NCBI RefSeq assembly: GCF_000423225.1
Contig: NZ_AUHO01000006.1
Coordinates: 682,001 to 746,000, forward strand
Direction of reading: 5' to 3'
Length of the DNA: 64,000 nucleotides
DNA from: Kaistia adipata DSM 17808
Lineage (GTDB): Bacteria; Pseudomonadota; Alphaproteobacteria; Rhizobiales; Kaistiaceae
The position numbers and the translations under genes were made by a program. Below are positions 1-64,000 of the stretch, piece after piece. The notes beneath the pieces are model-generated. The model saw only the letters and a program-made list of their open reading frames with translations. It made no database searches and was not told the DNA's origin. The stretch's first letter is position 1. Every line of letters starts with the position of its first letter.

Positions 1-10
1 AGGGTTGATG

Positions 11-27
11 CTCCGGCGGCGCCGGAG
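11..27. other. GC-rich perfect hairpin at window start
   Basis: A 7-bp perfect inverted repeat (CTCCGGC at 11-17, GCCGGAG at 21-27) with a 3-base loop. AGGGT (1-5) and ACCCT (28-32) could extend it. No T-run follows on either strand, so it is not a classical terminator. It may end a gene outside the window. Function unknown. Confidence 0.4.
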
Positions 28-178
28 ACCCTAGAGTTAGGCCGCGCAGGGTCGATCTCCAAGGGGCAGCGGGCGCCGCACGCGCCGTGTGACCGAAGTC
101 GCGCACCAGATGTGCAAGACGCTCGCGCGCCGAGCCTTGGCGCTGGCAACGCGATGCGGATCGGCTAGTCTGCTCCGC

Positions 179-961
179 ATGAAGATCGCGACCTGGAACA
201 TCAACGGCGTCAAAGCCCGCATCGACACCGCCCTCGCCTGGCTCAAGGAAGCCTCGCCCGACATCGCCTGCCTGCAGGAGATCAAGTCGGTCGACGAGGG
301 CTTCCCGACCTCGGCCTTCGAGGATCTCGGCTACAACGTCGCCACCCATGGACAGAAGGGCTTCAACGGCGTCGCCCTGCTCTCCAAGCTGCCGTTCGAC
401 GAGGTCAATCGCGGCCTGCCCGGCGACGACAACGACGCCCACGCCCGCTTCATCGAGGGCGTGTTCTCGGTGCCGAGCGGCGTGCTGCGCGTGGTGTCGC
501 TCTACCTGCCGAACGGCAACCCGATCGGCACGGAGAAATTCTCCTACAAGCTGGCCTGGATGGAGCGGCTTCGGAACTGGGCTTCCGAACGGCTGACCTA
601 TGAAGAGCCGCTCGTGCTCGCCGGCGACTACAACGTCATCGCCGAGCCGCGCGACGCCAGGAACCCGTCGCTCTGGGTGGAGGACGCGCTGTTCCAGCCG
701 GAGACGCGCCGCGCCTTCCGCGCCATCGAAACGCTCGGCCTGACCGACGCGGTGCGGGCCAGCAGCGACGACGACGACCTCTACACCTTCTGGGATTATC
801 AGGCCGGCGCCTTCCAGAAGAACAACGGCATCCGCATCGACCACCTGCTGCTGTCGCCGCAGGCGGCCGACCGGCTCGTCTCCGCCGGCATCGACAAGCA
901 TGTCCGGGGCTGGGACAAGCCTTCGGATCACGTGCCGGTCCATGTGGAGCTTTCGATTTGA
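179..961 (+). CDS. xthA: exodeoxyribonuclease III
   Basis: 260-residue Mg-dependent AP endonuclease and 3'-5' exonuclease of base-excision repair (EEP fold). The start at 179 gives the classical N-terminus MKIATWNINGVKAR. Visible motifs are N7, the metal ligand Glu34 in CLQEIK, GDYNVI (phosphate and active-site Asp), RIDHLLLS and the terminal SDHVPV (catalytic His). An in-frame start at 89 would add an unconserved Arg-rich extension and is rejected. Length is normal for the ExoIII/XthA family. The stop abuts the next gene on the same strand. Confident. Confidence 0.95.
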   Translation: MKIATWNINGVKARIDTALAWLKEASPDIACLQEIKSVDEGFPTSAFEDLGYNVATHGQKGFNGVALLSKLPFDEVNRGLPGDDNDAHARFIEGVFSVPSGVLRVVSLYLPNGNPIGTEKFSYKLAWMERLRNWASERLTYEEPLVLAGDYNVIAEPRDARNPSLWVEDALFQPETRRAFRAIETLGLTDAVRASSDDDDLYTFWDYQAGAFQKNNGIRIDHLLLSPQAADRLVSAGIDKHVRGWDKPSDHVPVHVELSI

Positions 962-969
962 GCCAGGTG

Positions 970-1380
970 ATGAGCGCGGCGCCGATCACGGGCGGATGCC
1001 TGTGCGGCCGCATCCACTACACGATCGACCGGCCGCCGCAGATCGTCTGCCACTGCCATTGCCGGCTATGCCAGCTGGCGAGCGGCGCGCTGTTCCTGAC
1101 ATGGGCGACCTTCGACGCGGCCGCGTTCACCCTGACCGCGGGCACGCCGACGATCCACGAATCCTCGGCGACCGGCCGGCGGCACTTCTGCGCCGATTGC
1201 GGCACACCACTGATGATGACGACCACGGACGAGCCGCAGAAGATCGACGTGACGCTGGCCTCGCTCGACGAGCCCGACCGCTTTGCCGTCCAGCACAACA
1301 TCTGGGTCGGCAGTCGCCGTGCCGCGAGCAAGGGCTTCGACGCCACGCTGCCCTCGCATCTGGACGAACCGACCGGCTGA
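970..1380 (+). CDS. GFA family (Mss4-like zinc) protein
   Basis: 136-residue protein of the glutathione-dependent formaldehyde-activating (GFA) fold. The zinc-binding cysteine clusters are visible as GGCLCG near the N-terminus, CHCHCRLC in the first third and CADCGTP in the middle. Family members are mostly uncharacterised; some bind or adduct small thiol conjugates. An alternative TTG start at 958 would overlap the xthA stop; ATG at 970 is preferred because the conserved part begins right after it. Probably cotranscribed with xthA. The family call is secure; the substrate is unknown. Confidence 0.85.
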   Translation: MSAAPITGGCLCGRIHYTIDRPPQIVCHCHCRLCQLASGALFLTWATFDAAAFTLTAGTPTIHESSATGRRHFCADCGTPLMMTTTDEPQKIDVTLASLDEPDRFAVQHNIWVGSRRAASKGFDATLPSHLDEPTG

Positions 1381-1390
1381 GGATCGCGGC

Positions 1391-2443
1391 ATGACCGGGA
1401 TGAGCGCCACGCTTCTGAATGCGTTCCGGTTCCAGGCCACCGCGTGCCGCGAACTCGGCTCGCCGTTCACGGCCGAAGTCTGCGCGATCCTCGCCGAACG
1501 GCTCGACGGCACGAGCCGCTTCGGCCGTCGCATTCTCGACTGGCCGGGCGATCCCTTCGCCGACGCGCTGGCGCTTCGCGCCGCCTCCGGGTTCCACGCC
1601 CTGAAACGCGCCGGCCGCGTGCCGGCCCTGCTCGCCGTCTATCCGCCCGTCTCGAACGACACCGACGCGCTCGGCGACGCCATCGCAGCAGCCATCGCGG
1701 CCGAAGATGATTTCCTGCACGACTGGCTCGACAGCCCGCCCCAGACGAATGAGGTCGCCCGCTCGTCGGTGATGCTCGGCGGCGCGCTGCGGCTCGGCGA
1801 GCAGTTCGGGCTACCCTTGGACTGGCACGAGATCGGCGCCAGCATGGGCCTCAATCTCGGCTTCGATCGCTATCGCTACGATCTCGGCGCCGGCCGCTGG
1901 GGCGATCCGAACTCCAGCGTCCCGATCCGCTCGGAATGGCACGGCAAAGGCCCGAACCTCGCCGCGCCGGTCCAGGTCGACCGCCGCGCCGGATGCGACA
2001 TCACCCCGCTCGATCCGGGCTCGCGGGACGACCGGGAACGCCTGCTCGCCTATATCTGGGCCGATCAAAGCGAGCGCCTCGCCCGGGCCGAGGCGGCCCT
2101 CGACATGGCGGCGGCCGCGACCTGGCGGGTGGAGCGGGCGGATGCCGCCGCCTGGACCGCGCTGCACCTGACGGCGCCACCGCAAACCGGCCGAACCCGC
2201 GTCCTCGCCCATTCCGTGATGTGGCAGTATCTGCCCGAGCCGACGCGTGGCGCCATCCGCGCCAACATCGACTGTGCCGCGAAACAGGCGACGCCAGACG
2301 CGCCCTCCGCGTGGCTGCGCATGGAAGCCGACGGCCAGCGCGGCAGCGCCAGCGTCCGCCTCACGACGTGGCCGGGCGGCGACGAACGCGAGATCGGCCG
2401 CGCCGATTTCCATGGCCGCTTCGTTGACTGGACGATCGGCTGA
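1391..2443 (+). CDS. DUF2332 family protein
   Basis: 350-residue soluble protein recognised as DUF2332. Typical elements are the N-terminal FRFQATACRELGSPFTAEVC, then DWPGDPFADALALR, a central GASMGLNLGFDRY, and the C-terminal VLAHSVMWQYLP and LTTWPGG. ATG at 1391 is chosen because family similarity begins immediately after it; the upstream in-frame extension reads like shadow sequence from the preceding gene. It follows the GFA gene by 10 bp and is probably in the same transcript. No biochemical function is established for the family. Confidence 0.8.
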   Translation: MTGMSATLLNAFRFQATACRELGSPFTAEVCAILAERLDGTSRFGRRILDWPGDPFADALALRAASGFHALKRAGRVPALLAVYPPVSNDTDALGDAIAAAIAAEDDFLHDWLDSPPQTNEVARSSVMLGGALRLGEQFGLPLDWHEIGASMGLNLGFDRYRYDLGAGRWGDPNSSVPIRSEWHGKGPNLAAPVQVDRRAGCDITPLDPGSRDDRERLLAYIWADQSERLARAEAALDMAAAATWRVERADAAAWTALHLTAPPQTGRTRVLAHSVMWQYLPEPTRGAIRANIDCAAKQATPDAPSAWLRMEADGQRGSASVRLTTWPGGDEREIGRADFHGRFVDWTIG

Positions 2444-2470
2444 GGCGAACCGAACATATCAAGAACAATT

Positions 2471-2531
2471 CTGTCAGGATCCTGCATCCAACTGACACAA
2501 CGCTGTCAGTAGGCTAGGACTAGATTGTCAG
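2471..2531. promoter_or_regulatory. operator cluster for the WYL regulator
   Basis: Four copies of TGTCAG or its complement CTGACA lie in 61 bp. They are CTGTCAG at 2471-2477, the palindrome CTGACA-N6-TGTCAG at 2492-2509, and TGTCAG at 2526-2531. The cluster sits immediately upstream of a two-gene unit ending in a YafY/WYL regulator, the usual place for an autoregulatory operator. The repeats are seen directly; the binding protein is inferred. Confidence 0.6.
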
Positions 2532-2559
2532 CATGAAATCTGTTCGCGAGGGTCGCGTC

Positions 2560-2862
2560 ATGAACGGCAACGTGCTCGAAATCAGCTCCTATCAGCTCGT
2601 CCCCGGCATCGATGAGCGCGCCTTCGTCAGGGCCGCCGACGAAGCCATGGGCGCCATGCGCCGGCAGCGCGGCTTCCTGGCCCGCAGCATCGCCAAGGCC
2701 GAGGACGGCCGCTTCACGGAAATCGTACACTGGCTAGACCGGGCATCGGCCCAGACCGCCAAGGCGCGGCTGGCAGCAAGCCCGGACGCGGCCGCCTTCT
2801 CCGCGCTGATCGACCCGCCGTCGCTGCGGCGGGACTATTATCCCGTCGCCTATTCCGGCTAG
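2560..2862 (+). CDS. small ABM-like (dimeric alpha/beta barrel) protein
   Basis: About 100 residues resembling the antibiotic-biosynthesis-monooxygenase/ferredoxin-like fold: an N-terminal beta strand (VLEISSYQLV), a helix (DERAFVRAADEAM), a second strand with EIVHWLDRASAQTAKA, and a Ser/Pro-rich end. ATG at 2560 is chosen because GAGGG lies about 8 bases upstream; ATG at 2533 is possible but sits one base after the last operator repeat. It lies 3 bp from the WYL regulator gene and is probably its main target. Substrate unknown. Confidence 0.7.
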   Translation: MNGNVLEISSYQLVPGIDERAFVRAADEAMGAMRRQRGFLARSIAKAEDGRFTEIVHWLDRASAQTAKARLAASPDAAAFSALIDPPSLRRDYYPVAYSG

Positions 2863-2865
2863 AAG

Positions 2866-3570
2866 ATGCGGCGCGCCGACCGCCTGTTCGACATCGTCCA
2901 GATCCTGCGTGGCGCCCGCCTCAGGACGGCGCAGGAGATCGCCGATCGGCTGGAGGTCTCCGTCCGGACGGTCTATCGCGATATCGACGCGCTGGTGGCG
3001 ACCGGCGTGCCGATCGAGGGCGAACGCGGCGTCGGCTATGTGCTGCGCGGCACCCTGTTGCTGCCGCCGCTCGCCTTCTCGCAGGCGGAGCTCGAGGGGC
3101 TGGCGCTCGGCGCGCGCTTCGTCGAGGCGTGGGCCGATCCGGAGCTGGCGGCGGCGGCGCGCGAGGCGCTGGTCAAGATCGACGCCGTCCTGCCCGATGC
3201 GCATCGCGGCGAAATCTGGCGCGACTCGGTCCAGGTTAATTCGCCCAGGCTGATCGCCGCGGCGAACGCGCAGCTCGCGCTGTTCCGAAAGGCGATCCGC
3301 CAGCGCCGCAAGATGCGGCTCAGCTATCGCAGCGCCGCCGAGGCCGAGACGGAGCGAACAATCCGGCCGCTGGCCATCGAAGCCTGGGGCCACGCCTGGA
3401 CGGCGACGGCCTGGTGCGAACTCCGGGAGGACTTCCGCATGTTCCGGCTCGATCGCGTGATCGGGGCGGCACTTCTGGACGAGATCTTCCGGCCGGAAAA
3501 GGGCCGGACACTGGCCGACTACATGCGGCGTCTCCGGGAGGAGCGCGCCGCTCAGCGGCCCGCGCCATGA
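2866..3570 (+). CDS. YafY-type HTH/WYL transcriptional regulator
   Basis: 234 residues. The N-terminal winged helix-turn-helix (about residues 4-60; RTAQEIADRLEVSVRTVYRD is the recognition region) is followed by a WYL ligand-sensing domain (about 140-205; KMRLSYR...IRPLAIEAWGHAW...FRMFRLDRV). YafY proteins usually repress a neighbouring small-enzyme gene in response to an unknown ligand. Here the TGTCAG repeats upstream of 2560 are the likely operator. The stop overlaps the following ATG in an ATGA arrangement. Confidence 0.88.
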   Translation: MRRADRLFDIVQILRGARLRTAQEIADRLEVSVRTVYRDIDALVATGVPIEGERGVGYVLRGTLLLPPLAFSQAELEGLALGARFVEAWADPELAAAAREALVKIDAVLPDAHRGEIWRDSVQVNSPRLIAAANAQLALFRKAIRQRRKMRLSYRSAAEAETERTIRPLAIEAWGHAWTATAWCELREDFRMFRLDRVIGAALLDEIFRPEKGRTLADYMRRLREERAAQRPAP

Positions 3571-3902
3571 CCGATCGCCCGATCCGGCAATTGCCCGGCA
3601 TCGGCCCGAAGATGGCCGACTGGCTCGAGGCGGTCGACATCCGGCGGGAGGGCACGCTCCGCGAACTCGGGGCGGTCGATGCCTATTGGCGGCTCAAGCA
3701 CCGCGATCCGCGCAGCATCAGCCTCAACGCGCTCTGGTGCCTCCATGCCGCGCTGCAAGGCATCCCGATGCGGGCCGTGGACGCGACGGTCAAGGGCCGC
3801 CTGCGCGCTGCGCTGACGGCCGAAGGTGGTACTAGCGCGGGAACTCGATCCCCATCTCGCGGTAGCGTTCGGGATCGTCGCCCCAGTTCTCGCGAACCTT
3901 GA
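3567..3902 (+). CDS. TfoX C-terminal domain protein
   Basis: 111 residues. The first about 85 (IRQLPGIGPKMADWLEAVDI...LGAVDAYWRLKH...SLNALWCLHAALQG) match the stand-alone TfoX C-terminal domain, a helix-hairpin-helix-like fold found alone in many alphaproteobacteria. The start overlaps the WYL stop (ATGA), so translation is probably coupled. The last about 25 residues are Arg/Ser-rich, lie inside the 3' end of convergent era and look like read-through. Role unknown; competence is not implied. Confidence 0.75.
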   Translation: MTDRPIRQLPGIGPKMADWLEAVDIRREGTLRELGAVDAYWRLKHRDPRSISLNALWCLHAALQGIPMRAVDATVKGRLRAALTAEGGTSAGTRSPSRGSVRDRRPSSREP

Positions 3903-4779
3903 CGAACAGGAACAGGTGCACCGGCCGCTCGGCCATCTCCTGGATCTCGGTACGCGCCGCCATCGAGATCGCCTTGATGGTCTCGCCGCGATGGCCGATG
4001 ACGATCTTCTTCTGCCCCTCGCGCTCGACATAGATGGTCTGCTCGATGCGGGTCGACCCGTCCGGCAGATCCTTCCAGAGCTCGGTCTCGACCGTCGACT
4101 GGTAGGGCAGTTCGTCGTGCAGGCGCAGGAACATCTTCTCGCGCGTGATCTCGGCGGCGAGGTTGCGCATCGGCAGATCCGAGATCTGGTCCTCGGGATA
4201 GAGCCACGGCCCTTCCGGAATGCGCTTCGCCAGATAGGACATCAGATCGGCGCAGCCATGACCCCGGAGCGCCGAGATCATGAAAGTCTGCTCGAACTTA
4301 ACGGTCTGGTTGGCCTTGGCCGCCATTTCCAGCAGCGCCGTGTGCGGCACCGTGTCGATCTTGTTGATAACAAGGATCTTCGGCTGACCGACGGCCGCCA
4401 CCTTGTCGAGGATCTGCGCCGTCTCGCTCTTCTGGAAGCGCTCGGCGTCGATCAGGACGCAAACGAGATCGGCATCCTTGGCGCCGCCCCAGGCCGTCTC
4501 GACCATCGCGCGGTCCAACCGGCGCTTCGGCTGGAAGATGCCCGGCGTGTCGACGAAAATGATCTGCGACGACCCTTCGAGCGCGATGCCGCGCATGATG
4601 GCGCGCGTCGTCTGCACCTTGTGCGTGACGATCGAGATCTTCGTCCCGACGAGCTGGTTGAGCAGCGTCGACTTGCCGGCATTCGGCGCGCCGATCAGCG
4701 CCACGAAACCGCAGCGGGTGGGCCCCTCCACGGCGGGCTCGATGTCGGACGGCGACTCGGGCGGCAACTCAGACGACAT
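3832..4779 (-). CDS. era: GTPase Era
   Basis: 315-residue ribosome-associated GTPase for 16S rRNA and 30S maturation. G1 GAPNAGKST (about 30-38), the G3 DTPGIF motif, G4 NKID and a C-terminal KH domain with GHRGETIKAISMAARTEI are visible. About 20 extra polar residues precede the G domain. The start overlaps the rnc stop by 11 bp, the classic rnc-era coupling. Its 3' end overlaps the convergent TfoX-like gene by 71 bp. The usual downstream recO is not here. Confidence 0.97.
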   Translation of the reverse strand: MSSELPPESPSDIEPAVEGPTRCGFVALIGAPNAGKSTLLNQLVGTKISIVTHKVQTTRAIMRGIALEGSSQIIFVDTPGIFQPKRRLDRAMVETAWGGAKDADLVCVLIDAERFQKSETAQILDKVAAVGQPKILVINKIDTVPHTALLEMAAKANQTVKFEQTFMISALRGHGCADLMSYLAKRIPEGPWLYPEDQISDLPMRNLAAEITREKMFLRLHDELPYQSTVETELWKDLPDGSTRIEQTIYVEREGQKKIVIGHRGETIKAISMAARTEIQEMAERPVHLFLFVKVRENWGDDPERYREMGIEFPR

Positions 4780-5491
4780 TCGTTTCTTCTCTCCATACGC
4801 CCTGGGCGCGCAGCACGGCAGTCGCCGCCTTCTGCTCCGCCTCGCGCCGCGAACGGCCCGTACCGAGGACTGCGGGCATGCCCTCGATCTTCACTTCAAC
4901 GGTAAAATGCGGCGCGTGGTCAGGCCCGCTCCGCTCGGCAATCTCGTATTTCGGGGTAGCGAGACCCCTGCCCTGGACCCATTCCTGCAGCGTCGTCTTG
5001 GCATCGCGCAGCGGGCCGGTCCAGTTCAGCATGCGCTTGCGCCAGTTACGGTCGATGAAGGCGCGCGCGGCGTCCAGGCCGCCATCGACGAAAATGGCGC
5101 CGATCACCGCCTCGCAGACGTCGCCGAGGATCGCCGCCTTGCGGCGTCCGCCGGACTGCACCTCGCCGCCGCCGAGACGGATCCAGCTACCGAGATCGAT
5201 GTCGGTCGCGACCTCGGCGCAGCTCTCGTTGCGAACGAGGCCGGTCAATCGACGCGCCAGTTCGCCCTCGTCGGCCTTCGGGAAGGCCTCGAGCAGCATG
5301 TCGGCGATGACGAGCGCCAGCACACGGTCGCCGAGAAACTCCAGGCGCTGATAGCTCTCGCCCTGCGCCATATGGCTCTCGGCCACGGCGCTCGCATGGG
5401 TGAGCGCACGCACCAGATGACCGCGACTCGAAAACCGATGTCCGATCCTCTCCTCGAGACGCTGCAGAGGTTCCTCGGAAGCCAAGCTCAT
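4769..5491 (-). CDS. rnc: ribonuclease III
   Basis: 240-residue double-strand RNA endonuclease for rRNA processing. It has the signature YQRLEFLGDRVLALVIADMLL, then DVCEAVIGAIFVDGG (second metal-ligand helix) and a C-terminal dsRNA-binding domain ending in SRREAEQKAATAVL. The start at 5491 is chosen because its ATGA overlaps the lepB stop exactly; an upstream in-frame ATG at 5533 lies inside lepB. It is the middle gene of a coupled lepB-rnc-era unit. Confidence 0.96.
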   Translation of the reverse strand: MSLASEEPLQRLEERIGHRFSSRGHLVRALTHASAVAESHMAQGESYQRLEFLGDRVLALVIADMLLEAFPKADEGELARRLTGLVRNESCAEVATDIDLGSWIRLGGGEVQSGGRRKAAILGDVCEAVIGAIFVDGGLDAARAFIDRNWRKRMLNWTGPLRDAKTTLQEWVQGRGLATPKYEIAERSGPDHAPHFTVEVKIEGMPAVLGTGRSRREAEQKAATAVLRAQGVWREETNVV

Positions 5492-6279
5492 ATCACCTTG
5501 AAAAGTCGGTCGAAGCGAACGGTCCACGGCCATGTCCAGAACTGCCAGGCCTTCGCGCCCTCCTCGATCGAGAAGAACACCATGCCGGCGCGGCCAACGA
5601 AATTCTCGAAGGGCACATAGCCCACCGCACCGAGAACGCGGCTATCGGTGGAATTGTCCCGGTTGTCGCCCATCATAAAATAGTGATCGGCGGGCACCTC
5701 GTAGACCGGCGTGTCGTCGGAGAAGCTGCGCGGATCGAGATCGAGCACCGTATAGCTGACGCCGTTCGGCAGCGTCTCGCGATAACGCGGCACATGCGTC
5801 TGGGTGCCGAACTCGTCGGTCGTAACGTAGTCGTCGATCTTTTCCTTCGGCACGGCCGTGCCGTTGATGTGCAGCACGCCGCCGATCATCTGGATCTTGT
5901 CGCCCGGCAGCCCGATCACCCGCTTGATGTAGTCGACCGACGGGTCGCGCGGCAGCTTGAACACGGCGACGTCGCCGCGCTCGGGCGGCGTCGCCCAGAT
6001 GCGGCCCGAGAACAGGTCCGGTGCGAAGGGGATCGAATATTTGCTGTAGCCGTAGGCGTATTTCGAGACGAACAGATAGTCGCCGACCAAGAGGGTCGAC
6101 TTCATCGACCCGGACGGAATGTTGAAGGGCTGGAACAGGAAGGTCCGGACGATCAGCGCCAGAATGAGCGCATTGATGACGATCTTGACGGTCTCGCCCA
6201 TGCCGCCGCGCTCGGCCTTGTATTTCTCGCCCGCCACGCTCATGCGTCCTTCCGATCCGTCCTTCATGGGCCCCGCCAT
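5488..6279 (-). CDS. lepB: signal peptidase I
   Basis: Up to 263 residues; inner-membrane protease that removes Sec and Tat signal peptides. One N-terminal transmembrane segment (VIVINALILALIVRTFLF-like, about 30-48) leads into the catalytic Ser motif PSGSMKSTL. The Lys motif region (RDPSVDYIKRVIGLPGD) and the box GDNRDNSTDSR follow. The start at 6279 is tentative; ATG at 6243 (MSVAGEKYK) is equally plausible. It heads the lepB-rnc-era run, with acpS about 120 bp upstream. Confidence 0.95.
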   Translation of the reverse strand: MAGPMKDGSEGRMSVAGEKYKAERGGMGETVKIVINALILALIVRTFLFQPFNIPSGSMKSTLLVGDYLFVSKYAYGYSKYSIPFAPDLFSGRIWATPPERGDVAVFKLPRDPSVDYIKRVIGLPGDKIQMIGGVLHINGTAVPKEKIDDYVTTDEFGTQTHVPRYRETLPNGVSYTVLDLDPRSFSDDTPVYEVPADHYFMMGDNRDNSTDSRVLGAVGYVPFENFVGRAGMVFFSIEEGAKAWQFWTWPWTVRFDRLFKVI

Positions 6280-6395
6280 ACGGCGAAGGTTGGTTCATAT
6301 CGACTCGCCGGGTCCCGCGCAACGCCGGCCGGTCTACACTGGAAACAGCCGTGACCGCCGACACAGCCAGGCGACGATGGCGGCGGAACATCCGA

Positions 6396-6800
6396 TCAGG
6401 CCGGATCCGGCAACGCCTCGATGATCACGAAGGCCTGCGCCAGCGGATAGTCGTCTGTGATCGTCAAATGGATGGCAGCATGATGGTTCGGCGGCAGCAT
6501 CTTCGCAAGCCAATCCGCCGCCCCGCCGGTCAGCGCCATGGTCGGTTTGCCGCTCGGCAGGTTGACCACGCCCATGTCCCGCCAGAACACGCCATGATTG
6601 AGGCCCGTGCCAAGCGCCTTGGCACAGGCCTCCTTGGCGGCGAAGCGCTTGGCATAGGAGGCGGCGCGCTCAGCGCGGCGGTCGGACTTCTTCTGCTCGA
6701 TCTCGGTGAACACGCGCTCGGTGAAGCGGCTGCCGAAGCGCTCCAGCGTCTTCTCGACGCGGCGGATATCGATCAGGTCGCTGCCGAGGCCGAGGATCAT
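6396..6800 (-). CDS. acpS: holo-[acyl-carrier-protein] synthase
   Basis: 134 residues. Transfers 4'-phosphopantetheine from CoA to apo-ACP, activating fatty-acid synthesis. The N-terminal [13 protein letters not shown] holds the Mg-binding Asp, and [14 protein letters not shown] is the second signature. ATG at 6800 overlaps the pdxJ stop (ATGA). The longer in-frame extension upstream is pdxJ shadow and is rejected. Normal AcpS length. Confidence 0.95.
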
Positions 6801-7561
6801 GCCAGCGCTTCCGTCGCCGCCCGCGCCTCGTCCATCAACCGGCGCATGGTGCGGATCGATTGCTCGAGCCCGACGAAGATCGCCTCGCCGACGAGGAAAT
6901 GGCCGATGTTGAGCTCGCGGATCTGCGGCAGCGCCGCGATCGGCTTCACGGTATCGAAGGTGAGGCCGTGGCCGGCATGGATCTCGAGCCCCAGGCCCGC
7001 GCCATAGCGAGCGGCATCCTCGATGCGGGCACGCTCGCGCTCGAACGCCTCCGGCCCCTCGTCGATCGCCTCGCAATAGGTGCCGGTGTGCAGCTCGACC
7101 ACAGGCGCGCCGAGCGCGGCGGCCGCGTCGAGCTGGGCCCGGTCGGCGGCAATGAACAGCGAGACGCGGATGCCCGCCGCACCCAGCTCCGCCACCATCG
7201 GACGGAGGTGCTCCATCTGTCCGGCGGCGTCGAGGCCGCCCTCCGTGGTGCGCTCCTCGCGCCGCTCCGGCACGATGCAGGCCGCATGCGGCCGATGCCG
7301 GAGCGCGATCTCCACCATCTCGCGCGTCGCGGCCATCTCGAAATTGAGCGGCAGCGCGATCTCGGCGCGCAGGCGCTCGATGTCGCTGTCGATGATGTGG
7401 CGGCGATCCTCGCGCAGATGCGCCGTGATCCCGTCGGCGCCGGCGACAGCCGCGAGGTGAGCGGCGCGGACCGGATCCGGGTGGAAGCCGCCGCGCGCAT
7501 TCCGCACGGTCGCGACGTGGTCGACATTGACACCGAGACGGAGTTCGTTGCGGACAATCAC
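6797..7561 (-). CDS. pdxJ: pyridoxine 5'-phosphate synthase
   Basis: 254-residue TIM barrel that condenses 1-deoxyxylulose-5-phosphate with 3-amino-2-oxopropyl phosphate to form pyridoxine phosphate. Family signatures [17 protein letters not shown] and [16 protein letters not shown] open the protein, and the C-terminal [17 protein letters not shown] binds phosphate. GTG at 7561 is chosen because AAGGA lies about 6 bases upstream and the conserved start follows directly; upstream in-frame sequence is shadow. Coupled to acpS. Confidence 0.95.
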
Positions 7562-7577
7562 GACGTGATCCTTTCCC

Positions 7578-8153
7578 TCAATTCTGGCTGCGATCGTGCA
7601 GCGCGCCGCGGCGCGAGGCGAATCGCTGCCGCCGCGACGTCTGGAAACCCTGCGCCGCGATATAGACCAGAACATAGGAGATCGCACCCAGCAGCAGGGC
7701 GATCGGAACGGCGCCGACCAGCATTGGCTCGAGGATCGGCCAGATCTCGCGCCAGGACTCGGTCAGCAGCTTGTGCGCGAGGTGATCGAGATCGATCGGA
7801 TCGGGACGTCGCCCGAACCAGCCGAGAATGAGGCTCCCGGTTTCGAACGTGCCCAGCCAGATGAACGGGAAGGTGAGCGGGTTGCCCAGAGAGGTGCCGA
7901 GCACGGCCGCCAGCACGTTGCCGCGCACGAGGAATGCGACGACGAAGCAGAGCAGGTAGTGGAAACCGAGGAACGGCGTCATCGCCAGCGCGACGCCCGC
8001 CGAGAAGCCCGCCGCGATCGAGTGCGGCGAGCCCGAAAGCCGCATCAGCCGCTTCTGGTAGTAGCGCGACGTTCGCGCCCACCCTCCCCTTGGCCAGACC
8101 AACTGGACCAGCTTCTGGTGCGGCTTCAGGGGACGGCGGCGACGAAAAAGCAT
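7578..8153 (-). CDS. DUF2062 membrane protein
   Basis: 191 residues. A basic, soluble N-terminus ([14 protein letters not shown]) is followed by the DUF2062 signature [27 protein letters not shown] and [15 protein letters not shown]. Three predicted membrane segments lie at about 45-80, 90-110 and 145-175. It sits between pyrE and pdxJ on the same strand, 16 bp from the pdxJ start. No function is established for the family. Confidence 0.85.
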
Positions 8154-8187
8154 GTCCGCTTGCGACGGCGCTCGGGGCGCGGTTCCC

Positions 8188-8763
8188 TCAGAGGCTGCGG
8201 CTGCCCGGCTTGACGGGGGGAATGGCGGCCAGCTCGGGCGGCAGCTGGTCGGCCGGATAGGCCGGCACCTTGTAGCGCGTGAGCGAGATCAGCGGAACGC
8301 CGACCTCGGCCTCGCCGTCGGAGCGGTCGATCAGGCAGGCGGCGGCCACGACATTGCCGCCGATGCCGCGGATCGCGCTGATCGTCTCGCGGATCGACAG
8401 GCCCGTGCTGACGATGTCCTCGACGACGATGATGCGGGCGTTCTGCGGCAGCTCGAAGCGGCGCAGGCGGAACTCACCCTGCTCGCGCTCGACCCACATG
8501 GCGGGAACGCCGAGATGGCGGGCCGTCTCGTAGCCGGGGATCAGGCCGCCCAGAGCCGGCGACACGATCAGGTCGAACTCGATGCCCTCGGCACGGATGC
8601 GCTCGGCGAGCGCCTTGCACAGCCGCTCGGTCCGCTCCGGATACATGAAGACGCGCGCCTTCTGCAGGAAGATCGGGCTGCGCAGGCCGGAACTCAGGAT
8701 GAAATGCCCCTCGAGAAGAGCGCCGGACGCGCGGAAGACGTCGAGGATTTCGGCTTGGTTCAT
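8188..8763 (-). CDS. pyrE: orotate phosphoribosyltransferase
   Basis: 191-residue type I PRTase converting orotate and PRPP to OMP in pyrimidine synthesis. The PRPP-binding loop is [19 protein letters not shown]. The N-terminus ([30 protein letters not shown]) is typical of the alphaproteobacterial and archaeal-like subgroup. Lies 34 bp downstream of rsh on the same strand and is probably cotranscribed with it. Confidence 0.95.
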
Positions 8764-8797
8764 TCTCTGTCCTGTCCAGATCTTGCCGTCGCGGCCC

Positions 8798-11005
8798 TCA
8801 GGCGTTGACGCGGTTGGCGGCGCTGACGACGTGGCGTTCGCGCAGGTCGCTCAGAAGGCGGTTGAGGTGCTTCAGGTCCCAGACCTCGAGATCGATCAGC
8901 AGCTCCGAGAAATCGGGCGCGCTCTTGACGATCCGGAGATTGGAGATGTTGCCGTCATTGTCGGCGATGATCTGGGCGATCTGCGCCAAAGTGCCGGGCT
9001 CGTTGATCGCAGTCACCTCGATGCGGGCGGGGAACCGCTCGCGGTTGGCGGCGTCGATGTCCCAGCGCACGTCGAGCCAGCGATCCGGCTCGTCGTCGAA
9101 TTCCTTCAGCGCCGGCGACTGGATCGGGTAGATCGTGATCCCCTCGCCCGGGGTCATGATACCGACGATGCGGTCGCCCGGCACCGCACCCGCCTCGGGC
9201 GCGAAGCGGACGGGCATGTCTCCATGCAGGCCGCGGATCGGGATCGACGGCAACTCCGCCTGCGTCTCGCCGTTCGGAACCCGGAACACCATGCCCGAGC
9301 CCTTCTTGAGCCCGAACCAGCCGGGCTCGCCGCCCGTGCCGTTGCCGCCCTTCGGCACGGCCGCGCGCTCTTCCTTGTGATCCGGGTAGACAGCCTTCAG
9401 GACATTCACCGACGGGATCTCGCCGCGTCCGACCGAGGCCAGCATGTCCTCGATGTTCTGCTGCGCCAGGCGCGGCAGCGCTGCCTTGAGGCGATCGTCC
9501 GAGAAGTCGCGACCGGCCCGCTCGAACGCGCGCTCGATGATCTTGCGGCCGAGGCCGGCATATTGCTTGCGGATCGCCGTACGGGCGGCGCGGCGGATCG
9601 AGGCGCGCGCCTTGCCGGTGATGGCGATCGATTCCCAGGCCGGCGGCGGCACCTGCGCCTTGGAGCAGATGATCTCGACCTCGTCACCATTGTGCAGCTC
9701 GGTGGTCAGCGGCATCATCCGGCCGTTGATCTTGCAGCCGACGCAGGTGTCGCCGATGTCGGTGTGCACCGCATAGGCGAAATCGATCGGCGTCGCGCCG
9801 CGCGGCAGCGCGATCAGACGGCCCTTCGGCGTGAAGCAGAACACCTGGTCGTGGAACAGCTCGAGCTTGGTATTTTCGAGGAACTCTTCCGGCGTGTCGC
9901 CCTCGGCCAGCATCTCGACCGTACGCCGCAGCCAGGTATAGGCGCGACTCTCGTCGGAGAGATTGCCGTTGCCCTTGTCCTTGTAGAGGGCGTGCGCGGC
10001 GATGCCGTATTCGGCGACGTCGTTCATCTCGCGGGTGCGGATCTGCAGCTCGACGCGCTGCCGGCCGGGGCCGACCACGGTGGTGTGGATCGAGCGGTAG
10101 TCGTTCTGCTTCGGCGTCGAGATATAGTCCTTGAAGCGGCCCGGCACGGTCGGCCAGGTCGTATGCACGATGCCGAGCGCGGCATAGCACTCGGCCGTCG
10201 AACCGACGATGACGCGGAAACCGATGATGTCGGAGAGCTGCTCGAACGAGACGGCCTTCCGCTCCATCTTGCGGAAGATCGAATAGGGCCGCTTGGTCCG
10301 GCCGAAGACCTTGGCCTGCATGCCGTGCTTTTCGAGCTTCTCGCGCAGGTCCTTCTCGATTTCCTCGATCAGAGTCTCGTTGCGGCTGCGCACTTCGGCC
10401 AGACGGTTGGTGACCGCGAGATGCGCCTCGGGATTGACGACCGCGAAGGCCAGCTCTTCGAGCTCCTCGCGCATGTCGTGCATGCCCATGCGGCCGGCCA
10501 GCGGCGCATAGATCTCCAGCGTCTCCTCGGCGATGCGGCCGCGCTTTTCCTCCGGCATGAAATGCAGCGTGCGCATGTTGTGAAGCCGGTCGGCCAGCTT
10601 CACCAAGAGCACGCGCACATCCTCGGAGATGGCGAGCAGGAGCTTGCGGAAATTCTCCGCCTGCGCGGCCTTCTTCGTCACCAGGTCGAGGCGCTTGATC
10701 TTGGTCAGACCCTCGACCAGGCGGCCGATATCCTCGCCGAACATGCCGTCGATTTCCGAACGCGTCGCGTCCGTGTCCTCGATGGTGTCATGCAGCAAAG
10801 CCACCGCGATGGTGGCGTCGTCGAGCTTCAGGTCGGTGAGGATGCCCGCGACTTCGAGCGGATGCGAGAAATACGGATCGCCGTTGGCGCGCCGCTGCGC
10901 ACCATGCTTCTGCATGGCATACACATAGGCCTTGTTCAAAAGCCCCTCATCGGCCTGCGGATTGTACCGCTGGACACGCTCGAGGAGTTCGTACTGGCGC
11001 ATCAT
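8798..11005 (-). CDS. rsh: bifunctional (p)ppGpp synthetase/hydrolase Rsh
   Basis: 735 residues; the single long RelA/SpoT homolog of alphaproteobacteria. Domains in order: HD hydrolase (about 30-150; [10 protein letters not shown] and [10 protein letters not shown]), synthetase (about 235-350; [36 protein letters not shown]), TGS (about 385-450; [24 protein letters not shown]), and a C-terminal ACT domain (about 655-733). Both catalytic domains look intact. [14 protein letters not shown] is taken as the start; the upstream in-frame ATG at 11053 adds an unconserved Cys-rich piece. Confidence 0.95.
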
Positions 11006-11032
11006 GGCGCAATTTCCGAAGACACACGAATA

Positions 11033-11079
11033 GGCCGGGCAAGACCCGGCCAAAAGGCTATCCTTTCATATAGGATAGC
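11033..11079 (-). terminator. tandem hairpins between rpoZ and rsh
   Basis: Reading on the minus strand after rpoZ, a stem GCTATCCT/AGGATAGC (11057-11079) is followed by CTTTT, a weak Rho-independent terminator. A second stem GGCCGGG/CCCGGCC (11033-11051) lies 28 bp before the rsh start, so transcription into rsh may be attenuated. The inverted repeats are perfect; the function is inferred. Confidence 0.45.
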
Positions 11080-11127
11080 GAATGTGGCCAAACGACAAGC
11101 CGCTCGGCCCTAAAGCGTCGAGACGCC

Positions 11128-11502
11128 TCAGAAATCGTCCTGCTTGTCCGGCGGGACCATGTTCTCGAGGCCGCGCAGCAGGTCCTCCTCGGACATGCGA
11201 TCGAAGGCGACGCCGTTGTCCTCGTCGGCCGAATCGTCCGCCAGCAGCGGCAGATCCTGCTCCGGCTCGTCGACCTCGACATATTTCTGCAGCGAATGGA
11301 TCAGATCCTCCTTGAGATCGTCCGGATGGACGGTCTCGTCGGCGATCTCGCGCAGGGCGACGACGGGGTTCTTGTCGTTGTCGCGATCGATCGTCAGCGG
11401 CGAACCGCTCGCGATCATGCGGGCACGGTGGCCGGCAAGGAGCACCAGCTCGAAGCGGTTCTCGACCTTGTCGACGCAATCTTCCACGGTGACGCGCGCC
11501 AT
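11128..11502 (-). CDS. rpoZ: DNA-directed RNA polymerase omega subunit
   Basis: 124 residues; omega subunit that assists assembly of beta' and contributes to the ppGpp site on RNA polymerase. The N-terminus [30 protein letters not shown] and [11 protein letters not shown] are the conserved core, with a long acidic tail that is usual in Rhizobiales. It precedes rsh, a standard pairing of the stringent-response producer with a target component. Confidence 0.96.
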
Positions 11503-11771
11503 GTCAGGTCTCCTGTTCGGGAAAATCCGGGGTTCAAGCGCGCATGAATAAGTGCGCGGCCGTTGAATTGCAAGAGTTTATCGGCTGCGGCCACCGTGTC
11601 GCAGCGACGCCAGCCAGCCGGATCTACCCACAAATCGGGCGCACACGCCGTTTGCCGGGATCGTCCGCACGCTATATTGATGGAGCATTGATTATTCGAG
11701 TCGGAGGAGCCCCTCGCCGGCTCCTGCAATTCATACTGCCCTATTCATAGTTCCGGTTCCTGGGTCCCGAC
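11503..11771. other. intergenic region between divergent rpoZ and NYN genes
   Basis: About 270 bp without a supported gene. It must hold promoters for both directions. TTGCCG (11652-11657) and TATATT (11673-11678) are a weak candidate pair for the plus strand with a short 15-bp spacer. No operator palindromes were recognised. Confidence 0.35.
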
Positions 11772-12374
11772 ATGTTCGATTCACGCGAGAAGATCGCCCT
11801 CTTTATCGACGGCGCCAACCTCTACGCGGCCGCCAAGGCCCTCGCCTTCGATATCGACTACAAGAAGCTTTTGGCCGAATTCCAGTCCAAGGGCTACCTG
11901 ATGCGCGCGTATTATTACACGGCGCTGTCCGAGGACCAGGAATACTCGTCGATCCGACCGCTGATCGACTGGCTCGACTACAACGGCTACACGGTCGTGA
12001 CCAAGCCGACGAAGGAATTCTTCGACGCCGCCGGACGCCGCAAGGTGAAGGGCAACATGGACATCGAGCTCGCCGTCCACGTCATGGAAGTGGCCGAGTA
12101 TGTCGACCATGTCGTGCTGTTCTCCGGCGATGGTGACTTCCGCTCGCTGGTCGAGGCCGTGCAGCGCAAGGGCCGCAAAGTCTCCGTCGTCTCAACGCTC
12201 GCGACCCAGCCGCCGATGATCGCCGACGAGCTTCGCCGCCAGGCCGACCACTTCATCGACCTGACCAGCCTGCAGGGCCGCATCGGCCGCGACCCGTCCG
12301 AGCGCCTTCACCGCAGCGCCGAGCGCCAGCACGCGGCCACCAGCTTCGAAGACGATTTCGACGAAGAGATCTGA
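11772..12374 (+). CDS. NYN domain (LabA/DUF88) protein
   Basis: 200-residue PIN-like NYN domain protein. LFIDGANLYAAAKAL (first Asp), KGNMDIELAVHVME and FSGDGDFRSLVEAVQRKGRKV carry the acidic residues expected of the metal-dependent nuclease centre. The C-terminus is basic then acidic (FEDDFDEEI). Its position beside rpoZ and the UDG gene is common in Rhizobiales. Predicted RNase-like activity is inferred from the fold only. Confidence 0.85.
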   Translation: MFDSREKIALFIDGANLYAAAKALAFDIDYKKLLAEFQSKGYLMRAYYYTALSEDQEYSSIRPLIDWLDYNGYTVVTKPTKEFFDAAGRRKVKGNMDIELAVHVMEVAEYVDHVVLFSGDGDFRSLVEAVQRKGRKVSVVSTLATQPPMIADELRRQADHFIDLTSLQGRIGRDPSERLHRSAERQHAATSFEDDFDEEI

Positions 12375-12386
12375 GACCGAGCGCCG

Positions 12387-13037
12387 GTGACCTTGTCCTC
12401 CTCGGATCCGGGCCGCGACTGCCCGCTCTGCCCCCGGCTCGTCGCCTTCCGCGAGGAATGGCGCGGCAAGCAGCCGGACTGGAGCAACGCGCCCGTCCCC
12501 TCCTTCGGCGCGGATGACGGTCGCCTGCTGATCGTCGGGCTCGCGCCGGGACTGCGCGGCGCCAACCGGACCGGACGCCCGTTCACCGGCGACTATGCCG
12601 GCGACCTGCTCTACCAGTCGATGATCGATTTCGGGTTCGCCCGCGGCGTGTTCGAGGCGAGGCCCGACGACAGCCTGACGCCGATCGACACGGCCGTCAC
12701 CAATGCGGTGCGCTGCGTGCCGCCGGAGAACAAGCCGACCACCGACGAGATCCGGACCTGCCGCCCCTTCCTCGCCGCCACGCTCGCCGGCATGCCGCGG
12801 CTTGCCGCCGTCATCGCGCTCGGCAAGATCGCCCATGACAGCGTCATTGTCGCGCTCGGAGAAAAGATGGCGCGTCACAAATTCGGCCATGGTGCGCAGC
12901 ATAAGATCGGCGCACTTACCGTCTTCGACAGCTACCACTGCTCTCGCTACAACACGAATACCGGCGTCCTGACGCCGGAAATGTTCCGCACCGTGTTCGC
13001 GAGCGTCCGCGCCCATCTCGACGCATCGTCCGGCTGA
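12387..13037 (+). CDS. family 5 uracil-DNA glycosylase (UDGb type)
   Basis: 216 residues with GTG start at 12387. Motif A GLAPGLRGANRTGRPFTGD identifies the UDGb branch, in which the usual catalytic polar residue is replaced. Cysteines at CPLCPRL (about 10-13) and in VRCVPPEN and IRTCRPFL are consistent with the 4Fe-4S cluster. The motif 2 region is SYHCSRYNTNTG. Removes uracil or deaminated bases in base-excision repair. Follows the NYN gene by 12 bp and is probably cotranscribed. Confidence 0.87.
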   Translation: MTLSSSDPGRDCPLCPRLVAFREEWRGKQPDWSNAPVPSFGADDGRLLIVGLAPGLRGANRTGRPFTGDYAGDLLYQSMIDFGFARGVFEARPDDSLTPIDTAVTNAVRCVPPENKPTTDEIRTCRPFLAATLAGMPRLAAVIALGKIAHDSVIVALGEKMARHKFGHGAQHKIGALTVFDSYHCSRYNTNTGVLTPEMFRTVFASVRAHLDASSG

Positions 13038-13513
13038 GCGACGCCCCACCAGGCGCGCCCCACACGGAACGGCGAACGCCGCGTCCGCATCCACCATATG
13101 CAGCAGAGCGCCATTCCGGCCGAGTTCCGTCGCACCACGCGCGCCTCGCCGGACCGCCGCCGGACCCGCAAACCCGCGCAAATCCAGCCACGCCGCCGCA
13201 TTCGCGCCCGATCCGCGCCCCGGGGCGCACTCCAAATCGGGCGGTGCTGCAAATTAGCAACTAAAGCTTACAATCACCCATACATATCGGAAGCCAAGCT
13301 GTTTTTGAGTTACGTGAATCACCTTCCCGGCTAAGTTCACCTGACTTTCGACGAGTGATTTGGAGAAAGTCCTGTCCGGGGCCCATGGGGGGTTTCGGAC
13401 AGCTCATTGGCTGGGGGACGTGTCCGAGGCCGCCGTTGCGAACCGCGCTCTTGCGCGGAAAGCGACTGGCACCGGGGCAGCTTTCTGATCCCCTGACAAC
13501 CAGAGGTCAGGTT
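13038..13513 (+). promoter_or_regulatory. porin upstream region with structured 5' leader
   Basis: 476 bp without a supported gene. The part around 13250-13340 is markedly AT-rich compared with its surroundings and is the likely promoter zone; I could not fix a -10/-35 pair. Three perfect hairpins follow: CTGTCCG/CGGACAG (13372-13402), CCGCGC/GCGCGG (13443-13458) and CCTGAC/GTCAGG (13492-13511). The last covers the AGAGG ribosome-binding site just before the porin ATG. Confidence 0.5.
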
Positions 13514-14725
13514 ATGAACTTTAAGACTCTTCTGCTCGGCTCGGCCGCAGCAATCGTGCTCGCAGGCGGCGCCCAGGCTGCCGATCTCACGGTCGCCGAG
13601 CCGGTTGACTACGTGAAGGTCTGCGACGCCTTCGGCGCCGGATTCTTCTACTCCCCCGGCACCGACACCTGCATCAAGGTCGGCGGCTACGTCGAGTTCG
13701 GCACCTCGTTCGGCGGCGGCGACTTCGGCGGCCTGAACAGCTCGAACAACAACTGGGGCAACTTCTACACGGAAGTTTCGATCCAGCTGACGGCTTCGTC
13801 GGTCACCGAGTATGGTAACCTGACCGGCTTCATCGACATGCGCGCCAAGACCGGCAACAAGGCCGGCACCGGCAGCGATCTGGCCGACTACATCAACGAG
13901 TCGACCAACTCCGCCTACGTCGACAGCGCCTACCTCGAGCTCGGCCCGCTCAAGGCCGGTTACTTCACCTCGCTGTTCGACTTCGGCCGCGGCTATGACG
14001 ACACCGGCATGTTCGGCTCGGATTCGACCACCGATCACATCCAGCTGACCTACGCCGTCAACGGCTTCGGTCTCGCCCTGTCGATCGAAGACCAGCGCGA
14101 TCGCGGTTCGTTCGGCTACATCGACGACGTCCGCGGCAATGATAACGTTCCGGACATCATCGGCGCCGTCACCTACTCGTCGGGCATCTTCGCTGCGAAG
14201 GTCGCCGCCGCCTACACCAACTCGGCCGTCGACTACGACACGTACGAGGGCAAGGACGGCTGGGCCATCGGTGGCGGCCTCGAGATCGCTCTCGACAACT
14301 TCTCGGCCGGCGACCGCTTCTTCGTGTCGGCTGCCTATGGCGACAACGCCAACTCGTTCACCGGCATCTCGGGCGGCACGTCGGTCGTCGGCGCGCTCGG
14401 CATCGACGATCAGCTGTTCTCGGCTGCGTCGGGCTCGAGCTGGAGCGCGCTCGCTTCGTACAAGCACGTCTGGACCCCGCAGATCTGGTCGTCGCTCTCG
14501 GGTGGCTATGCCAGCTTCGACGGCTCGGACAGCCTGGACGGCATGAAGATCGACGCCTGGCGCGTTGGCTTCAACACCGCCTATGCTCCGGTCAACGGCC
14601 TCGAGCTCGTCGCGGACGTCTTCTACACCGACCTCGACGTCAAGGACTCCCCGTTCAATGACGTCCTGGCCACCGGTTCCAGCGACTCCTGGACCGCCAA
14701 CCTCTTCCTGAAGCGCTCCTGGTAA
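13514..14725 (+). CDS. Omp2b-type outer-membrane porin
   Basis: 403 residues. The signal peptide is MNFKTLLLGSAAAIVLAGG followed by AQA-A (cleavage about residue 23). Then come DLTVAEPVDYVKVCDAFGAGFFYSPGTDTCIKVGGYVEF, the hallmark of alphaproteobacterial porins (Brucella Omp2b family) with two Cys, and 16-strand-like alternating segments. It ends in an aromatic residue (LKRSW) as barrel proteins do. Codon use is strongly biased toward C-ending codons, as for an abundant protein. Start fixed by the signal peptide. A strong terminator follows. Confidence 0.95.
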   Translation: MNFKTLLLGSAAAIVLAGGAQAADLTVAEPVDYVKVCDAFGAGFFYSPGTDTCIKVGGYVEFGTSFGGGDFGGLNSSNNNWGNFYTEVSIQLTASSVTEYGNLTGFIDMRAKTGNKAGTGSDLADYINESTNSAYVDSAYLELGPLKAGYFTSLFDFGRGYDDTGMFGSDSTTDHIQLTYAVNGFGLALSIEDQRDRGSFGYIDDVRGNDNVPDIIGAVTYSSGIFAAKVAAAYTNSAVDYDTYEGKDGWAIGGGLEIALDNFSAGDRFFVSAAYGDNANSFTGISGGTSVVGALGIDDQLFSAASGSSWSALASYKHVWTPQIWSSLSGGYASFDGSDSLDGMKIDAWRVGFNTAYAPVNGLELVADVFYTDLDVKDSPFNDVLATGSSDSWTANLFLKRSW

Positions 14726-14786
14726 TCCAGGTCGCCTCGGCGATATCGCATCCGGTGGGTCGCTTCACCGGATGCTTGGTACAGAG

Positions 14787-14821
14787 CACCCCGCCGGTTT
14801 CCGGCGGGGTGTTTTGCTTTT
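14787..14821 (+). terminator. Rho-independent terminator of the porin gene
   Basis: An 11-bp perfect stem CACCCCGCCGG/CCGGCGGGGTG with a TTT loop, followed by TTTTGCTTTT. It lies 61 bp after the porin stop. Strong classical form. Confidence 0.9.
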
Positions 14822-14865
14822 GGGCCCCACCGCCTCAAGTCTCTCCCGTCCACCTGGCAGACACG

Positions 14866-14895
14866 CAAAAAAGGCCCGGATGCAGCGAGCATCCG
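14866..14895 (-). terminator. Rho-independent terminator of smpB
   Basis: On the minus strand a stem GGTCCGGATGC/GCATCCGGGCC (one G-U pair) with a 5-base loop is followed by six T. It lies about 36 bp beyond the smpB stop and faces the porin terminator. Confidence 0.82.
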
Positions 14896-14930
14896 GACCT
14901 TTCAGCTTTACATAGGTCAGCGCGGGAGCC

Positions 14931-15407
14931 TCAGCCCTTGTCGCGCAGCAGCCGACCCTTCTCGCGGTTCCAGTCACGCGCCTTCTCGGTCTGGCGCTTG
15001 TCATGCAACTTCTTGCCGCGCGCCAGCGCGATCTCGACCTTCGCCCGGCCGCGGTCGTTGAAGTAGATTTTCAGCGGCACGATGGTCATACCCTCGCGCT
15101 GCACCGCCTGGGACAGGCGGGCAATCTCCTTCTTGTGCAGCAGCAGCTTTCGCGGCCGGCGCGTCTCGTGGTTGAAGCGGTTCGCCTCGAGATATTCCGG
15201 GATATAGGCGTTGAACAGCCAGACCTCGCCGCCCTTCTCGGCGGCGTAGGAATCTCCGATCGTGCTGCGCCCGCCACGGAGCGACTTGATCTCCGTGCCG
15301 GTCAGCATGATGCCGGCCTCGTAGGTCTGGCCGATCTCGTAGTCAAAGCGGGCGCGACGGTTGTCGGCGGCAAGCCGATAACGCGGATCGCCGGTGCCGC
15401 TGCTCAT
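14931..15407 (-). CDS. smpB: SsrA-binding protein SmpB
   Basis: 158-residue tmRNA-binding protein for trans-translation. Conserved pieces are [56 protein letters not shown] and [29 protein letters not shown], plus the basic C-terminal tail [13 protein letters not shown] that enters the ribosome. 13 bp downstream of dapA on the same strand. The tmRNA gene is not in the window. Confidence 0.96.
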
Positions 15408-15420
15408 GAGTGTATCGCCT

Positions 15421-16296
15421 TCAGTTGATCAGGCCGGCATGCGCGAGGGCGCCGCGGATGGCCGTCTTGGTGGTGTCGGTGATGCCGACCAGCGGCAGGC
15501 GGACGCGATCCTCCATCCGGCCGAGCAGCGACAGCGCGTACTTCACGCCCGTCGGGTTCGGCTCGATGAAGATCGCGTGATGCAGCGGCATCAGCCGATC
15601 CTGATAGGTCAGCGCGTGGGCGAAATCGCCGGCCATGCAGGCTTCCTGGAACTCGGCGCAGAGACGCGGCGCGACATTCGACGCGACCGAGATGCAGCCA
15701 TGACCGCCATGCGCCATGAAGCCGAGCGCCGTGCCATCCTCGCCCGAAAGCTGCAGGAACTCCGGTCCCATGGCGTGACGCTGCAGGCTGACGCGATCGA
15801 GCTTCGCCGTCGCATCCTTGACGCCGATGATGTTGTTCAGCTCGAAGAGCCGCGCCATCGTCTCCACCGACATGTCGATGATCGAGCGCGGCGGGATGTT
15901 ATAGATGATGATCGGAATGCCGATGGCGTCGTTGATCGCCTTATAGTGCTGGTAGAGCCCTTCCTGGTTGGGCTTGTTGTAGTAGGGCGTCACCACCAGA
16001 ACGGCATCGGCGCCGGCCTTCTCGGCATGGCGCGCGAGATCGATCGCCTCGGCGGTGTTGTTCGAGCCGGCGCCGGCGATCACCGGCACGCGGCCGCCCG
16101 CGACCTCGATCGTGATCTCGACGACGCGCTTGTGCTCGGCATGCGACAGGGTCGGGCTCTCGCCGGTCGTGCCGACGGGGACGAGGCCGTGGGTACCCTC
16201 GGCGATCTGCCAGTCGATGAAGGAACGCAGCGCGTCTTCGTCGACCGAATCCTCTCGCATCGGGGTGACCATGGCCGTGATCGAACCCTTGAACAT
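15421..16296 (-). CDS. dapA: 4-hydroxy-tetrahydrodipicolinate synthase
   Basis: 291-residue TIM-barrel aldolase condensing pyruvate with aspartate semialdehyde in lysine and diaminopimelate synthesis. [13 protein letters not shown] opens the family; GTTGESPTL is the pyruvate carboxylate site, [14 protein letters not shown] carries the catalytic Tyr, and IYNIPPRS and GVKDAT (Schiff-base Lys) follow. An in-frame ATG at 16434 is rejected because family similarity starts at 16296. Cotranscribed with smpB. Confidence 0.96.
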
Positions 16297-16599
16297 CGCG
16301 CGCTTCCACCTTTTGCCGTGAATTGGCCGAATTCCGCCCGGATCTTGACCGAAGGCGGATCGGTCCAACATGCTGAATTTTTGTGCCCAATCTTGGGCGG
16401 CGAACATAGTCGCTGCCCCTTGGCAGGGCAACACCTCCGCATTGGAAGACCGCCTCCGTCAAGCCTTTGTTCACCATGGCGGCTTAGGATTGGGACGACT
16501 GGTACGAGTTGATCGAGTACTGCGCCGCGCGCACCGCGCACGGAAGGTTTCCGTGTCGCCCTGCGCGACGGAGGCGGCGAGGAACGGAGAGGGGATGTC
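16297..16599. other. intergenic region between divergent dapA and slt
   Basis: About 300 bp that must carry both promoters. I see no operator palindrome, terminator or small gene with family resemblance. In-frame extensions of dapA and other open frames here are not conserved in character. Confidence 0.4.
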
Positions 16600-18744
16600 A
16601 TGGTCGTGAAAGCGGATCGCAACGGGCGGCGGCGCGGGTGGATGCTGACGCAGGCGGCGGGTTGCGCGCTGATCAGCCTGGCTGTTCTTGGCGAAGCCGT
16701 CGCGTCCGACGCGCCGCGCCCCCGCGCCAATCCGAGTCGTGACTCCGGCGAGATCGTCACGTCCGGCATCACGCCCGTCGCGAAACCGGCGCGGCCCGCC
16801 CGCGCCGACGCCGCCTCGCAGGCCAACGATCTGGTCGAGCGCCTGTCACCGAGCCAGCTCGGGCTGGATGCGGCGCTGAAGCTCATCGAGAGCGGCCAGG
16901 TCGGCAAGGCCCAGGCGCTTGGCCGCATGATGCCCGACAAGACCAATCGCGACATCATCGCCTGGCTGGTCGCCCAGAGCGGCAGCCCGGACGTCAGCGT
17001 TCAGCAGATCACCCAGGTCACCCAGGAACTGCCGGACTGGCCCAACCAGGCGCTGCTGCGCCGGCGCGCCGAGCAGGCCCTGACCCGCATGAAGGCCGAT
17101 CCGGCGACCGTCATCAACGCCTTTGGCGGCACGGCGCCGGGCTCCGACGAGGGCACACTGCTGCTGCTGCGCGCCTATGCCAGCGCGGGCCGGACGAAGG
17201 ACGCGGCCGCGCTGCTGCGGCCGAAGTGGCGCAAGGACTCGTTCTCGCAGGCCACGGAAGCGGCGATCCTCAAGGAGTTCGGATCGCTGTTGACCACCGC
17301 CGATCACAAGGCGCGGATGGACCGGTTCTTCTACGACAATGACGCGGCCGAAGGCGTCGCCATGAGCAAGCTGCTCGGTGGCGACTATGTGCACCTGGCC
17401 GCGGCGCGCGCCGCCGTCATCCGCAAGGACAAGAATGCCGGCGCCCTGCTCAACAAGGTCCCGGCGCGACTGCGCAAGGATCCCGGCTACATCTATTCGA
17501 AAGTCCAGTTCCTGCGTCGTGGCGAGAACTATCGCGACGCCGCCGCGCTGATGCTGACGGCACCGCGCGACGGCGCCGCCCTGGTCGACCCGGACGCCTG
17601 GTGGATCGAGCGCCGCGTGCTGTCGCGCGAACTGCTCGACCTCGGCCACCCGAAGCTCGCCTACAAGCTGGTCGCCGAGCATGCGGCGGAATCGAGCTCG
17701 AACCAGGCGGACGCCGAGTTCCACGCCGGCTGGTACGCGCTTCGCTTCCTGAAAGATCCGGCGACCGCACGGCGCCATTTCCAGGCGATCCAGTCCGTCT
17801 CCAGCATGCCGCTCAGCCAGTCGCGCGCCGAGTACTGGCTCGGCCGCGCGGCCGAGGCGATGGGCGACAAGGCCGAGGCGACGGCACAGTACCGCCTGGC
17901 CGCCGCCTATCCGACGACGTTCTACGGCCAGCTCGCGGCCGGCAAGCTGGGCGTCAAGCAATTGAAGCTGTCCGCGCCGCCGGCGGCCGACAGCGCCGTG
18001 CAGAAGCGCTTCAACAGCCGCCCGATGGTTCAGGCCGCGCAGCGCTTCGCCGCCGCCGGCTACAATGATCGCTCCCGTGCGTTCTATATCCGCCTTTCGG
18101 AGACGCTGACCAACCCGGCCGAGATGGCGCTGCTCGCCCAGCTGGCGGAGAAGCGCGGCCAGCACCAGCTCGCGCTGCAGATCGGCAAGAAGGCCTATAC
18201 GCGCGGCCTGCCGGTCGAGACGCTCGCCTTCCCGACGGCGGCCATCCCGCGCTCGGTCAAGACCACGGCCATCGAGAAGTCGATCGTCTACGCGATCGCG
18301 CGGCAGGAAAGCGCCTTCAATCCCGGCGCCGTCAGCCATGCCGGCGCGCGCGGCCTGTTGCAGCTGATGCCGGCGACGGCAAAGGTAGTCGCCAAGTCGG
18401 CCGGCCTGCCCTATTCGCTCGACCGGTTGACCAGCGACGCCAGCTACAACGCCACGCTCGGCGCGGCGCACCTGGCCAAGCTCGTCGACGGCTTCAACGG
18501 CTCGTACATCATGTCGTTCGCCGCCTACAACGCTGGCCGCAGCCGCGTGATGAGCTGGGTGGAGCAGTATGGCGACCCGCGGGATCCGAACGTCGACGCC
18601 ATCGACTGGATCGAGCGGATCCCGTTCAGCGAGACGCGCAACTACGTGATGCGCTGCATGGAAAACCTGCAGGTCTATCGCGCGCGCCTCGGCGAGCCGG
18701 CCCTGGTCATCAACCGCGACCTCAACCGCGGCGGCCGCAGCTAG
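16600..18744 (+). CDS. slt: soluble lytic murein transglycosylase
   Basis: 714 residues. An N-terminal hydrophobic stretch (QAAGCALISLAVLGEAVA) acts as signal peptide. The long alpha-helical superhelix region (about 75-540, TPR-like, e.g. AEYWLGRAAEAMGDKAEATAQYRLAAAYPTTFYGQLAAGKLG) precedes the C-terminal GH23 domain. Catalytic Glu is in IARQESAFNPGAVSHAGARGLLQLMP (about residue 568), with AAYNAGRSRV and ETRNYVMRCMENLQVYR completing it. Cleaves peptidoglycan to 1,6-anhydromuropeptides in the periplasm. Confidence 0.93.
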   Translation: MVVKADRNGRRRGWMLTQAAGCALISLAVLGEAVASDAPRPRANPSRDSGEIVTSGITPVAKPARPARADAASQANDLVERLSPSQLGLDAALKLIESGQVGKAQALGRMMPDKTNRDIIAWLVAQSGSPDVSVQQITQVTQELPDWPNQALLRRRAEQALTRMKADPATVINAFGGTAPGSDEGTLLLLRAYASAGRTKDAAALLRPKWRKDSFSQATEAAILKEFGSLLTTADHKARMDRFFYDNDAAEGVAMSKLLGGDYVHLAAARAAVIRKDKNAGALLNKVPARLRKDPGYIYSKVQFLRRGENYRDAAALMLTAPRDGAALVDPDAWWIERRVLSRELLDLGHPKLAYKLVAEHAAESSSNQADAEFHAGWYALRFLKDPATARRHFQAIQSVSSMPLSQSRAEYWLGRAAEAMGDKAEATAQYRLAAAYPTTFYGQLAAGKLGVKQLKLSAPPAADSAVQKRFNSRPMVQAAQRFAAAGYNDRSRAFYIRLSETLTNPAEMALLAQLAEKRGQHQLALQIGKKAYTRGLPVETLAFPTAAIPRSVKTTAIEKSIVYAIARQESAFNPGAVSHAGARGLLQLMPATAKVVAKSAGLPYSLDRLTSDASYNATLGAAHLAKLVDGFNGSYIMSFAAYNAGRSRVMSWVEQYGDPRDPNVDAIDWIERIPFSETRNYVMRCMENLQVYRARLGEPALVINRDLNRGGRS

Positions 18745-18854
18745 TACGCGCGTCGTTCCACAGGGCGGGGCCCCATCCCGCTCCCGCGATGCGGATCATC
18801 GCGCCGCCGCCGGCGTTGCGACCTCACGACGGCGTGCCGTCGCGATGATGCGCT

Positions 18855-19883
18855 TCAGTCCTCGGCAGGCGTCGTGGGCTGACCGACAGGGCCTGGCCCG
18901 GACGGCGCTCCGGCGGCGACAGACGTGTCGCTCCCTACGTCCATGCCCGACGGCTTTGCCTGCCGGGCAGTTGCCGCCCGCTTCGGAGCCGAACCTTTCG
19001 AGACGGCCGACCGCTTTCGCTTGGCCGGCTTCGCCTCCACGGAATCTGCCGAAGCGCTCCCCTCCGCCTCGACCGCGCCGCTGACCGACGCGGCCTTTGC
19101 CGGGGCTTCTTTTCCAGCCTTCCCTGCCGTCGCCACGCGCTTCGGCTTCGCCTTGGGTTTCGACTTTGGCGTCGACTTGGGCCCTGACTTGGGCCCTGGT
19201 TTGGGCTTGGGTTCCGGCTCCAGGACTGGCTCGTCGGAACTGGCGAAATGCATCGCCTGCCCGACCCAGTCCTTGTCGACAATGGCGTCTCCGGCCTTGA
19301 GATAGACCGCGACCCACGCCACCTCCTGCGGGGTCCAGGATGCGATCTGGCTGAAGTGGAAGATGCCGACCCTGGCGAGCCGGCCCGCATGCCGCTTCGT
19401 CAGACCATGGATGAGATGCAGGGGATCCGCGCTGCCGTTACGCGGTGCCGGCAACGGCAGCGGCTGGAAGCCAAGCGCGGGATCCGCGCCCCCCGCCCCA
19501 TCGCTGTGTGCAGGCGGGACGCTCCCCGCTGCGGCAGGCGAAGCCTGTGCGGTTTCGGCTGAATCCGCAACGACGGTCGGCAACGCGTCCCAATGTCGTG
19601 CCGGCTCCACCGGCGGGATGACCTCCGGAATGTCCGCGACAGGCCGAAAGTCCGGCGGCGGGATGGGAACGGTCTGCGGCAGGGTCGCCGGCACCGAGCC
19701 GCGCCAGGGCATCAGAATGCGCTCGAGCGATCGTACGACGCCATCGAGGGCCTGGATGACGTTCGCTTGTGCCCGCCGAGCCCCCGTCAGGGCCACGGTC
19801 CGATGAAACAGGGACCCGACCAGGGCCCCGAAGATGAAGCAGACCGCCAGCGCAGCCCAGACTTCCGCCGCATGCCAGATCAT
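18855..19883 (-). CDS. membrane-anchored helix-hairpin-helix protein
   Basis: 342 residues, not matched to a named family. One N-terminal transmembrane segment (about 8-27, WAALAVCFIFGALVGSLF). A Pro/Ala-rich linker follows, then a conserved-looking helix-hairpin-helix block at about 155-213 (LHLIHGLTKRHAGRLARVGIFHFSQIASW). A Lys-Pro repeat tract (about 221-250) and a low-complexity basic tail end it. HhH blocks of this kind occur in alphaproteobacterial proteins of unknown role. ATG at 19883 overlaps the stop of a 45-residue ORF (ATGA). Confidence 0.7.
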   Translation of the reverse strand: MIWHAAEVWAALAVCFIFGALVGSLFHRTVALTGARRAQANVIQALDGVVRSLERILMPWRGSVPATLPQTVPIPPPDFRPVADIPEVIPPVEPARHWDALPTVVADSAETAQASPAAAGSVPPAHSDGAGGADPALGFQPLPLPAPRNGSADPLHLIHGLTKRHAGRLARVGIFHFSQIASWTPQEVAWVAVYLKAGDAIVDKDWVGQAMHFASSDEPVLEPEPKPKPGPKSGPKSTPKSKPKAKPKRVATAGKAGKEAPAKAASVSGAVEAEGSASADSVEAKPAKRKRSAVSKGSAPKRAATARQAKPSGMDVGSDTSVAAGAPSGPGPVGQPTTPAED

Positions 19884-20017
19884 CGGCCCGCATCCTCCCC
19901 CGCCGCATCGGCCGCAGGCAGACCGCGACGCGATCCCGTCGCCCACCATCCGACGAGGACACCCAGGCCCGCCGCGACAGCCAGGAACGGCCAGTAGTTC
20001 ACGATCACATAGGCCAT
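19880..20017 (-). CDS. 45-residue single-span membrane protein
   Basis: A small ORF found by reading the minus strand between two larger genes. It starts MAYVIVNYWPFLAVAAGLGV, one hydrophobic span of about 24 residues including two Trp (GWW), followed by a short soluble tail ending in EDAGR. AGGGGG lies about 5 bases before the ATG, and the TGA overlaps the ATG of the HhH gene (ATGA). It lies 8 bp after the OmpA/BON stop. Coupling at one end and tight packing at the other support it as real. Function unknown. Confidence 0.65.
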   Translation of the reverse strand: MAYVIVNYWPFLAVAAGLGVLVGWWATGSRRGLPAADAAGEDAGR

Positions 20018-20025
20018 GCCGCCCC

Positions 20026-22161
20026 CTACTGCCCCACGATCCCGAACTCGATGCGCCGGTTCTGCGCCCGTCCGGCGGCCTTGGAATTCGACGCTATCGG
20101 CCGGCTGCTGCCGTAGCCCACCGGCTTGAGGCGCTCGCGACGCAAGCCATCGGCGACGAGATGATCGACGACGGCATTGGCGCGATCGACGCTGAGGGCC
20201 TGGTTCTTGCGCGTGCCGCCCTGCGAATCCGTATGGCTGCCGATTTCAACCGTCGCGATCGGGCAGCGCTGGACGATGGCGGCGACCCGATCAAGCAGGC
20301 CGAAGCTCGCCGGCAGGATGCGCGCGGTCGAGCCGTCGAACTGCACCTTCTCGCGCTCGGTCTCGTTCCGCAGGGCAAGCTGGCACTGCGGACCGGTCAG
20401 CGGATCGCCTCCGACCGCGACCATCAGGGACGCCGTCAGCTCGAAATTCTCCGGCAGATCGGCCTTCAACGCGGCCTCGATCGCCTGCCGCGCGCCCTCG
20501 GAAACCGCGACGCCGGACAGCGACAACCGCGTATCAACGAGATCAAAGCGTCCGCCATGCAGCCGGCTGACGGCCTGGAGGGCGACGTCGACGGCATCGA
20601 CGAATCCATCGGGAACCCCGCCGGCGAGGAGAAGCCGCAGTTCGATGCGGTCGGAACCGAACTTCGGTCGCGCCGAGGCGACGATCTTCTGCACGACCTC
20701 GTCGGTCGGCACATAGCCGCTCAGCGTCAGCGCATCGGGACTTCTCGCCGCCGCGAAGACGAAGGGCGACACCGCGCCTGGCGACACCGCCGACCGGCGC
20801 AGCTCCATGCTGGCGGGAAGCGTCTTCTTCAACGCCTCGGTCAGGCTCGAATAGGCGGCCGAGGACGCGGCCTCGCCGACGATGTCGTATTTGCGCCCGG
20901 TGAGCGAAACCGAGCCCTTCTCCAGCAGCACCAGTTGATCGAGGGCGTATTTGAGCGCGCCGATCCAGTCCATCTTCGGATCGCCATCCGCGACGCGGAC
21001 ATGGTCGCTGATCGAATGCTCAGGGAACAGGCGCCGCGCCGTCGCCACGACCTCGTCATGCGCGACGATCGACGGCACATAGCCCGTGAGGACGACGGAG
21101 TCGCCGGCATGGTCGGCGCGCCAGACATAGGGATCGACGGCGGCGGGCAGCAGGTCGATGGTGCCGACGCCGACGCCGGCGACGCGCTTGCTCTTGCGCG
21201 CCTCGATCTCGGCGAGCGCCATTTCATAATCAGCAACCGTCTTCGCCTTGCCCTCGACCGAGAGCGACGCGCCATCGATGCGGATCTCGCCAGTGCTGAG
21301 GCGCGCCATCTGGTAGGCGGCGAAGACCGACGCGAAGGCGAATCCGTCCGGCACGCCGGAGGCAAGCTGGGTCGTGTCCTCCACCGGCGTGCCGGGAAGC
21401 GACGTCGCCAGCGCGTCAATGATGTCGCGGCGGACGGCGACGGACGGAACGAAGCCCGACATGCTGATGGTCTTGCCGTCATAGGCGAGACGCCAGGCGA
21501 ACTGTTCGCTGCGCGGCGGCAGGACGCGCACGTTCCGCAGCTGCCCGCCCCCGGGGGGGCCCGTCGACAAGGCCTGCGCCGCCTCGGTGAAGCGCGTCTC
21601 GTCGAGCGCGGTGCCGTCGACCGAGAGCGCCGCCCCCACCAGCGACACGCTGCCCTCGGCGAGCTCCGCCAGCCGCTGCATCGCAAAATCGGTCAGCACG
21701 AGGAAGCCGATCGGCTGCCCCCGCGCCAGTTCCAGCGTCTCGGTGATCGGGGCCGTCGGCCAATTCCGCTTGGCGGAAGCCAGTATCGCGAGCCGCGCTT
21801 CGTCCGAGGGCGCATAGCCCTCGATGACGATGCCGTCGCCGTCCCGCTTGGCGGACCATCGATAGGGAGACTGGAGGGGGATCACGCCGCTGCCGTCGAC
21901 GACGCGCGAAACGCCCCAGACCCGCTCGGCCGATTCGACCGCCAGCCGCTGCGCGAGAAGGGTCGGCGACGTTCCCATCACGGTCACCGAGCGGCCGCTG
22001 ACATTGGCCGTAGCCCAGGGCTGACCATCGATCGCGAGTTGCGCGTCGACCCGTTCGCCGATGTCACGCCCGATCCGACCCGACGTCATGCCAAGCGCGA
22101 CGACCGTCAGGAGCGTGATGACGACGAGTCCGGGGACAAGACAGCGACGCCATGCGTTCAT
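20026..22161 (-). CDS. OmpA-family protein with tandem BON-like repeats
   Basis: 711 residues (GTG at 22188 would add 9). An N-terminal membrane anchor (about 7-25, LVPGLVVITLLTVVALGMTSG) is followed by about seven degenerate BON-like repeats. These carry recurring phrases such as VTVMGTSPT, IVIEGYAPSDEA, ISMSGFVPS, VVLTGYVPS and LTLSGYVPTDE. The OmpA peptidoglycan-binding domain lies at about 600-705 (ATVEIGSHTDSQGG...LSVDRANAVVDHLVADG...VGYGSSRPI...NRRIEF). It likely links the inner membrane to the cell wall. First gene of a three-gene envelope operon. Confidence 0.85.
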   Translation of the reverse strand: MNAWRRCLVPGLVVITLLTVVALGMTSGRIGRDIGERVDAQLAIDGQPWATANVSGRSVTVMGTSPTLLAQRLAVESAERVWGVSRVVDGSGVIPLQSPYRWSAKRDGDGIVIEGYAPSDEARLAILASAKRNWPTAPITETLELARGQPIGFLVLTDFAMQRLAELAEGSVSLVGAALSVDGTALDETRFTEAAQALSTGPPGGGQLRNVRVLPPRSEQFAWRLAYDGKTISMSGFVPSVAVRRDIIDALATSLPGTPVEDTTQLASGVPDGFAFASVFAAYQMARLSTGEIRIDGASLSVEGKAKTVADYEMALAEIEARKSKRVAGVGVGTIDLLPAAVDPYVWRADHAGDSVVLTGYVPSIVAHDEVVATARRLFPEHSISDHVRVADGDPKMDWIGALKYALDQLVLLEKGSVSLTGRKYDIVGEAASSAAYSSLTEALKKTLPASMELRRSAVSPGAVSPFVFAAARSPDALTLSGYVPTDEVVQKIVASARPKFGSDRIELRLLLAGGVPDGFVDAVDVALQAVSRLHGGRFDLVDTRLSLSGVAVSEGARQAIEAALKADLPENFELTASLMVAVGGDPLTGPQCQLALRNETEREKVQFDGSTARILPASFGLLDRVAAIVQRCPIATVEIGSHTDSQGGTRKNQALSVDRANAVVDHLVADGLRRERLKPVGYGSSRPIASNSKAAGRAQNRRIEFGIVGQ

Positions 22162-22443
22162 CGCGGCACGGCTCCGGGTGGCAGGCACTCACCGGCATGA
22201 CGCAGCCTCGACAACCAGCCCTGTACGGCCCGTTGAATCGAGCAGCTCTTCATATCGCCTCCCTCCCGATCTCCGGAACGGAACGGCCCAAAGGGCTCCG
22301 AGTCCGGCAGACGAGTGACAGGGGCAATCCTCGCCGAATTGGTCGAAGCGCCGCAAGCGCGCGCAGGCCGTCATCCCCGGCAAGCTTGCCCGGAACATCA
22401 TGCAATCGAAAGGTGTTGCGCGAATGTCAGGCGCGACGCGCGC
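22162..22443. other. region upstream of the OmpA/BON operon, downstream of exoR
   Basis: About 280 bp with no supported gene. It must hold the OmpA operon promoter. I see no clear terminator for exoR here. Confidence 0.3.
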
Positions 22444-23283
22444 CTATTGGACGCTTTGCGGATTCTTGCCGATCCAGTCGTCGGCCATGGCGAGCGCCGT
22501 GCGCCGTTCCGTCTCGGTGGCGACCGAGAAGGCCTGCTCCTGCAGCTTCTGGATCCAGGCGTCCTCGGCCCGGGCGCGGTCCCGCGCGATGGTCAGGAAC
22601 ATCAGTCCGACGACGGGCTGGCGAGTGACGCCGTCGCCCTCGAACAGCATGTGCCCGAGCAGGGCCTGGGCGCCGACATTGCCCTTGTCGGCGGAGAGCT
22701 TGGCCCAGCGCGCCGCCTGGCGCGGATCGCGATCGCCGCCCTCGCCATCATAATACATGCGGGCCAGGCTGAGCTGCGCGTCCGAGTCGCCGAAATAGGA
22801 GGCGGCATAGGAGAACATCTGCCGGGCGCGACTGAAGTCGGGACGGATGTTGCTGTTCGGAATCCCGTCGCGATAATAGGAGCCGAGCGCGACGAAGGCA
22901 TTGGAAACGAAGCGGGCGGAAGGCGCGTCCGGATTGTCGTCGGCATGGGCGTCGGCGATCTCGCTGAACAGCTCGAACGCCTTCATGTCGTCCTTGGTGA
23001 GGCCGTCGCCTTCGGCATACATGCGGCCGAGCTTCCACTGCGCCACCGCGTGCCCCTTGTCGGCCGCGTAGGTCAGCGCCTCCACCGCTGTGGACTTGTC
23101 ACCCTGCTTGTAGGCGTTGAAGCCGAACCGGAAAGCCTCGCCCGGTGTGGCGTTGCGGTCCAGCGTTCGGGCGTCGAGCGCCAGGACCGGGCCCGACCAT
23201 GCGCCGAGGCTGGCCAGAACGGTGATGCCATAAAGGGCGACGCCGCCGAACGCGTTACAGAATCGCATTGCACGCCATACCAT
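22444..23283 (-). CDS. exoR: ExoR-like periplasmic Sel1-repeat regulator
   Basis: 279 residues. A signal-peptide-like N-terminus (GGVALYGITVLASLGAWSG) is followed by Sel1/TPR-like repeats: FRFGFNAYKQGDKSTAVEAL, AVAQWKLGRMYAEGDGLTKDD, DAQLSLARMYYDGEGG and GAQALLGHMLFEGDG. The C-terminal AWIQKLQEQAFSVATETERRTA resembles Sinorhizobium ExoR. In rhizobia ExoR binds periplasmic ExoS and holds down ExoS/ChvI signalling (exopolysaccharide, motility). Neither exoS nor chvI is in the window. Start at 23283 or 23268. Confidence 0.82.
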   Translation of the reverse strand: MVWRAMRFCNAFGGVALYGITVLASLGAWSGPVLALDARTLDRNATPGEAFRFGFNAYKQGDKSTAVEALTYAADKGHAVAQWKLGRMYAEGDGLTKDDMKAFELFSEIADAHADDNPDAPSARFVSNAFVALGSYYRDGIPNSNIRPDFSRARQMFSYAASYFGDSDAQLSLARMYYDGEGGDRDPRQAARWAKLSADKGNVGAQALLGHMLFEGDGVTRQPVVGLMFLTIARDRARAEDAWIQKLQEQAFSVATETERRTALAMADDWIGKNPQSVQ

Positions 23284-23446
23284 TCTTGCCGCTCGCGCCC
23301 GCCGTCGGCCGGATGGCCTTCAGGGTCGCCGTTGCGGGGATCTCTAACAGGTCCGCGAAAGCGCGGAATTCAGGGTTGTTCAGAAGATGGCCTTCGTTTC
23401 GGGCGAATCCGAGGCGGTTGCAGGCGCGAACTACTACGCGCGCCAT
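23255..23446 (-). other. possible short ORF upstream of exoR
   Basis: A 63-codon open frame with GGAG five bases before its ATG overlaps the exoR start by 29 bp. It begins MARVVVRACNRLGFARNEGH. Third-position GC is lower than in neighbouring genes and I recognise no family. It could be a leader or regulatory ORF, or chance. Confidence 0.2.
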
Positions 23447-23820
23447 CACAGCTCCGTGTACCCTTGAAGACCAACGAAATTTTCTGCCGACAATACGCAA
23501 GGTTTGTCCTATCCGCCCCCGGATGAAAGCGACGGTCGTTCCACTTTATGGCTGAAAGGCGGCAAATGAGGCCGCCCCTGGAGCCTGCCGGCGAGTTGCA
23601 ATTGTAGTGTTGCCCCACCGCAACATGGAATCGTAGCGCCTCCCCTTCGGCATTCAAGCAACCCCTTCGACGCCGGTTCGCGCGACGATGGACGGGCGGC
23701 GTCGACAAACCGGAACAAAAATGGAACACACTCGCGCCAGTCCCGCAGGCGTGGCAAAATTCCGTCTTGATTCGCCGCATCAGCCACGCCATTGCACAGA
23801 CCACACAAAAACGGATGACC
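23284..23820. other. intergenic region between divergent exoR and parE
   Basis: 537 bp with promoters for both flanking genes presumed. Base composition is lower in GC than in the genes. A short ORF (23255-23446, minus) is the only candidate gene. No palindromic operator or hairpin terminator stands out. Confidence 0.4.
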
Positions 23821-25863
23821 ATGGCAGAGATCGACGATCTATTCGGAGCCGGTGGAACCGCGCGTGCAGTCAAGCCGGCGGAGCCCCCCCGCGAGGACAC
23901 GGCCCGGCGGCCAACCGCCGCCGCTTCGGCCGAGGGAAGCTACTCGGCCGCCGACATCGAAGTCCTCGAGGGACTCGAGCCGGTGCGCCGTCGGCCCGGC
24001 ATGTATATCGGCGGCACCGACGAGAAGGCGCTGCACCACCTCTTCGCGGAGGTGATCGACAACTCGATGGACGAGGCCGTCGCCGGCCACGCCACCTTCA
24101 TCGATGTCGAGCTCTCGGCCGATGGCTGCGTGACCGTCACCGACAATGGCCGCGGCATTCCGGTCGATCCGCATCCCCGCTTCCAGGACAAGTCGGCCCT
24201 CGAAGTCATCATGACGACGCTACACTCGGGCGGTAAGTTCGACTCGAAGGTTTACGAGACCTCGGGCGGCCTGCACGGCGTCGGCGTCTCGGTCGTCAAC
24301 GCGCTGTCGGAGCTGCTGGAGGTCGAGGTGGCGCGCGGCAAGCGCCTCTATCGCCAGACCTTCTCGCGCGGCCTGCCGACCTCGACGCTCGAAACCGTCG
24401 GCGAGGTCCACAATCGGCGCGGCACGCGGACGAAGTTCCGGCCCGACCCGCAGATCTTCGGTGTCGGTGCCCATTTCAAGCCGGCGCGCCTCTTCGCCAT
24501 GACGCGCTCGAAGGCGTATCTGTTCGGCGGCGTCGAGATTCGCTGGAACTGCGCGCCGGAACTGCTCGAGCCCGATGCGGCGACGCCGCCTTCGGCCGTG
24601 TTCCATTTTCCGTCCGGCCTCAAGGACTTCCTCGCGGCCGAGCTCGACAACGAGAAGCTGGTCACGTCGCAGATCTTCGCGGGACGCACCGAAAAGGCGA
24701 GCGGCCACGGCGCGGCCGAATGGGCCATCGCCTGGTATCCCGGCGACGGCTTCGTCCGCTCCTACTGCAACACCATCCCGACGGCCGAGGGCGGCACGCA
24801 CGAACAGGGCCTGCGCATGGCGCTGCTGCGTGGCCTCAAGTCCTATGCCGAGCTCTCCGGCAACAAGCGCGCCTCGGCGATCACCGCCGAGGACGTGATG
24901 ACGTCCTGCGCCGCGATGCTTTCGGTCTTCGTGCGCGAGCCGGAGTTCGTCGGCCAGACCAAGGACAAGCTCTCCACGACCGAGGCGACCCGCATCGTCG
25001 AGAAGGCGATCGGCGATCCCTTCGATCACTGGCTCGCCGCCGCCCCGCAGGAGGCTTCCCGCCTGCTCGACTGGGTGATCGAGCGTGCCGAGGAGCGCCT
25101 TCGCCGGCGCCAGGAGAAGGAAGTCAACCGCAAGACAGCCGTGCGCAAGCTGCGCCTGCCGGGCAAGCTGGCGGATTGCAGCCAGAGCGCGGCGCAGGGG
25201 AGCGAGATCTTCATCGTCGAGGGCGATTCGGCAGGCGGCTCCGCCAAGCAGGCCCGCAACCGCGCCAACCAGGCCGTGCTGCCGCTGCGCGGCAAGATCC
25301 TCAACGTCGCCAATGCCGGCCGCGAGAAGATGGCGCAGAACCAGCAGCTCGCCGACCTGATGCAGGCGCTGGGCGTCGGTGCGCGCAGCCATTATCGCGA
25401 GGACGATCTGCGCTACGACAAGGTCATCATCATGACCGACGCCGACGTCGACGGCGCGCATATCGCGTCGTTGCTGATCACCTTCTTCTATCGCGAGATG
25501 CCTATGCTCATCGACAAGGGGCATCTCTACCTGGCCGTGCCGCCGCTCTACCGCCTCAGCCAGGGCGGCAAGACGCTCTACGCGCGCGACGACGCGCACA
25601 AGGAAGAGCTGCTTTCGACGGAGTTCAAGGGCAAGGCGAAGGTCGAGATCGGTCGCTTCAAGGGCCTTGGCGAGATGCTGCCAGGACAGCTGAAGGAAAC
25701 GACGATGGATCCCGACAAGCGCACGCTGCTGCGCATCGGCATCGTTGACGGCGAGGTATCGCTCACTCAGGATGTCGTCGAGCAGTTGATGGGCAACAAG
25801 CCCGAGGAGCGTTTCCGCTTCATTCAGGATCGGGCCGAATTCGTCGGCGCGCTCGACATCTGA
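23821..25863 (+). CDS. parE: DNA topoisomerase IV subunit B
   Basis: 680 residues; ATPase subunit of the decatenating type II topoisomerase. GHKL ATPase motifs are VIDNSMDEAVAGHA, DNGRGIP and the ATP lid GGLHGVGVSVVNALSE. The TOPRIM domain has IVEGDSAGGSAKQARNR and MTDADVDGAHIASLL. The C-terminus GEMLPGQLKETTMDPDKRTLLR is ParE-like. Its length (about 680) fits alphaproteobacterial ParE rather than the longer GyrB. ATG at 23815, two codons earlier, is an alternative start. Confidence 0.93.
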   Translation: MAEIDDLFGAGGTARAVKPAEPPREDTARRPTAAASAEGSYSAADIEVLEGLEPVRRRPGMYIGGTDEKALHHLFAEVIDNSMDEAVAGHATFIDVELSADGCVTVTDNGRGIPVDPHPRFQDKSALEVIMTTLHSGGKFDSKVYETSGGLHGVGVSVVNALSELLEVEVARGKRLYRQTFSRGLPTSTLETVGEVHNRRGTRTKFRPDPQIFGVGAHFKPARLFAMTRSKAYLFGGVEIRWNCAPELLEPDAATPPSAVFHFPSGLKDFLAAELDNEKLVTSQIFAGRTEKASGHGAAEWAIAWYPGDGFVRSYCNTIPTAEGGTHEQGLRMALLRGLKSYAELSGNKRASAITAEDVMTSCAAMLSVFVREPEFVGQTKDKLSTTEATRIVEKAIGDPFDHWLAAAPQEASRLLDWVIERAEERLRRRQEKEVNRKTAVRKLRLPGKLADCSQSAAQGSEIFIVEGDSAGGSAKQARNRANQAVLPLRGKILNVANAGREKMAQNQQLADLMQALGVGARSHYREDDLRYDKVIIMTDADVDGAHIASLLITFFYREMPMLIDKGHLYLAVPPLYRLSQGGKTLYARDDAHKEELLSTEFKGKAKVEIGRFKGLGEMLPGQLKETTMDPDKRTLLRIGIVDGEVSLTQDVVEQLMGNKPEERFRFIQDRAEFVGALDI

Positions 25864-25965
25864 TCGTCGCACAAGCGGCACGGACTGCCCATTTGGCCGG
25901 GCCTCGGGCGGTTCGCGCTTCCGCGATGCGGGCGCTTCGTCGTCCGAGCTCCAGGAGGATATGAA

Positions 25966-26409
25966 ATGATCGTTCGCGCAGCCTTGACGGCTTGCCTCCT
26001 GACCGTCGCCACGGTCGCTCCCCTGCGCGCCGATGCCATTTCGGACGGCGTCGCGGCGCTTTCCGGCACGGTGCAGGATGTCCGCACCGTCGGCACCTGG
26101 GAGAAGGACGACAAGAAGGGCCTCTATCGCGTCGTCATCGTGCGCAGCGGCCCCGAGCCGACCGCGCGGCTGTTCATCCAGTGGCTGGCCGTCGCCGAGG
26201 ATGGCACGATCACCATCGACCGCACGGTCGACATCAAGGAAATGGTCGAGCTCAAGCGCAATATCGGCGACGTCGTGATCGAGACGGACGAAGACGGGCT
26301 CAGCCTGTTTTTCGAAGTGATCGATCCGGCCACCGATGGCGCCAAGGATAGCTACGAGCTGTTCATTGGTGACGACGAGGCCTATCGTTTCGGCCCGGCC
26401 AGCAACTAG
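25966..26409 (+). CDS. secreted hypothetical protein
   Basis: 147 residues with a Sec signal peptide (IVRAALTACLLTVATVAPLRADA, cleavage about residue 24). The mature part is beta-rich with many acidic residues (VRTVGTWEKDDKKGLYRVVIV, LFIQWLAV, VVIETDEDGLSLFFEV) and has no cysteines. GGAGG about 8 bases upstream of the ATG supports the start. I do not recognise a family. Predicted periplasmic; function unknown. Confidence 0.75.
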   Translation: MIVRAALTACLLTVATVAPLRADAISDGVAALSGTVQDVRTVGTWEKDDKKGLYRVVIVRSGPEPTARLFIQWLAVAEDGTITIDRTVDIKEMVELKRNIGDVVIETDEDGLSLFFEVIDPATDGAKDSYELFIGDDEAYRFGPASN

Positions 26410-26555
26410 CCGCACCCCGCCGGCGGCTACGCAAATCGCCGCGATTCACCGAAACATTTGACAAGGCGACGCAAAACCTCGTATTTGCGTGCATCTTTCA
26501 TCGATGGCGACGTGAGGTTTGCCGTCCCATCGGGCTTTGGGCCCCTTTTCAAAAC

Positions 26556-28052
<1,497 letters not shown>

Positions 28053-28112
28053 CCTGACGGGGTGCCGCGCCTGCGGCGTCCCGAACTGCCGATATCGACG
28101 ATGTCCTGCCTG

Positions 28113-28139
28113 TCCCGCCTCGCGCGGGATTGGTTTTTT
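28113..28139 (+). terminator. Rho-independent terminator of the DEAD-box gene
   Basis: Stem TCCCGC/GCGGGA (28113-28118 and 28124-28129) with a 5-base loop, followed by TTGGTTTTTTA. It lies about 60 bp after the stop. Confidence 0.75.
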
Positions 28140-28348
28140 ATGGACATCGGCCAACGCACCGGACGGCTGGCCCAAGTCGCTCAATCGCTCAAATTTCGAA
28201 GACAATCGGCCAGACGTTGCAGCCCCCGGGGGCATGTGTGCGTCCGTGCCTATTTGGCGCTTGCTCAGCGATCAGGGAGCGCGCCGCCCTCCGGCGCGCC
28301 CACACCGCATTCTCGCCCGGATCGCTGTCCGCGTGGCCTTGAAGGCGC
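28140..28348. other. convergent intergenic region with GC hairpin
   Basis: Between the DEAD-box terminator and the Mla lipoprotein stop. A perfect stem GCGCGCCG/CGGCGCGC (28279-28299) is present without a T-run; it may be a Rho-assisted end for the minus-strand operon. No gene seen. Confidence 0.35.
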
Positions 28349-28990
28349 CTAGAGCCGCGGGACCGCCCAGGTCACGAGCTGCTGCAGCACCTCGTCCAGC
28401 GCCGCGTTGAGGCCGTTGACGGCCGCCGGCGCCGTATCCTCGGCAACCGGTACGGATGCCTGGAAGAGCTTCGCCTCCACCACCTTGCCGTTCCGGTCGT
28501 TCATGATCTGCGCGAAGATCTCGATCTCGGCGAAGCGCCCCGAGGGCGTGACGTTGAAGGCGAAGCTGCGGATGTTGGTCAGGAGCTGGTAGTCGATCGA
28601 CAACCCCTCGCCCGGCCGACCGATCGCGCGCACGCCCTTCGACTTCTCGAAGGCCTGGATGATCCGGCTCTGAACCACGCGGGGCAGCGTGTCGGGATAT
28701 TGCGCGTTCGGGTAATAGGCGACGAGCGCGCCACGCGTGACGACGATGCGCTGGCTCGCCAGCGTCTGCAGGGCAAACGGCTCCGGGACGAGAACCTGCG
28801 ACGACGCCCGCCCCTTCACGGCCGGCGCCGACTGCACGCCGGTGAGATCGTAGGTCGCCGGCGGCGGACTGGTCAGCAGCTTGCTGACGCAGCCGGAAAG
28901 CAGCACCGCGCAGAGCGCGGTCGAAAGCACCCCGACGGACTTCGCTCGGTTCAGGAAATGCATGGTTGGCCGTGCCCCGGTCTGCGTCAT
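28349..28990 (-). CDS. ABC-type transport auxiliary lipoprotein
   Basis: 213 residues. The lipoprotein signal ends in the lipobox LLSGC (about residue 33). The mature domain (YDLTGVQ...VLVPEPFALQTLASQRIVV...YYPNAQYPDTLPRVVQSRIIQAF) matches the PqiC/DUF330 auxiliary component of MCE transporters. It sits in the outer membrane or periplasm and is predicted to bridge lipid transfer. Its start overlaps the mlaD-like stop by 4 bp (ATGA). Last gene of a four-gene Mla operon. Confidence 0.88.
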   Translation of the reverse strand: MTQTGARPTMHFLNRAKSVGVLSTALCAVLLSGCVSKLLTSPPPATYDLTGVQSAPAVKGRASSQVLVPEPFALQTLASQRIVVTRGALVAYYPNAQYPDTLPRVVQSRIIQAFEKSKGVRAIGRPGEGLSIDYQLLTNIRSFAFNVTPSGRFAEIEIFAQIMNDRNGKVVEAKLFQASVPVAEDTAPAAVNGLNAALDEVLQQLVTWAVPRL

Positions 28991-30357
28991 TTCCGGTTGT
29001 AGTCCTGTACCGTGGGATTTCCAAAGATCAGGCGCTGTGGATTGCTCTGGATGGAGTTCAGCGTCCGATCGAACTGCGTCGTCGTGCGCCGCAGCTGATC
29101 AACCAAGCCGTCGACGTTGCGCAGGCCCTGGCCGGTGAAGTTCGCGAGGTTATCGGCGATCTGGCTGGCCCGGCCCTGGAACGCCTCCGCCACCTTGCGG
29201 ATCGACGCGGCGGCGGCCGTCGCCTCGGCGAAGAAGTTCTTGCCGTTCGGATCAGTCACGAGGTCTTGAACTTTGCCGAGAATGCCGTCGATACGGGTCG
29301 AGGCGGCGTTCAGCTTCTGGACCATGTCGCGGGTGTTATCGACGATCAGGTTGATGTCCGCCTGCTTGTTCTTCACGTTGGCGACGAAATCCTTCGCGTC
29401 GGCAACTGTCTTGCCGGCGTCGGAGACGATCTTGTTGACATCGACCGTGGCATCCTGAACCCGGCGCGCGATCGTGGCGATGTCGTTGATCGTGCTCTTC
29501 ACCTTCTCGACCTGGATGGCGGTGATGATCTGCTGGGCGCCCTGGAGCGCCGTCTCCAGCTGCTCGGAAATCTGCTTCACATTGGCGATGATTTCCGGGA
29601 AGGCGTCGGACGAGTCGGACAGCCGCTTCGTGACCTTGCCGACATTGTCGATCGTCTCGGCGACCTTGGACGGATCGACGGCGGAGATGATCTTGTCGGC
29701 CTTGGCGACGGCCCCGCCCAGACTCTCGGAAAGCGACCCGAGCTTGGTCGAGAGGTCGCCGAAATTGCTCATGAACTCCTTCACGCCCGCCGAATTCTCG
29801 GCCAACGCGTCGGTGAAGGTCTGGACGTTCTTGATCGAGGTCGTCAGCGACGGTTCGGCGGTGTCGATGAAGCCGTTGACCCGGTCGACGGCCGTGTTGA
29901 CCTTGGTGACCAGCTCCTGGGCGCTGGCGATCAGGTCCTGCAGGCCGGAGCCCTGGGCCTCGAGCGTCGGGATGCCGGGCTGGTCGAGCAGGTTCGGCAG
30001 CTTGCCGGAGCCGCCCTTCAGTTCGATGAAGGCGATGCCGGTCAGGCCCTGAATGCCGAGGGTCGCCCTGGTATCGGCCTTGATCGGCTGGTTCGGATCC
30101 ACGCCGACCATGGCCTCGACCTCGTTCGGATCGGCCGGATTGATCCGGAGCGTGCGGACTTCGCCGACACGAATGCCGTTGAACAGGACCTGACTGCCCG
30201 GCGCGAGCCCGGTGACGGAACCCGGAATGAGGATGCGCATCGGTTTGCGGATGCCGCTCTCGTCATAGCGGGCAAGCCAGTAGACAAACACGAAACACGC
30301 GACGATCACGCCAATCGTGAACAGGCCGATGGTCGCATAATTGGCGCGTGTTTCCAT
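28987..30357 (-). CDS. MlaD-family MCE protein
   Basis: 456 residues. An N-terminal transmembrane anchor (about 8-30, YATIGLFTIGVIVACFVFVYWL) is followed by one MCE domain (about 40-120; GSVTGLAPGSQVLFNGIRVGEV, ATLGIQGLTGIAFIELKGG). A long coiled, amphipathic helical region (about 150-440) rich in Val/Asp heptads is of the kind that forms a periplasmic tube or needle. Much longer than E. coli MlaD (about 180). Predicted to conduct phospholipid between membranes. Adjacent to the ATPase gene (1-bp overlap at 30357). Confidence 0.9.
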   Translation of the reverse strand: METRANYATIGLFTIGVIVACFVFVYWLARYDESGIRKPMRILIPGSVTGLAPGSQVLFNGIRVGEVRTLRINPADPNEVEAMVGVDPNQPIKADTRATLGIQGLTGIAFIELKGGSGKLPNLLDQPGIPTLEAQGSGLQDLIASAQELVTKVNTAVDRVNGFIDTAEPSLTTSIKNVQTFTDALAENSAGVKEFMSNFGDLSTKLGSLSESLGGAVAKADKIISAVDPSKVAETIDNVGKVTKRLSDSSDAFPEIIANVKQISEQLETALQGAQQIITAIQVEKVKSTINDIATIARRVQDATVDVNKIVSDAGKTVADAKDFVANVKNKQADINLIVDNTRDMVQKLNAASTRIDGILGKVQDLVTDPNGKNFFAEATAAAASIRKVAEAFQGRASQIADNLANFTGQGLRNVDGLVDQLRRTTTQFDRTLNSIQSNPQRLIFGNPTVQDYNRK

Positions 30358-31151
30358 TAAACTGAACTCTCCAGGCGACGCGCGCGCGCGCCGCGGAAAT
30401 ATCTCTGGACCCAGGGATGATCGAAAGCGAGAAGCTCGTGAATCGTCCCCTCGATCAGAACATGGCGGTCACCCAATACCGCGATTCGGTCGCAGACCGT
30501 GTACAGGCTGTCGAGGTCATGCGTTACCATGAACACCGTCAGCCCCAAAGTATCGCGCAGGGTCGCGATCAGCTCGTCGAACTCGGCCGCGCCGATCGGA
30601 TCGAGCCCGGAGGTCGGCTCGTCGAGAAAGACGATGTCGGGATCGAGCGCCAGGGCGCGCGCGAGGCTCGCGCGCTTGATCATGCCCCCCGACAGCTCCG
30701 ACGGCATCCGGTCGGCCGCCTCGGGCGCCAGCCCCACCAGCTCGATCTTGAGGCGCGCCAGTTCGTCCATCAGGCGCGGCGAGAGATCGAGATGCTCCCG
30801 CATGGGAAACTGGATGTTCTGCAGCACGGTCAAGGACGAGAACAGCGCGCCCTGCTGGAACAGGACGCCAAGCCGGCGGTCGATGGCGGAGCGCGTTTCC
30901 GGATCGGCGTCGTCATAGGGCGTTCCGAAGATCTCGACCGATCCGGCCCGCTTCGCCTGCAACCCCAGGATCGTCCGCAGCAGCACGGACTTGCCCGTGC
31001 CGGACGCGCCGACGACGCCGAGGATCTCGCCGCGATAGACGTCGATGTCGAGGTTCTCGAGGATCAGGCGTTCGCCGAATCCGACCGTGATCCCCGTGCC
31101 GCGGATCACCACCTCCTTCTCGTTGCCATGCGGATCGGATTGCTGAGCCAT
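30357..31151 (-). CDS. MlaF-type ABC transporter ATPase
   Basis: 264 residues. Walker A GASGTGKS, Q-loop LFQQGALFSSLTV, ABC signature LSGGMIKRASLARALALDPDI, Walker B VFLDEPTSGLDP and the switch His in MVTHD are intact. Methionine in the signature (SGGMIKR) is typical of MlaF. ATG at 31151 shares a base with the permease TGA. The very long in-frame upstream extension is rejected as a shadow of the permease gene. Confidence 0.93.
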   Translation of the reverse strand: MAQQSDPHGNEKEVVIRGTGITVGFGERLILENLDIDVYRGEILGVVGASGTGKSVLLRTILGLQAKRAGSVEIFGTPYDDADPETRSAIDRRLGVLFQQGALFSSLTVLQNIQFPMREHLDLSPRLMDELARLKIELVGLAPEAADRMPSELSGGMIKRASLARALALDPDIVFLDEPTSGLDPIGAAEFDELIATLRDTLGLTVFMVTHDLDSLYTVCDRIAVLGDRHVLIEGTIHELLAFDHPWVQRYFRGARARRLESSV

Positions 31152-32293
31152 CAATAGTTCACCGCGGCGAAATACATCGCGAAGAGGCCGTCGACGACGA
31201 TGACCATGAAGATCGCCTTGACGACGGCGGCCGTGGTCTGCTGGCCGAGCGAGGCGGCGCTGCCGCGCGTGTTCAGGCCTTCCGACGCTGCGACGATGCC
31301 GATGATCAGCGCCATGAAGGGCGCCTTGATCAGCCCGACAAACAGCGTGTTGAGCGCAACGGCGTCGCGCAGCCGGTCGATGAACGCCTCGGGCGGCAGG
31401 CCGATATAGACCCAGCTCACGAGACCCGCTCCGACCAGCGCCATGATGTCGGCGATGAAGGCGAGCATCGGCAGGGCGATGATCAGCCCCAGGATCCGGG
31501 GCAGGATCAGCACTTCGACAGGGTCGAGGCCGATGACGCTCAGGGCGTCGACCTCCTCGCGCATCTTCATCGCGCCGATCTCGGCCGTGATCGCGCTTCC
31601 GGATCGGCCGGCGATCATGATCGCGGTCAGCAGCACGCCGATCTCGCGCAGCACCAGAATGCCGACCAGGTCGACGACGAAAATGGAGGCGCCGAAGGCC
31701 CGCAGCTGGAAGGCTCCCTGCTGCGCGATGATCGCGCCGATCAGGAGCGACATCAGCGCGATGATCGGCACGGCGCGCAGGCCCATGCGGTCGACATGCG
31801 CAACGATCGAGGTCACGCGAAAGCGTGCCGGGTGGCGGATCGCCTTGACGAAGCCGCGCGTCACGCCGCCGAGGATGGTGAGACCGGAACGAAGATCCTT
31901 CCACGACAGATAGATAGCCCGGCCGATGCTCTCGATCAGCTCCTGCGCCACGCCGATCTGGACGGGAGACGGAGGAATCTCGCGTTCGGCGGGATCCAGC
32001 GCGTCGAGCAGGCGCTGGGTGTTGCTCGAGGCGCCCTCGACGGTGATGTCCGCATGCTTCGCCCGCAGGCCCCGCTCCAGCCGCGTGATCAGCCAGGCGC
32101 CCGCGGTATCGATCTGCTCGATGCCGGAGAGATCGAGCTGCGTCGCGCCGGTGATCGAAGCGACGGCGGCATCGATTTCCGGCTCCAGCCCGCCGGCGCT
32201 CCGAACCGTCCAGGGACCGACGGCACGCAGGCGAACCTGCCCGGCCTGTTCCGAGCGTTCGAGTTGCGGTGCTGTTGTTGTCGCCGTCGCCAC
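31151..32293 (-). CDS. MlaE-type permease with N-terminal STAS domain
   Basis: 380 residues. Residues about 15-100 form a STAS domain (LDLSGIEQIDTAGAWLITRL), equivalent to separate MlaB in E. coli. The MlaE permease (about 130-380) follows, with five to six membrane spans and the conserved IMIAGRSGSAITAEIGAMKMREEVDAL coupling loop. First gene of the operon. Together with MlaF, MlaD and the lipoprotein it should move phospholipids across the envelope. The fusion is common in alphaproteobacteria. Confidence 0.9.
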   Translation of the reverse strand: MATATTTAPQLERSEQAGQVRLRAVGPWTVRSAGGLEPEIDAAVASITGATQLDLSGIEQIDTAGAWLITRLERGLRAKHADITVEGASSNTQRLLDALDPAEREIPPSPVQIGVAQELIESIGRAIYLSWKDLRSGLTILGGVTRGFVKAIRHPARFRVTSIVAHVDRMGLRAVPIIALMSLLIGAIIAQQGAFQLRAFGASIFVVDLVGILVLREIGVLLTAIMIAGRSGSAITAEIGAMKMREEVDALSVIGLDPVEVLILPRILGLIIALPMLAFIADIMALVGAGLVSWVYIGLPPEAFIDRLRDAVALNTLFVGLIKAPFMALIIGIVAASEGLNTRGSAASLGQQTTAAVVKAIFMVIVVDGLFAMYFAAVNY

Positions 32294-32444
32294 GTCTGCT
32301 CCGCGTTCGACGCCTCGATCCGGGCGGCCACGGGGGCTCGTGGCCCTTGTGACGCCGAGGAGCGCCTCCTAAGCTTCCACGTCCTGTTGGTGATCGCACG
32401 AGCACGGAAGTCCGGGCAAGCCCTTGGCGGGAAAGGAAGTCGGG

Positions 32445-33458
32445 ATGGAGATCGCAACACCATACCTGTTGTTTTTGGGTGACGTTCCGGACCCGCTGGC
32501 GGCCAAGACCGCGCTGGGGATCGTCGACTGGCGACCGGAATGGTGCGTCGGGCAGTTGCGATTCGAAGGCTGCGGCGCCGATGCCGGCCTTCCCGACATG
32601 ACGCTGCAGGAAGGCAGGGCGGCCGGGGCGAAAACACTGATCGTCGGCGCCGTCAATGCCGGCGGCGTCCTGCCCGGCCACTGGGTCGACACGATCGTCG
32701 CGGCGCTCGATGCCGGCTATGACGTCGCCTCGGGCCTGCATTCGCGGCTCGGCGACCATCCGGCCATCCGCGCCGCCGCCGCCCGCTGGGGCCGGCGCCT
32801 CTACGACGTCCGGCACGCCACCCAGCGTTTCGACACCGGCAAGGGCACGAAGCGGTCAGGCCTGCGCCTGCTGACCGTCGGGACGGATTGCTCGGTGGGC
32901 AAGAAATACACGGCGCTGGCGCTGGAGCGCGGCATGCGCGCGGCGGGCCTCGACGCCGACTTCCGGGCGACGGGGCAAACCGGCGTGTTCATATCGGGAC
33001 GCGGCGTCGCCATCGACGCGGTGGTCGCCGACTTCATTTCAGGCGCGGTCGAATGGCTCTCGCCCGACGCCGAGCCCAGCCACTGGGACCTGATCGAGGG
33101 ACAGGGCTCGCTCTACCATCCCTCCTTCGCCGGCGTGTCGCTCGGACTTCTGCATGGCGCGCAGCCCGACGCCTTCGTCGTCTGTCACGAGCCAACCCGC
33201 AGGACCATGCGCGGCGTCCGTCATGCGCTGCCGACGATCCGCCAGGTGATCGATCTGACGCGCATCTGCGGCAGCCTCACCAACCCGGCGATCCGCTGCG
33301 TCGGCATCGCCATCAACACGCAGGCGCTGGACGAGGACGACGCGCTTCGGCTGCTGGACGAAACGACGACCGCGCATGATATTCCGGCCGTCGATCCGAT
33401 CCGCACCGGAGTCGGGCCGATCGTCGACCGCATCCTGCAGGAATTCCCCGCTCCATGA
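32445..33458 (+). CDS. dgcN: N-acetyltransferase DgcN (DUF1611 family)
   Basis: 337 residues. The N-terminal domain (EIATPYLLFLGDVPDPLAAKTA, RPEWCVGQLRFEGC) precedes a P-loop-like domain with TVGTDCSVGKKYTALALERGM and GQTGVFISGRG. DUF1611 proteins paired with a DgcA epimerase have been described as N-acetylating D-glutamate. ATG at 32445 is chosen because AAGGAAG lies upstream; TTG at 32424 is less likely. The stop overlaps the dgcA ATG by 4 bp. The assignment rests on family and pairing. Confidence 0.85.
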   Translation: MEIATPYLLFLGDVPDPLAAKTALGIVDWRPEWCVGQLRFEGCGADAGLPDMTLQEGRAAGAKTLIVGAVNAGGVLPGHWVDTIVAALDAGYDVASGLHSRLGDHPAIRAAAARWGRRLYDVRHATQRFDTGKGTKRSGLRLLTVGTDCSVGKKYTALALERGMRAAGLDADFRATGQTGVFISGRGVAIDAVVADFISGAVEWLSPDAEPSHWDLIEGQGSLYHPSFAGVSLGLLHGAQPDAFVVCHEPTRRTMRGVRHALPTIRQVIDLTRICGSLTNPAIRCVGIAINTQALDEDDALRLLDETTTAHDIPAVDPIRTGVGPIVDRILQEFPAP

Positions 33459-34438
33459 CCCTTTCGCTTACCGTCGCCGTCGAACGCTGGCCGATCGCCG
33501 GCAGCTTCGTCATCTCGCGCGGGTCCCGCACCGAGGCGACCGTCGTCACCGTGGCGGTGACGGATGGCCGGTTCGTCGGGCGTGGTGAATGCGTGCCCTA
33601 CGCCCGCTATGGCGAGACCGTCGAAGGCGTCGTGGCGGCGATCGACGCCGTCGGCGTCCGGCCGGGCGGCGTGCCCGATCGCGCCAACCTGCAATCGGCC
33701 ATGCTGCCCGGAGCGGCGCGCAACGCGATCGACTGCGCGCTCTGGGACCTCGAAGCGAAGGCGAGCGGCCGGCCGGTCGCGCAGCGCCTCGGCCTCGAAG
33801 CACCGCACGCGCTGCTGACCGCCTATACGCTGAGCCTCGGAACGCCGGAGCGCATGGAGGAAGCCGCACGCAATGCGGCGCACCGGTCATTGCTCAAGGT
33901 CAAGCTCGGCGGCGCGGGTGACGCCGATCGCATCGCGGCGGTGCGACGGGGCGCACCGCAGAGCCGCCTCATCGTCGATGCCAACGAGGCCTGGTCGGCA
34001 GCGGATTTCGACGCCAACATGCGGGCCTGCGTGGAAGCGGCCGTCGAGCTGATCGAACAGCCCCTGCCCGCCGACAACGACGCGTTGCTGGCGGACGTCG
34101 AACGCCTCGTGCCGGTTTGCGCCGACGAGAGCCTGCATGTCTCCGGCGACCTCGGCCATCTGGCCGGGCGCTATGACGCGGTCAACATCAAGCTGGACAA
34201 GACCGGCGGCCTCACCGAGGCGCTCCGGCTCGCCGAGGCGGCGCGCGCACGGGACTTCGCCATCATGGTCGGCTGCATGGTCGGCACCTCGCTCGCCATG
34301 GCGCCCGCCGTGCTGCTGGCGCAGCAGGCCGATTTCGTCGATCTCGACGGCCCGCTGCTGCTGGCGCGCGACCGCGAGCCCGGCCTCGCCTATGAGGGCA
34401 GCCTTGTCAGCCCTCCGCCTCCGGCGCTGTGGGGCTGA
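33455..34438 (+). CDS. dgcA: N-acetyl-D-glutamate racemase DgcA (enolase superfamily)
   Basis: 327 residues of the dipeptide-epimerase branch of the enolase superfamily. LLKVKLGG carries the KxK catalytic pair, LIVDANEAW and ELIEQPLP carry metal ligands, CADESLH the third ligand, and NIKLDKTGGLTEAL the second catalytic Lys. IMVGCMVGTSLAMAPAVLLA closes the barrel. Works with DgcN to turn N-acetyl-D-Glu into the L form. The 3' end overlaps the convergent MFS gene by 32 bp. Confidence 0.87.
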   Translation: MTLSLTVAVERWPIAGSFVISRGSRTEATVVTVAVTDGRFVGRGECVPYARYGETVEGVVAAIDAVGVRPGGVPDRANLQSAMLPGAARNAIDCALWDLEAKASGRPVAQRLGLEAPHALLTAYTLSLGTPERMEEAARNAAHRSLLKVKLGGAGDADRIAAVRRGAPQSRLIVDANEAWSAADFDANMRACVEAAVELIEQPLPADNDALLADVERLVPVCADESLHVSGDLGHLAGRYDAVNIKLDKTGGLTEALRLAEAARARDFAIMVGCMVGTSLAMAPAVLLAQQADFVDLDGPLLLARDREPGLAYEGSLVSPPPPALWG

Positions 34439-35591
34439 TACCGCCGCGCGGCAACAGCAGGACGATCACGGCGAGAACGCCGCCGACCGCCATGGTCGGG
34501 AAAGCCATCGCGCCAAGATGGCCATAGAGCGGCCCCGACAGGATGGTCGTCAGGGCGAGGACCACGCCCGCCGCCGTCTGGGAAATGCCCTGGGCCGAAG
34601 CCATCATCCGCTCCGGCACGTCGCGCGCGATGGCGAGCTGCATGCCGGCATAGGCGGCCGCGAAGGTCAGCGCATGCAGCAGCTGCAGGGCCAGCGACGT
34701 CGCGAGCCCGGTAGCGAACGGAAACAGCAGCCAGCGGACGATCGAGGCGATCGCGCCGATCAGGATCAGACGCTCGGCCGACATGCGGCGCAAAGCCCGT
34801 CCCGACAGCGCGAACATACCGATCTCGGCCACGACGCCGATGGCCCATAGCAGGCCGATCTCGCTGCCGCTGAACCCCAGCTCCTCCCAGTAGATCGTCC
34901 CGAAGGAATAGAGGACCGCGTGGCTCGCATTGATGAGCGACGTGGCACCGACGACGATCAGGAACGGGCGGCGGGTCAGGATCGCGCGGGCCGATTCCTC
35001 GGGAGGCTTCGCCGCGTCATCAGCGGCGCGGATGTCTGGCGGCGTGACCGGCAGCAGGAAGGCCGACGCGACCGCGATCGCATAGCCGCCGATCAGCATC
35101 AACGACAGCGCCGATCCGCCGAACTGGCCAAAGACGAGCCCGCCCCCCAGGCTGACGACGATGAAGCTGATCGAGCCCCAGACGCGCATCTTGCCGTAGT
35201 CGAGCGCGAAGCGGCGCACCCCGGTCAGCGCCAGCGCGTCGATCGCCGGCATGGCCAGGCCGAAAATGGCGGTGGCGACACCCGTCAGCAGCAGGATCGG
35301 CCAGTATCCCTCGACGAGCGTTGCCGGAACGAAGCTCAGCAGCGCCAGGATGGTGAACAGCACGATGGCGAAGCGCCGGTTGGGGGCGCGGTCGACGAAG
35401 GCGCTCGCGGCCGGCATGATCAAAAGCCGGAGCGCCAGCGGAAAGGCGAGGCAGACGCCGATCTGCTCCGGCGTCAGCCCGCGCAGCTTGAGCCAGGCCG
35501 GGAAGAACGGCGTCATCAGCCCGCCGACGACGAAGAAGCCGATATAGAAGAGCGAAATGCGAGGGCCGAAGTGGCGCGGCGCGGCGACCAT
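34407..35591 (-). CDS. MFS transporter (HcaT/MFS_1-like)
   Basis: 394 residues with about twelve hydrophobic spans. It starts PRISLFYIGFFVVGGLMTPFFPAWLKLRGLTPEQIG, the typical opening of 3-phenylpropionate-permease-like MFS proteins. Other matches are PAASAFVDRAPNRR and LLHALTFAAAYAGMQLAIARDVP. ATG at 35591 is supported by AGGA about 6 bases upstream; longer in-frame extension is not conserved. Convergent with dgcA. The substrate cannot be inferred. Confidence 0.85.
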   Translation of the reverse strand: MVAAPRHFGPRISLFYIGFFVVGGLMTPFFPAWLKLRGLTPEQIGVCLAFPLALRLLIMPAASAFVDRAPNRRFAIVLFTILALLSFVPATLVEGYWPILLLTGVATAIFGLAMPAIDALALTGVRRFALDYGKMRVWGSISFIVVSLGGGLVFGQFGGSALSLMLIGGYAIAVASAFLLPVTPPDIRAADDAAKPPEESARAILTRRPFLIVVGATSLINASHAVLYSFGTIYWEELGFSGSEIGLLWAIGVVAEIGMFALSGRALRRMSAERLILIGAIASIVRWLLFPFATGLATSLALQLLHALTFAAAYAGMQLAIARDVPERMMASAQGISQTAAGVVLALTTILSGPLYGHLGAMAFPTMAVGGVLAVIVLLLPRGGISPTAPEAEG

Positions 35592-35721
35592 GGAAATCCT
35601 GCCGATCTGAAAATGCCGGCGCGGATCCGCGGCGGAAGGGGGGCACCGCGCTTTTCGATCGGAGCCGCGCGGCGTGACCTGCAAGATAGCCGGACGCGCA
35701 CGCAAACGGGAGGCTCGAAAT

Positions 35722-36693
35722 TCAGGCGGCGAGCGCGCGTCCCAGGATATCCGGATCCATATTGCCGCCGGACAGAACGATGACGGTGGTGCGGTCCCTG
35801 GCGTCGACGCGCCGGCTGAGCAGGCTCGCCAAAGCGACGGCCCCACCCGGCTCGACGACCAGCTTCAGCGTCCGGAAGGCGAAGGCCACAGCTGCGAGCG
35901 CCTCGGCATCCGACACGGTCACGCCTCGCGCACCAGTCTCGCGATTGACGGCGAAGCCGAGCGCGCCGGGCTGCGGCGCGAGCAACGCATCGCAGACGGA
36001 GCCGCCGGTGCGGGCATTGCGCTCGATCGCCCCGGACGCCAGCGAGCGGCCATAGTCATCGAACCCTTCCGGCTCGGCGAGATAGACCTGCGTGCCCGGG
36101 CTCGTCGCCGCGAGGGCGACCCCCACGCCGGCAGACAAGCCGCCACCGCCGCACGGAACGATGACGACGTCGGCCCGCTCGCCGCGCGCCGCGAGTTCGT
36201 CGGATATCTCCAGGCCGATCGTCCCCTGCCCCGCGATGACGCGGCGATCATTGTAGGCGTGGATCAGTTCGGCGCCCCGCTCCGCCACAATCCCTGCCGT
36301 GATGGCATCCCGGTCGTCTCTGGCGCGGTCGTAGGCGACGATCGTCGCACCGCGCCGCGCCGTGCCTTCGCGCTTCGAGGCCGGCGCATCGGCCGGCATG
36401 ACGATGGTAGCGGAGGCGCCGAACAGCCGCGCGGCCTCGGCGATGCCCTGCGCGTGATTGCCGGACGAGGAAGCGACGATGCCCCGGGCGCGCACGTCGT
36501 CGCCGAGCGAGGCGATCGCGTTGTAGGCGCCGCGGAACTTGAACGACCCGGTGCGCTGCAGATTTTCGCACTTCAGGTAGACGCGGCCGCCCACCAGCTG
36601 GTCGAGGGCGGCGTTGGAAAGCAGTGGCGTGCGAACGGCCTCAGCCGCGATACGCCGGGCCGCGATGCGAATGTCTTCGATGTCGGGGGTCAT
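35722..36693 (-). CDS. threonine/serine dehydratase-like PLP enzyme
   Basis: 323-residue fold-type II PLP enzyme. The Schiff-base Lys52 lies in RTGSFKFRGAYNA; SSSGNHAQGIAEAA, PCGGGGLSAG (phosphate cup) and VVIVLSGGNMDPD follow. There is no C-terminal ACT domain, so it resembles catabolic threonine dehydratase or serine racemase rather than IlvA. Substrate (Thr, Ser or hydroxyaspartate) cannot be fixed from sequence. Independently placed between an MFS gene and a glycosyltransferase. Confidence 0.87.
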   Translation of the reverse strand: MTPDIEDIRIAARRIAAEAVRTPLLSNAALDQLVGGRVYLKCENLQRTGSFKFRGAYNAIASLGDDVRARGIVASSSGNHAQGIAEAARLFGASATIVMPADAPASKREGTARRGATIVAYDRARDDRDAITAGIVAERGAELIHAYNDRRVIAGQGTIGLEISDELAARGERADVVIVPCGGGGLSAGVGVALAATSPGTQVYLAEPEGFDDYGRSLASGAIERNARTGGSVCDALLAPQPGALGFAVNRETGARGVTVSDAEALAAVAFAFRTLKLVVEPGGAVALASLLSRRVDARDRTTVIVLSGGNMDPDILGRALAA

Positions 36694-36729
36694 CAGCCTG
36701 TCCGGGTCAGCCTGCGCGAGGGCCCGAGC

Positions 36730-37764
36730 TTACACCAAGACGGGCGTCGCGCAGCCCTTTTGCGCGGCGACGACATTGTCGAGAAACTGCCGCGTCGCCG
36801 CCTGCCAGGAATGGCGCAGCGCGACCGCCCGACAGTGCTCGCGCGAAATCGCGAGCGCGGCCTCGACGGCGCGACCGAGATCCTCGTCCAGCACCCCGGC
36901 GCCGGTATCGCCGACGACATCGCGCGGTCCCGCGACCGGATAGGCCGCAACGGGCACGCCCGAGGCCATCGCCTCCAGCATGACGACGCCGAACGTGTCG
37001 GTGCGGCTCGGAAACACGAAGCAATCGGAGGTCGCATAGATATCGGCCAGCGCCTCGCCGACCCGGGCGCCGAGAAACGTCACCTCGGGATGCGCGCGCC
37101 GAAGCGCCTCGAGCGCCGGACCATCGCCGACGACGACCTTGCTGCCCGGAAGCTTCAGGTCGAGGAAGGCGCCGATATTCTTCTCCACGGCGACCCGGCC
37201 GACATAGAGATGGATCGGGCGCGGCAGGTCCGCGATTTCGGCCGAGTGGCGATCCGGCCGGAAGAGATCCGCGTCGACTCCGCGCGACCAGCGCATCAGG
37301 TGCCGGAAGCCTCGGCTCGCGAGTTCGGCCTCGAGCGAGGCGGTCGCGACCATGCAGCCGGCGCCGGCATTATGGAAGCGTCGCAGGACCGCATAGGTCC
37401 AGTCGACCGGCACTGGCAGCCTTGCGGCCAGATATTCCGGAAAGCGGGTGTGGTAGCTGGTCGTGAAGATGCGCCGGCGCTTCAGGCACCAGCGACGGAC
37501 GGCATGGCCGATCGGCCCCTCGGTAGCGATATGGACGTGGTCGGGCGCGATCGCATCGAGACGCCGGCCGATCGCACCCGGCGGGGCGATGGTGAGGCGG
37601 ATCTCCGGATAGGTCGGGCACGGAACCGTCCGGTAGCCCTCGGGCGTCAGGAGGATCGGCGTCGCGCCGAATTCCGGCAGCTGCCGGGCCAATCGCTCCA
37701 GCGTCCGCACGACACCGTTGATCTGCGGATGCCAGGCGTCGCTCGCGATCAGGATGCGGCTCAT
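36730..37764 (-). CDS. GT4-family glycosyltransferase
   Basis: 344 residues, GT-B fold. The N-terminal acceptor domain is ILIASDAWHPQINGVVRTLERLA; the C-terminal nucleotide-sugar domain has YVGRVAVEKNIGAFL and the E-x7-E motif PSRTDTFGVVMLEAMASGVPVAA. It resembles enzymes that glycosylate lipids (MgtA/SQD2-like). The start overlaps the preceding phosphatase stop by 4 bp (ATGA), so the two act in one step set, probably on envelope lipid. Acceptor unknown. Confidence 0.88.
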   Translation of the reverse strand: MSRILIASDAWHPQINGVVRTLERLARQLPEFGATPILLTPEGYRTVPCPTYPEIRLTIAPPGAIGRRLDAIAPDHVHIATEGPIGHAVRRWCLKRRRIFTTSYHTRFPEYLAARLPVPVDWTYAVLRRFHNAGAGCMVATASLEAELASRGFRHLMRWSRGVDADLFRPDRHSAEIADLPRPIHLYVGRVAVEKNIGAFLDLKLPGSKVVVGDGPALEALRRAHPEVTFLGARVGEALADIYATSDCFVFPSRTDTFGVVMLEAMASGVPVAAYPVAGPRDVVGDTGAGVLDEDLGRAVEAALAISREHCRAVALRHSWQAATRQFLDNVVAAQKGCATPVLV

Positions 37765-38570
37765 GCGGCGACCTTGTCGATCTCCGGTTCATCCTGCCGC
37801 GCGCCGGCATAGAGCGGCGCAAGGTCGGCCCAGCGCACCATCTCGATCCGGCCGTCATGGTGCTCGACGATCGCCGTGCAGCTCTCGACCCAGTCGCCCG
37901 TGTTGATGTAGCGGATGTCGCGATCATCGCGGATGGCGGCGTGATGGATGTGGCCGCAGACGACGCCATCGGCGCCGACGCGCCGCGCCTCGGTCAAGAG
38001 CGCCTGCTCGAAGGCGCCGATGAAGCTGACGGCATTCTTGACCTTGAGCTTGGCCCAGGCGGAGAGCGACCAGTATTCGAAGCCGAGCTTGCGCCGGACC
38101 TTGCCGACCACGGTGTTGAGCGCCAGGGCGAGGTTGTAGGCATGGTCGCCGAGGAAGGCGAGCCATTTGGCATGCCGCACCACGACGTCGAACTGGTCGC
38201 CGTGGATCACCAGCAGGCGCTTGCCGTCCGCCGTCTCGTGGATGGCGCGGTCAACGAGCTCGACGCCGCCGAGATGCGTGCCGAGATAGTCGCGCAGGAA
38301 CTCGTCGTGATTGCCAGGGATGTAGACCAGCCGCGCGCCCTTGCGCGCCTTGCGCAGCAACTTCTGGACGACGTCATTGTGGGGCTGCGGCCAGTACCAG
38401 CCCTTCTTCAGTCTCCAGCCGTCGATGATGTCGCCGACGAGATAGATCGTCTCGGCGTCATGCCATTTCAGGAAGTCGAGCAATAGATCAGCCTGGCTTC
38501 CCCGAGTTCCGAGATGGATATCGGACAGGAAAAGCGTGCGCATGTGGCGGGGCGCGGCACGGCTCGGCAT
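37761..38570 (-). CDS. UDP-2,3-diacylglucosamine diphosphatase-like phosphoesterase
   Basis: 269 residues (260 from the ATG at 38543). Calcineurin-like metal motifs DIHLG, GDIIDGW, GNHDEF, HGDQFD and GHIHHA are all present. The pattern is that of the LpxH-like branch annotated as UDP-2,3-diacylglucosamine diphosphatase, a lipid A precursor step. Translationally coupled to a GT4 glycosyltransferase, a pairing I know from many alphaproteobacteria. Whether it is the essential LpxH activity or a paralog is open. Confidence 0.82.
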   Translation of the reverse strand: MPSRAAPRHMRTLFLSDIHLGTRGSQADLLLDFLKWHDAETIYLVGDIIDGWRLKKGWYWPQPHNDVVQKLLRKARKGARLVYIPGNHDEFLRDYLGTHLGGVELVDRAIHETADGKRLLVIHGDQFDVVVRHAKWLAFLGDHAYNLALALNTVVGKVRRKLGFEYWSLSAWAKLKVKNAVSFIGAFEQALLTEARRVGADGVVCGHIHHAAIRDDRDIRYINTGDWVESCTAIVEHHDGRIEMVRWADLAPLYAGARQDEPEIDKVAA

Positions 38571-38645
38571 GGTCTTGATTCGTCCTCGTCCAAGAAACCG
38601 TTGCCGATTGCTTAGCCGACACGAACCACAGATTTGTGACAGCGG

Positions 38646-39239
38646 TCAGAAGAGCGTCGGCACCATCGACAAGACGAGCAGAATGGCCATCGCGCCGTTG
38701 AAGATCGCGACACGCCGGTCATTGTCGAGGAAACGGGCGATCGCCGTCCCGAACAGGCACCAGGTCGCGGCCGAGGGCAGCGACGTCAGCGCGAAGATGG
38801 CCGCGAGCAGCAACACGGCCGGCAGCATGGCGCTGCCCGCCGGCACGAACAGGGCCATGGCGCTGATCGCCATGATCCAGGCCTTCGGATTGATCCACTG
38901 GAACAGGGCGGCGGCGAGAAAGCTCATTGGACGCCCCTGCCGCGCGCCGCTCGCATCGTGCCGACCGGCCCGCGCCAGCTTCCAGGCGAGATAGACGAGA
39001 TAGAGGAAGGAGCCGTATTTCAGGATGTCGTGGAGGAGCGGATAGGCCTCGAATACGCCACCGAGGCCCATGCCGACGGCGAATACCATGACGGGAAAGC
39101 CGAAGGTGATCCCGAGCATGTGCGGAACGCTGGGGACCATGCCCCAGTTGGCGCCGGAAATCATCAGCATGGTGTTGTTCGGCCCCGGCGTGAACGCCGT
39201 CACCAGGGCAAAACCCAGAATTGCCAGAACCTGATCCAC
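38646..39239 (-). CDS. LysE-family translocator
   Basis: 197 residues with about six membrane spans. The family start VLAILGFALVTAFTPGPNNTMLMISGANWGMVPSVPHMLGITFGFPVMV has the conserved PGPN motif. LysE/RhtB proteins export amino acids. Other signatures are YLVYLAWKLARAG and FQWINPKAWIMAI. Monocistronic and divergent from the FAH gene. Confidence 0.9.
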   Translation of the reverse strand: MDQVLAILGFALVTAFTPGPNNTMLMISGANWGMVPSVPHMLGITFGFPVMVFAVGMGLGGVFEAYPLLHDILKYGSFLYLVYLAWKLARAGRHDASGARQGRPMSFLAAALFQWINPKAWIMAISAMALFVPAGSAMLPAVLLLAAIFALTSLPSAATWCLFGTAIARFLDNDRRVAIFNGAMAILLVLSMVPTLF

Positions 39240-39437
39240 GATGTTTCCCCCGCGTGTCCCACTCGTGGCACACCGGGTCTAATAGGTCAATATTGCTGAC
39301 GTTTATAGCCCGGCCCGGCCGACGTCGCAGCTGTTCCCTGTGGGCCAAACTGCATTGCTCCAGTCATCAGACATCTGGGCTTGCATGCCAGCGTCCCCTC
39401 GACCATGATCCGGCCCGCCAACACGGAGAAATTACCA

Positions 39438-40286
39438 ATGAAACTCCTTCGCTTCGGTGCCGCTGGCGCGGAGAAGCCCGGCCTCCTCGCCAAGGACGGC
39501 ACGATTCGCGACCTGTCGGGCGTCATCTCCGACATCACCCCCGAGACGCTCAAGAACGGCGCCATCGCCGAGATCGCCAAGGTCGACCCGGCTTCGCTGC
39601 CGGTCGTGCCGGCCGGCACGCGCCTTGGCCCGGTTGTCAACGGAACGCGCAACTTCATCGCCGTCGGCCTGAACTATGTCGACCACGCGCATGAAACCAA
39701 CATGCCGATCCCGGCCGAGCCGATCCTGTTCAACAAGGCCCCGAACTGCATCGTCGGCCCGAACGACAACGTCACGATCCCCAAGGGTTCGGAAAAGACC
39801 GACTGGGAAGTCGAGCTGGCGATCGTCATCGGCAAGACCGCGAGCTATGTGTCGGAAGCCGACGCGATCAACTACGTCGCCGGCTACGCCGTCTGCCACG
39901 ACGTCTCGGAGCGCGCGTTCCAGACCGAGCGCGGCGGCCAGTGGATGAAGGGCAAGGGTTCGCCGACCTTCGGTCCGCTCGGCCCCTACCTGGTCACGCC
40001 GGACGAGGTCGCCGACATCCAGAACCTCGACATGTATCTCGACCTCAATGGCGAGCGCGTGCAGACCGGCAACACCAAGACGATGATCTTCGGCGTTGCG
40101 CATCTGGTCAGCTACATCAGTCAGTTCCTGCAACTCGATCCCGGCGACGTCATCACGACGGGTACCCCGCCGGGCGTCGGCATGGGCATGAAGCCGCCGC
40201 GCTTCCTGAAGGCCGGCGACAAGGTCCGCCTCGGCATCCAGGGCCTGGGCGACCAGGAGCAGGAATTCGTCGCCTACAAGGGCTGA
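39438..40286 (+). CDS. fumarylacetoacetate hydrolase family protein
   Basis: 282 residues. The start MKLLRFGAAGAEKPGLL with GAGAAA upstream is chosen over an earlier in-frame ATG at 39381. Metal-site motifs are VGLNYVDHAHE, DWEVELAIVIGK and HDVSERAFQ, with TTGTPPGVGMGMKPP near the C-terminus. Family members hydrolyse or isomerise beta-dicarbonyl compounds (ureidoglycolate lyase, HHDD isomerase or acylpyruvase); which one is not determined. Codon bias suggests high expression. A strong terminator follows. Confidence 0.88.
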   Translation: MKLLRFGAAGAEKPGLLAKDGTIRDLSGVISDITPETLKNGAIAEIAKVDPASLPVVPAGTRLGPVVNGTRNFIAVGLNYVDHAHETNMPIPAEPILFNKAPNCIVGPNDNVTIPKGSEKTDWEVELAIVIGKTASYVSEADAINYVAGYAVCHDVSERAFQTERGGQWMKGKGSPTFGPLGPYLVTPDEVADIQNLDMYLDLNGERVQTGNTKTMIFGVAHLVSYISQFLQLDPGDVITTGTPPGVGMGMKPPRFLKAGDKVRLGIQGLGDQEQEFVAYKG

Positions 40287-40306
40287 TCGAAGCTGCTGAG
40301 AATACG

Positions 40307-40340
40307 AACGGCCGGCGCCCAGCGCCGGCCGTTTTCGTTT
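40307..40340 (+). terminator. Rho-independent terminator of the FAH gene
   Basis: A perfect 12-bp stem AACGGCCGGCGC/GCGCCGGCCGTT with a CCA loop, then TTCGTTT. It lies 20 bp after the stop. Confidence 0.88.
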
Positions 40341-40546
40341 GCGCATGGCCATCCGGTGTTGACGGGCGCGATCGCCTTCGTCACTTTCGGCGCGCCGCGA
40401 CATGCGGCTTCGTGGCGTCCAGCCATCCGCTCCGGGCCGCGACCTCGCCCTGCCCCCGCCGGGCGCCTGACGGCGCGGGCTTCCCGTCCCGACCGGGACC
40501 GACACCCTGGCGCCCTGGCCGCCTCTCCACCCCGCGAGGAGTTCCG

Positions 40547-41809
40547 TTGAGCAGCATCGAACAGTACCTGACGCAGCATCACTGGCTGAACATCCTGCTG
40601 ACGCTGGCCGCTCTTGCCGTCGCCGCGCTCTTCGCGAACTACGTCGTCAAGGCGCTGCTCCTGAAGCTGCTCAACCGGGCGCTCGGCTGGACGAGCTTCG
40701 GTCGCGACGAGGAGCTCAGGCGCCACGCCGCCATCGAGCGGTTCGCCAACATCATGCCGGCTCTGGTAATCTCCGCGGGCATCGACCTGGTGCCGGAGCT
40801 GCCGCCGGTGCTGGTCACGGTCATCAAGAACGTCGCCAACGCCTTCATCATCCTGTCGTTGGCGATGTCGATCAGCGCCGCGCTCAACATCGTCGACACG
40901 CTCTACCATCGCAGGCCGTCGGCGCGGCTCAAGCCGATCAAGGGCTATGTGCAGGTGGTGAAGATCGCCGTCTATGTGATCGCGGCGCTCTTGATCATCG
41001 CGACACTGATCGACCGCTCGCCCGTCATCTTGCTCTCCGGTCTCGGCGCCATGGCCGCCGTGCTGATCCTCGTCTTCCAGGACACGCTGCTGTCGCTGGT
41101 CGCCGGCATCCAGATCTCTTCGACCGACATGGTCCGCGTCGGCGACTGGATCGAGATGCCCGGCCAGAACGCCGATGGCGACGTCATCGAGATCGCGCTG
41201 CATACGGTGAAGGTGCAGAACTGGGACAAGACGATCACCACCGTGCCGATCCGCAAGCTCGTCACCGAGCCGTTCAAGAACTGGCGCGGCATGCAGGAGA
41301 GCGGCGGGCGACGGATCAAGCGCTCGCTCTATCTCGACCAGACCAGCATCCGCTTCCTGACCGATGAGGATTTCGGCCGGCTGGCGCAGTTCGGACATCT
41401 GGAAGCCTATCTGGCCAAAAAGCGGACCGAACTGGAGGATTGGAACGGCAAGCTCGGCGAGCGGGCGAAGTTCGCCGCCAACCGGCGGCGCTCCACCAAT
41501 ATCGGCACCTTCCGCGCCTATGTGGAAAGCTACCTCAGGAACCATCCAGACCTGCGCCAGGACATGACGATCCTCGTGCGCCAGATGCCGCCCGGTCCGG
41601 ACGGCCTGCCGATCGAGATCTACGCCTTCACCAACACGATCGTCTGGGCACGCTACGAAGGCATCCAGTCGGATATCTTCGATCACCTCTATGCCATCCT
41701 GCCGGAGTTCGACCTGCGCGTGTTCCAGAATCCAAGCGGACAGGACCTGAAGTCGCTCGCACCCCCCCTCCGGCGGAGCCCCCGCCCCTTGGCGACCGCC
41801 GACGCCTGA
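40547..41809 (+). CDS. MscS-family mechanosensitive channel (YbdG/MscM-like)
   Basis: 420 residues. The TTG start at 40547 has a strong GAGGAG site 5 bases upstream; the large in-frame extension before it is not coding. Membrane spans lie at about 17-38, 68-90, 95-115, 145-165 and 170-195. The pore helix region ILLSGLGAMAAVLILVFQDTLLSLVAGIQ and the cytoplasmic IEMPGQNADGDVIEIALHTVKVQNWDKTITTVPIRKL...FKNWRGMQESGGRRIKRSLYLD resemble E. coli YbdG (415 residues). Opens under osmotic downshift. Confidence 0.9.
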   Translation: MSSIEQYLTQHHWLNILLTLAALAVAALFANYVVKALLLKLLNRALGWTSFGRDEELRRHAAIERFANIMPALVISAGIDLVPELPPVLVTVIKNVANAFIILSLAMSISAALNIVDTLYHRRPSARLKPIKGYVQVVKIAVYVIAALLIIATLIDRSPVILLSGLGAMAAVLILVFQDTLLSLVAGIQISSTDMVRVGDWIEMPGQNADGDVIEIALHTVKVQNWDKTITTVPIRKLVTEPFKNWRGMQESGGRRIKRSLYLDQTSIRFLTDEDFGRLAQFGHLEAYLAKKRTELEDWNGKLGERAKFAANRRRSTNIGTFRAYVESYLRNHPDLRQDMTILVRQMPPGPDGLPIEIYAFTNTIVWARYEGIQSDIFDHLYAILPEFDLRVFQNPSGQDLKSLAPPLRRSPRPLATADA

Positions 41810-41864
41810 CGCGCCACGGCGAGCGGCCAATCCGCGAGGGATCTACCGACCGCCGCGCTCATGG

Positions 41865-42824
41865 CTACGCCGCCAGGTCAGCCGCCTGGCAGGCGAAGCA
41901 GATCGCCTGCACATGCCGGAAGTCGGTGCCGCAGCAGCCGCCGAGCACATTCAGGCCCGGGCATGCCCGCCGAAGCGCCGCGAACTGGCGGCCGAGCTCG
42001 GCCGGGTCGCCATCGTCGAGATCCGGCGCATTGTCGAGTTCGGCATGACTGCGCTTCGAGGCGTTGGCCCGGATCCCCTTGATCCGCTTGGTCCAGGCCT
42101 CGCCCGTCCCGAACAGGCGCTCGAAATGGGTCGGGTGCGCGCAGTTGATCATGAAGTAGACCGGTGCGACGCTTGCCGTCCCCTCGACCGTCTCGATCGC
42201 ATCGCGGAGCTCCTGCCCGCTCGGCAACCGCCCGTCTGTCTCGACCGTGAAGGAGATGACGATCGGCATCTCGGCGTCCGCGGCGGCGCGGACGAGCCCG
42301 ATCGCCTCCTCGACATAGTTGATCGTCATCGCGCTGACGAAATCCGCTTCGGTGGCGGCGAAGGTGCGGATCTGCTCGCCGTGATAGTCGGCCGCCTCGT
42401 CCGCGCTCATCTTCTGGCCGATCTGGTAGCCGTCGCCGCGCGGGCCAATGTCGCCGCTGATCACCATCGGCGTTTCGGGGCCGTCGTAGCGATCGCGGAA
42501 TTCGCACATCAGCTCGATCGCAGCGCGGTTGCTGGACGCGAGGGCGGCCGCGTCATAGCCGATCTGCGCGCCCCAATCGCGGTTGGCCCGCCATGTCGGG
42601 CTCTCCAAGATGAAGCCGAGCCGGCGGGCATGGGCGAGCGCGGCATAGCGGTCGTAGTAGGCCCGCAGGCGGGCGAGCCCGTCCGGCCGCCAGAAAAGGT
42701 CGAAAGCGGCGAAGGCGGGCAGCTCGATCCCCTGGTGAAAGATCAGGGTCGTCTCCAGGCCACCATCTGTGGTGAACAGTCGATCATCCGTCAGCTGCGG
42801 CAGGGCATTTCGGTAGCGGGCCAT
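41865..42824 (-). CDS. homocysteine S-methyltransferase family protein
   Basis: 319 residues. N-terminal TTDGGLETTLIFHQGIELP, then the zinc-cysteine sites in MINCAHPTHF and VLGGCCGTDFRHV are those of the BHMT/MmuM-type Hcy-methyltransferase domain. Transfers a methyl group to homocysteine or a related thiol; the donor is unknown. ATG at 42824 is chosen because AGGAGG lies 10 bases upstream; ATG at 42833 would be too close. Divergent from a TetR gene, its probable regulator. Confidence 0.87.
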   Translation of the reverse strand: MARYRNALPQLTDDRLFTTDGGLETTLIFHQGIELPAFAAFDLFWRPDGLARLRAYYDRYAALAHARRLGFILESPTWRANRDWGAQIGYDAAALASSNRAAIELMCEFRDRYDGPETPMVISGDIGPRGDGYQIGQKMSADEAADYHGEQIRTFAATEADFVSAMTINYVEEAIGLVRAAADAEMPIVISFTVETDGRLPSGQELRDAIETVEGTASVAPVYFMINCAHPTHFERLFGTGEAWTKRIKGIRANASKRSHAELDNAPDLDDGDPAELGRQFAALRRACPGLNVLGGCCGTDFRHVQAICFACQAADLAA

Positions 42825-43002
42825 CTCGTCCATCCCTCCTTGGGGTTTCGGATGGCGACGGACTCTATCCCTCCCCCGTCCCACGGCTAGAAAGCGCGTG
42901 GTCCAGTCCGCCCGGAATGCGCAAAGACTATATTTGTCAGATGGATAGGAAGAAGACTTTCGAACTCGATTCAATCGGGCGATGGAGGAGAGGAAGCCGG
43001 AC

Positions 43003-43017
43003 TTGACCTATGGTAAA
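43003..43017. promoter_or_regulatory. candidate TetR operator
   Basis: Near-perfect 15-bp palindrome TTGACC-TAT-GGTAAA placed 8 bp before the TetR start in the divergent promoter region. Half-sites GACC/GGT are of the type bound by NemR/QacR-like TetR proteins. Pattern seen; binding inferred. Confidence 0.4.
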
Positions 43018-43024
43018 GTAAGGC

Positions 43025-43651
43025 ATGTCGAACGCCGCGCCTCACCCTCGGACCGACACGCGCGAAAGGCTACTGAGCCTCGCGGAACAGCGTGTGCTGG
43101 CCAAGGGCTTCTCGGCGACCTCGATCGACGAGCTGATCGCCGGCGTCGGCATCACCAAGAGCGGCTTCTTCTATCATTTCCGCGACAAGAACGAGCTCGC
43201 CCGCGCGCTGCTGCTCCGCTACCTCGAGCAGGATCGCGCCGTGCTGGAGGATATCTTCCGGCGCGGCGACGAGCTTCACGACGACCCGCTGCACGGCTTC
43301 CTCGTCGGCCTGAAGTTGTTCGCTGAGATGCTGGCCGACCTGCCGGAGCAGCATCCGGGCTGCATCGCGGCGTCCTACTGTTACCAGGACCAGCTGTTCG
43401 ACCGGGAAATCCGCGAGTTGAACGCAGCCGGCATGCTGGCCTGGCGCAGCCGGTTCGAAGAGCGGCTGCGCCTGATCGCGACCCGCTACCCGCCTCGCCA
43501 TGAAGTCGACGTCGAGGCATTGGCCGACATGATCTCGACGCTGGTGGAAGGCGGCCTGATCCTCGGCCGCGCGCTGCACGACGGCACGATCCTGCCCCGG
43601 CAGATCCTGCTCTACCGGGACCTGGTCCGGTCGATCTTCCTCAGCAACTAG
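43025..43651 (+). CDS. TetR/AcrR family transcriptional regulator
   Basis: 208 residues. The N-terminal HTH (about 10-57; TRERLLSLAEQRVLAKGFSATSIDELIAGVGITKSGFFYHFRDKNELARALL) is typical TetR. The effector domain holds cysteines (PGCIAASYCYQDQLF), so redox or electrophile sensing as in NemR is conceivable. Divergent from the homocysteine methyltransferase gene, with a palindrome just before its own start. Confidence 0.92.
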   Translation: MSNAAPHPRTDTRERLLSLAEQRVLAKGFSATSIDELIAGVGITKSGFFYHFRDKNELARALLLRYLEQDRAVLEDIFRRGDELHDDPLHGFLVGLKLFAEMLADLPEQHPGCIAASYCYQDQLFDREIRELNAAGMLAWRSRFEERLRLIATRYPPRHEVDVEALADMISTLVEGGLILGRALHDGTILPRQILLYRDLVRSIFLSN

Positions 43652-43657
43652 CTGCGC

Positions 43658-44455
43658 TTACCACCAGGCGCAGAAATGATGCACAGGCCCGTGGCCGCGC
43701 CCGATCTCGAGCGTGTCGGCATGACCGATCGCCTCGGTGATGTAGCGCTTGGCCGCGTCGATCGCGGCGTCCATGCCGAGCCCCTTGGCGAGACCGGCGG
43801 CAATGGCCGAGGAAAGCGTGCAGCCCGTGCCATGCGTGTTCTCGGTGGCGATGCGCGGCGCGGTGAACCAGCGTCGCTCCGACGGCGACAGGAGGAGATC
43901 GTCGCTCTCCGGCCCGGTGCCGTGGCCGCCCTTCAGCAGGACGGCGCGCGCGCCGAGTCGCAGCAGCGCCTCTGCCTGCGCCTCCATCTCGGCCCGCCCG
44001 GTTGCGACATCCGTACCGATCAGGCGCGCCGCCTCGCGCAGGTTCGGCGTGATCAGCGCCGCGCGCGGCAGGAGATCCTCGATGAGGACCGCGACGGCCT
44101 CGTCGCGCAGCAGCATGTCGCCGCTCGTCGCCACCATGACGGGATCCAGCACGACATGGGACTGCCGGTACCGGTCGAGGCCCGCCGCCACGGCGCGGAT
44201 GACGGAAGGCTGCGACAGCATGCCGATCTTCACCGCGTCGACCTTGAGGTCTGAGAAGACGGCATCGATCTGCGCGGTCACGAAATCGGCGGGCACGTCG
44301 TGAATCGCCGTGACGCCCAGCGTGTTCTGCGCCGTCAGCGCCGCGATCACCGAGGCGCCATAGACTCCGAGGGCGGAGAACGTCTTCAGATCGGCCTGGA
44401 TCCCGGCGCCGCCGCCCGAATCCGAGCCGGCAATGGTCACTGCGATCGCGGTCAT
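43658..44455 (-). CDS. thiD: hydroxymethylpyrimidine/phosphomethylpyrimidine kinase
   Basis: 265-residue ribokinase-fold enzyme phosphorylating HMP twice in thiamine synthesis. [64 protein letters not shown] and the anion hole [20 protein letters not shown] are all present. ATG at 44455 with AAGGA 9 bases upstream is preferred to TTG at 44461. No thiamine riboswitch seen upstream; the DMT gene is only 19 bp away. Confidence 0.95.
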
Positions 44456-44474
44456 ACCCAACAGTCCTTTATGG

Positions 44475-45452
44475 TCACGTCCCCGGCCCCGCCGGAGTCT
44501 TCGCCGCGCGTTCGCGGCTTCGCTTGAGGCCCAGTCGATGCTCGCGATAGATCACGAACAGGCCAGATGCAACGACGATGGCGGATCCGACCAGCATGGT
44601 GGTGCTCGGGGTCGAATTGAACAGCAGGTAGCCGACGATGATCGCCCACAGCATCGAGATATATTCGAACGGCGCGATCAGCGACGCCTCGCCATAGCGG
44701 TAGCTCTGCGTCAGCAACACCTGACCGATGCCGCCGAAGATGCCGCAGCCGATCAGATAGGGAAGATGCTCCAGCCGCGGCATCGCCCAGCCGAACGGCG
44801 CGGTCAGCAGCATGAACAGCGCCGTGAACAGCGAGAAATAGACGACGATGGTTCCGGGCGTCTCGAACCAGGTGAGGCGGCGGGTCTGCGTCGCCGCGAG
44901 CGCACCGAAGAAGGCAGCGAGGATGGAGAACATGGCGCCGAGCGCGCTGCGGTCGGGGCCTTTGTCCGGGCCGACATAGTCGGAGAGGATCACCAGCACG
45001 CCGATCAGGCCGATCACCACCGCCGTCCAGCGATAGACGCGGATCACCTCCTTGAGCAGCACGGCGGCGAGCACCACCGTCAGCAGCGGCGAGGCATAGC
45101 CGATGGCGGTGGCGTCCTGAAGCGGCAGGCGGGCCAGCGCCGAGAAGCCGAAGAACATCGACGTCGCTCCGGCGACCGAGCGCAGGACGTGACCACCGAT
45201 GCGTGGCGTGATGAAGACGGTCGGCAGGCCGCCATTCCACGCCACCCAGATCAGCACCGGGACGAGGGCGAAGGCCGACCGGAAGAAGGCGACCTCGCCG
45301 GGCGGGTAGCTGTCCGAAATATACTTGATCAGCGTCGCCATCGCCGTGAAGGCGATAGTCGAGATGACCTTGAGCAGCACGCCGAGCAGCGGCTGCCCCT
45401 TCTCAGGCGTTTCCATGATCCCGTCGGACCGGGGGGCGGTCCGTTTCTTCAT
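44475..45452 (-). CDS. DMT-family (EamA) transporter
   Basis: 325 residues with ten hydrophobic spans in two EamA repeats (about 25-155 and 170-300). Matches include [49 protein letters not shown] and [27 protein letters not shown] basic C-terminal tail follows. The start is uncertain (45452 or 45416). Lies just upstream of thiD; import of a thiamine precursor is conceivable but not shown. Confidence 0.88.
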
Positions 45453-45528
45453 GGGTCGCGGAGGACGCGACCCGGCTTCGTTTCTGGCTCAGTCCTCGAA
45501 AGCCGGCCGTCGTCGCGGTGCCGCCCGG

Positions 45529-47850
45529 CTAGCTCGCATGCAGCGCCTCCCAGACCCGCGCGGGCGTCGCCGGCATGTCGATATGAGTGATGCCCTTGGC
45601 CCGCGCGAGGGCATCGACCACGGCGTTCATCACGGCCGGGGTCGCGCCGATCGTTCCCGCCTCACCCGCGCCCTTGATGCCCATCGCATTGGTCGTGGAC
45701 GGCACGTTGTGCGTGGCGAAACGCAGGCTCGGCAAGTGGTCGGCCTTGGGCAGGCAGTAGTCGAGCAGGCTGGCGGTGAGGAGTTGGCCGTCCTCGTCAT
45801 AGACCGTGCGCTCGTAAAGAGCCTGGCCGATGCCCTGCACGACGCCGCCATGCACCTGGCCGGCCAGCAGGATCGGATTCACCGTGACGCCGAAATCGTC
45901 GCAGATCGAGAAATCGACGACCTGGGTGACGCCGGTCTCCGGGTCGATCTCGACCTCGGCGATGTGGGTGCCGTTCGGATAGGTGCACTCGTCCTGCACG
46001 AACTCGCCGACCGCCGTCAGCAGCGCCGGATTTTTCGCGCGCTTGGCGAGGTCGGCAAGGGCGATCGCCTGGTCCGTGCCGGCGACGCGGACGGTGCCAT
46101 CCGCCAGCTCGAGATCCTCGACGCCGGCCTCGAGCTCGTCCGAGGCGATCTCCTTCAGCTGCTTCACCAGCGTGACGGAGGCACGATCGACGGAGACGGC
46201 GCCAAGCGGGATCGAGCGCGAGCCGCCCGTGCCCTCGCCGGTCGGCACCTTGTCCGTATCGCCCTGGATCACCTCGATCTTGTCGAGCCCGACGCCGAGA
46301 TGCTGCGCGATGAACTGCGAATAGGCGGTCGCGTGGCCCTGCCCATTGGTCTGGGTGCCGATCAGCAGCGTCAGCGTGCCGTCGGCGTTCAGCGTCACCG
46401 TCGCCGGCTCGGAGCCCGGGAAGGCGCAGGCCTCGACATAGGTGGCGATGCCGAAGCCGCGCAGCTTGCCGTTTCGCTTCGAGGCCGCGGCGCGCGCCTC
46501 GAAGCCGGCAAAGTCCATGATCGCGAGGTTGCGGTCGAGGTGGCCGGTGAAATCGCCGGTGTCGTATTTGCGGCCGCCCTGGGTCAAATAGGGAAGCTGG
46601 TCGGGGCGGATGAAGTTGCGCTTGCGGATCTCGATCGGGCCGAGGCCGGTCTCGCGGCCGCAGAGGTCGACGAGCCGCTCGATCAGATAGGCGGCCTCGG
46701 GACGGCCGGCGCCACGATAGGCATCCGTCGGCGTCGTCGTGGTGAGGATGCCGCGCACGGTCACGTCCATGGCCGGAATATCGTAGAGCCCGGTCGACAT
46801 GGTGATGCCGCCGCAGGCGATGTCTGCGCCGTACTGCGAGACATAGGCGCCGAGATTGGAGAGCAGGTCGACGCGCAGCGCCAGGAAGCGGCCATCGGCG
46901 TCGAGCGCGATTTCCGCCGTCGTGAGGTTGTCGCGGCCGTGGGCGTCGATCTGGAAGTGGTCGCCCCGATCCTGGATCCACTTCACCGGCCGGCCTGTCG
47001 CCTTCGATGCCAGCGCCGCCAGCGGGTATTCGTGATAGACGAACGACTTCGTGCCGAAGCCACCGCCGACATCCGGGGTGATGACCCGGATCTTCTTCGG
47101 GTCGATGCCGAGGATGTCGCGGGCGATGATATCGCGCAGCTTGTGGCCGCCCTGGGTGCCGAGCGTCAGCGTAAAGCGATCCGCGCCGCCGTCATATTCC
47201 GCGACGACGCCGCGCGCCTCCATGTAGTTGGCGACGAGGCGCTGGTTGACGACGTCGATCTTGACGACGCGCGCAGCCCTGGCGAAGGCCGCGTCGGTGG
47301 CGCTCTTGCTGCCGCGATGATGCGTATAGGCGACGTTGGTGCCGAATTCCGGATAGACGAGCGCCGCATCGGCGGCGAGCGCGGCGCGGGCGTCCGTCAC
47401 GGTGGGCAGCGGGTCATAGTCGATGTCGATCAGTTCGGCGGCGGCCTGCGCCGCCTCGATCGTGTCGGCCACGACGAAGGCGACGGGATCGCCGACATGC
47501 CGGACCACATCCGCCGCGAGCAGCGGCCGGCGTGGAAAATGCCTCTCCGTCCCGGCGACGATGGCCGGAAATTCCTTGGCCGGCGGTCCGCTGAACTGGG
47601 CGACGTCGGCGCCCGTCAGGACAAGATGGACGCCCGGCGCCTCGCGCGCCGCATCCAGCCCGTTCAGCACGATGCGGGCATGCGCCATCGCCGAACGCAA
47701 CACAAAGGCGCGCAGCGTCCCTTCCGGCGTGTAGTCGTCGGTATAGCGCCCGCGTCCGACGATCAGAGCCGGATCTTCCTTGCGCCTGACGGCCGCACCC
47801 ATGCCGAACTTGCGGGGCGCCGCATCGCCAACGGGGGACGCTTCGTTCAT
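45529..47850 (-). CDS. CoxL-like molybdopterin-binding subunit, form II
   Basis: 773 residues of the xanthine oxidase/CO dehydrogenase large-subunit family. GGGFGTK (about 262-268), the active-site loop AYRGAGRPE (about 377-385) and the C-terminal GAGEAGTIG with the catalytic Glu are intact. AYRGAGR marks form II rather than true CO dehydrogenase form I (AYxCSFR). The start at 47850 is chosen; the earlier in-frame extension lacks family character. No FAD or 2Fe-2S subunit gene lies beside it, which is odd because the family works as L2M2S2. Confidence 0.88.
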
Positions 47851-48148
47851 GCCGATCCGACCCTTGCCGGGCCGCCTCCTCGATCGATCATCGCCAGAAG
47901 ATGCCGCCGCCCTGACGGGCGGCCCACACGGACCCGGCCATCGGGCCGTGGTTCCATGGATCATAGGACCCCGCCATCGCGCGGCGCAACCGCTAACGCC
48001 GCCCGCAAGCGCCAAATCGGGCCGCCATCACCATCCGGTGCGCCGATCGGCGGCAAGCCGGCCAGCCGTCCAGCGCCGGACGCCTTTTCCCCGCCGGAAT
48101 CGCATGTTAAGCAGCCGGTTGAAGGTGCAGAGTCATCATCGGAAACCC

Positions 48149-48571
48149 ATGACACGTTTCATCTCCCGGCGCCGCGGCCCCGCACTCGTCGCAGCAGCCC
48201 TCGCCTCTCTCCTCGCCGGCACGTCGGCCCACGCGGAACGGATCACCAATCCGGTCGCCGAATTCGCCGGGCTGGACAAGATCACCGGCCGGATCATCAC
48301 CTTCGACGTCTACATGGACGAGACGGTGCAGTTCGGCGCCCTTCAGGTGACGCCGCGCGCCTGCTATTCGCGCCCGGCCACGGAGCAGCCGCAGACCGAC
48401 GCCTTCGTCGAGGTCGACGAGATCACGCTCAACCGCAAGGTGCGGCGCATCTTCTCGGGCTGGATGTTCGCCGACAGCCCGGGCCTGCACGCCGTCGACC
48501 ACGCCGTCTATGACGTCTGGCTCGCCAACTGCAAGACCTCGTCCACGGTGGCGCAGCCGTCCAAGCCGTAG
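48149..48571 (+). CDS. DUF2155 periplasmic protein
   Basis: 140 residues with an Arg-rich signal peptide ([26 protein letters not shown]). The mature DUF2155 domain is [40 protein letters not shown]...[40 protein letters not shown], with two cysteines that could pair. Normally sits next to aat in Rhizobiales, as here. Its 3' end overlaps convergent aat by 64 bp. Function unknown. Confidence 0.85.
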
Positions 48572-49185
48572 AAGTCGCCTTCGCCCTGGAGGGCGATCTC
48601 CAGGCGCGCATGATACTCGTCGCGGTCGACCTCGATCGCGCCGAACTGCGACAGGTGCTCGGTGGTGAATTGCGCGTCGAGCAGGCTGAAGCCGCCGGCC
48701 TTCAATCGCGCGACCAGATAGACGAGCGCGATTTTCGAGGCGTCGCGGGCATGGCTGAACATGCTCTCGCCGAAAAACGCCCCGCGCAGCCGAACCCCGT
48801 AAAGCCCGCCCACGAGCTTGCCGTCCTGCCACGCCTCGACGGTGTGGCAATGCCCGAGCGTGAAAAGCTCATGGTAGAGCGACCGGATCCTCGCATTGAT
48901 CCAGGTCTTGTCGCGATAAGCGGAAGTCGCGTTGCCGGCGCAGCCGGCGATCACGCCGTCGAAGTCCGAATCGATCCGGATCTCATAGGGCTGGTGCCGC
49001 ATCGTGCGGGCCAGGCGGCGCGGCACATGGAAAGCGTCGAGCGGGAAGATGCCCCGGCTTTCGGGCTCGATCCAGTAGAGGCCGGGATCCTCGGCCGAAT
49101 CGGACATCGGAAAGATGCCGCAGGCATACGCCTTGAGGAGAACCTGAGGCGTTATTTCCGGCATGTGATCAGACTGGCGGGCCAT
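48508..49185 (-). CDS. aat: leucyl/phenylalanyl-tRNA-protein transferase
   Basis: 225 residues. Adds Leu or Phe to N-terminal Lys/Arg proteins, marking them for ClpAP (N-end rule). Conserved [62 protein letters not shown] and [17 protein letters not shown] are visible. The start at 49185 or 49164 (MPEITP) is open. Upstream neighbour is accC. Confidence 0.94.
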
Positions 49186-49347
49186 GGGATCACGCGACAC
49201 AGAGACCGAAAGCCAAGCGAGCCGGACCGAAATGGTCCCCGACGGCAATGACTAATCGAATCCCGTGCATTGTGCACCCCTCCCCCGAAGCGCACGAGAA
49301 CATTGTCATGTTCCCGTGGCTCCCGGAAGACGGATCGGGCCGACGCC

Positions 49348-50691
49348 TCAGCGTTCCACAGCCAGCTTCTTTTCCAGCCAGTGGATGTCGTAGTTGCCGT
49401 CGGCGATGTCATGGTCGTCGACCAGCTGACGGAACAGCGGGATCGTCGTGGAGACACCGTCGACGACGAACTCGTCGAGCGCGCGGCGCAGGCGCATCAT
49501 GCATTCGACGCGGTTGCGGCCGTGCACGATGAGCTTGCCGATCAGGCTGTCGTAGTAGGGCGGGATCTTGTAGCCCTGATAGACGCCGGAATCGACGCGC
49601 ACGCCGAGGCCGCCCGGCGGGTGGTAGTAGGTGATCTTGCCGGGCGACGGCGCGAAGGTGCGCGGGTCCTCGGCATTGATGCGGCATTCGATGGCATGGC
49701 CCTCGAAGGTCACGTCCTCCTGGCGGAAGGACAGGCCGCTGCCGGCGGCGATGCGGATCTGTTCGTTCACCAGATCGATGCCGGTGACCGCCTCCGTCAC
49801 GGGATGCTCCACCTGCAGGCGGGTATTCATCTCGATGAAGTAGAACTCGCCGTTCTCGTACAGGAACTCGATCGTGCCGGCGCCCGAATAGCCGAGATCG
49901 GCCACGGCCTTGGCGCAGATGGCGCCGATCTTGTCGCGCTCGTCGGCGTTCAGCGCCGGCGAACCCGCCTCTTCCCAGACCTTCTGGTGGCGGCGCTGCA
50001 GCGAGCAGTCACGCTCGCCGAGATGCACGGCATAGCCCTTGCCGTCGCCGAGGATCTGGATCTCGATGTGACGCGGCTTCTCGAGGTACTTTTCCATGTA
50101 GACGGCGTCGTCGCCGAAGGCCGCCTTCGCCTCGGAACGGGCCGTCGCGAACGCAATGGCGACCTCGTCGGCCGAGCGCGCGACCTTCATGCCGCGACCA
50201 CCGCCGCCGGCCGAAGCCTTGATCAGGACCGGATAGCCGATCTCATGGCCGGTGCGGATGGCGTCCGCCTCGTCCTTGAGCGCGCCCTCGGAGCCGGGAA
50301 CGACCGGAATGCCAAGGCGCTTCGCCGTGCGCTTCGCCTCGATCTTGTCGCCCATCACACGAATGTGCTCGGACTTCGGACCGATGAAGGTGAGGTTGTG
50401 CGCCTCGAGGATCTCGGCGAAGCGGGCATTTTCCGACAGGAAGCCGTAGCCGGGATGGATCGCGTCGGCGCCGGTGATCTCGCAGGCGGCGAGCAGCGAC
50501 GGGATGTTGAGGTAGCTGTCGCGGGCGGGCGGCGGGCCGATGCAGACACTCTCGTCGGCGAGCCGGACATGCATCGCATCCGCGTCGGCCGTCGAATGCG
50601 CGGCGACCGTCTGAATCCCCAGTTCCTTGCAGGCCCGGAGAATCCGGAGGGCGATTTCGCCGCGATTGGCGATCAGGATCTTGTTGAACAT
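49348..50691 (-). CDS. accC: acetyl-CoA carboxylase, biotin carboxylase subunit
   Basis: 447-residue ATP-grasp enzyme carboxylating the biotin of AccB, first step of fatty-acid synthesis. [41 protein letters not shown], the Gly-rich [12 protein letters not shown] loop, [16 protein letters not shown] and the C-terminal [17 protein letters not shown] are clear. MFNKIL at 50691 is the family start; ATG at 50709 overlaps the accB stop (ATGA) and would add 6 residues. Confidence 0.96.
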
Positions 50692-50705
50692 CGGCGCCAC
50701 GCCGC

Positions 50706-51173
50706 TCATTCGATGATCAGCAACGGTTCGCCATACTCAACAGGCTGACCGTCATCGACCATGATCGCCTTCACCACGCCGGCGCGCGGGGCGGGAATCT
50801 GGTTCATCGTCTTCATGGCCTCGACGATGAGGAGCGTCTGGCCCTCGCGGACCGAATCGCCGATCTCGACGAACGACTTGGCGCCCGGCTCCGGCGAACG
50901 GTAGGCGGTGCCGACCATCGGCGACGGCACGACGCCCGGATGGCTGGCCAGATTGGCTTCGGCCGGCGCGGCGGCGGCGGCCACGGGGGCCGGAGCGGCG
51001 GCCGCCACGGGCGCTGCCACCTGATAGGCGGCGGGGGCGACCGTCACGTTGCGCGCCACGCGGATCCGCAGATCCTCGTGCTCGACCTCGATCTCGGAGA
51101 GGTCGGTCTCGGTCAGGAGCAGCGCCAGCTGGCGGATCAGATCCTGGTCGATCGTCGAATTTTTGCTCGTCAT
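50706..51173 (-). CDS. accB: acetyl-CoA carboxylase, biotin carboxyl carrier protein
   Basis: 155 residues. A helical N-terminus ([31 protein letters not shown]) and a Pro/Ala linker (about 48-75) lead to the biotinyl domain. Biotin-accepting Lys121 is in [13 protein letters not shown] at 51173 is chosen, with AGAAGG just before it; the in-frame extension to 51272 is rejected. Coupled to accC. Confidence 0.96.
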
Positions 51174-51210
51174 GCCTTCTTGTTCTTTCGTTGAGCCCGC
51201 TCTCACGCGC

Positions 51211-51648
51211 CTACTCGACCAGCGGCTGCAGCGCCTGAAGCGCCAGGCCATAGCCGGCGGCTCCAAAACCACAGATCACGCCGGCGGCGACGGGAGAGAC
51301 ATAGGAATGATGCCGGAAGTCTTCACGCGCGAAGACATTGGAAAGATGCAGCTCGATCGTGGGGAGGCCGACCGCGCGGATGGCGTCGTGCAGGGCGATC
51401 GAAGTATGCGTATAGGCGCCGGGATTGATCACGATGCCCCGGAAGCGCCCGAGCGCCTCATGGATCCAGTCGACGAGGGTGCCCTCGTGATTCGACTGCC
51501 GGAAGTCCACGGCCATGCCGAGACGCTCGCCCGCGGCCTTCGTCTCAGCCTCGATCTCGCCCAGGGTCTTCGCCCCGTAGACACCAGGCTCGCGCTTGCC
51601 GAGCATGTTGAGGTTGGGGCCGTTGAGAACCAGGATTGAGACTGTCAT
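51211..51648 (-). CDS. aroQ: type II 3-dehydroquinate dehydratase
   Basis: 145-residue dodecameric shikimate-pathway enzyme. [18 protein letters not shown] contains the catalytic Arg/Tyr loop; [16 protein letters not shown] (catalytic Asn/His region) and [31 protein letters not shown] complete it. It lies 37 bp before accB on the same strand, the usual aroQ-accB-accC order. Confidence 0.96.
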
Positions 51649-51723
51649 CGATGATTTTCTACCAATGGCGGCGCAAGGACTGGCCCTTGCGGCGAGGTTG
51701 GCCGGTTATAGGGGGTCGCGGAA

Positions 51724-51756
51724 TAAAGGAAAAGCCCCGGGGCCCTCGCTCCGGGG
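51724..51756 (-). terminator. Rho-independent terminator after the DsbA-like gene
   Basis: On the minus strand the stem CCCCGG/CCGGGG (51751-51756 and 51735-51740) with a 10-base loop is followed by CTTTTCCTTT. Lies 30 bp beyond the stop. Confidence 0.7.
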
Positions 51757-51785
51757 GTAGTGCCGCATGAATCTCCTCCGCGCGA

Positions 51786-52544
51786 TCAGCAGCTCGTCGA
51801 GCCGCATTCGCGCACGGACTTGATCTTTTCCTTCAGCGTGTCGTAGCCGACGGCCCCGACGACGACGTCGTTCTGCAGAACATAGGACGGCGTGCCGTTG
51901 ATGCCGAGCGCCTGGGCGAGCGCGTACGACTCATTGATGGTCGCGCCCACCTCCGGGTCCTTCAGCTGCGCCTGGATTGCGGCCTTGTCGAGACCGAGAC
52001 CGGCCGCGACCGCCAGCGCGCGGGCGCCATCGACGGCCCCGCGGCTCATCAGCAGCTCGTCGAAGAAGGCGCGGAACTTGTCCGGCGCGATCTTGCTGAC
52101 GACGACGGCGACCTGGGCCGCCTCTTCCGAGCCCTGGCCGAGAACCGGGAACTCCTTGAGGATGACCCGCAGCCCCTTGTCCTCCTCGAGCAGGCGCTCC
52201 ATGTCGGCATGGGCGCGCTTGCAGTAGCCGCAATTGTAGTCGAAGAACTCGACCAGCGTGACGTCGCCCTCGGGATTGCCGAGCACGACGTGGCGCTTCG
52301 AATTGAACAGCTGGTCGGCGTATTTGGCGACGCCGTCACGGCGCGCCTCCGCTTCCGCGACCTCCTGCTTACGCTGGAGCTCCTGCATCGCATCGCGGAT
52401 CACCTCCGGATGCTGCATCAGATATTCCTTCACGACCGCTCCGATTTCGGAGCGCTGGCTGTCGGAAAACTCGGCCGCCTGGGCGGGCGCCGTCGTCATC
52501 AAAGCCAGGGCGGCAATCCCCGCAGCGTGGAAAAATCTCGGCAT
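51786..52544 (-). CDS. DsbA-family thiol:disulfide protein
   Basis: 252 residues. Signal peptide RFFHAAGIAALALMTTAPAQAA. A helical N-terminal extension (EIGAVVKEYLMQHPEVIRDAMQEL, as in ScsC/DsbG-like proteins) precedes the thioredoxin fold with active site FFDYNCGYCKRA (CGYC) and the cis-Pro loop NGTPSYV. Two more cysteines lie at the very C-terminus (ECGSTSC). The AGGTGA site upstream of ATG 52544 sets the start. Predicted periplasmic oxidase or isomerase. Confidence 0.9.
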   Translation of the reverse strand: MPRFFHAAGIAALALMTTAPAQAAEFSDSQRSEIGAVVKEYLMQHPEVIRDAMQELQRKQEVAEAEARRDGVAKYADQLFNSKRHVVLGNPEGDVTLVEFFDYNCGYCKRAHADMERLLEEDKGLRVILKEFPVLGQGSEEAAQVAVVVSKIAPDKFRAFFDELLMSRGAVDGARALAVAAGLGLDKAAIQAQLKDPEVGATINESYALAQALGINGTPSYVLQNDVVVGAVGYDTLKEKIKSVRECGSTSC

Positions 52545-52602
52545 TGCAATCACCTGTCTGGACCCTTTGACGGTTCGCACGAACAGCAACTTGGCGAGTC
52601 GC

Positions 52603-53991
52603 TCATCGGCTCTTCGGTGGCGGTGTATAGGATACGATGTCGTCGGCGCGAAGCCATGCCGGCGACCCCGTCTTGAACTGGCTCTGCGCGCGCTTGGCGC
52701 GCGACTTGGCCGAGGCGAACTTGCCCTCGGCGAACTCGCCCTGCGCGGTGGCGAGATCGGCCATCGCGACGTCGCCGCGCAGCGCATAGGCGCGCGCCAG
52801 GCTGCGGTAGCCGATCGGCATGTCCGGGTCGGACTGCAGGCCGATCGTCAGGTTCTTGACCGCCTCGTCGATCGACTTCTTGTCGCCGACCTCGACCAGC
52901 GCCTGGCCCAGCATGATGCGAAGCAGGCCCGATTTCGGCGCGGCCGCGACGGCCTTGCGCAGCGGCGCGACGGCCTCCTTGGCGCGGCCGCTCTCGAGCA
53001 GCACCTGCCCCTGGAGCTCATGGAAATAGGGATAGTTCGGGCGCGAGCGAACCAACGCCGCGGTCTGGTCGAGCGCATTGCGGGAGTTGCCCGTCCGGTA
53101 GGCGAGGATGGCGCGCGCATAGCGAGCCGGCATCGACGTATCGCTCGGCGGATAGCGCCGCATCACCAGCATGGGATCCTCGGAGAAGGCCGAGAGCTTG
53201 GCGCGCACCATGTCGTGCCGCGCCTGCAGCTCCGCCGAATCCTTGGCGTTGTAGAACTTGCTCTTCCTCGCGTCGCGCTGGATCAGATCGATGCGCTCGG
53301 TAGGAAGCGGGTGGCTGCGGAGATAGGGATTGGAGCCGCGGCTGGAGAACAGCGTGTTGTCCGCGAAGCGCTCGAAGGTGGTGATCATGCCCTTCGCCGA
53401 CTGGCCCGTCTTGTCCAGATAGGTCAGCGCCGAGCGGTCGGCCGCCATCTCCTCGGACCGCTGGTAGGCGAGCAGGCCGCGACGGACGAGTTCGCCCGAG
53501 CCCATGGCGATGCCGCCACCGGCGCGCGCCGCGTCGCCCGATCCGCTGGCGGCGCCGGCGATCGCGGCGCCCATGCCGACGACGCTACCGATCATGGCCA
53601 TGGTGCGCGCGGTCTCGAGCTGCTGGCGCAGCTGGATCTGGTGATTGCCGGCGAGATGCCCCGTCTCATGCGCCAGCACGCCGATCAGCTCGTTCGGCGT
53701 CTTCGAATCGATGATCGCGCCGGTGTTGACGAAGATCTTCTCGCCCGAGGCGACGAAGGCGTTGAAGTCCGGGCTGTTGACCAGATAGAGCTCCACCGAG
53801 GAAGCGCGCAGGCCCGCCGCCTTGAAGATCGGGCGCAGATAATCCTGGATCAGCGCCTCGGTCTCGGCATCGCGGACCAGCGACGGGCGCGACTGCGCGA
53901 CGGCCGGCGCGCCGCCTGAGCTCGCCAAGAGCGCGGCCGCCACGACGCCGCCGAGAAGACCACGCATCACCCGCTGCGCTGAAATGAACAC
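52603..53991 (-). CDS. M48-family periplasmic metalloprotease (BepA-like)
   Basis: 462 residues. A signal peptide ends near VAQS (about 34). The zinc motif HETGH is at about 108-112, with the distal Glu in SEEMAADRSAL. TPR-like helices fill about 300-430 (RSRPNYPYFHELQGQVLLESGRAKEA). Layout matches BepA/YfgC, which degrades misassembled outer-membrane proteins. GTG at 53991 with AGGAGG 6 bases upstream is the start. Follows in the same direction as the DsbA-like gene, suggesting a shared envelope-folding role. Confidence 0.9.
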   Translation of the reverse strand: MFISAQRVMRGLLGGVVAAALLASSGGAPAVAQSRPSLVRDAETEALIQDYLRPIFKAAGLRASSVELYLVNSPDFNAFVASGEKIFVNTGAIIDSKTPNELIGVLAHETGHLAGNHQIQLRQQLETARTMAMIGSVVGMGAAIAGAASGSGDAARAGGGIAMGSGELVRRGLLAYQRSEEMAADRSALTYLDKTGQSAKGMITTFERFADNTLFSSRGSNPYLRSHPLPTERIDLIQRDARKSKFYNAKDSAELQARHDMVRAKLSAFSEDPMLVMRRYPPSDTSMPARYARAILAYRTGNSRNALDQTAALVRSRPNYPYFHELQGQVLLESGRAKEAVAPLRKAVAAAPKSGLLRIMLGQALVEVGDKKSIDEAVKNLTIGLQSDPDMPIGYRSLARAYALRGDVAMADLATAQGEFAEGKFASAKSRAKRAQSQFKTGSPAWLRADDIVSYTPPPKSR

Positions 53992-54137
53992 CCGTCCCCT
54001 CCTGCTCTGGCCTTTCGCTCGCGGCCGACGAATTGTATGAAGCCGCTCGCCGTGTCGCCAACCGCCCCCTCCTTGGACGGATGCGCAGAAATTGGGGCGA
54101 TAGCAAGACTTTTCCCGCCAGGATGGAACCCCTCGCC

Positions 54138-55301
54138 ATGACAGCCCAAGATCGTCCGCCGTCGCGCCGCAGCGCTGTCGCGCCGTTCATCGCCATGGAC
54201 GTCATGTCGGCCGCCTTCGACCGGATCGCCAAGGGCGAGCGGATCATCCGCATGGAAATCGGCGAGCCGGGCGCCACGGCGCCGAAGGCGGTGCTCGACG
54301 CCGCCCGCGCCGCGCTCGACGAGGGCCGGATCGGCTACACGGAGGCACTCGGCTCGCGGGCGCTCCGGCAGCGCATCGCGCAATACTATGCCGATACGCA
54401 CGGCGTCGACGTCCCGCCGTCGCGGATCGCGATCACCACGGGCTCGTCGGCCGGCTTCAACCTCGCCTTCCTGGCGGCGTTCGACCCCGGCGAGCGGGTC
54501 GCCATCGCCTCGCCCGGCTACCCGGCCTATCGCAACATCCTCGGCGCGCTCGGTCTGGAAGTCGTCGAGATCGAGACCAGCGCCGACACCCGCCACGCCA
54601 TCACGCCGGCGATGCTCGAGAAGGTCCACGCCGAAAAGCCGCTCGCCGGCATCCTGATCGCGAGCCCCGGCAATCCGACCGGCACGATGATGACGCCGGA
54701 AGCGCTCGCCGCGCTCGTCCGCGCCGCCGACGATCTCGGCATCCGCTTCATCTCGGACGAGATCTATCACGGCCTCGTCTATGAGGGCGTGGCGGAGACG
54801 GCCCTGAAGACCAGCGACCGCGCCATCGTCATCAACTCGTTCTCGAAATATTACTGCATGACCGGCTGGCGCATCGGCTGGATGGTGCTGCCGGAGATCC
54901 TCGTGCGTCCGGTCGAACGGATTGCGCAGAGCCTCTACATCTCCGCGCCCGACCTGTCGCAGCGCGCCGCGATCGCCGCCTTCGACGCGACCGAGGCGCT
55001 GGAGATCATCAAGGCCGGCTATGCGGCGAATCGCCGGCTGCTGCTCGATACGCTGCCGAAGATCGGCTTCGACGACTATTTCCCGGTCGACGGCGCCTTC
55101 TACATCTACGCCTCGGTGCGCCGCTTCTCGAACGATTCGGCCGAGTTCGCGCAGAAGATGCTCGCCGAGGCCGGCATCTCGGCGACGCCGGGCGCGGACT
55201 TCGACCGCATCCACGGCCACAGCCATATCCGCTTCTCCTTCGCCGGCGCGACCGGAGAGATGGCGGAAGCGGCGGAGCGCATGCAGCGCTGGCTCGGCTG
55301 A
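54138..55301 (+). CDS. class I/II pyridoxal-phosphate aminotransferase
   Basis: 387 residues. MEIGEPG, ITTGSSAGFNLAFLAAFDPGE, SPGNPTGTMM, SDEIYHG, the PLP Lys in NSFSKYYCMTGWRIGWMV and the C-terminal HIRFSFAGAT are fold-type I class I signatures. Substrate not determined. ATG at 54138 is chosen (MTAQDRP); earlier in-frame ATGs at 54123 and 54033 are less likely. Monocistronic, divergent from the M48 protease. Confidence 0.9.
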   Translation: MTAQDRPPSRRSAVAPFIAMDVMSAAFDRIAKGERIIRMEIGEPGATAPKAVLDAARAALDEGRIGYTEALGSRALRQRIAQYYADTHGVDVPPSRIAITTGSSAGFNLAFLAAFDPGERVAIASPGYPAYRNILGALGLEVVEIETSADTRHAITPAMLEKVHAEKPLAGILIASPGNPTGTMMTPEALAALVRAADDLGIRFISDEIYHGLVYEGVAETALKTSDRAIVINSFSKYYCMTGWRIGWMVLPEILVRPVERIAQSLYISAPDLSQRAAIAAFDATEALEIIKAGYAANRRLLLDTLPKIGFDDYFPVDGAFYIYASVRRFSNDSAEFAQKMLAEAGISATPGADFDRIHGHSHIRFSFAGATGEMAEAAERMQRWLG

Positions 55302-55308
55302 GCCGGCG

Positions 55309-56592
55309 TCAGGCCTTGACGCCGAGCCGCGGCTCGACCTTGGCGACCGGCTTCGGCAGCATCACCGGCTCGTGGTCGGAGCTTGCGAAGATCTCGCGAT
55401 CGAGACGCTGCATGGCACCGGCCAGGATGCCGACGTCGACGAGGTCGTCCTCGGCCGAGAACACCTCGATCTCGGTCATGCGGGCCAGTTCGCTCACCAG
55501 GCCCTCTTCGAGGCCGGCCCTGAAGCCGGCTTCCATCAGGTCGAAGGCCGCGACGCCGCGCCCGGTGATGGCGACACGCTGCGGATTGATCAGCGCGATC
55601 AGGCGCGACAGGCCGAAGCCGAGCGCCAGCCCGGCCTGGTGATAGGCCATGCGCACGCGATCCTCGCCGGCCCTGCCCCGCTCCTCGAGCGCGTGCATCG
55701 TCTCGGCGTCCGGATCGATCTCGGTCGGCGGTTCGTCCGGCGGCAGGTTCTCTACGGCGCGATAGATGGCGTAGTCGGCGACATAGGCCTCGACGCAGCC
55801 ACGCCGGCCACAGCGGCAGAGCGCGCCGCCGGGCATGTGATTGGCGTGGCCGAACTCGGCGCCGGAACCGAAGGCGCCGGTGAACAGCTTGCCGTTGATG
55901 TAGAGCCCCATGCCGACGCCATAGGCCATGAAGATCGCGGCGAAGGTGCCGCCGAAGCGAACCGGATCGCGCGAATTCAGCGCCTGCGCCATCATGTTCA
56001 CGTCGTTGGTCATCGAGGTGCGGATGCCGAGCGCGTCGCCGACGGGCCCCGGGATCGGGCCGACATCGACGGAAACGGTCGGGCTCCAGAGCAGCGTGCC
56101 GGTCGTCTCGTCCGTGGTGCCGGGGATCGCGATCGAAATCTCGGAAACCCGCGACGTCTCGATGCCACGATCGGCGAAATAGCCACGGATGATCTCGATC
56201 AGCTGCGGTACGAAGGCTGCGGAATCCCGCCCCATGGTGGCGATCGCGTAGCGACTGCGGTCGCGCAGGTGCCCGGCATAGTCGCTAAGCAGCAACGTCA
56301 CCGTGTTGAGCGAGATCTTGACGCCCAGGACGAAGGCGGCCTCGGCGTTCAGCGTCAGCGCGACGCGCGGGCGGCCCCGTCCGAGCGGCCGTTCGCTGCG
56401 CTCGTCGATATTGGCCGTCACCAGGATATGCTCGGCGAGCAGGTCTCCCGTGATCGCTGAAATCGTCGCCGGACTCAGTCCCGTCTCTCGACCGAGTTCG
56501 ACTCTGGCCAACGGCCCGGCGCGCCGTACGGCACTGAGAACGAGGCCGCGATTCTGGCGACGCACGAGTTCTGTGTCGGCTTTGCTCTGCAC
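55309..56592 (-). CDS. ROK-family transcriptional regulator
   Basis: 427 residues. The N-terminal winged helix (about 10-70; ADTELVRRQNRGLVLSAVRRAGPLARVELGRETGLSPATISAITGDLL) is followed by a sugar-kinase-like ROK domain with the zinc motif CRCGRRGCVEAY (about 248-260). GTG at 56592 is chosen because GAGGG lies about 5 bases upstream; TTG at 56640 is possible. Divergent from pgi, so a sugar-responsive control of glucose metabolism is likely. Confidence 0.9.
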   Translation of the reverse strand: MQSKADTELVRRQNRGLVLSAVRRAGPLARVELGRETGLSPATISAITGDLLAEHILVTANIDERSERPLGRGRPRVALTLNAEAAFVLGVKISLNTVTLLLSDYAGHLRDRSRYAIATMGRDSAAFVPQLIEIIRGYFADRGIETSRVSEISIAIPGTTDETTGTLLWSPTVSVDVGPIPGPVGDALGIRTSMTNDVNMMAQALNSRDPVRFGGTFAAIFMAYGVGMGLYINGKLFTGAFGSGAEFGHANHMPGGALCRCGRRGCVEAYVADYAIYRAVENLPPDEPPTEIDPDAETMHALEERGRAGEDRVRMAYHQAGLALGFGLSRLIALINPQRVAITGRGVAAFDLMEAGFRAGLEEGLVSELARMTEIEVFSAEDDLVDVGILAGAMQRLDREIFASSDHEPVMLPKPVAKVEPRLGVKA

Positions 56593-56810
56593 GATTCCCT
56601 CTCCGCGCCGCAGGATGCGGTATCGATAATTGATTTCCAAGGACTATTCGACGGCGGGACGACCGGTCAAATCTAGTATAGTACCGAAAGGTGGCGGGGC
56701 CATGTTTTCGTTACCACCATCGACGCCCCGCGACCGGCCTTGCCGCGACGGCGACGGCATCGTATGTCCTCACGGCCCCGTAGGCTCATCGCTTCGAAGG
56801 ACGTCCATCC
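56593..56810. promoter_or_regulatory. divergent promoter region, ROK regulator and pgi
   Basis: 218 bp between divergent starts. It holds a perfect 8-bp palindrome GACCGGTC (56661-56668) and, 8 bp on, TATAGT (56677-56682) as a possible -10 for pgi. I could not pair a convincing -35. A ROK operator is expected here. Confidence 0.4.
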
Positions 56811-58463
<1,653 letters not shown>

Positions 58464-58475
58464 CACGCAATGAAG

Positions 58476-58496
58476 AGCCGGCCCCGCGCCGGCTCG
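58476..58496. terminator. hairpin between convergent pgi and crp-like genes
   Basis: Perfect 8-bp stem GAGCCGGC/GCCGGCTC with a 5-base loop, 13 bp after pgi. No T-run on the plus strand and only TCTTCATT on the minus, so it would be a weak, possibly two-way terminator. Confidence 0.45.
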
Positions 58497-58524
58497 ATAC
58501 CCGGGAGAACCGGTGCGGCCTGCC

Positions 58525-59202
58525 TCAGGTTTCCCGCGCCGACCGATGCACCACGATCCGGTGGCCATCCACGGACAGGCGGCGCTCCTTCACCAGAGCG
58601 CGGATCTGCTTGTTCACGGCCTCGCGGCTGGCACCCAGCATCTGCGCCAGCGTGCCCTGCGTCAGGTCGAGCTCGACCACGGCGACATCGCGCTCGATGC
58701 GGCCATGGATGAGGGCGAGCTGACGCAACAGCACCAGCAGACGATGACGCAGGTCGGAGAAGACGGCGCGATTGACCTGTTCATTGGTGTGCCGCAGCCG
58801 TTCGCAGAGACTGAGGATGATCTGACGCTGCAGCCGGCTCGAATTGTCGAGCAGGGTCAGGAACGACTGGCGCGGAATGAAGATCAGGCGGGCGTCCGTC
58901 AGCGTCGCGGCGCCGGCGCTGCGCGGCAGGCCGTCGATCAGCGCGATCTCGCCGATGACCTCGCCTTCCTCGAAGAGCTGGATGGTGAGCTCACGGCTGT
59001 CGTCGGCCGTCAGGAAGATGCGGACGATGCCGTCGACGACCGAGTAGAGCCCGTCCGACTCGTCGCCCTGCGAGAACAGCAGCGTTTCGGCCGGGACGGT
59101 CGACACGCGGGCGATCTGCGCCAGTCGCGTGATGTCGTCATTGTCCAGGCCGTTAAAAAAGCTCGTGCGACCGAGCCAGGTCACGATTTCCGAGATCTGC
59201 AC
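58525..59202 (-). CDS. Crp/Fnr family transcriptional regulator
   Basis: 225 residues. The cNMP-binding domain (about 20-130; LFSQGDESDGLYSVVDGIVRIFL, GEVIGEIALIDGLPRSA) is joined to an HTH_Crp domain with TQGTLAQMLGASREAVNKQIRAL (about 175-200). It has no FNR cysteine cluster. GTG at 59202 is preferred because GGAGGG lies about 5 bases upstream. The effector is not evident. Convergent with pgi. Confidence 0.9.
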   Translation of the reverse strand: MQISEIVTWLGRTSFFNGLDNDDITRLAQIARVSTVPAETLLFSQGDESDGLYSVVDGIVRIFLTADDSRELTIQLFEEGEVIGEIALIDGLPRSAGAATLTDARLIFIPRQSFLTLLDNSSRLQRQIILSLCERLRHTNEQVNRAVFSDLRHRLLVLLRQLALIHGRIERDVAVVELDLTQGTLAQMLGASREAVNKQIRALVKERRLSVDGHRIVVHRSARET

Positions 59203-59263
59203 CCTGCCCTCCGTCGGCCACGCGCTGTCCCTGCGCCCTGCAACCGATAGCATTCAAATGGCT

Positions 59264-60316
59264 TCATGACGAGCGAGGGGCTTGCCCGCCGCGCTTCAGG
59301 AGCTCGCGGAACACCGACCGGCGCCAGGATTGCAGCGCCCGCTCCTCCGTCTCCATCGCCATCACGACGCGGCCGTCGATCAGGAGCCGCGCGGCGCGCC
59401 GGAAACGGACGGGCGAAAGCGCGTCGGCGATGCTGCGGCATCGCGCGTCGTCATAGAGCCTGTCCGCCAGGTCGAGCGCCGCGACCAGCGCGAGGCGGAT
59501 GCCAGAACGGTTGACCAGATCGTCGAGCGCCTGCTCCTCGGCGGCGCCGTCGAGCCGCCGCGCCGCCTGCAGGACGTCGACGACCAGACGCAGCAGCTCG
59601 AAATGATGAGAACTGGCGGCATGGACGCCGGCGATGGCGAGGCGCGCCGACGGACGTGCCGCTGAGGCGGGATCGCCATCCGGGCAGAGTTCGTCGAAGC
59701 CGAGCGACAGGACCGACCGCAAGCCGGGCGCATGCACCAGATTGCCCTGGATTTCCAGCATCAGCATGGGATGGCGGACATGGATCCACTTGCGTTCTAG
59801 CTGCTCGTCATCGCGTTGGCTCGGATGCAGCGCGAAATCCGACCGCGCCGCGACAGCCTCGACCTCGTCCAGCCGATCGAGGGGGACGATGATGTCGATG
59901 TCACTGGTCGGCCGGAGCACGGGATCGGGATAAAGGTTCTCGGCGAAATCCTGCCCCTTGATCAGCAGGGCCGGCGCGCCGGCCGCTACGAGCGCCGCCT
60001 GGAGCTGCTTCGCCTGCGCCCGAAGCTGCATGTTGAAGGCGACGCCAGCCTGGTAGCGCATGGCGAAATGATCGCGAATCGGCACCAGGTCCGGCGTGGA
60101 CAGCCCGGGCCGCACCTTCCTGAGGACGGCCGGGAGCACGCCGTGCCGCTCGGCCTGCGACAGCAGCCGCTGCGCGCGCGCGGCGGCAAGCGGCGGCGGC
60201 GCCATGCTGCCCTCGGGGTCGGCGAGCGCGATGAGCAGGCGCGAATCGGCGCCCGAAAGCCGACGCGGCGTCTCGGAGGCTGAAGGGATCGTGCCGTCGG
60301 TCTCGCTGGCGGACAT
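59264..60316 (-). CDS. lasso-cluster-type nucleotidyltransferase (NTP_transf_5)
   Basis: 350 residues. LLIKGQDFAENLYPDPVLRPTSDIDIIVPL (about 118-145) has the G-K, Arg and SDID metal motif of the uncharacterised nucleotidyltransferase family that recurs in RiPP clusters with HprK-like kinases. The remaining helical domain (about 200-330) is variable. It follows the 31-residue peptide gene by 150 bp on the same strand, across a hairpin. By analogy with PsmN-type proteins it may add a group to a phosphorylated peptide; the donor is unknown. ATG at 60316 chosen. Confidence 0.82.
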   Translation of the reverse strand: MSASETDGTIPSASETPRRLSGADSRLLIALADPEGSMAPPPLAAARAQRLLSQAERHGVLPAVLRKVRPGLSTPDLVPIRDHFAMRYQAGVAFNMQLRAQAKQLQAALVAAGAPALLIKGQDFAENLYPDPVLRPTSDIDIIVPLDRLDEVEAVAARSDFALHPSQRDDEQLERKWIHVRHPMLMLEIQGNLVHAPGLRSVLSLGFDELCPDGDPASAARPSARLAIAGVHAASSHHFELLRLVVDVLQAARRLDGAAEEQALDDLVNRSGIRLALVAALDLADRLYDDARCRSIADALSPVRFRRAARLLIDGRVVMAMETEERALQSWRRSVFRELLKRGGQAPRSS

Positions 60317-60409
60317 GGGGCTACTCTGGCTGGAAGTCTCGATGCTGGGTGAAGCGACGCACAATGTTCACCGAGTCGGGCGCCCTGTCATGAGGCTCAA
60401 ATGCAAGAA

Positions 60410-60435
60410 GCGGAGCCGCATCGCTGCAGCTCCGC
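60410..60435 (-). terminator. hairpin between peptide gene and nucleotidyltransferase
   Basis: Stem GCGGAGC/GCTCCGC with an inner GCA/TGC pair and a 4-base loop, followed on the minus strand by TTCTTGCATTT. It lies 30 bp after the peptide stop. A leaky terminator here would make more peptide mRNA than enzyme mRNA. Confidence 0.5.
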
Positions 60436-60465
60436 CAACAAACCGGCCTATGCCAAAGGCAGGGA

Positions 60466-60561
60466 TCAGCGCGGCAGATACGGCCCGCCCGACATCGACG
60501 CGACGATCATGGCCACACGCTCGCGCTTCAGAAGCGCGGGCTGCTCGTAAGTCTTCTTCAT
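60466..60561 (-). CDS. putative RiPP precursor peptide
   Basis: 31 residues, too short for standard gene calls. It starts MKKTYEQPALLKRERVAMIV and ends SGGPYLPR. The YxxPxL signature at residues 5-10 with a following KRE is the leader motif bound by PqqD-like B1 proteins in lasso clusters. Downstream of the leader there is no Asp or Glu, so no isopeptide ring can form, and the usual leader Thr is absent. Ser22 and Ser24 are possible phosphorylation sites. Flanked by a nucleotidyltransferase and divergent B1/B2/kinase genes. Confidence 0.72.
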   Translation of the reverse strand: MKKTYEQPALLKRERVAMIVASMSGGPYLPR

Positions 60562-60765
60562 TGTCAGCTCACAAATCAACAGGATGACATTCACCTGCCC
60601 CAGCGGAATACAACCGAATCCGCCCCCCGGGTCAACGCCTCCGGTCGCCGGCGGGCGCCCCGCGCGGACTGGCAAGTGAACCGCGTCACAGTCCGCGTCG
60701 ATGGCCCCTTCCGCCTGACGCCGCGTTCCGCTATCGAAGGCGGATTGCCCGTGGGGGAACATGAT
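60562..60765. promoter_or_regulatory. divergent promoter region of the RiPP cluster
   Basis: About 200 bp between the minus-strand peptide gene and the plus-strand PqqD-like gene. The peptide-proximal part is AT-richer than its surroundings. No convincing -10/-35 or palindrome could be fixed by eye. Confidence 0.35.
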
Positions 60766-61059
60766 ATGCCGAGCATCGAAACGGGCACCATCTGGGCCCT
60801 GCATGAGAACACCAGCTTTCAGCCGCTCGGCGATGGCGAGGGCGGCGTGTTGCTGGACACCAATTCCGGCCAGCTCTTCACCTGCAACGACACGACGGCG
60901 GCCTTCCTCTCGGCGGTCGACGGCGCGCGCGACTTCGCCGGCATCCTCGGCGAGCTCGAGAAGGTGTTCGACGTCGAGGCGTCGATCCTCCGGGACGACA
61001 TGACCGAGCTTGCGAGCCAACTGGCCGCCGAAGGCCTGATCATTCGCGTCGAGCCGTGA
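60766..61059 (+). CDS. PqqD-like RiPP recognition element (B1) protein
   Basis: 97 residues. The winged-helix RRE fold is suggested by GGVLLDTNSGQLFTCNDTTAAFLSAVDG, then LGELEKVFDVEASILRDDMTELASQLAAEGLIIRVE, the typical PqqD/lasso B1 pattern. It should bind the YxxPxL leader of the facing peptide and hand it to the B2 protease. ATG at 60766 is preferred because GGGGGA lies 7 bases upstream; the in-frame extension to 60676 is not PqqD-like. The stop overlaps the B2 GTG (GTGA). Confidence 0.87.
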   Translation: MPSIETGTIWALHENTSFQPLGDGEGGVLLDTNSGQLFTCNDTTAAFLSAVDGARDFAGILGELEKVFDVEASILRDDMTELASQLAAEGLIIRVEP

Positions 61060-61484
61060 CGCCGGACCTGCTCCTGCGGCTTAAATTCCGGGCCGAGATG
61101 TGGTTCTGGGCCAAGACCCTGCCGCTCCGCTGCCGGAAGTCGCGGGACTTCGCCGACATCCTGCACATCGCCGATGCCGGCGCGAGCCGCCGCTATGCCG
61201 GTCTCGCGGCCGCCTATGTCGCCAGGCGCGCCAAGAAGGCGGGCCGCCGACCCTGGGTGATGCGCGACCGCCGCTGCCTGCGCGAGGGCATCCTCGCCTA
61301 TCGCTTCCTCACGCTCGCCGGCGTACCGGCGACGATCCATTTCGGCGTCGACCGCACCAGCATCGGCAAGGCGAAGCTCGCCGCCCATTGCTGGGTCTCG
61401 GCCGACGACATGCCGGTCCTCAACCCGCCCGAGCCCACCATGGTGACCATCTTCACCGAGAAGAACCGCGTCGGAACCGCCTGA
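61056..61484 (+). CDS. lasso peptide biosynthesis B2-type leader protease
   Basis: 142 residues of the transglutaminase-like superfamily. Catalytic Cys74 is in RRCLREGILAYRFLTLAG, His111 in AAHCWVS and Asp117 or Asp118 in ADDMPVLNP, so the Cys-His-Asp triad looks intact. One deviation is AHCW in place of the commoner AHAW. Cleaves the leader of a peptide delivered by B1. GTG start at 61056 overlaps the PqqD stop; the TGA shares a base with the next ATG. Confidence 0.88.
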   Translation: MTPDLLLRLKFRAEMWFWAKTLPLRCRKSRDFADILHIADAGASRRYAGLAAAYVARRAKKAGRRPWVMRDRRCLREGILAYRFLTLAGVPATIHFGVDRTSIGKAKLAAHCWVSADDMPVLNPPEPTMVTIFTEKNRVGTA

Positions 61485-62494
61485 TGCTGCGCAAGCGATA
61501 CGTCATTCCGGGCCTTGCCTTTCGCCTCACCGCCGAGCCGGGCACGCATGGGGAGACGGCGCTGCCGCAACTCGCGCAGTTCGAGGGCGACGAGACACAT
61601 CCGGTCGACCACGAGATCCTCGTGACGACCGCGCCCGGCGACGACGCGGCGACGATCGGTTCCCTCATATGGAGCGGTGCGCTGATCGACGGCACCTACG
61701 CCGAGGTCAGCCGCGACGGCGACCACCAGCAGTTCCGCATCCCCGGCCAGATCTCGATCGTCGAGACGCGTGGCGAGCCCGTGACGTGGGTCGAAGTGGC
61801 GGCCGGTACGGATAGACCGTTCCGCGGCATGGCGGCAGCCGTCCTGCTGGACACGGTGATCCGCGACCATGGCCTGTTGACCATCCATGCCGGCTCTCTG
61901 ATGCCGCCGGGGCGCGACGACCTCGTGCTGCTCTTCGCGCCGAGCGGCTTTGGCAAGACGACGACCTCGCTGGCCCTGGCGCTCTCCGGCTATGCCCATC
62001 TCGGCGACGACATGGTGGTACTGCGCAAGGAAGCGGAGGGCATCCTCGCCTGGGGCATGCCGCGCACGCTGAAGGTGCAGCGCCGCACGGCCGCGATGTT
62101 TCCCGAGATCCTGCCGCATCTCGGCGCGTTCGGCGGCGACGAGGACGAGGCGCCGCTGACGCGGGACGCGCTTGCCGCGATGATGCCCCTGCCCGATCCG
62201 GCAAAGAGCTACCAGACGGCGGCCATCGTGGTCGTCGGCCCGCGCTCCGAGGGCCCTGCCCGCGTGCGCCCGATCAGCAAGGCCGAAGCGCTTTCCGTCA
62301 TCCTGACCGACAATATCGGCGTCTTCTCCGACGGCGTGCCGCGGGCGCAGCGGGAACTGTTCCGCCTGCTGACGACGCTGGTCTCGACCACCCCGACCTT
62401 CCAGCTCGATGCCGGCAGCGATCCCCATAGGATCGCAGCCGCCTTCGATGAGGCGCTCGGCATCGTTAGCGCCGCGTCCACCATCGAGGCCTGA
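61484..62494 (+). CDS. HPr-kinase-like peptide kinase
   Basis: 336 residues. The C-terminal half resembles HprK: HAGSL (about 135-139), P-loop FAPSGFGKTTTS (about 151-162) and LGDDMVVL (about 173-180). No PTS or HPr gene is nearby. In paeninodin-type lasso clusters a homologous kinase phosphorylates the precursor's terminal Ser. ATG at 61484 is set by the TGATG overlap with the B2 gene; the longer in-frame reading begins inside B2 and is rejected. Substrate here is inferred. Confidence 0.85.
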   Translation: MLRKRYVIPGLAFRLTAEPGTHGETALPQLAQFEGDETHPVDHEILVTTAPGDDAATIGSLIWSGALIDGTYAEVSRDGDHQQFRIPGQISIVETRGEPVTWVEVAAGTDRPFRGMAAAVLLDTVIRDHGLLTIHAGSLMPPGRDDLVLLFAPSGFGKTTTSLALALSGYAHLGDDMVVLRKEAEGILAWGMPRTLKVQRRTAAMFPEILPHLGAFGGDEDEAPLTRDALAAMMPLPDPAKSYQTAAIVVVGPRSEGPARVRPISKAEALSVILTDNIGVFSDGVPRAQRELFRLLTTLVSTTPTFQLDAGSDPHRIAAAFDEALGIVSAASTIEA

Positions 62495-62500
62495 GGCGAC

Positions 62501-63085
62501 TCAGCCTCCCAGCATCCGCGCCACGAGAAGATGACCGAGGCGGCGCGGCTCCGCCTCGACGACCAGCGCCAGCTTGCTCGAGACGGCCAGCGTCGAGATG
62601 CCGTGCAGCCCCGCCCACATGGTCGCCGTCGTCGCCCGCCGCTCGTCACTGGCGAGGTCCGGCATCAGCGGCGCCAGCGCCTCGGCGACCAGCGCGATCA
62701 GCGCCGCGAGCTTCGGGCGGTACCAATCCGGCAGGTCGACTCCCTCGGGCAGGCGATGCTCGAAGAGCAGGCTCCAGAGCATCGGCCAGCGCTCGACGAA
62801 ATCGAAATAGGCATCGACTAGTTGCGCAGCGCGCGTCTCGACCGGAGCGTCCGCCGCTGCCCGCAAGGCATCCGCCAGCGCGTCCAGGGTCATGCCGTTG
62901 AGATGGACGATCAGGTCGTCGAGATTGGCGAACAGATTGTAGATCGTGCCGGGGGCATAGCCGATCCGCTCGGCGACGCGGCGCACCGTGATCCCGCGCA
63001 GCCCCTCTTCCGCCGCGATCGCGCGCGCGGCGTCGAGCGCCAGGCGCTTCAATTCCTCCGGGGCGTGATCGCTGCGCCGTGCCAT
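62501..63085 (-). CDS. TetR family transcriptional regulator (WHG type)
   Basis: 194 residues. HTH at about 8-55 (ELKRLALDAARAIAAEEGLRGITVRRVAERIGYAPGTIYNLFANLDDLI), with the C-terminal WHG-like effector domain (PMLWSLLFEHRLPEG, ATMWAGLHGISTLAV). Convergent with the kinase gene and divergent from the MFS gene; the two palindromes between 63133 and 63177 are its likely operators. Confidence 0.92.
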   Translation of the reverse strand: MARRSDHAPEELKRLALDAARAIAAEEGLRGITVRRVAERIGYAPGTIYNLFANLDDLIVHLNGMTLDALADALRAAADAPVETRAAQLVDAYFDFVERWPMLWSLLFEHRLPEGVDLPDWYRPKLAALIALVAEALAPLMPDLASDERRATTATMWAGLHGISTLAVSSKLALVVEAEPRRLGHLLVARMLGG

Positions 63086-63132
63086 TCCATTCCTCGTTGC
63101 CGCCTGCCATGCAGACTAGCTCCTAGCATGTA

Positions 63133-63177
63133 TTGAACATCGTTCAAAACGCTGATATCAAATTGAACAACGTTCAA
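63133..63177. promoter_or_regulatory. twin TetR operators
   Basis: Two near-identical palindromes, TTGAAC-ATC-GTTCAA (63133-63147) and TTGAAC-AAC-GTTCAA (63163-63177, extended to AATT at both ends). Their centres are 30 bp apart, about three helical turns, so two dimers would bind the same face. They lie between the divergent TetR and MFS starts. Confidence 0.75.
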
Positions 63178-63223
63178 TTAAAGCGGCTTGCGAGACGCCG
63201 CGAACAGGCTGAGGTTTGACGCC

Positions 63224-64000
63224 ATGGATGCATCTCCCCAGACTTCAACCGCGCCTGTCACGGCCGCCGACGCGCCAGGAACCGGCGCGCCGCCGCTCCT
63301 GAAAACGCCCGGCTTCCTGCCGCTCTTCGTCGTGCAGTGGTTTGGTGCCTTCGCCGACAACGCGCTGAAGAGCGCGTTCGGCTTCATGGTCGCCTATGGC
63401 GGCGCCGATCTGTTCGGTCTGTCGCCGCAGGTGGCGGTCACGCTGGGCGGCGCGGTGTTCATGCTGCCCTTCTTCCTGTTCTCGGGCGTCTCCGGCCGGC
63501 TCTCCGACACGGTCGACAAGAATCTGGTCGTGCGCTGGACGCGGCTGGCCGAGGTCGGGCTCGCCCTCCTCTCCGCCTACGCCATCATGATCCATTCGGC
63601 GCCGCTCGCCCTGCTCGGCATGTTCTTCTACGCCGTGCAGTCGACGATCTTCGGACCGGCCAAATACTCGATGCTGCCACAGCTCGTCAGTCGCGAGCGC
63701 CTCGTCGCGGCCAACGCGCTGTTCGAGGGCTCGACCTTCGTCGCCATCCTGCTCGGCACGCTGTTCGGCGGATTGACCGTCGGCCTCGGCGGAAAGTGGA
63801 TCGCGATCGTCGGCCTCGTCTCCGTCGCGCTCGTCGGCGCGGTCGCCGCCTTCTTCGTGCCGTCCGCGCCGCCGGCGCCGGATGCCGGGCGCTTCCGCTT
63901 CTCGCTGATCGGGGCGAGCCGCGCCTCCTTCGCCGCCATCCGCCGCAAGCGCACCCTCTTCCTGGCCGTCTCCGGCATCTCGTGGTTCTGGATGATCGGC
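63224..64000 (+). CDS. MFS transporter, N-terminal part (LplT-like)
   Basis: 259 codons to the window edge; the gene continues beyond it. After a Pro/Thr-rich lead come PGFLPLFVVQWFGAFADNALKSAFGFMV, LPFFLFSGVSGRLSDTVDKNLVVRW and QSTIFGPAKYSMLPQLVSRERLVAANALFEGSTFVAILLG. This resembles LplT-type MFS domains that in many proteobacteria are fused to a 1-acylglycerol-3-phosphate acyltransferase. The fusion cannot be checked here. Probably repressed by the divergent TetR. Confidence 0.87.
   Translation, partial: MDASPQTSTAPVTAADAPGTGAPPLLKTPGFLPLFVVQWFGAFADNALKSAFGFMVAYGGADLFGLSPQVAVTLGGAVFMLPFFLFSGVSGRLSDTVDKNLVVRWTRLAEVGLALLSAYAIMIHSAPLALLGMFFYAVQSTIFGPAKYSMLPQLVSRERLVAANALFEGSTFVAILLGTLFGGLTVGLGGKWIAIVGLVSVALVGAVAAFFVPSAPPAPDAGRFRFSLIGASRASFAAIRRKRTLFLAVSGISWFWMIG

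Follow-up and report, generated by a model that had tools for sequence, protein, structure and literature searches.

A block of five genes resembling those of lasso peptide clusters is located at positions 59264-62494 of the window, the 64,000-nucleotide stretch of Kaistia adipata DSM 17808 analyzed here, in the order N(-)/A(-)/B1(+)/B2(+)/kinase(+) and with the lasso cyclase absent. N (59264-60316, minus strand) encodes a nucleotidyltransferase-like protein (PF14907 NTP_transf_5, E=1.2e-26). A (60466-60561, minus strand) encodes a 31-amino acid precursor with a YEQPAL motif, MKKTYEQPALLKRERVAMIVASMSGGPYLPR, predicted to consist of the leader MKKTYEQPALLKRERVAMIVA (60499-60561) and the 10-residue core SMSGGPYLPR (60469-60498), without Asp or Glu; the boundary follows the register of the precursor set, which is that of BsfA, Y(-17)/P(-14)/L(-12). 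On the same strand, 30 bp 3' of the A stop codon, lies a terminator-like hairpin with a 12-pair stem (60409-60436; a consensus match only), which suggests that A is a transcription unit of its own, apart from N. A and B1 are separated by a putative divergent control region (60562-60765), assigned from sequence, and a consensus search between 60300 and 60800 found no sigma-70-like site. On the plus strand, B1 (60766-61059) encodes a discrete RRE of the PqqD family (PF05402, E=1.1e-10), B2 (61056-61484) a Cys-His leader peptidase of the transglutaminase-like superfamily with an AHCWV signature, and K (61484-62494) an HprK-like peptide kinase with H135, an SGFGKT P-loop containing K158, and D175-D176. 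The five genes and the absence of a cyclase within the block were as the original prediction had it, and the overlaps of 1-4 bp that it described between B1, B2 and the kinase gene are of 4 bp (B1/B2) and 1 bp (B2/kinase).

The block is a discrete cassette, since in the Kaistia genomes lacking B2 (8/8) the Crp-like and TetR genes enclose a site with none of the five genes. No exporter is found among the cassette genes within the bounds given by this empty site. In six Kaistia genomes the reading frames for B1, B2, K and N are uninterrupted. The earlier view that no internal gene has visibly been lost is supported. A role in defence was rejected, the sole PADLOC match being Cas3 (E=0.0075) and limited to the P-loop.

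The proteins combine traits of two kinds of peptide-modifying systems. The discrete RRE, the B2 leader peptidase and the YxxPxL leader are lasso traits, while the RRE, HprK-like kinase and NTP transferase without cyclase are found together in linear polyphosphorylated peptide (LPP) clusters. By profile, the closest solved structure to B1 is TfuB1 (6jx3, E=2.6e-8). B2 scores 57.4 bits with the NCBIfam lasso_biosyn_B2 model (cut-off 33) and E=6.7e-14 with Pfam Transglut_core3; no SpI/SipW-like leader peptidase is present among the five genes of the block. Cys74 and His111 of B2 are invariant in 87/87 rows from cyclase-free loci, some of which were fetched twice. The catalytic triad announced as intact Cys-His-Asp thus holds for its first two residues, but Asp occupies position 117 in only 78 of the 87 rows, so that the third catalytic residue is not certain. 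K is assigned as a kinase by its motif, its fold and the gene context, whereas the sequence scores fall far below the curated cut-offs (HprK_rel_A, E=8.3e-7, 28 bits against 200; Hpr_kinase_C, E=0.054). H135, K158 and D175-D176 are invariant in 10/10 homologues and correspond to the catalytic set of PadeK/BsfK-type kinases (His, P-loop Lys, Asp-Asp) when compared with the set quoted for BsfK, and the structural model (pLDDT 89.8) matched PEPCK structures among the best 50 of 545 Foldseek matches (TM 0.42-0.50 by query). In N, the residues KG...DxD...E are likewise invariant in 10/10 homologues; its AlphaFold model (pLDDT 87.1) gave weak Foldseek matches, none at E<=0.001, with ANT(2'')-Ia and LnuA near the top.

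The precursor belongs to a family of very small proteins. By tblastn, A matches its counterparts at four other Kaistia loci with E-values between 4.7e-10 and 1.4e-7, and a strongly diverged one in G011 with E=0.002; the resemblance is not due to chance. Family members share a layout in which a YxxPxL...A leader precedes a core 5-18 residues long, with a median of 9 over 136 cores. When 138 unique precursors, including weak candidates (to E=0.5 near cassettes), were aligned on YxxP, the leader-ending Ala was the 17th residue in 133; since YxxP was demanded at extraction, the motif itself is invariant by design. Lack of a usable YxxP stretch removed three candidates, and two cores longer than 25 residues were set aside, leaving the 136 cores of 25 amino acids or fewer. 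Every one of these contains Ser or Thr (136/136), and 118 carry Ser at +3 to +5, against a mean of 51 and a maximum of 67 in 2000 rounds of shuffling; a leader-only profile at E<=1e-3 gave 110 of 128. Thr without Ser occurs in 7 of the 136 cores. By analogy with characterized kinases, Ser3 of the window core is the likely phospho-acceptor. Compared with named families (Pfam DUF5972; NCBIfam lasso_cyano, lasso_leader_L3 and PadeA), the window precursor touches two and stays below both cut-offs, with 13 bits against 22.6 and 12.3 against 33, and for the other 25 rows the best E-values are 0.0011 and 0.00027. Profile A3 was made from 26 rows picked by hand. The Shine-Dalgarno test was lenient and had no control.

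One alternative is that the block is a normal lasso cluster of the phosphorylated type, with a cyclase that works from another locus or has only recently disappeared. Such clusters do use B1, B2, kinase and N as their tool set in the available accounts of them, and relatives hold genuine lasso clusters with C, as L031, where the cyclase scores 788 bits (cut-off 525). A lasso core, in turn, requires a 7-9-residue ring closed on Asp or Glu, plus a tail. The core in the window is acid-free and 10 residues long, and of the 20 cores among 136 with an acid at positions 7-9 only four have at least 13 residues. The genome-wide cyclase search proposed with the original prediction yielded a single PF00733 gene of full length, located on a different contig (C1:1282445). 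It scores as an asparagine synthase (497 bits, cut-off 267) and not as a lasso cyclase (191 bits, cut-off 525), and in the other Kaistia carriers PF00733 matches are only partial (5/5); a cyclase in trans was rejected on these grounds.

Nor did the comparison of homologous neighbourhoods, also proposed at the outset, uncover C-containing counterparts. B1, B2, K and N are present and an asparagine-synthetase-like gene is absent in 74/76 homologous B2 loci over the stretch examined, these loci being unequal in length and some cut by contig ends. Of the two exceptions, L094 holds the only C-like candidate, which is an asparagine synthase, and in L099 only B2 is seen. The seeds of the C profile were three B2-adjacent genes and the asparagine synthase of the window genome itself; because this seed set makes it detect asparagine synthases too, the absences are conservative. 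Together with the empty sites, the 74 loci led us to reject a recent deletion of C. A class-wide sample of 37 fetched loci, 20 of them chosen for a PF00733 match near B2 and 17 for the lack of one, contained a C-like gene in 28, and among the remaining nine B1 and K were also present only in L165. In the B2 tree, 33/34 cyclase-free rows fall on one branch, with L165 outside and an SH-aLRT support of 89, which is under the starred level; in the kinase tree two changes of the cyclase-free label are needed. The B2 proteins of cyclase-free loci are therefore, as judged from their sequences, a largely separate lineage. Filing the block as a lasso cluster merely short of its cyclase was not supported, given this lineage, the short cores and the dispersal of precursors, and the lasso explanation is hardly credible.

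The window genome contains one cassette and, besides A, 10 further precursors far from it. In 101 related genomes precursors are found in 10/10 cassette carriers and in 1/91 of the others, counts that are not independent events, as six of the ten carriers belong to one genus. The lone match in a non-carrier (E=0.006) lies within an 857-aa frame and was judged to be chance. Carrier genomes have 2-15 precursors each at E<=0.01: the six Kaistia carriers hold one B2 each plus remote precursors, and G015 and G016 have local ones. Among 386 other alphaproteobacteria, 37 of them with B2, no precursor was found at E<=0.001, with up to 20 candidates scored per genome. At the threshold used, 37/76 named loci have no local precursor; sub-threshold local ones occur in at least L041, L081 and L100. 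Where a cassette lacks a local precursor, precursors were found elsewhere in 16/16 searched genomes; among the Mesorhizobium-type genomes of this search, the check for a second cassette covers G094.

The loci without a local precursor could also be taken as signs that the block is the remains of a lasso cluster in decay, as could G011, where the local A is diverged and over-long, joins a much longer frame with an in-frame ATG upstream, and B2 has Val at position 117. Decay is, however, very improbable in view of the open frames in six Kaistia genomes, the remote precursors retained by the searched genomes that lack a local A, and a pooled pN/pS of 0.30 over seven remote precursor pairs.

Some remote precursors stand in tandem, with arrays of five and of six copies. 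Three adjoin phage genes, on the opposite strand; in the window genome two precursors do so. Two query sequences found no precursor in sequenced phages, and one query matched three Mesorhizobium plasmid records. One plasmid precursor is annotated by NCBI as 'putative RiPP precursor', so these peptides have not gone wholly unnoticed. When 30 proteins flanking the remote precursors at 10 loci were scanned with Pfam, no constant partner emerged; a response regulator lies near L217 and L226, and an outer-membrane beta-barrel near L219 and L225. The phage neighbours, and a leader kept while cores vary strongly, would suit decoys that tie up B1 and obstruct the host pathway instead of serving as substrates, above all on phage-adjacent or plasmid copies. 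Such a role is unlikely: a decoy needs no acceptor, whereas Ser at +3 to +5 is kept across local and remote cores, and the tandem arrays resemble products.

Taking these results together, we propose that the five genes form a self-contained cassette for RiPP maturation, giving short linear modified peptides, not lassos, with enzymes acting in trans on many precursors, a reading to which we assign a probability of about three in four. In this model, B1 would first bind the YxxPxL leader, as its family suggests. The HprK-like kinase would then phosphorylate the core Ser at +3 to +5, one or more times, following the Ser3 precedent of BsfK and LppK. Cleavage by B2 after Ala(-1), predicted from the register and the active-site residues, would release a core of 5-18 residues. 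In the last and weakest step N may add a nucleotide, or a hexose as reported for its relative PsmN, to the phospho-Ser. The product would remain linear because the cyclase is absent and the core is too short. From the linkage of cassette and precursors, the enzymes would serve in the window genome one cassette-adjacent and ten remote precursors. The modification chemistry as a whole is inferred from homologous enzymes. A leader-cleaved, phosphorylated and possibly nucleotidylated linear peptide, which the original prediction had envisaged, is the most likely outcome. The two refuting conditions set with that prediction both came out in its favour, with no C-like gene in 74/76 homologous loci over the stretch examined and no cyclase elsewhere in the window genome.

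It is quite possible, if tentative, that N is a glycosyltransferase and not a nucleotidyltransferase, and the product a linear phospho-glyco-peptide. In the available text on pseudomycoidin, PsmN, annotated as a nucleotidyltransferase, is required for the addition of hexose to phospho-Ser, yet the same account allows that the sugar was attached by a host enzyme (PMC9266682). The invariant KG/DxD/E residues of N fit nucleotidyl transfer, as do its weak structural matches to aminoglycoside and lincosamide adenylyltransferases, and deletion of lppN in the LPP system is described as giving no detectable change (PMC13381572). Our preferred linear-peptide reading has a fuller version, whose chances we consider evenly balanced: one chromosomal B1-B2-kinase-NTase cassette would finish dispersed, fast-changing, ultra-short precursors genome-wide into linear phosphopeptides of 5-18 residues with a nucleotide or sugar cap, and prophages and plasmids would ship precursors for the host enzymes.

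If the proposal is correct, a group of Alphaproteobacteria associated with soil and plants (Kaistia, Mesorhizobium, Devosia and others) makes a family of tiny modified peptides. These would escape cluster-based mining, the enzymes being distant from many of the precursor genes. Cyclase-free phosphopeptides would reach beyond Bacillota, and B2 peptidases may work outside lasso biosynthesis. The presence or absence of the cassette within one genus would provide a natural experiment on the role of the peptides, which also bears on why phage-like regions carry precursors.

A single modifying machinery acting on precursors spread genome-wide is known from the prochlorosins of marine cyanobacteria, whose lanthipeptide chemistry and enzymes are unrelated to those of the cassette. 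With the lasso RRE model of RRE-Finder, the available text reports that about 4,000 of almost 8,000 matches co-occur with peptidase and cyclase, the rest being treated as possible false positives (PMC7470986). A search of the open-licence PMC literature found no paper on the alphaproteobacterial system, the nearest being that on LPPs (PMC13381572). Paeninodin and pseudomycoidin share with the cassette an HprK-like kinase with the His-Lys-Asp-Asp set and, in pseudomycoidin, the annotated nucleotidyltransferase, but there, as described, it is the C-terminal Ser that is modified, and C closes the ring (PMC9266682). The Bsf lasso cluster of Bradymonas sediminis is reported to contain A, B1, B2, K and N, with the leader register Y(-17)/P(-14)/L(-12), a non-Thr residue (Ile) at -2, and a kinase, BsfK, that targets core Ser3 aided by B1, the acceptor position predicted here; it also has cyclase C, transporter D and an expected Gly1-Asp8 ring, while the cassette has neither C nor D (PMC10368454). 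With the LPPs of Bacillota, as described (Popov et al., Nat Commun, May 2026; PMC13381572), the system has in common a YxxP leader, a discrete RRE, an HprK-like kinase and an NTP transferase, the lack of a cyclase, and a linear product, predicted in our case, with the acceptor Ser near the cleavage site (S3 in LPP, where LppK phosphorylates Ser3 and is inactive on Thr; predicted position here). According to the same text, the LPPs differ in using a SipW-like peptidase, LppS, in place of B2, in having an MsbA-like exporter, which the Kaistia cassette lacks, in the size of the precursors (35-200 aa, with a 45-aa core in LppA, against about 25-45 aa with cores of 5-18 aa), in having one to three precursors per cluster and not many remote ones, and in their restriction to Bacillota. 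On the best reading, the system is an alphaproteobacterial counterpart of these linear polyphosphorylated peptides.

The original prediction of five reading frames in the window (A, B1, B2, kinase and N) was borne out, all as stated. The precursor A, a 31-residue peptide, is located at 60466-60561 on the reverse strand. B1, B2 and the kinase K run rightward on the forward strand with overlaps of 4 bp (B1/B2) and 1 bp (B2/kinase), and N runs leftward on the reverse strand, followed by the Crp-like gene. A terminator-like hairpin lies immediately 3′ of A, so that A may be transcribed as a separate unit. B1 belongs to the PqqD family of RREs; among solved structures, profile search places TfuB1 (6jx3, E=2.6e-8) closest to it. 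B2 scores above the cut-off of the NCBIfam lasso B2 model. The kinase gives weak sequence scores, the top solved relative in the profile search being HPr kinase (weak, E=0.0027); structure search with its model (pLDDT 89.8) gave PEPCK for all of the best 50 of 545 matches. PEPCK is a structural relative of HprK. All 10 of 10 homologues keep the kinase's H135, its P-loop including K158, and its D175-D176, and the same catalytic residue set is reported for the Bsf lasso kinase BsfK (PMC10368454). In N, the KG...DxD...E set is invariant and the fold matches, which are weak, are to adenylyltransferases.

B2 is present in 6 of the 14 genomes examined of Kaistia, the genus of the window's genome, and all six carriers hold N, A, B1, B2 and K in identical order, with the local A of one of them (G011) strongly diverged and over-long. 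None of the five genes was found in the 14 kb surrounding the site in the other eight (8/8), where the Crp-like and TetR genes adjoin with 71-192 bp between aligned ends. Given these empty sites and the constant order in carriers, the cassette is, as judged from sequence, a five-gene block of which no cyclase forms part.

Scanning the genomes of 84,980 species with a B2 alignment yielded 76 loci, taken with up to 10 kb of DNA per side. They belong mostly to Mesorhizobium, and also to Kaistia, Devosia, Hoeflea, Chelativorans, Aquibium, Prosthecomicrobium, Roseovarius and some MAGs, two of these labelled Planctomycetota and Verrucomicrobia. No C-like gene lies within those flanks in 74 of the 76 loci, and these 74 all carry B1, B2, K and N. 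This upholds the absence of a cyclase claimed from the window alone. In L099 only B2 is visible, and L094 has B1, B2, K and N plus one C-like gene; the latter was rejected as a lasso cyclase, being an asparagine synthase instead (353 bits vs 267; as lasso cyclase 197 vs 525). L031, run as a positive control, was recognised as a genuine cyclase (788 bits vs 525). In the five other Kaistia carriers PF00733 matches are partial only.

In the B2 tree (64 rows) one branch holds 33 of the 34 cyclase-free rows (SH-aLRT 89, under the starred level), with L165 outside; this B1-B2-kinase locus of genome G179, also without a C-like gene, is possibly an independent case. Cys74 and His111 are invariant in 87/87 cyclase-free rows, some loci being entered twice, and the residue after the His is Cys in 86 of them vs Ala in 19/24 rows with a C-like gene near. 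The B2 of G011 (L022) has Val where Asp117 is usual.

The precursor profile, grown from local peptides, describes a uniform family in which MKKTYEKPxLxKREKLSxVTA precedes a short tail. With YxxP as the anchor, 138 unique precursors have Leu at the second position past Pro in 124 cases and Ala at the 17th residue from Tyr in 133, the residue before this leader-ending Ala being Thr (57), Ala (41), Val (39) or Met (1). The 136 cores of up to 25 residues have a length of 5-18 (median 9). A lasso ring would require an acid at 7-9, and 20/136 cores have one, four of those with length 13 or more. Ser or Thr occurs in every core (136/136; Thr only in seven), with Ser at +3 to +5 in 118/136 against a mean of 51 and a maximum of 67 upon shuffling of core letters (2000 rounds); a leader-only profile, which cannot favour the core, gave 110/128. 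Both BsfK (PMC10368454) and LppK, the kinase of the Linear Polyphosphorylated Peptides (LPPs) (PMC13381572), are reported to phosphorylate core Ser3. A nearby Cys pair, often flanking Ser (C-x-S-x-C type), is seen in 16/136 cores (e.g. remote L171, L172, L183 and L222), and a disulfide could form there.

Near the cassette, no precursor was detected in 37 of the 76 loci (at the threshold used, within the DNA around each locus). Whole-genome search found precursors in 19/19 carriers, including 16 without a local one (one of these 16 was examined for a second cassette), and the six Kaistia carriers have a single B2 per genome. In addition to A, the window's genome encodes ten precursors: five stand in tandem on contig 3, and the others are single genes on contigs 1, 2 and 3. 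In G011 an array of six copies lies 1.27 Mb away from B2. This array (L232) looks intact, and the diverged local precursor (L022, about 8880-9130, forward strand) merges into a reading frame of far greater length. In a Rhizobiaceae MAG, ten precursors in tandem lie beside one cassette, on the opposite strand (L095:11487-13422, reverse). Remote precursors are surrounded chiefly by unrelated genes for metabolism, sensing or membrane functions. Two of them (L217, L226) have a response regulator close by, and two more (L219, L225) a gene for an outer-membrane beta-barrel. A Shine-Dalgarno-like motif precedes 29/40 remote Kaistia precursors (lenient criterion, no control), and pooled leader pN/pS is 0.30 over seven best reciprocal pairs, of which one or more is doubtful.

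Among 101 relatives, B2 occurs in 12 and the cyclase-free cassette in ten; G037 has B2 with C, and G027 carries two B2 genes, one with C and the other on a 3.7-kb contig. At E<=0.01, precursors were found in all ten cassette genomes, close to the cassette in G015 and G016, and in G095, whose match was judged chance (E=0.006, beginning at profile position 11, within a frame of 857 aa). With G095 so counted, the association is 10/10 vs 0/91 (Fisher p=5e-14, the carriers being related and not independent). None of 386 other alphaproteobacteria had a precursor match at E<=0.001, with at most 20 candidates scored per genome; B2 occurs in 37 of them.

Three precursors lie next to phage genes on the opposite strand, in the manner of a moron gene: L221 (6498, reverse) between phage tail genes and lysozyme, and L220 of the window's genome (6577, reverse) and L231 of G010 (6374, forward), each adjoining an endolysin gene, on which the putative phage setting of L220 mainly rests. 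Precursors of this kind also occur on Mesorhizobium plasmids, at L237:5001-5084 (NZ_CP045499.1) and L236:8001-8093 (NZ_CP080533.1), one annotated 'putative RiPP precursor' and the other unannotated.

In the proposed mechanism, every step of which is deduced from homologous enzymes, B1 would present the precursor leader, K would phosphorylate a core Ser, B2 would cleave after Ala(-1) and N would add a nucleotide or sugar, the least certain step; the end product would be linear. The pseudomycoidin cluster protein PsmN is reported as required for hexose addition (PMC9266682), and deletion of LppN as having no visible effect (PMC13381572). The five-gene cassette contains no exporter, so that secretion, if any, would proceed via something else. 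The patchy distribution of the system, the arrays in tandem, the variability of the cores, and the location of precursors on plasmids and next to phage genes suggest a role in biological conflict or signalling.

In NCBI's annotation one of these peptides bears the name 'putative RiPP precursor', and RRE-Finder recorded a large number of lasso-like RREs that lack an accompanying peptidase and cyclase (PMC7470986). Phosphorylated relatives of lasso peptides that have no cyclase were already defined by the LPPs, which their report describes as restricted to Bacillota (PMC13381572). Set beside LPPs as that report presents them, the system here has another peptidase, belongs to another phylum, has cores of a different size, lacks an exporter and, above all, has dispersed precursors.
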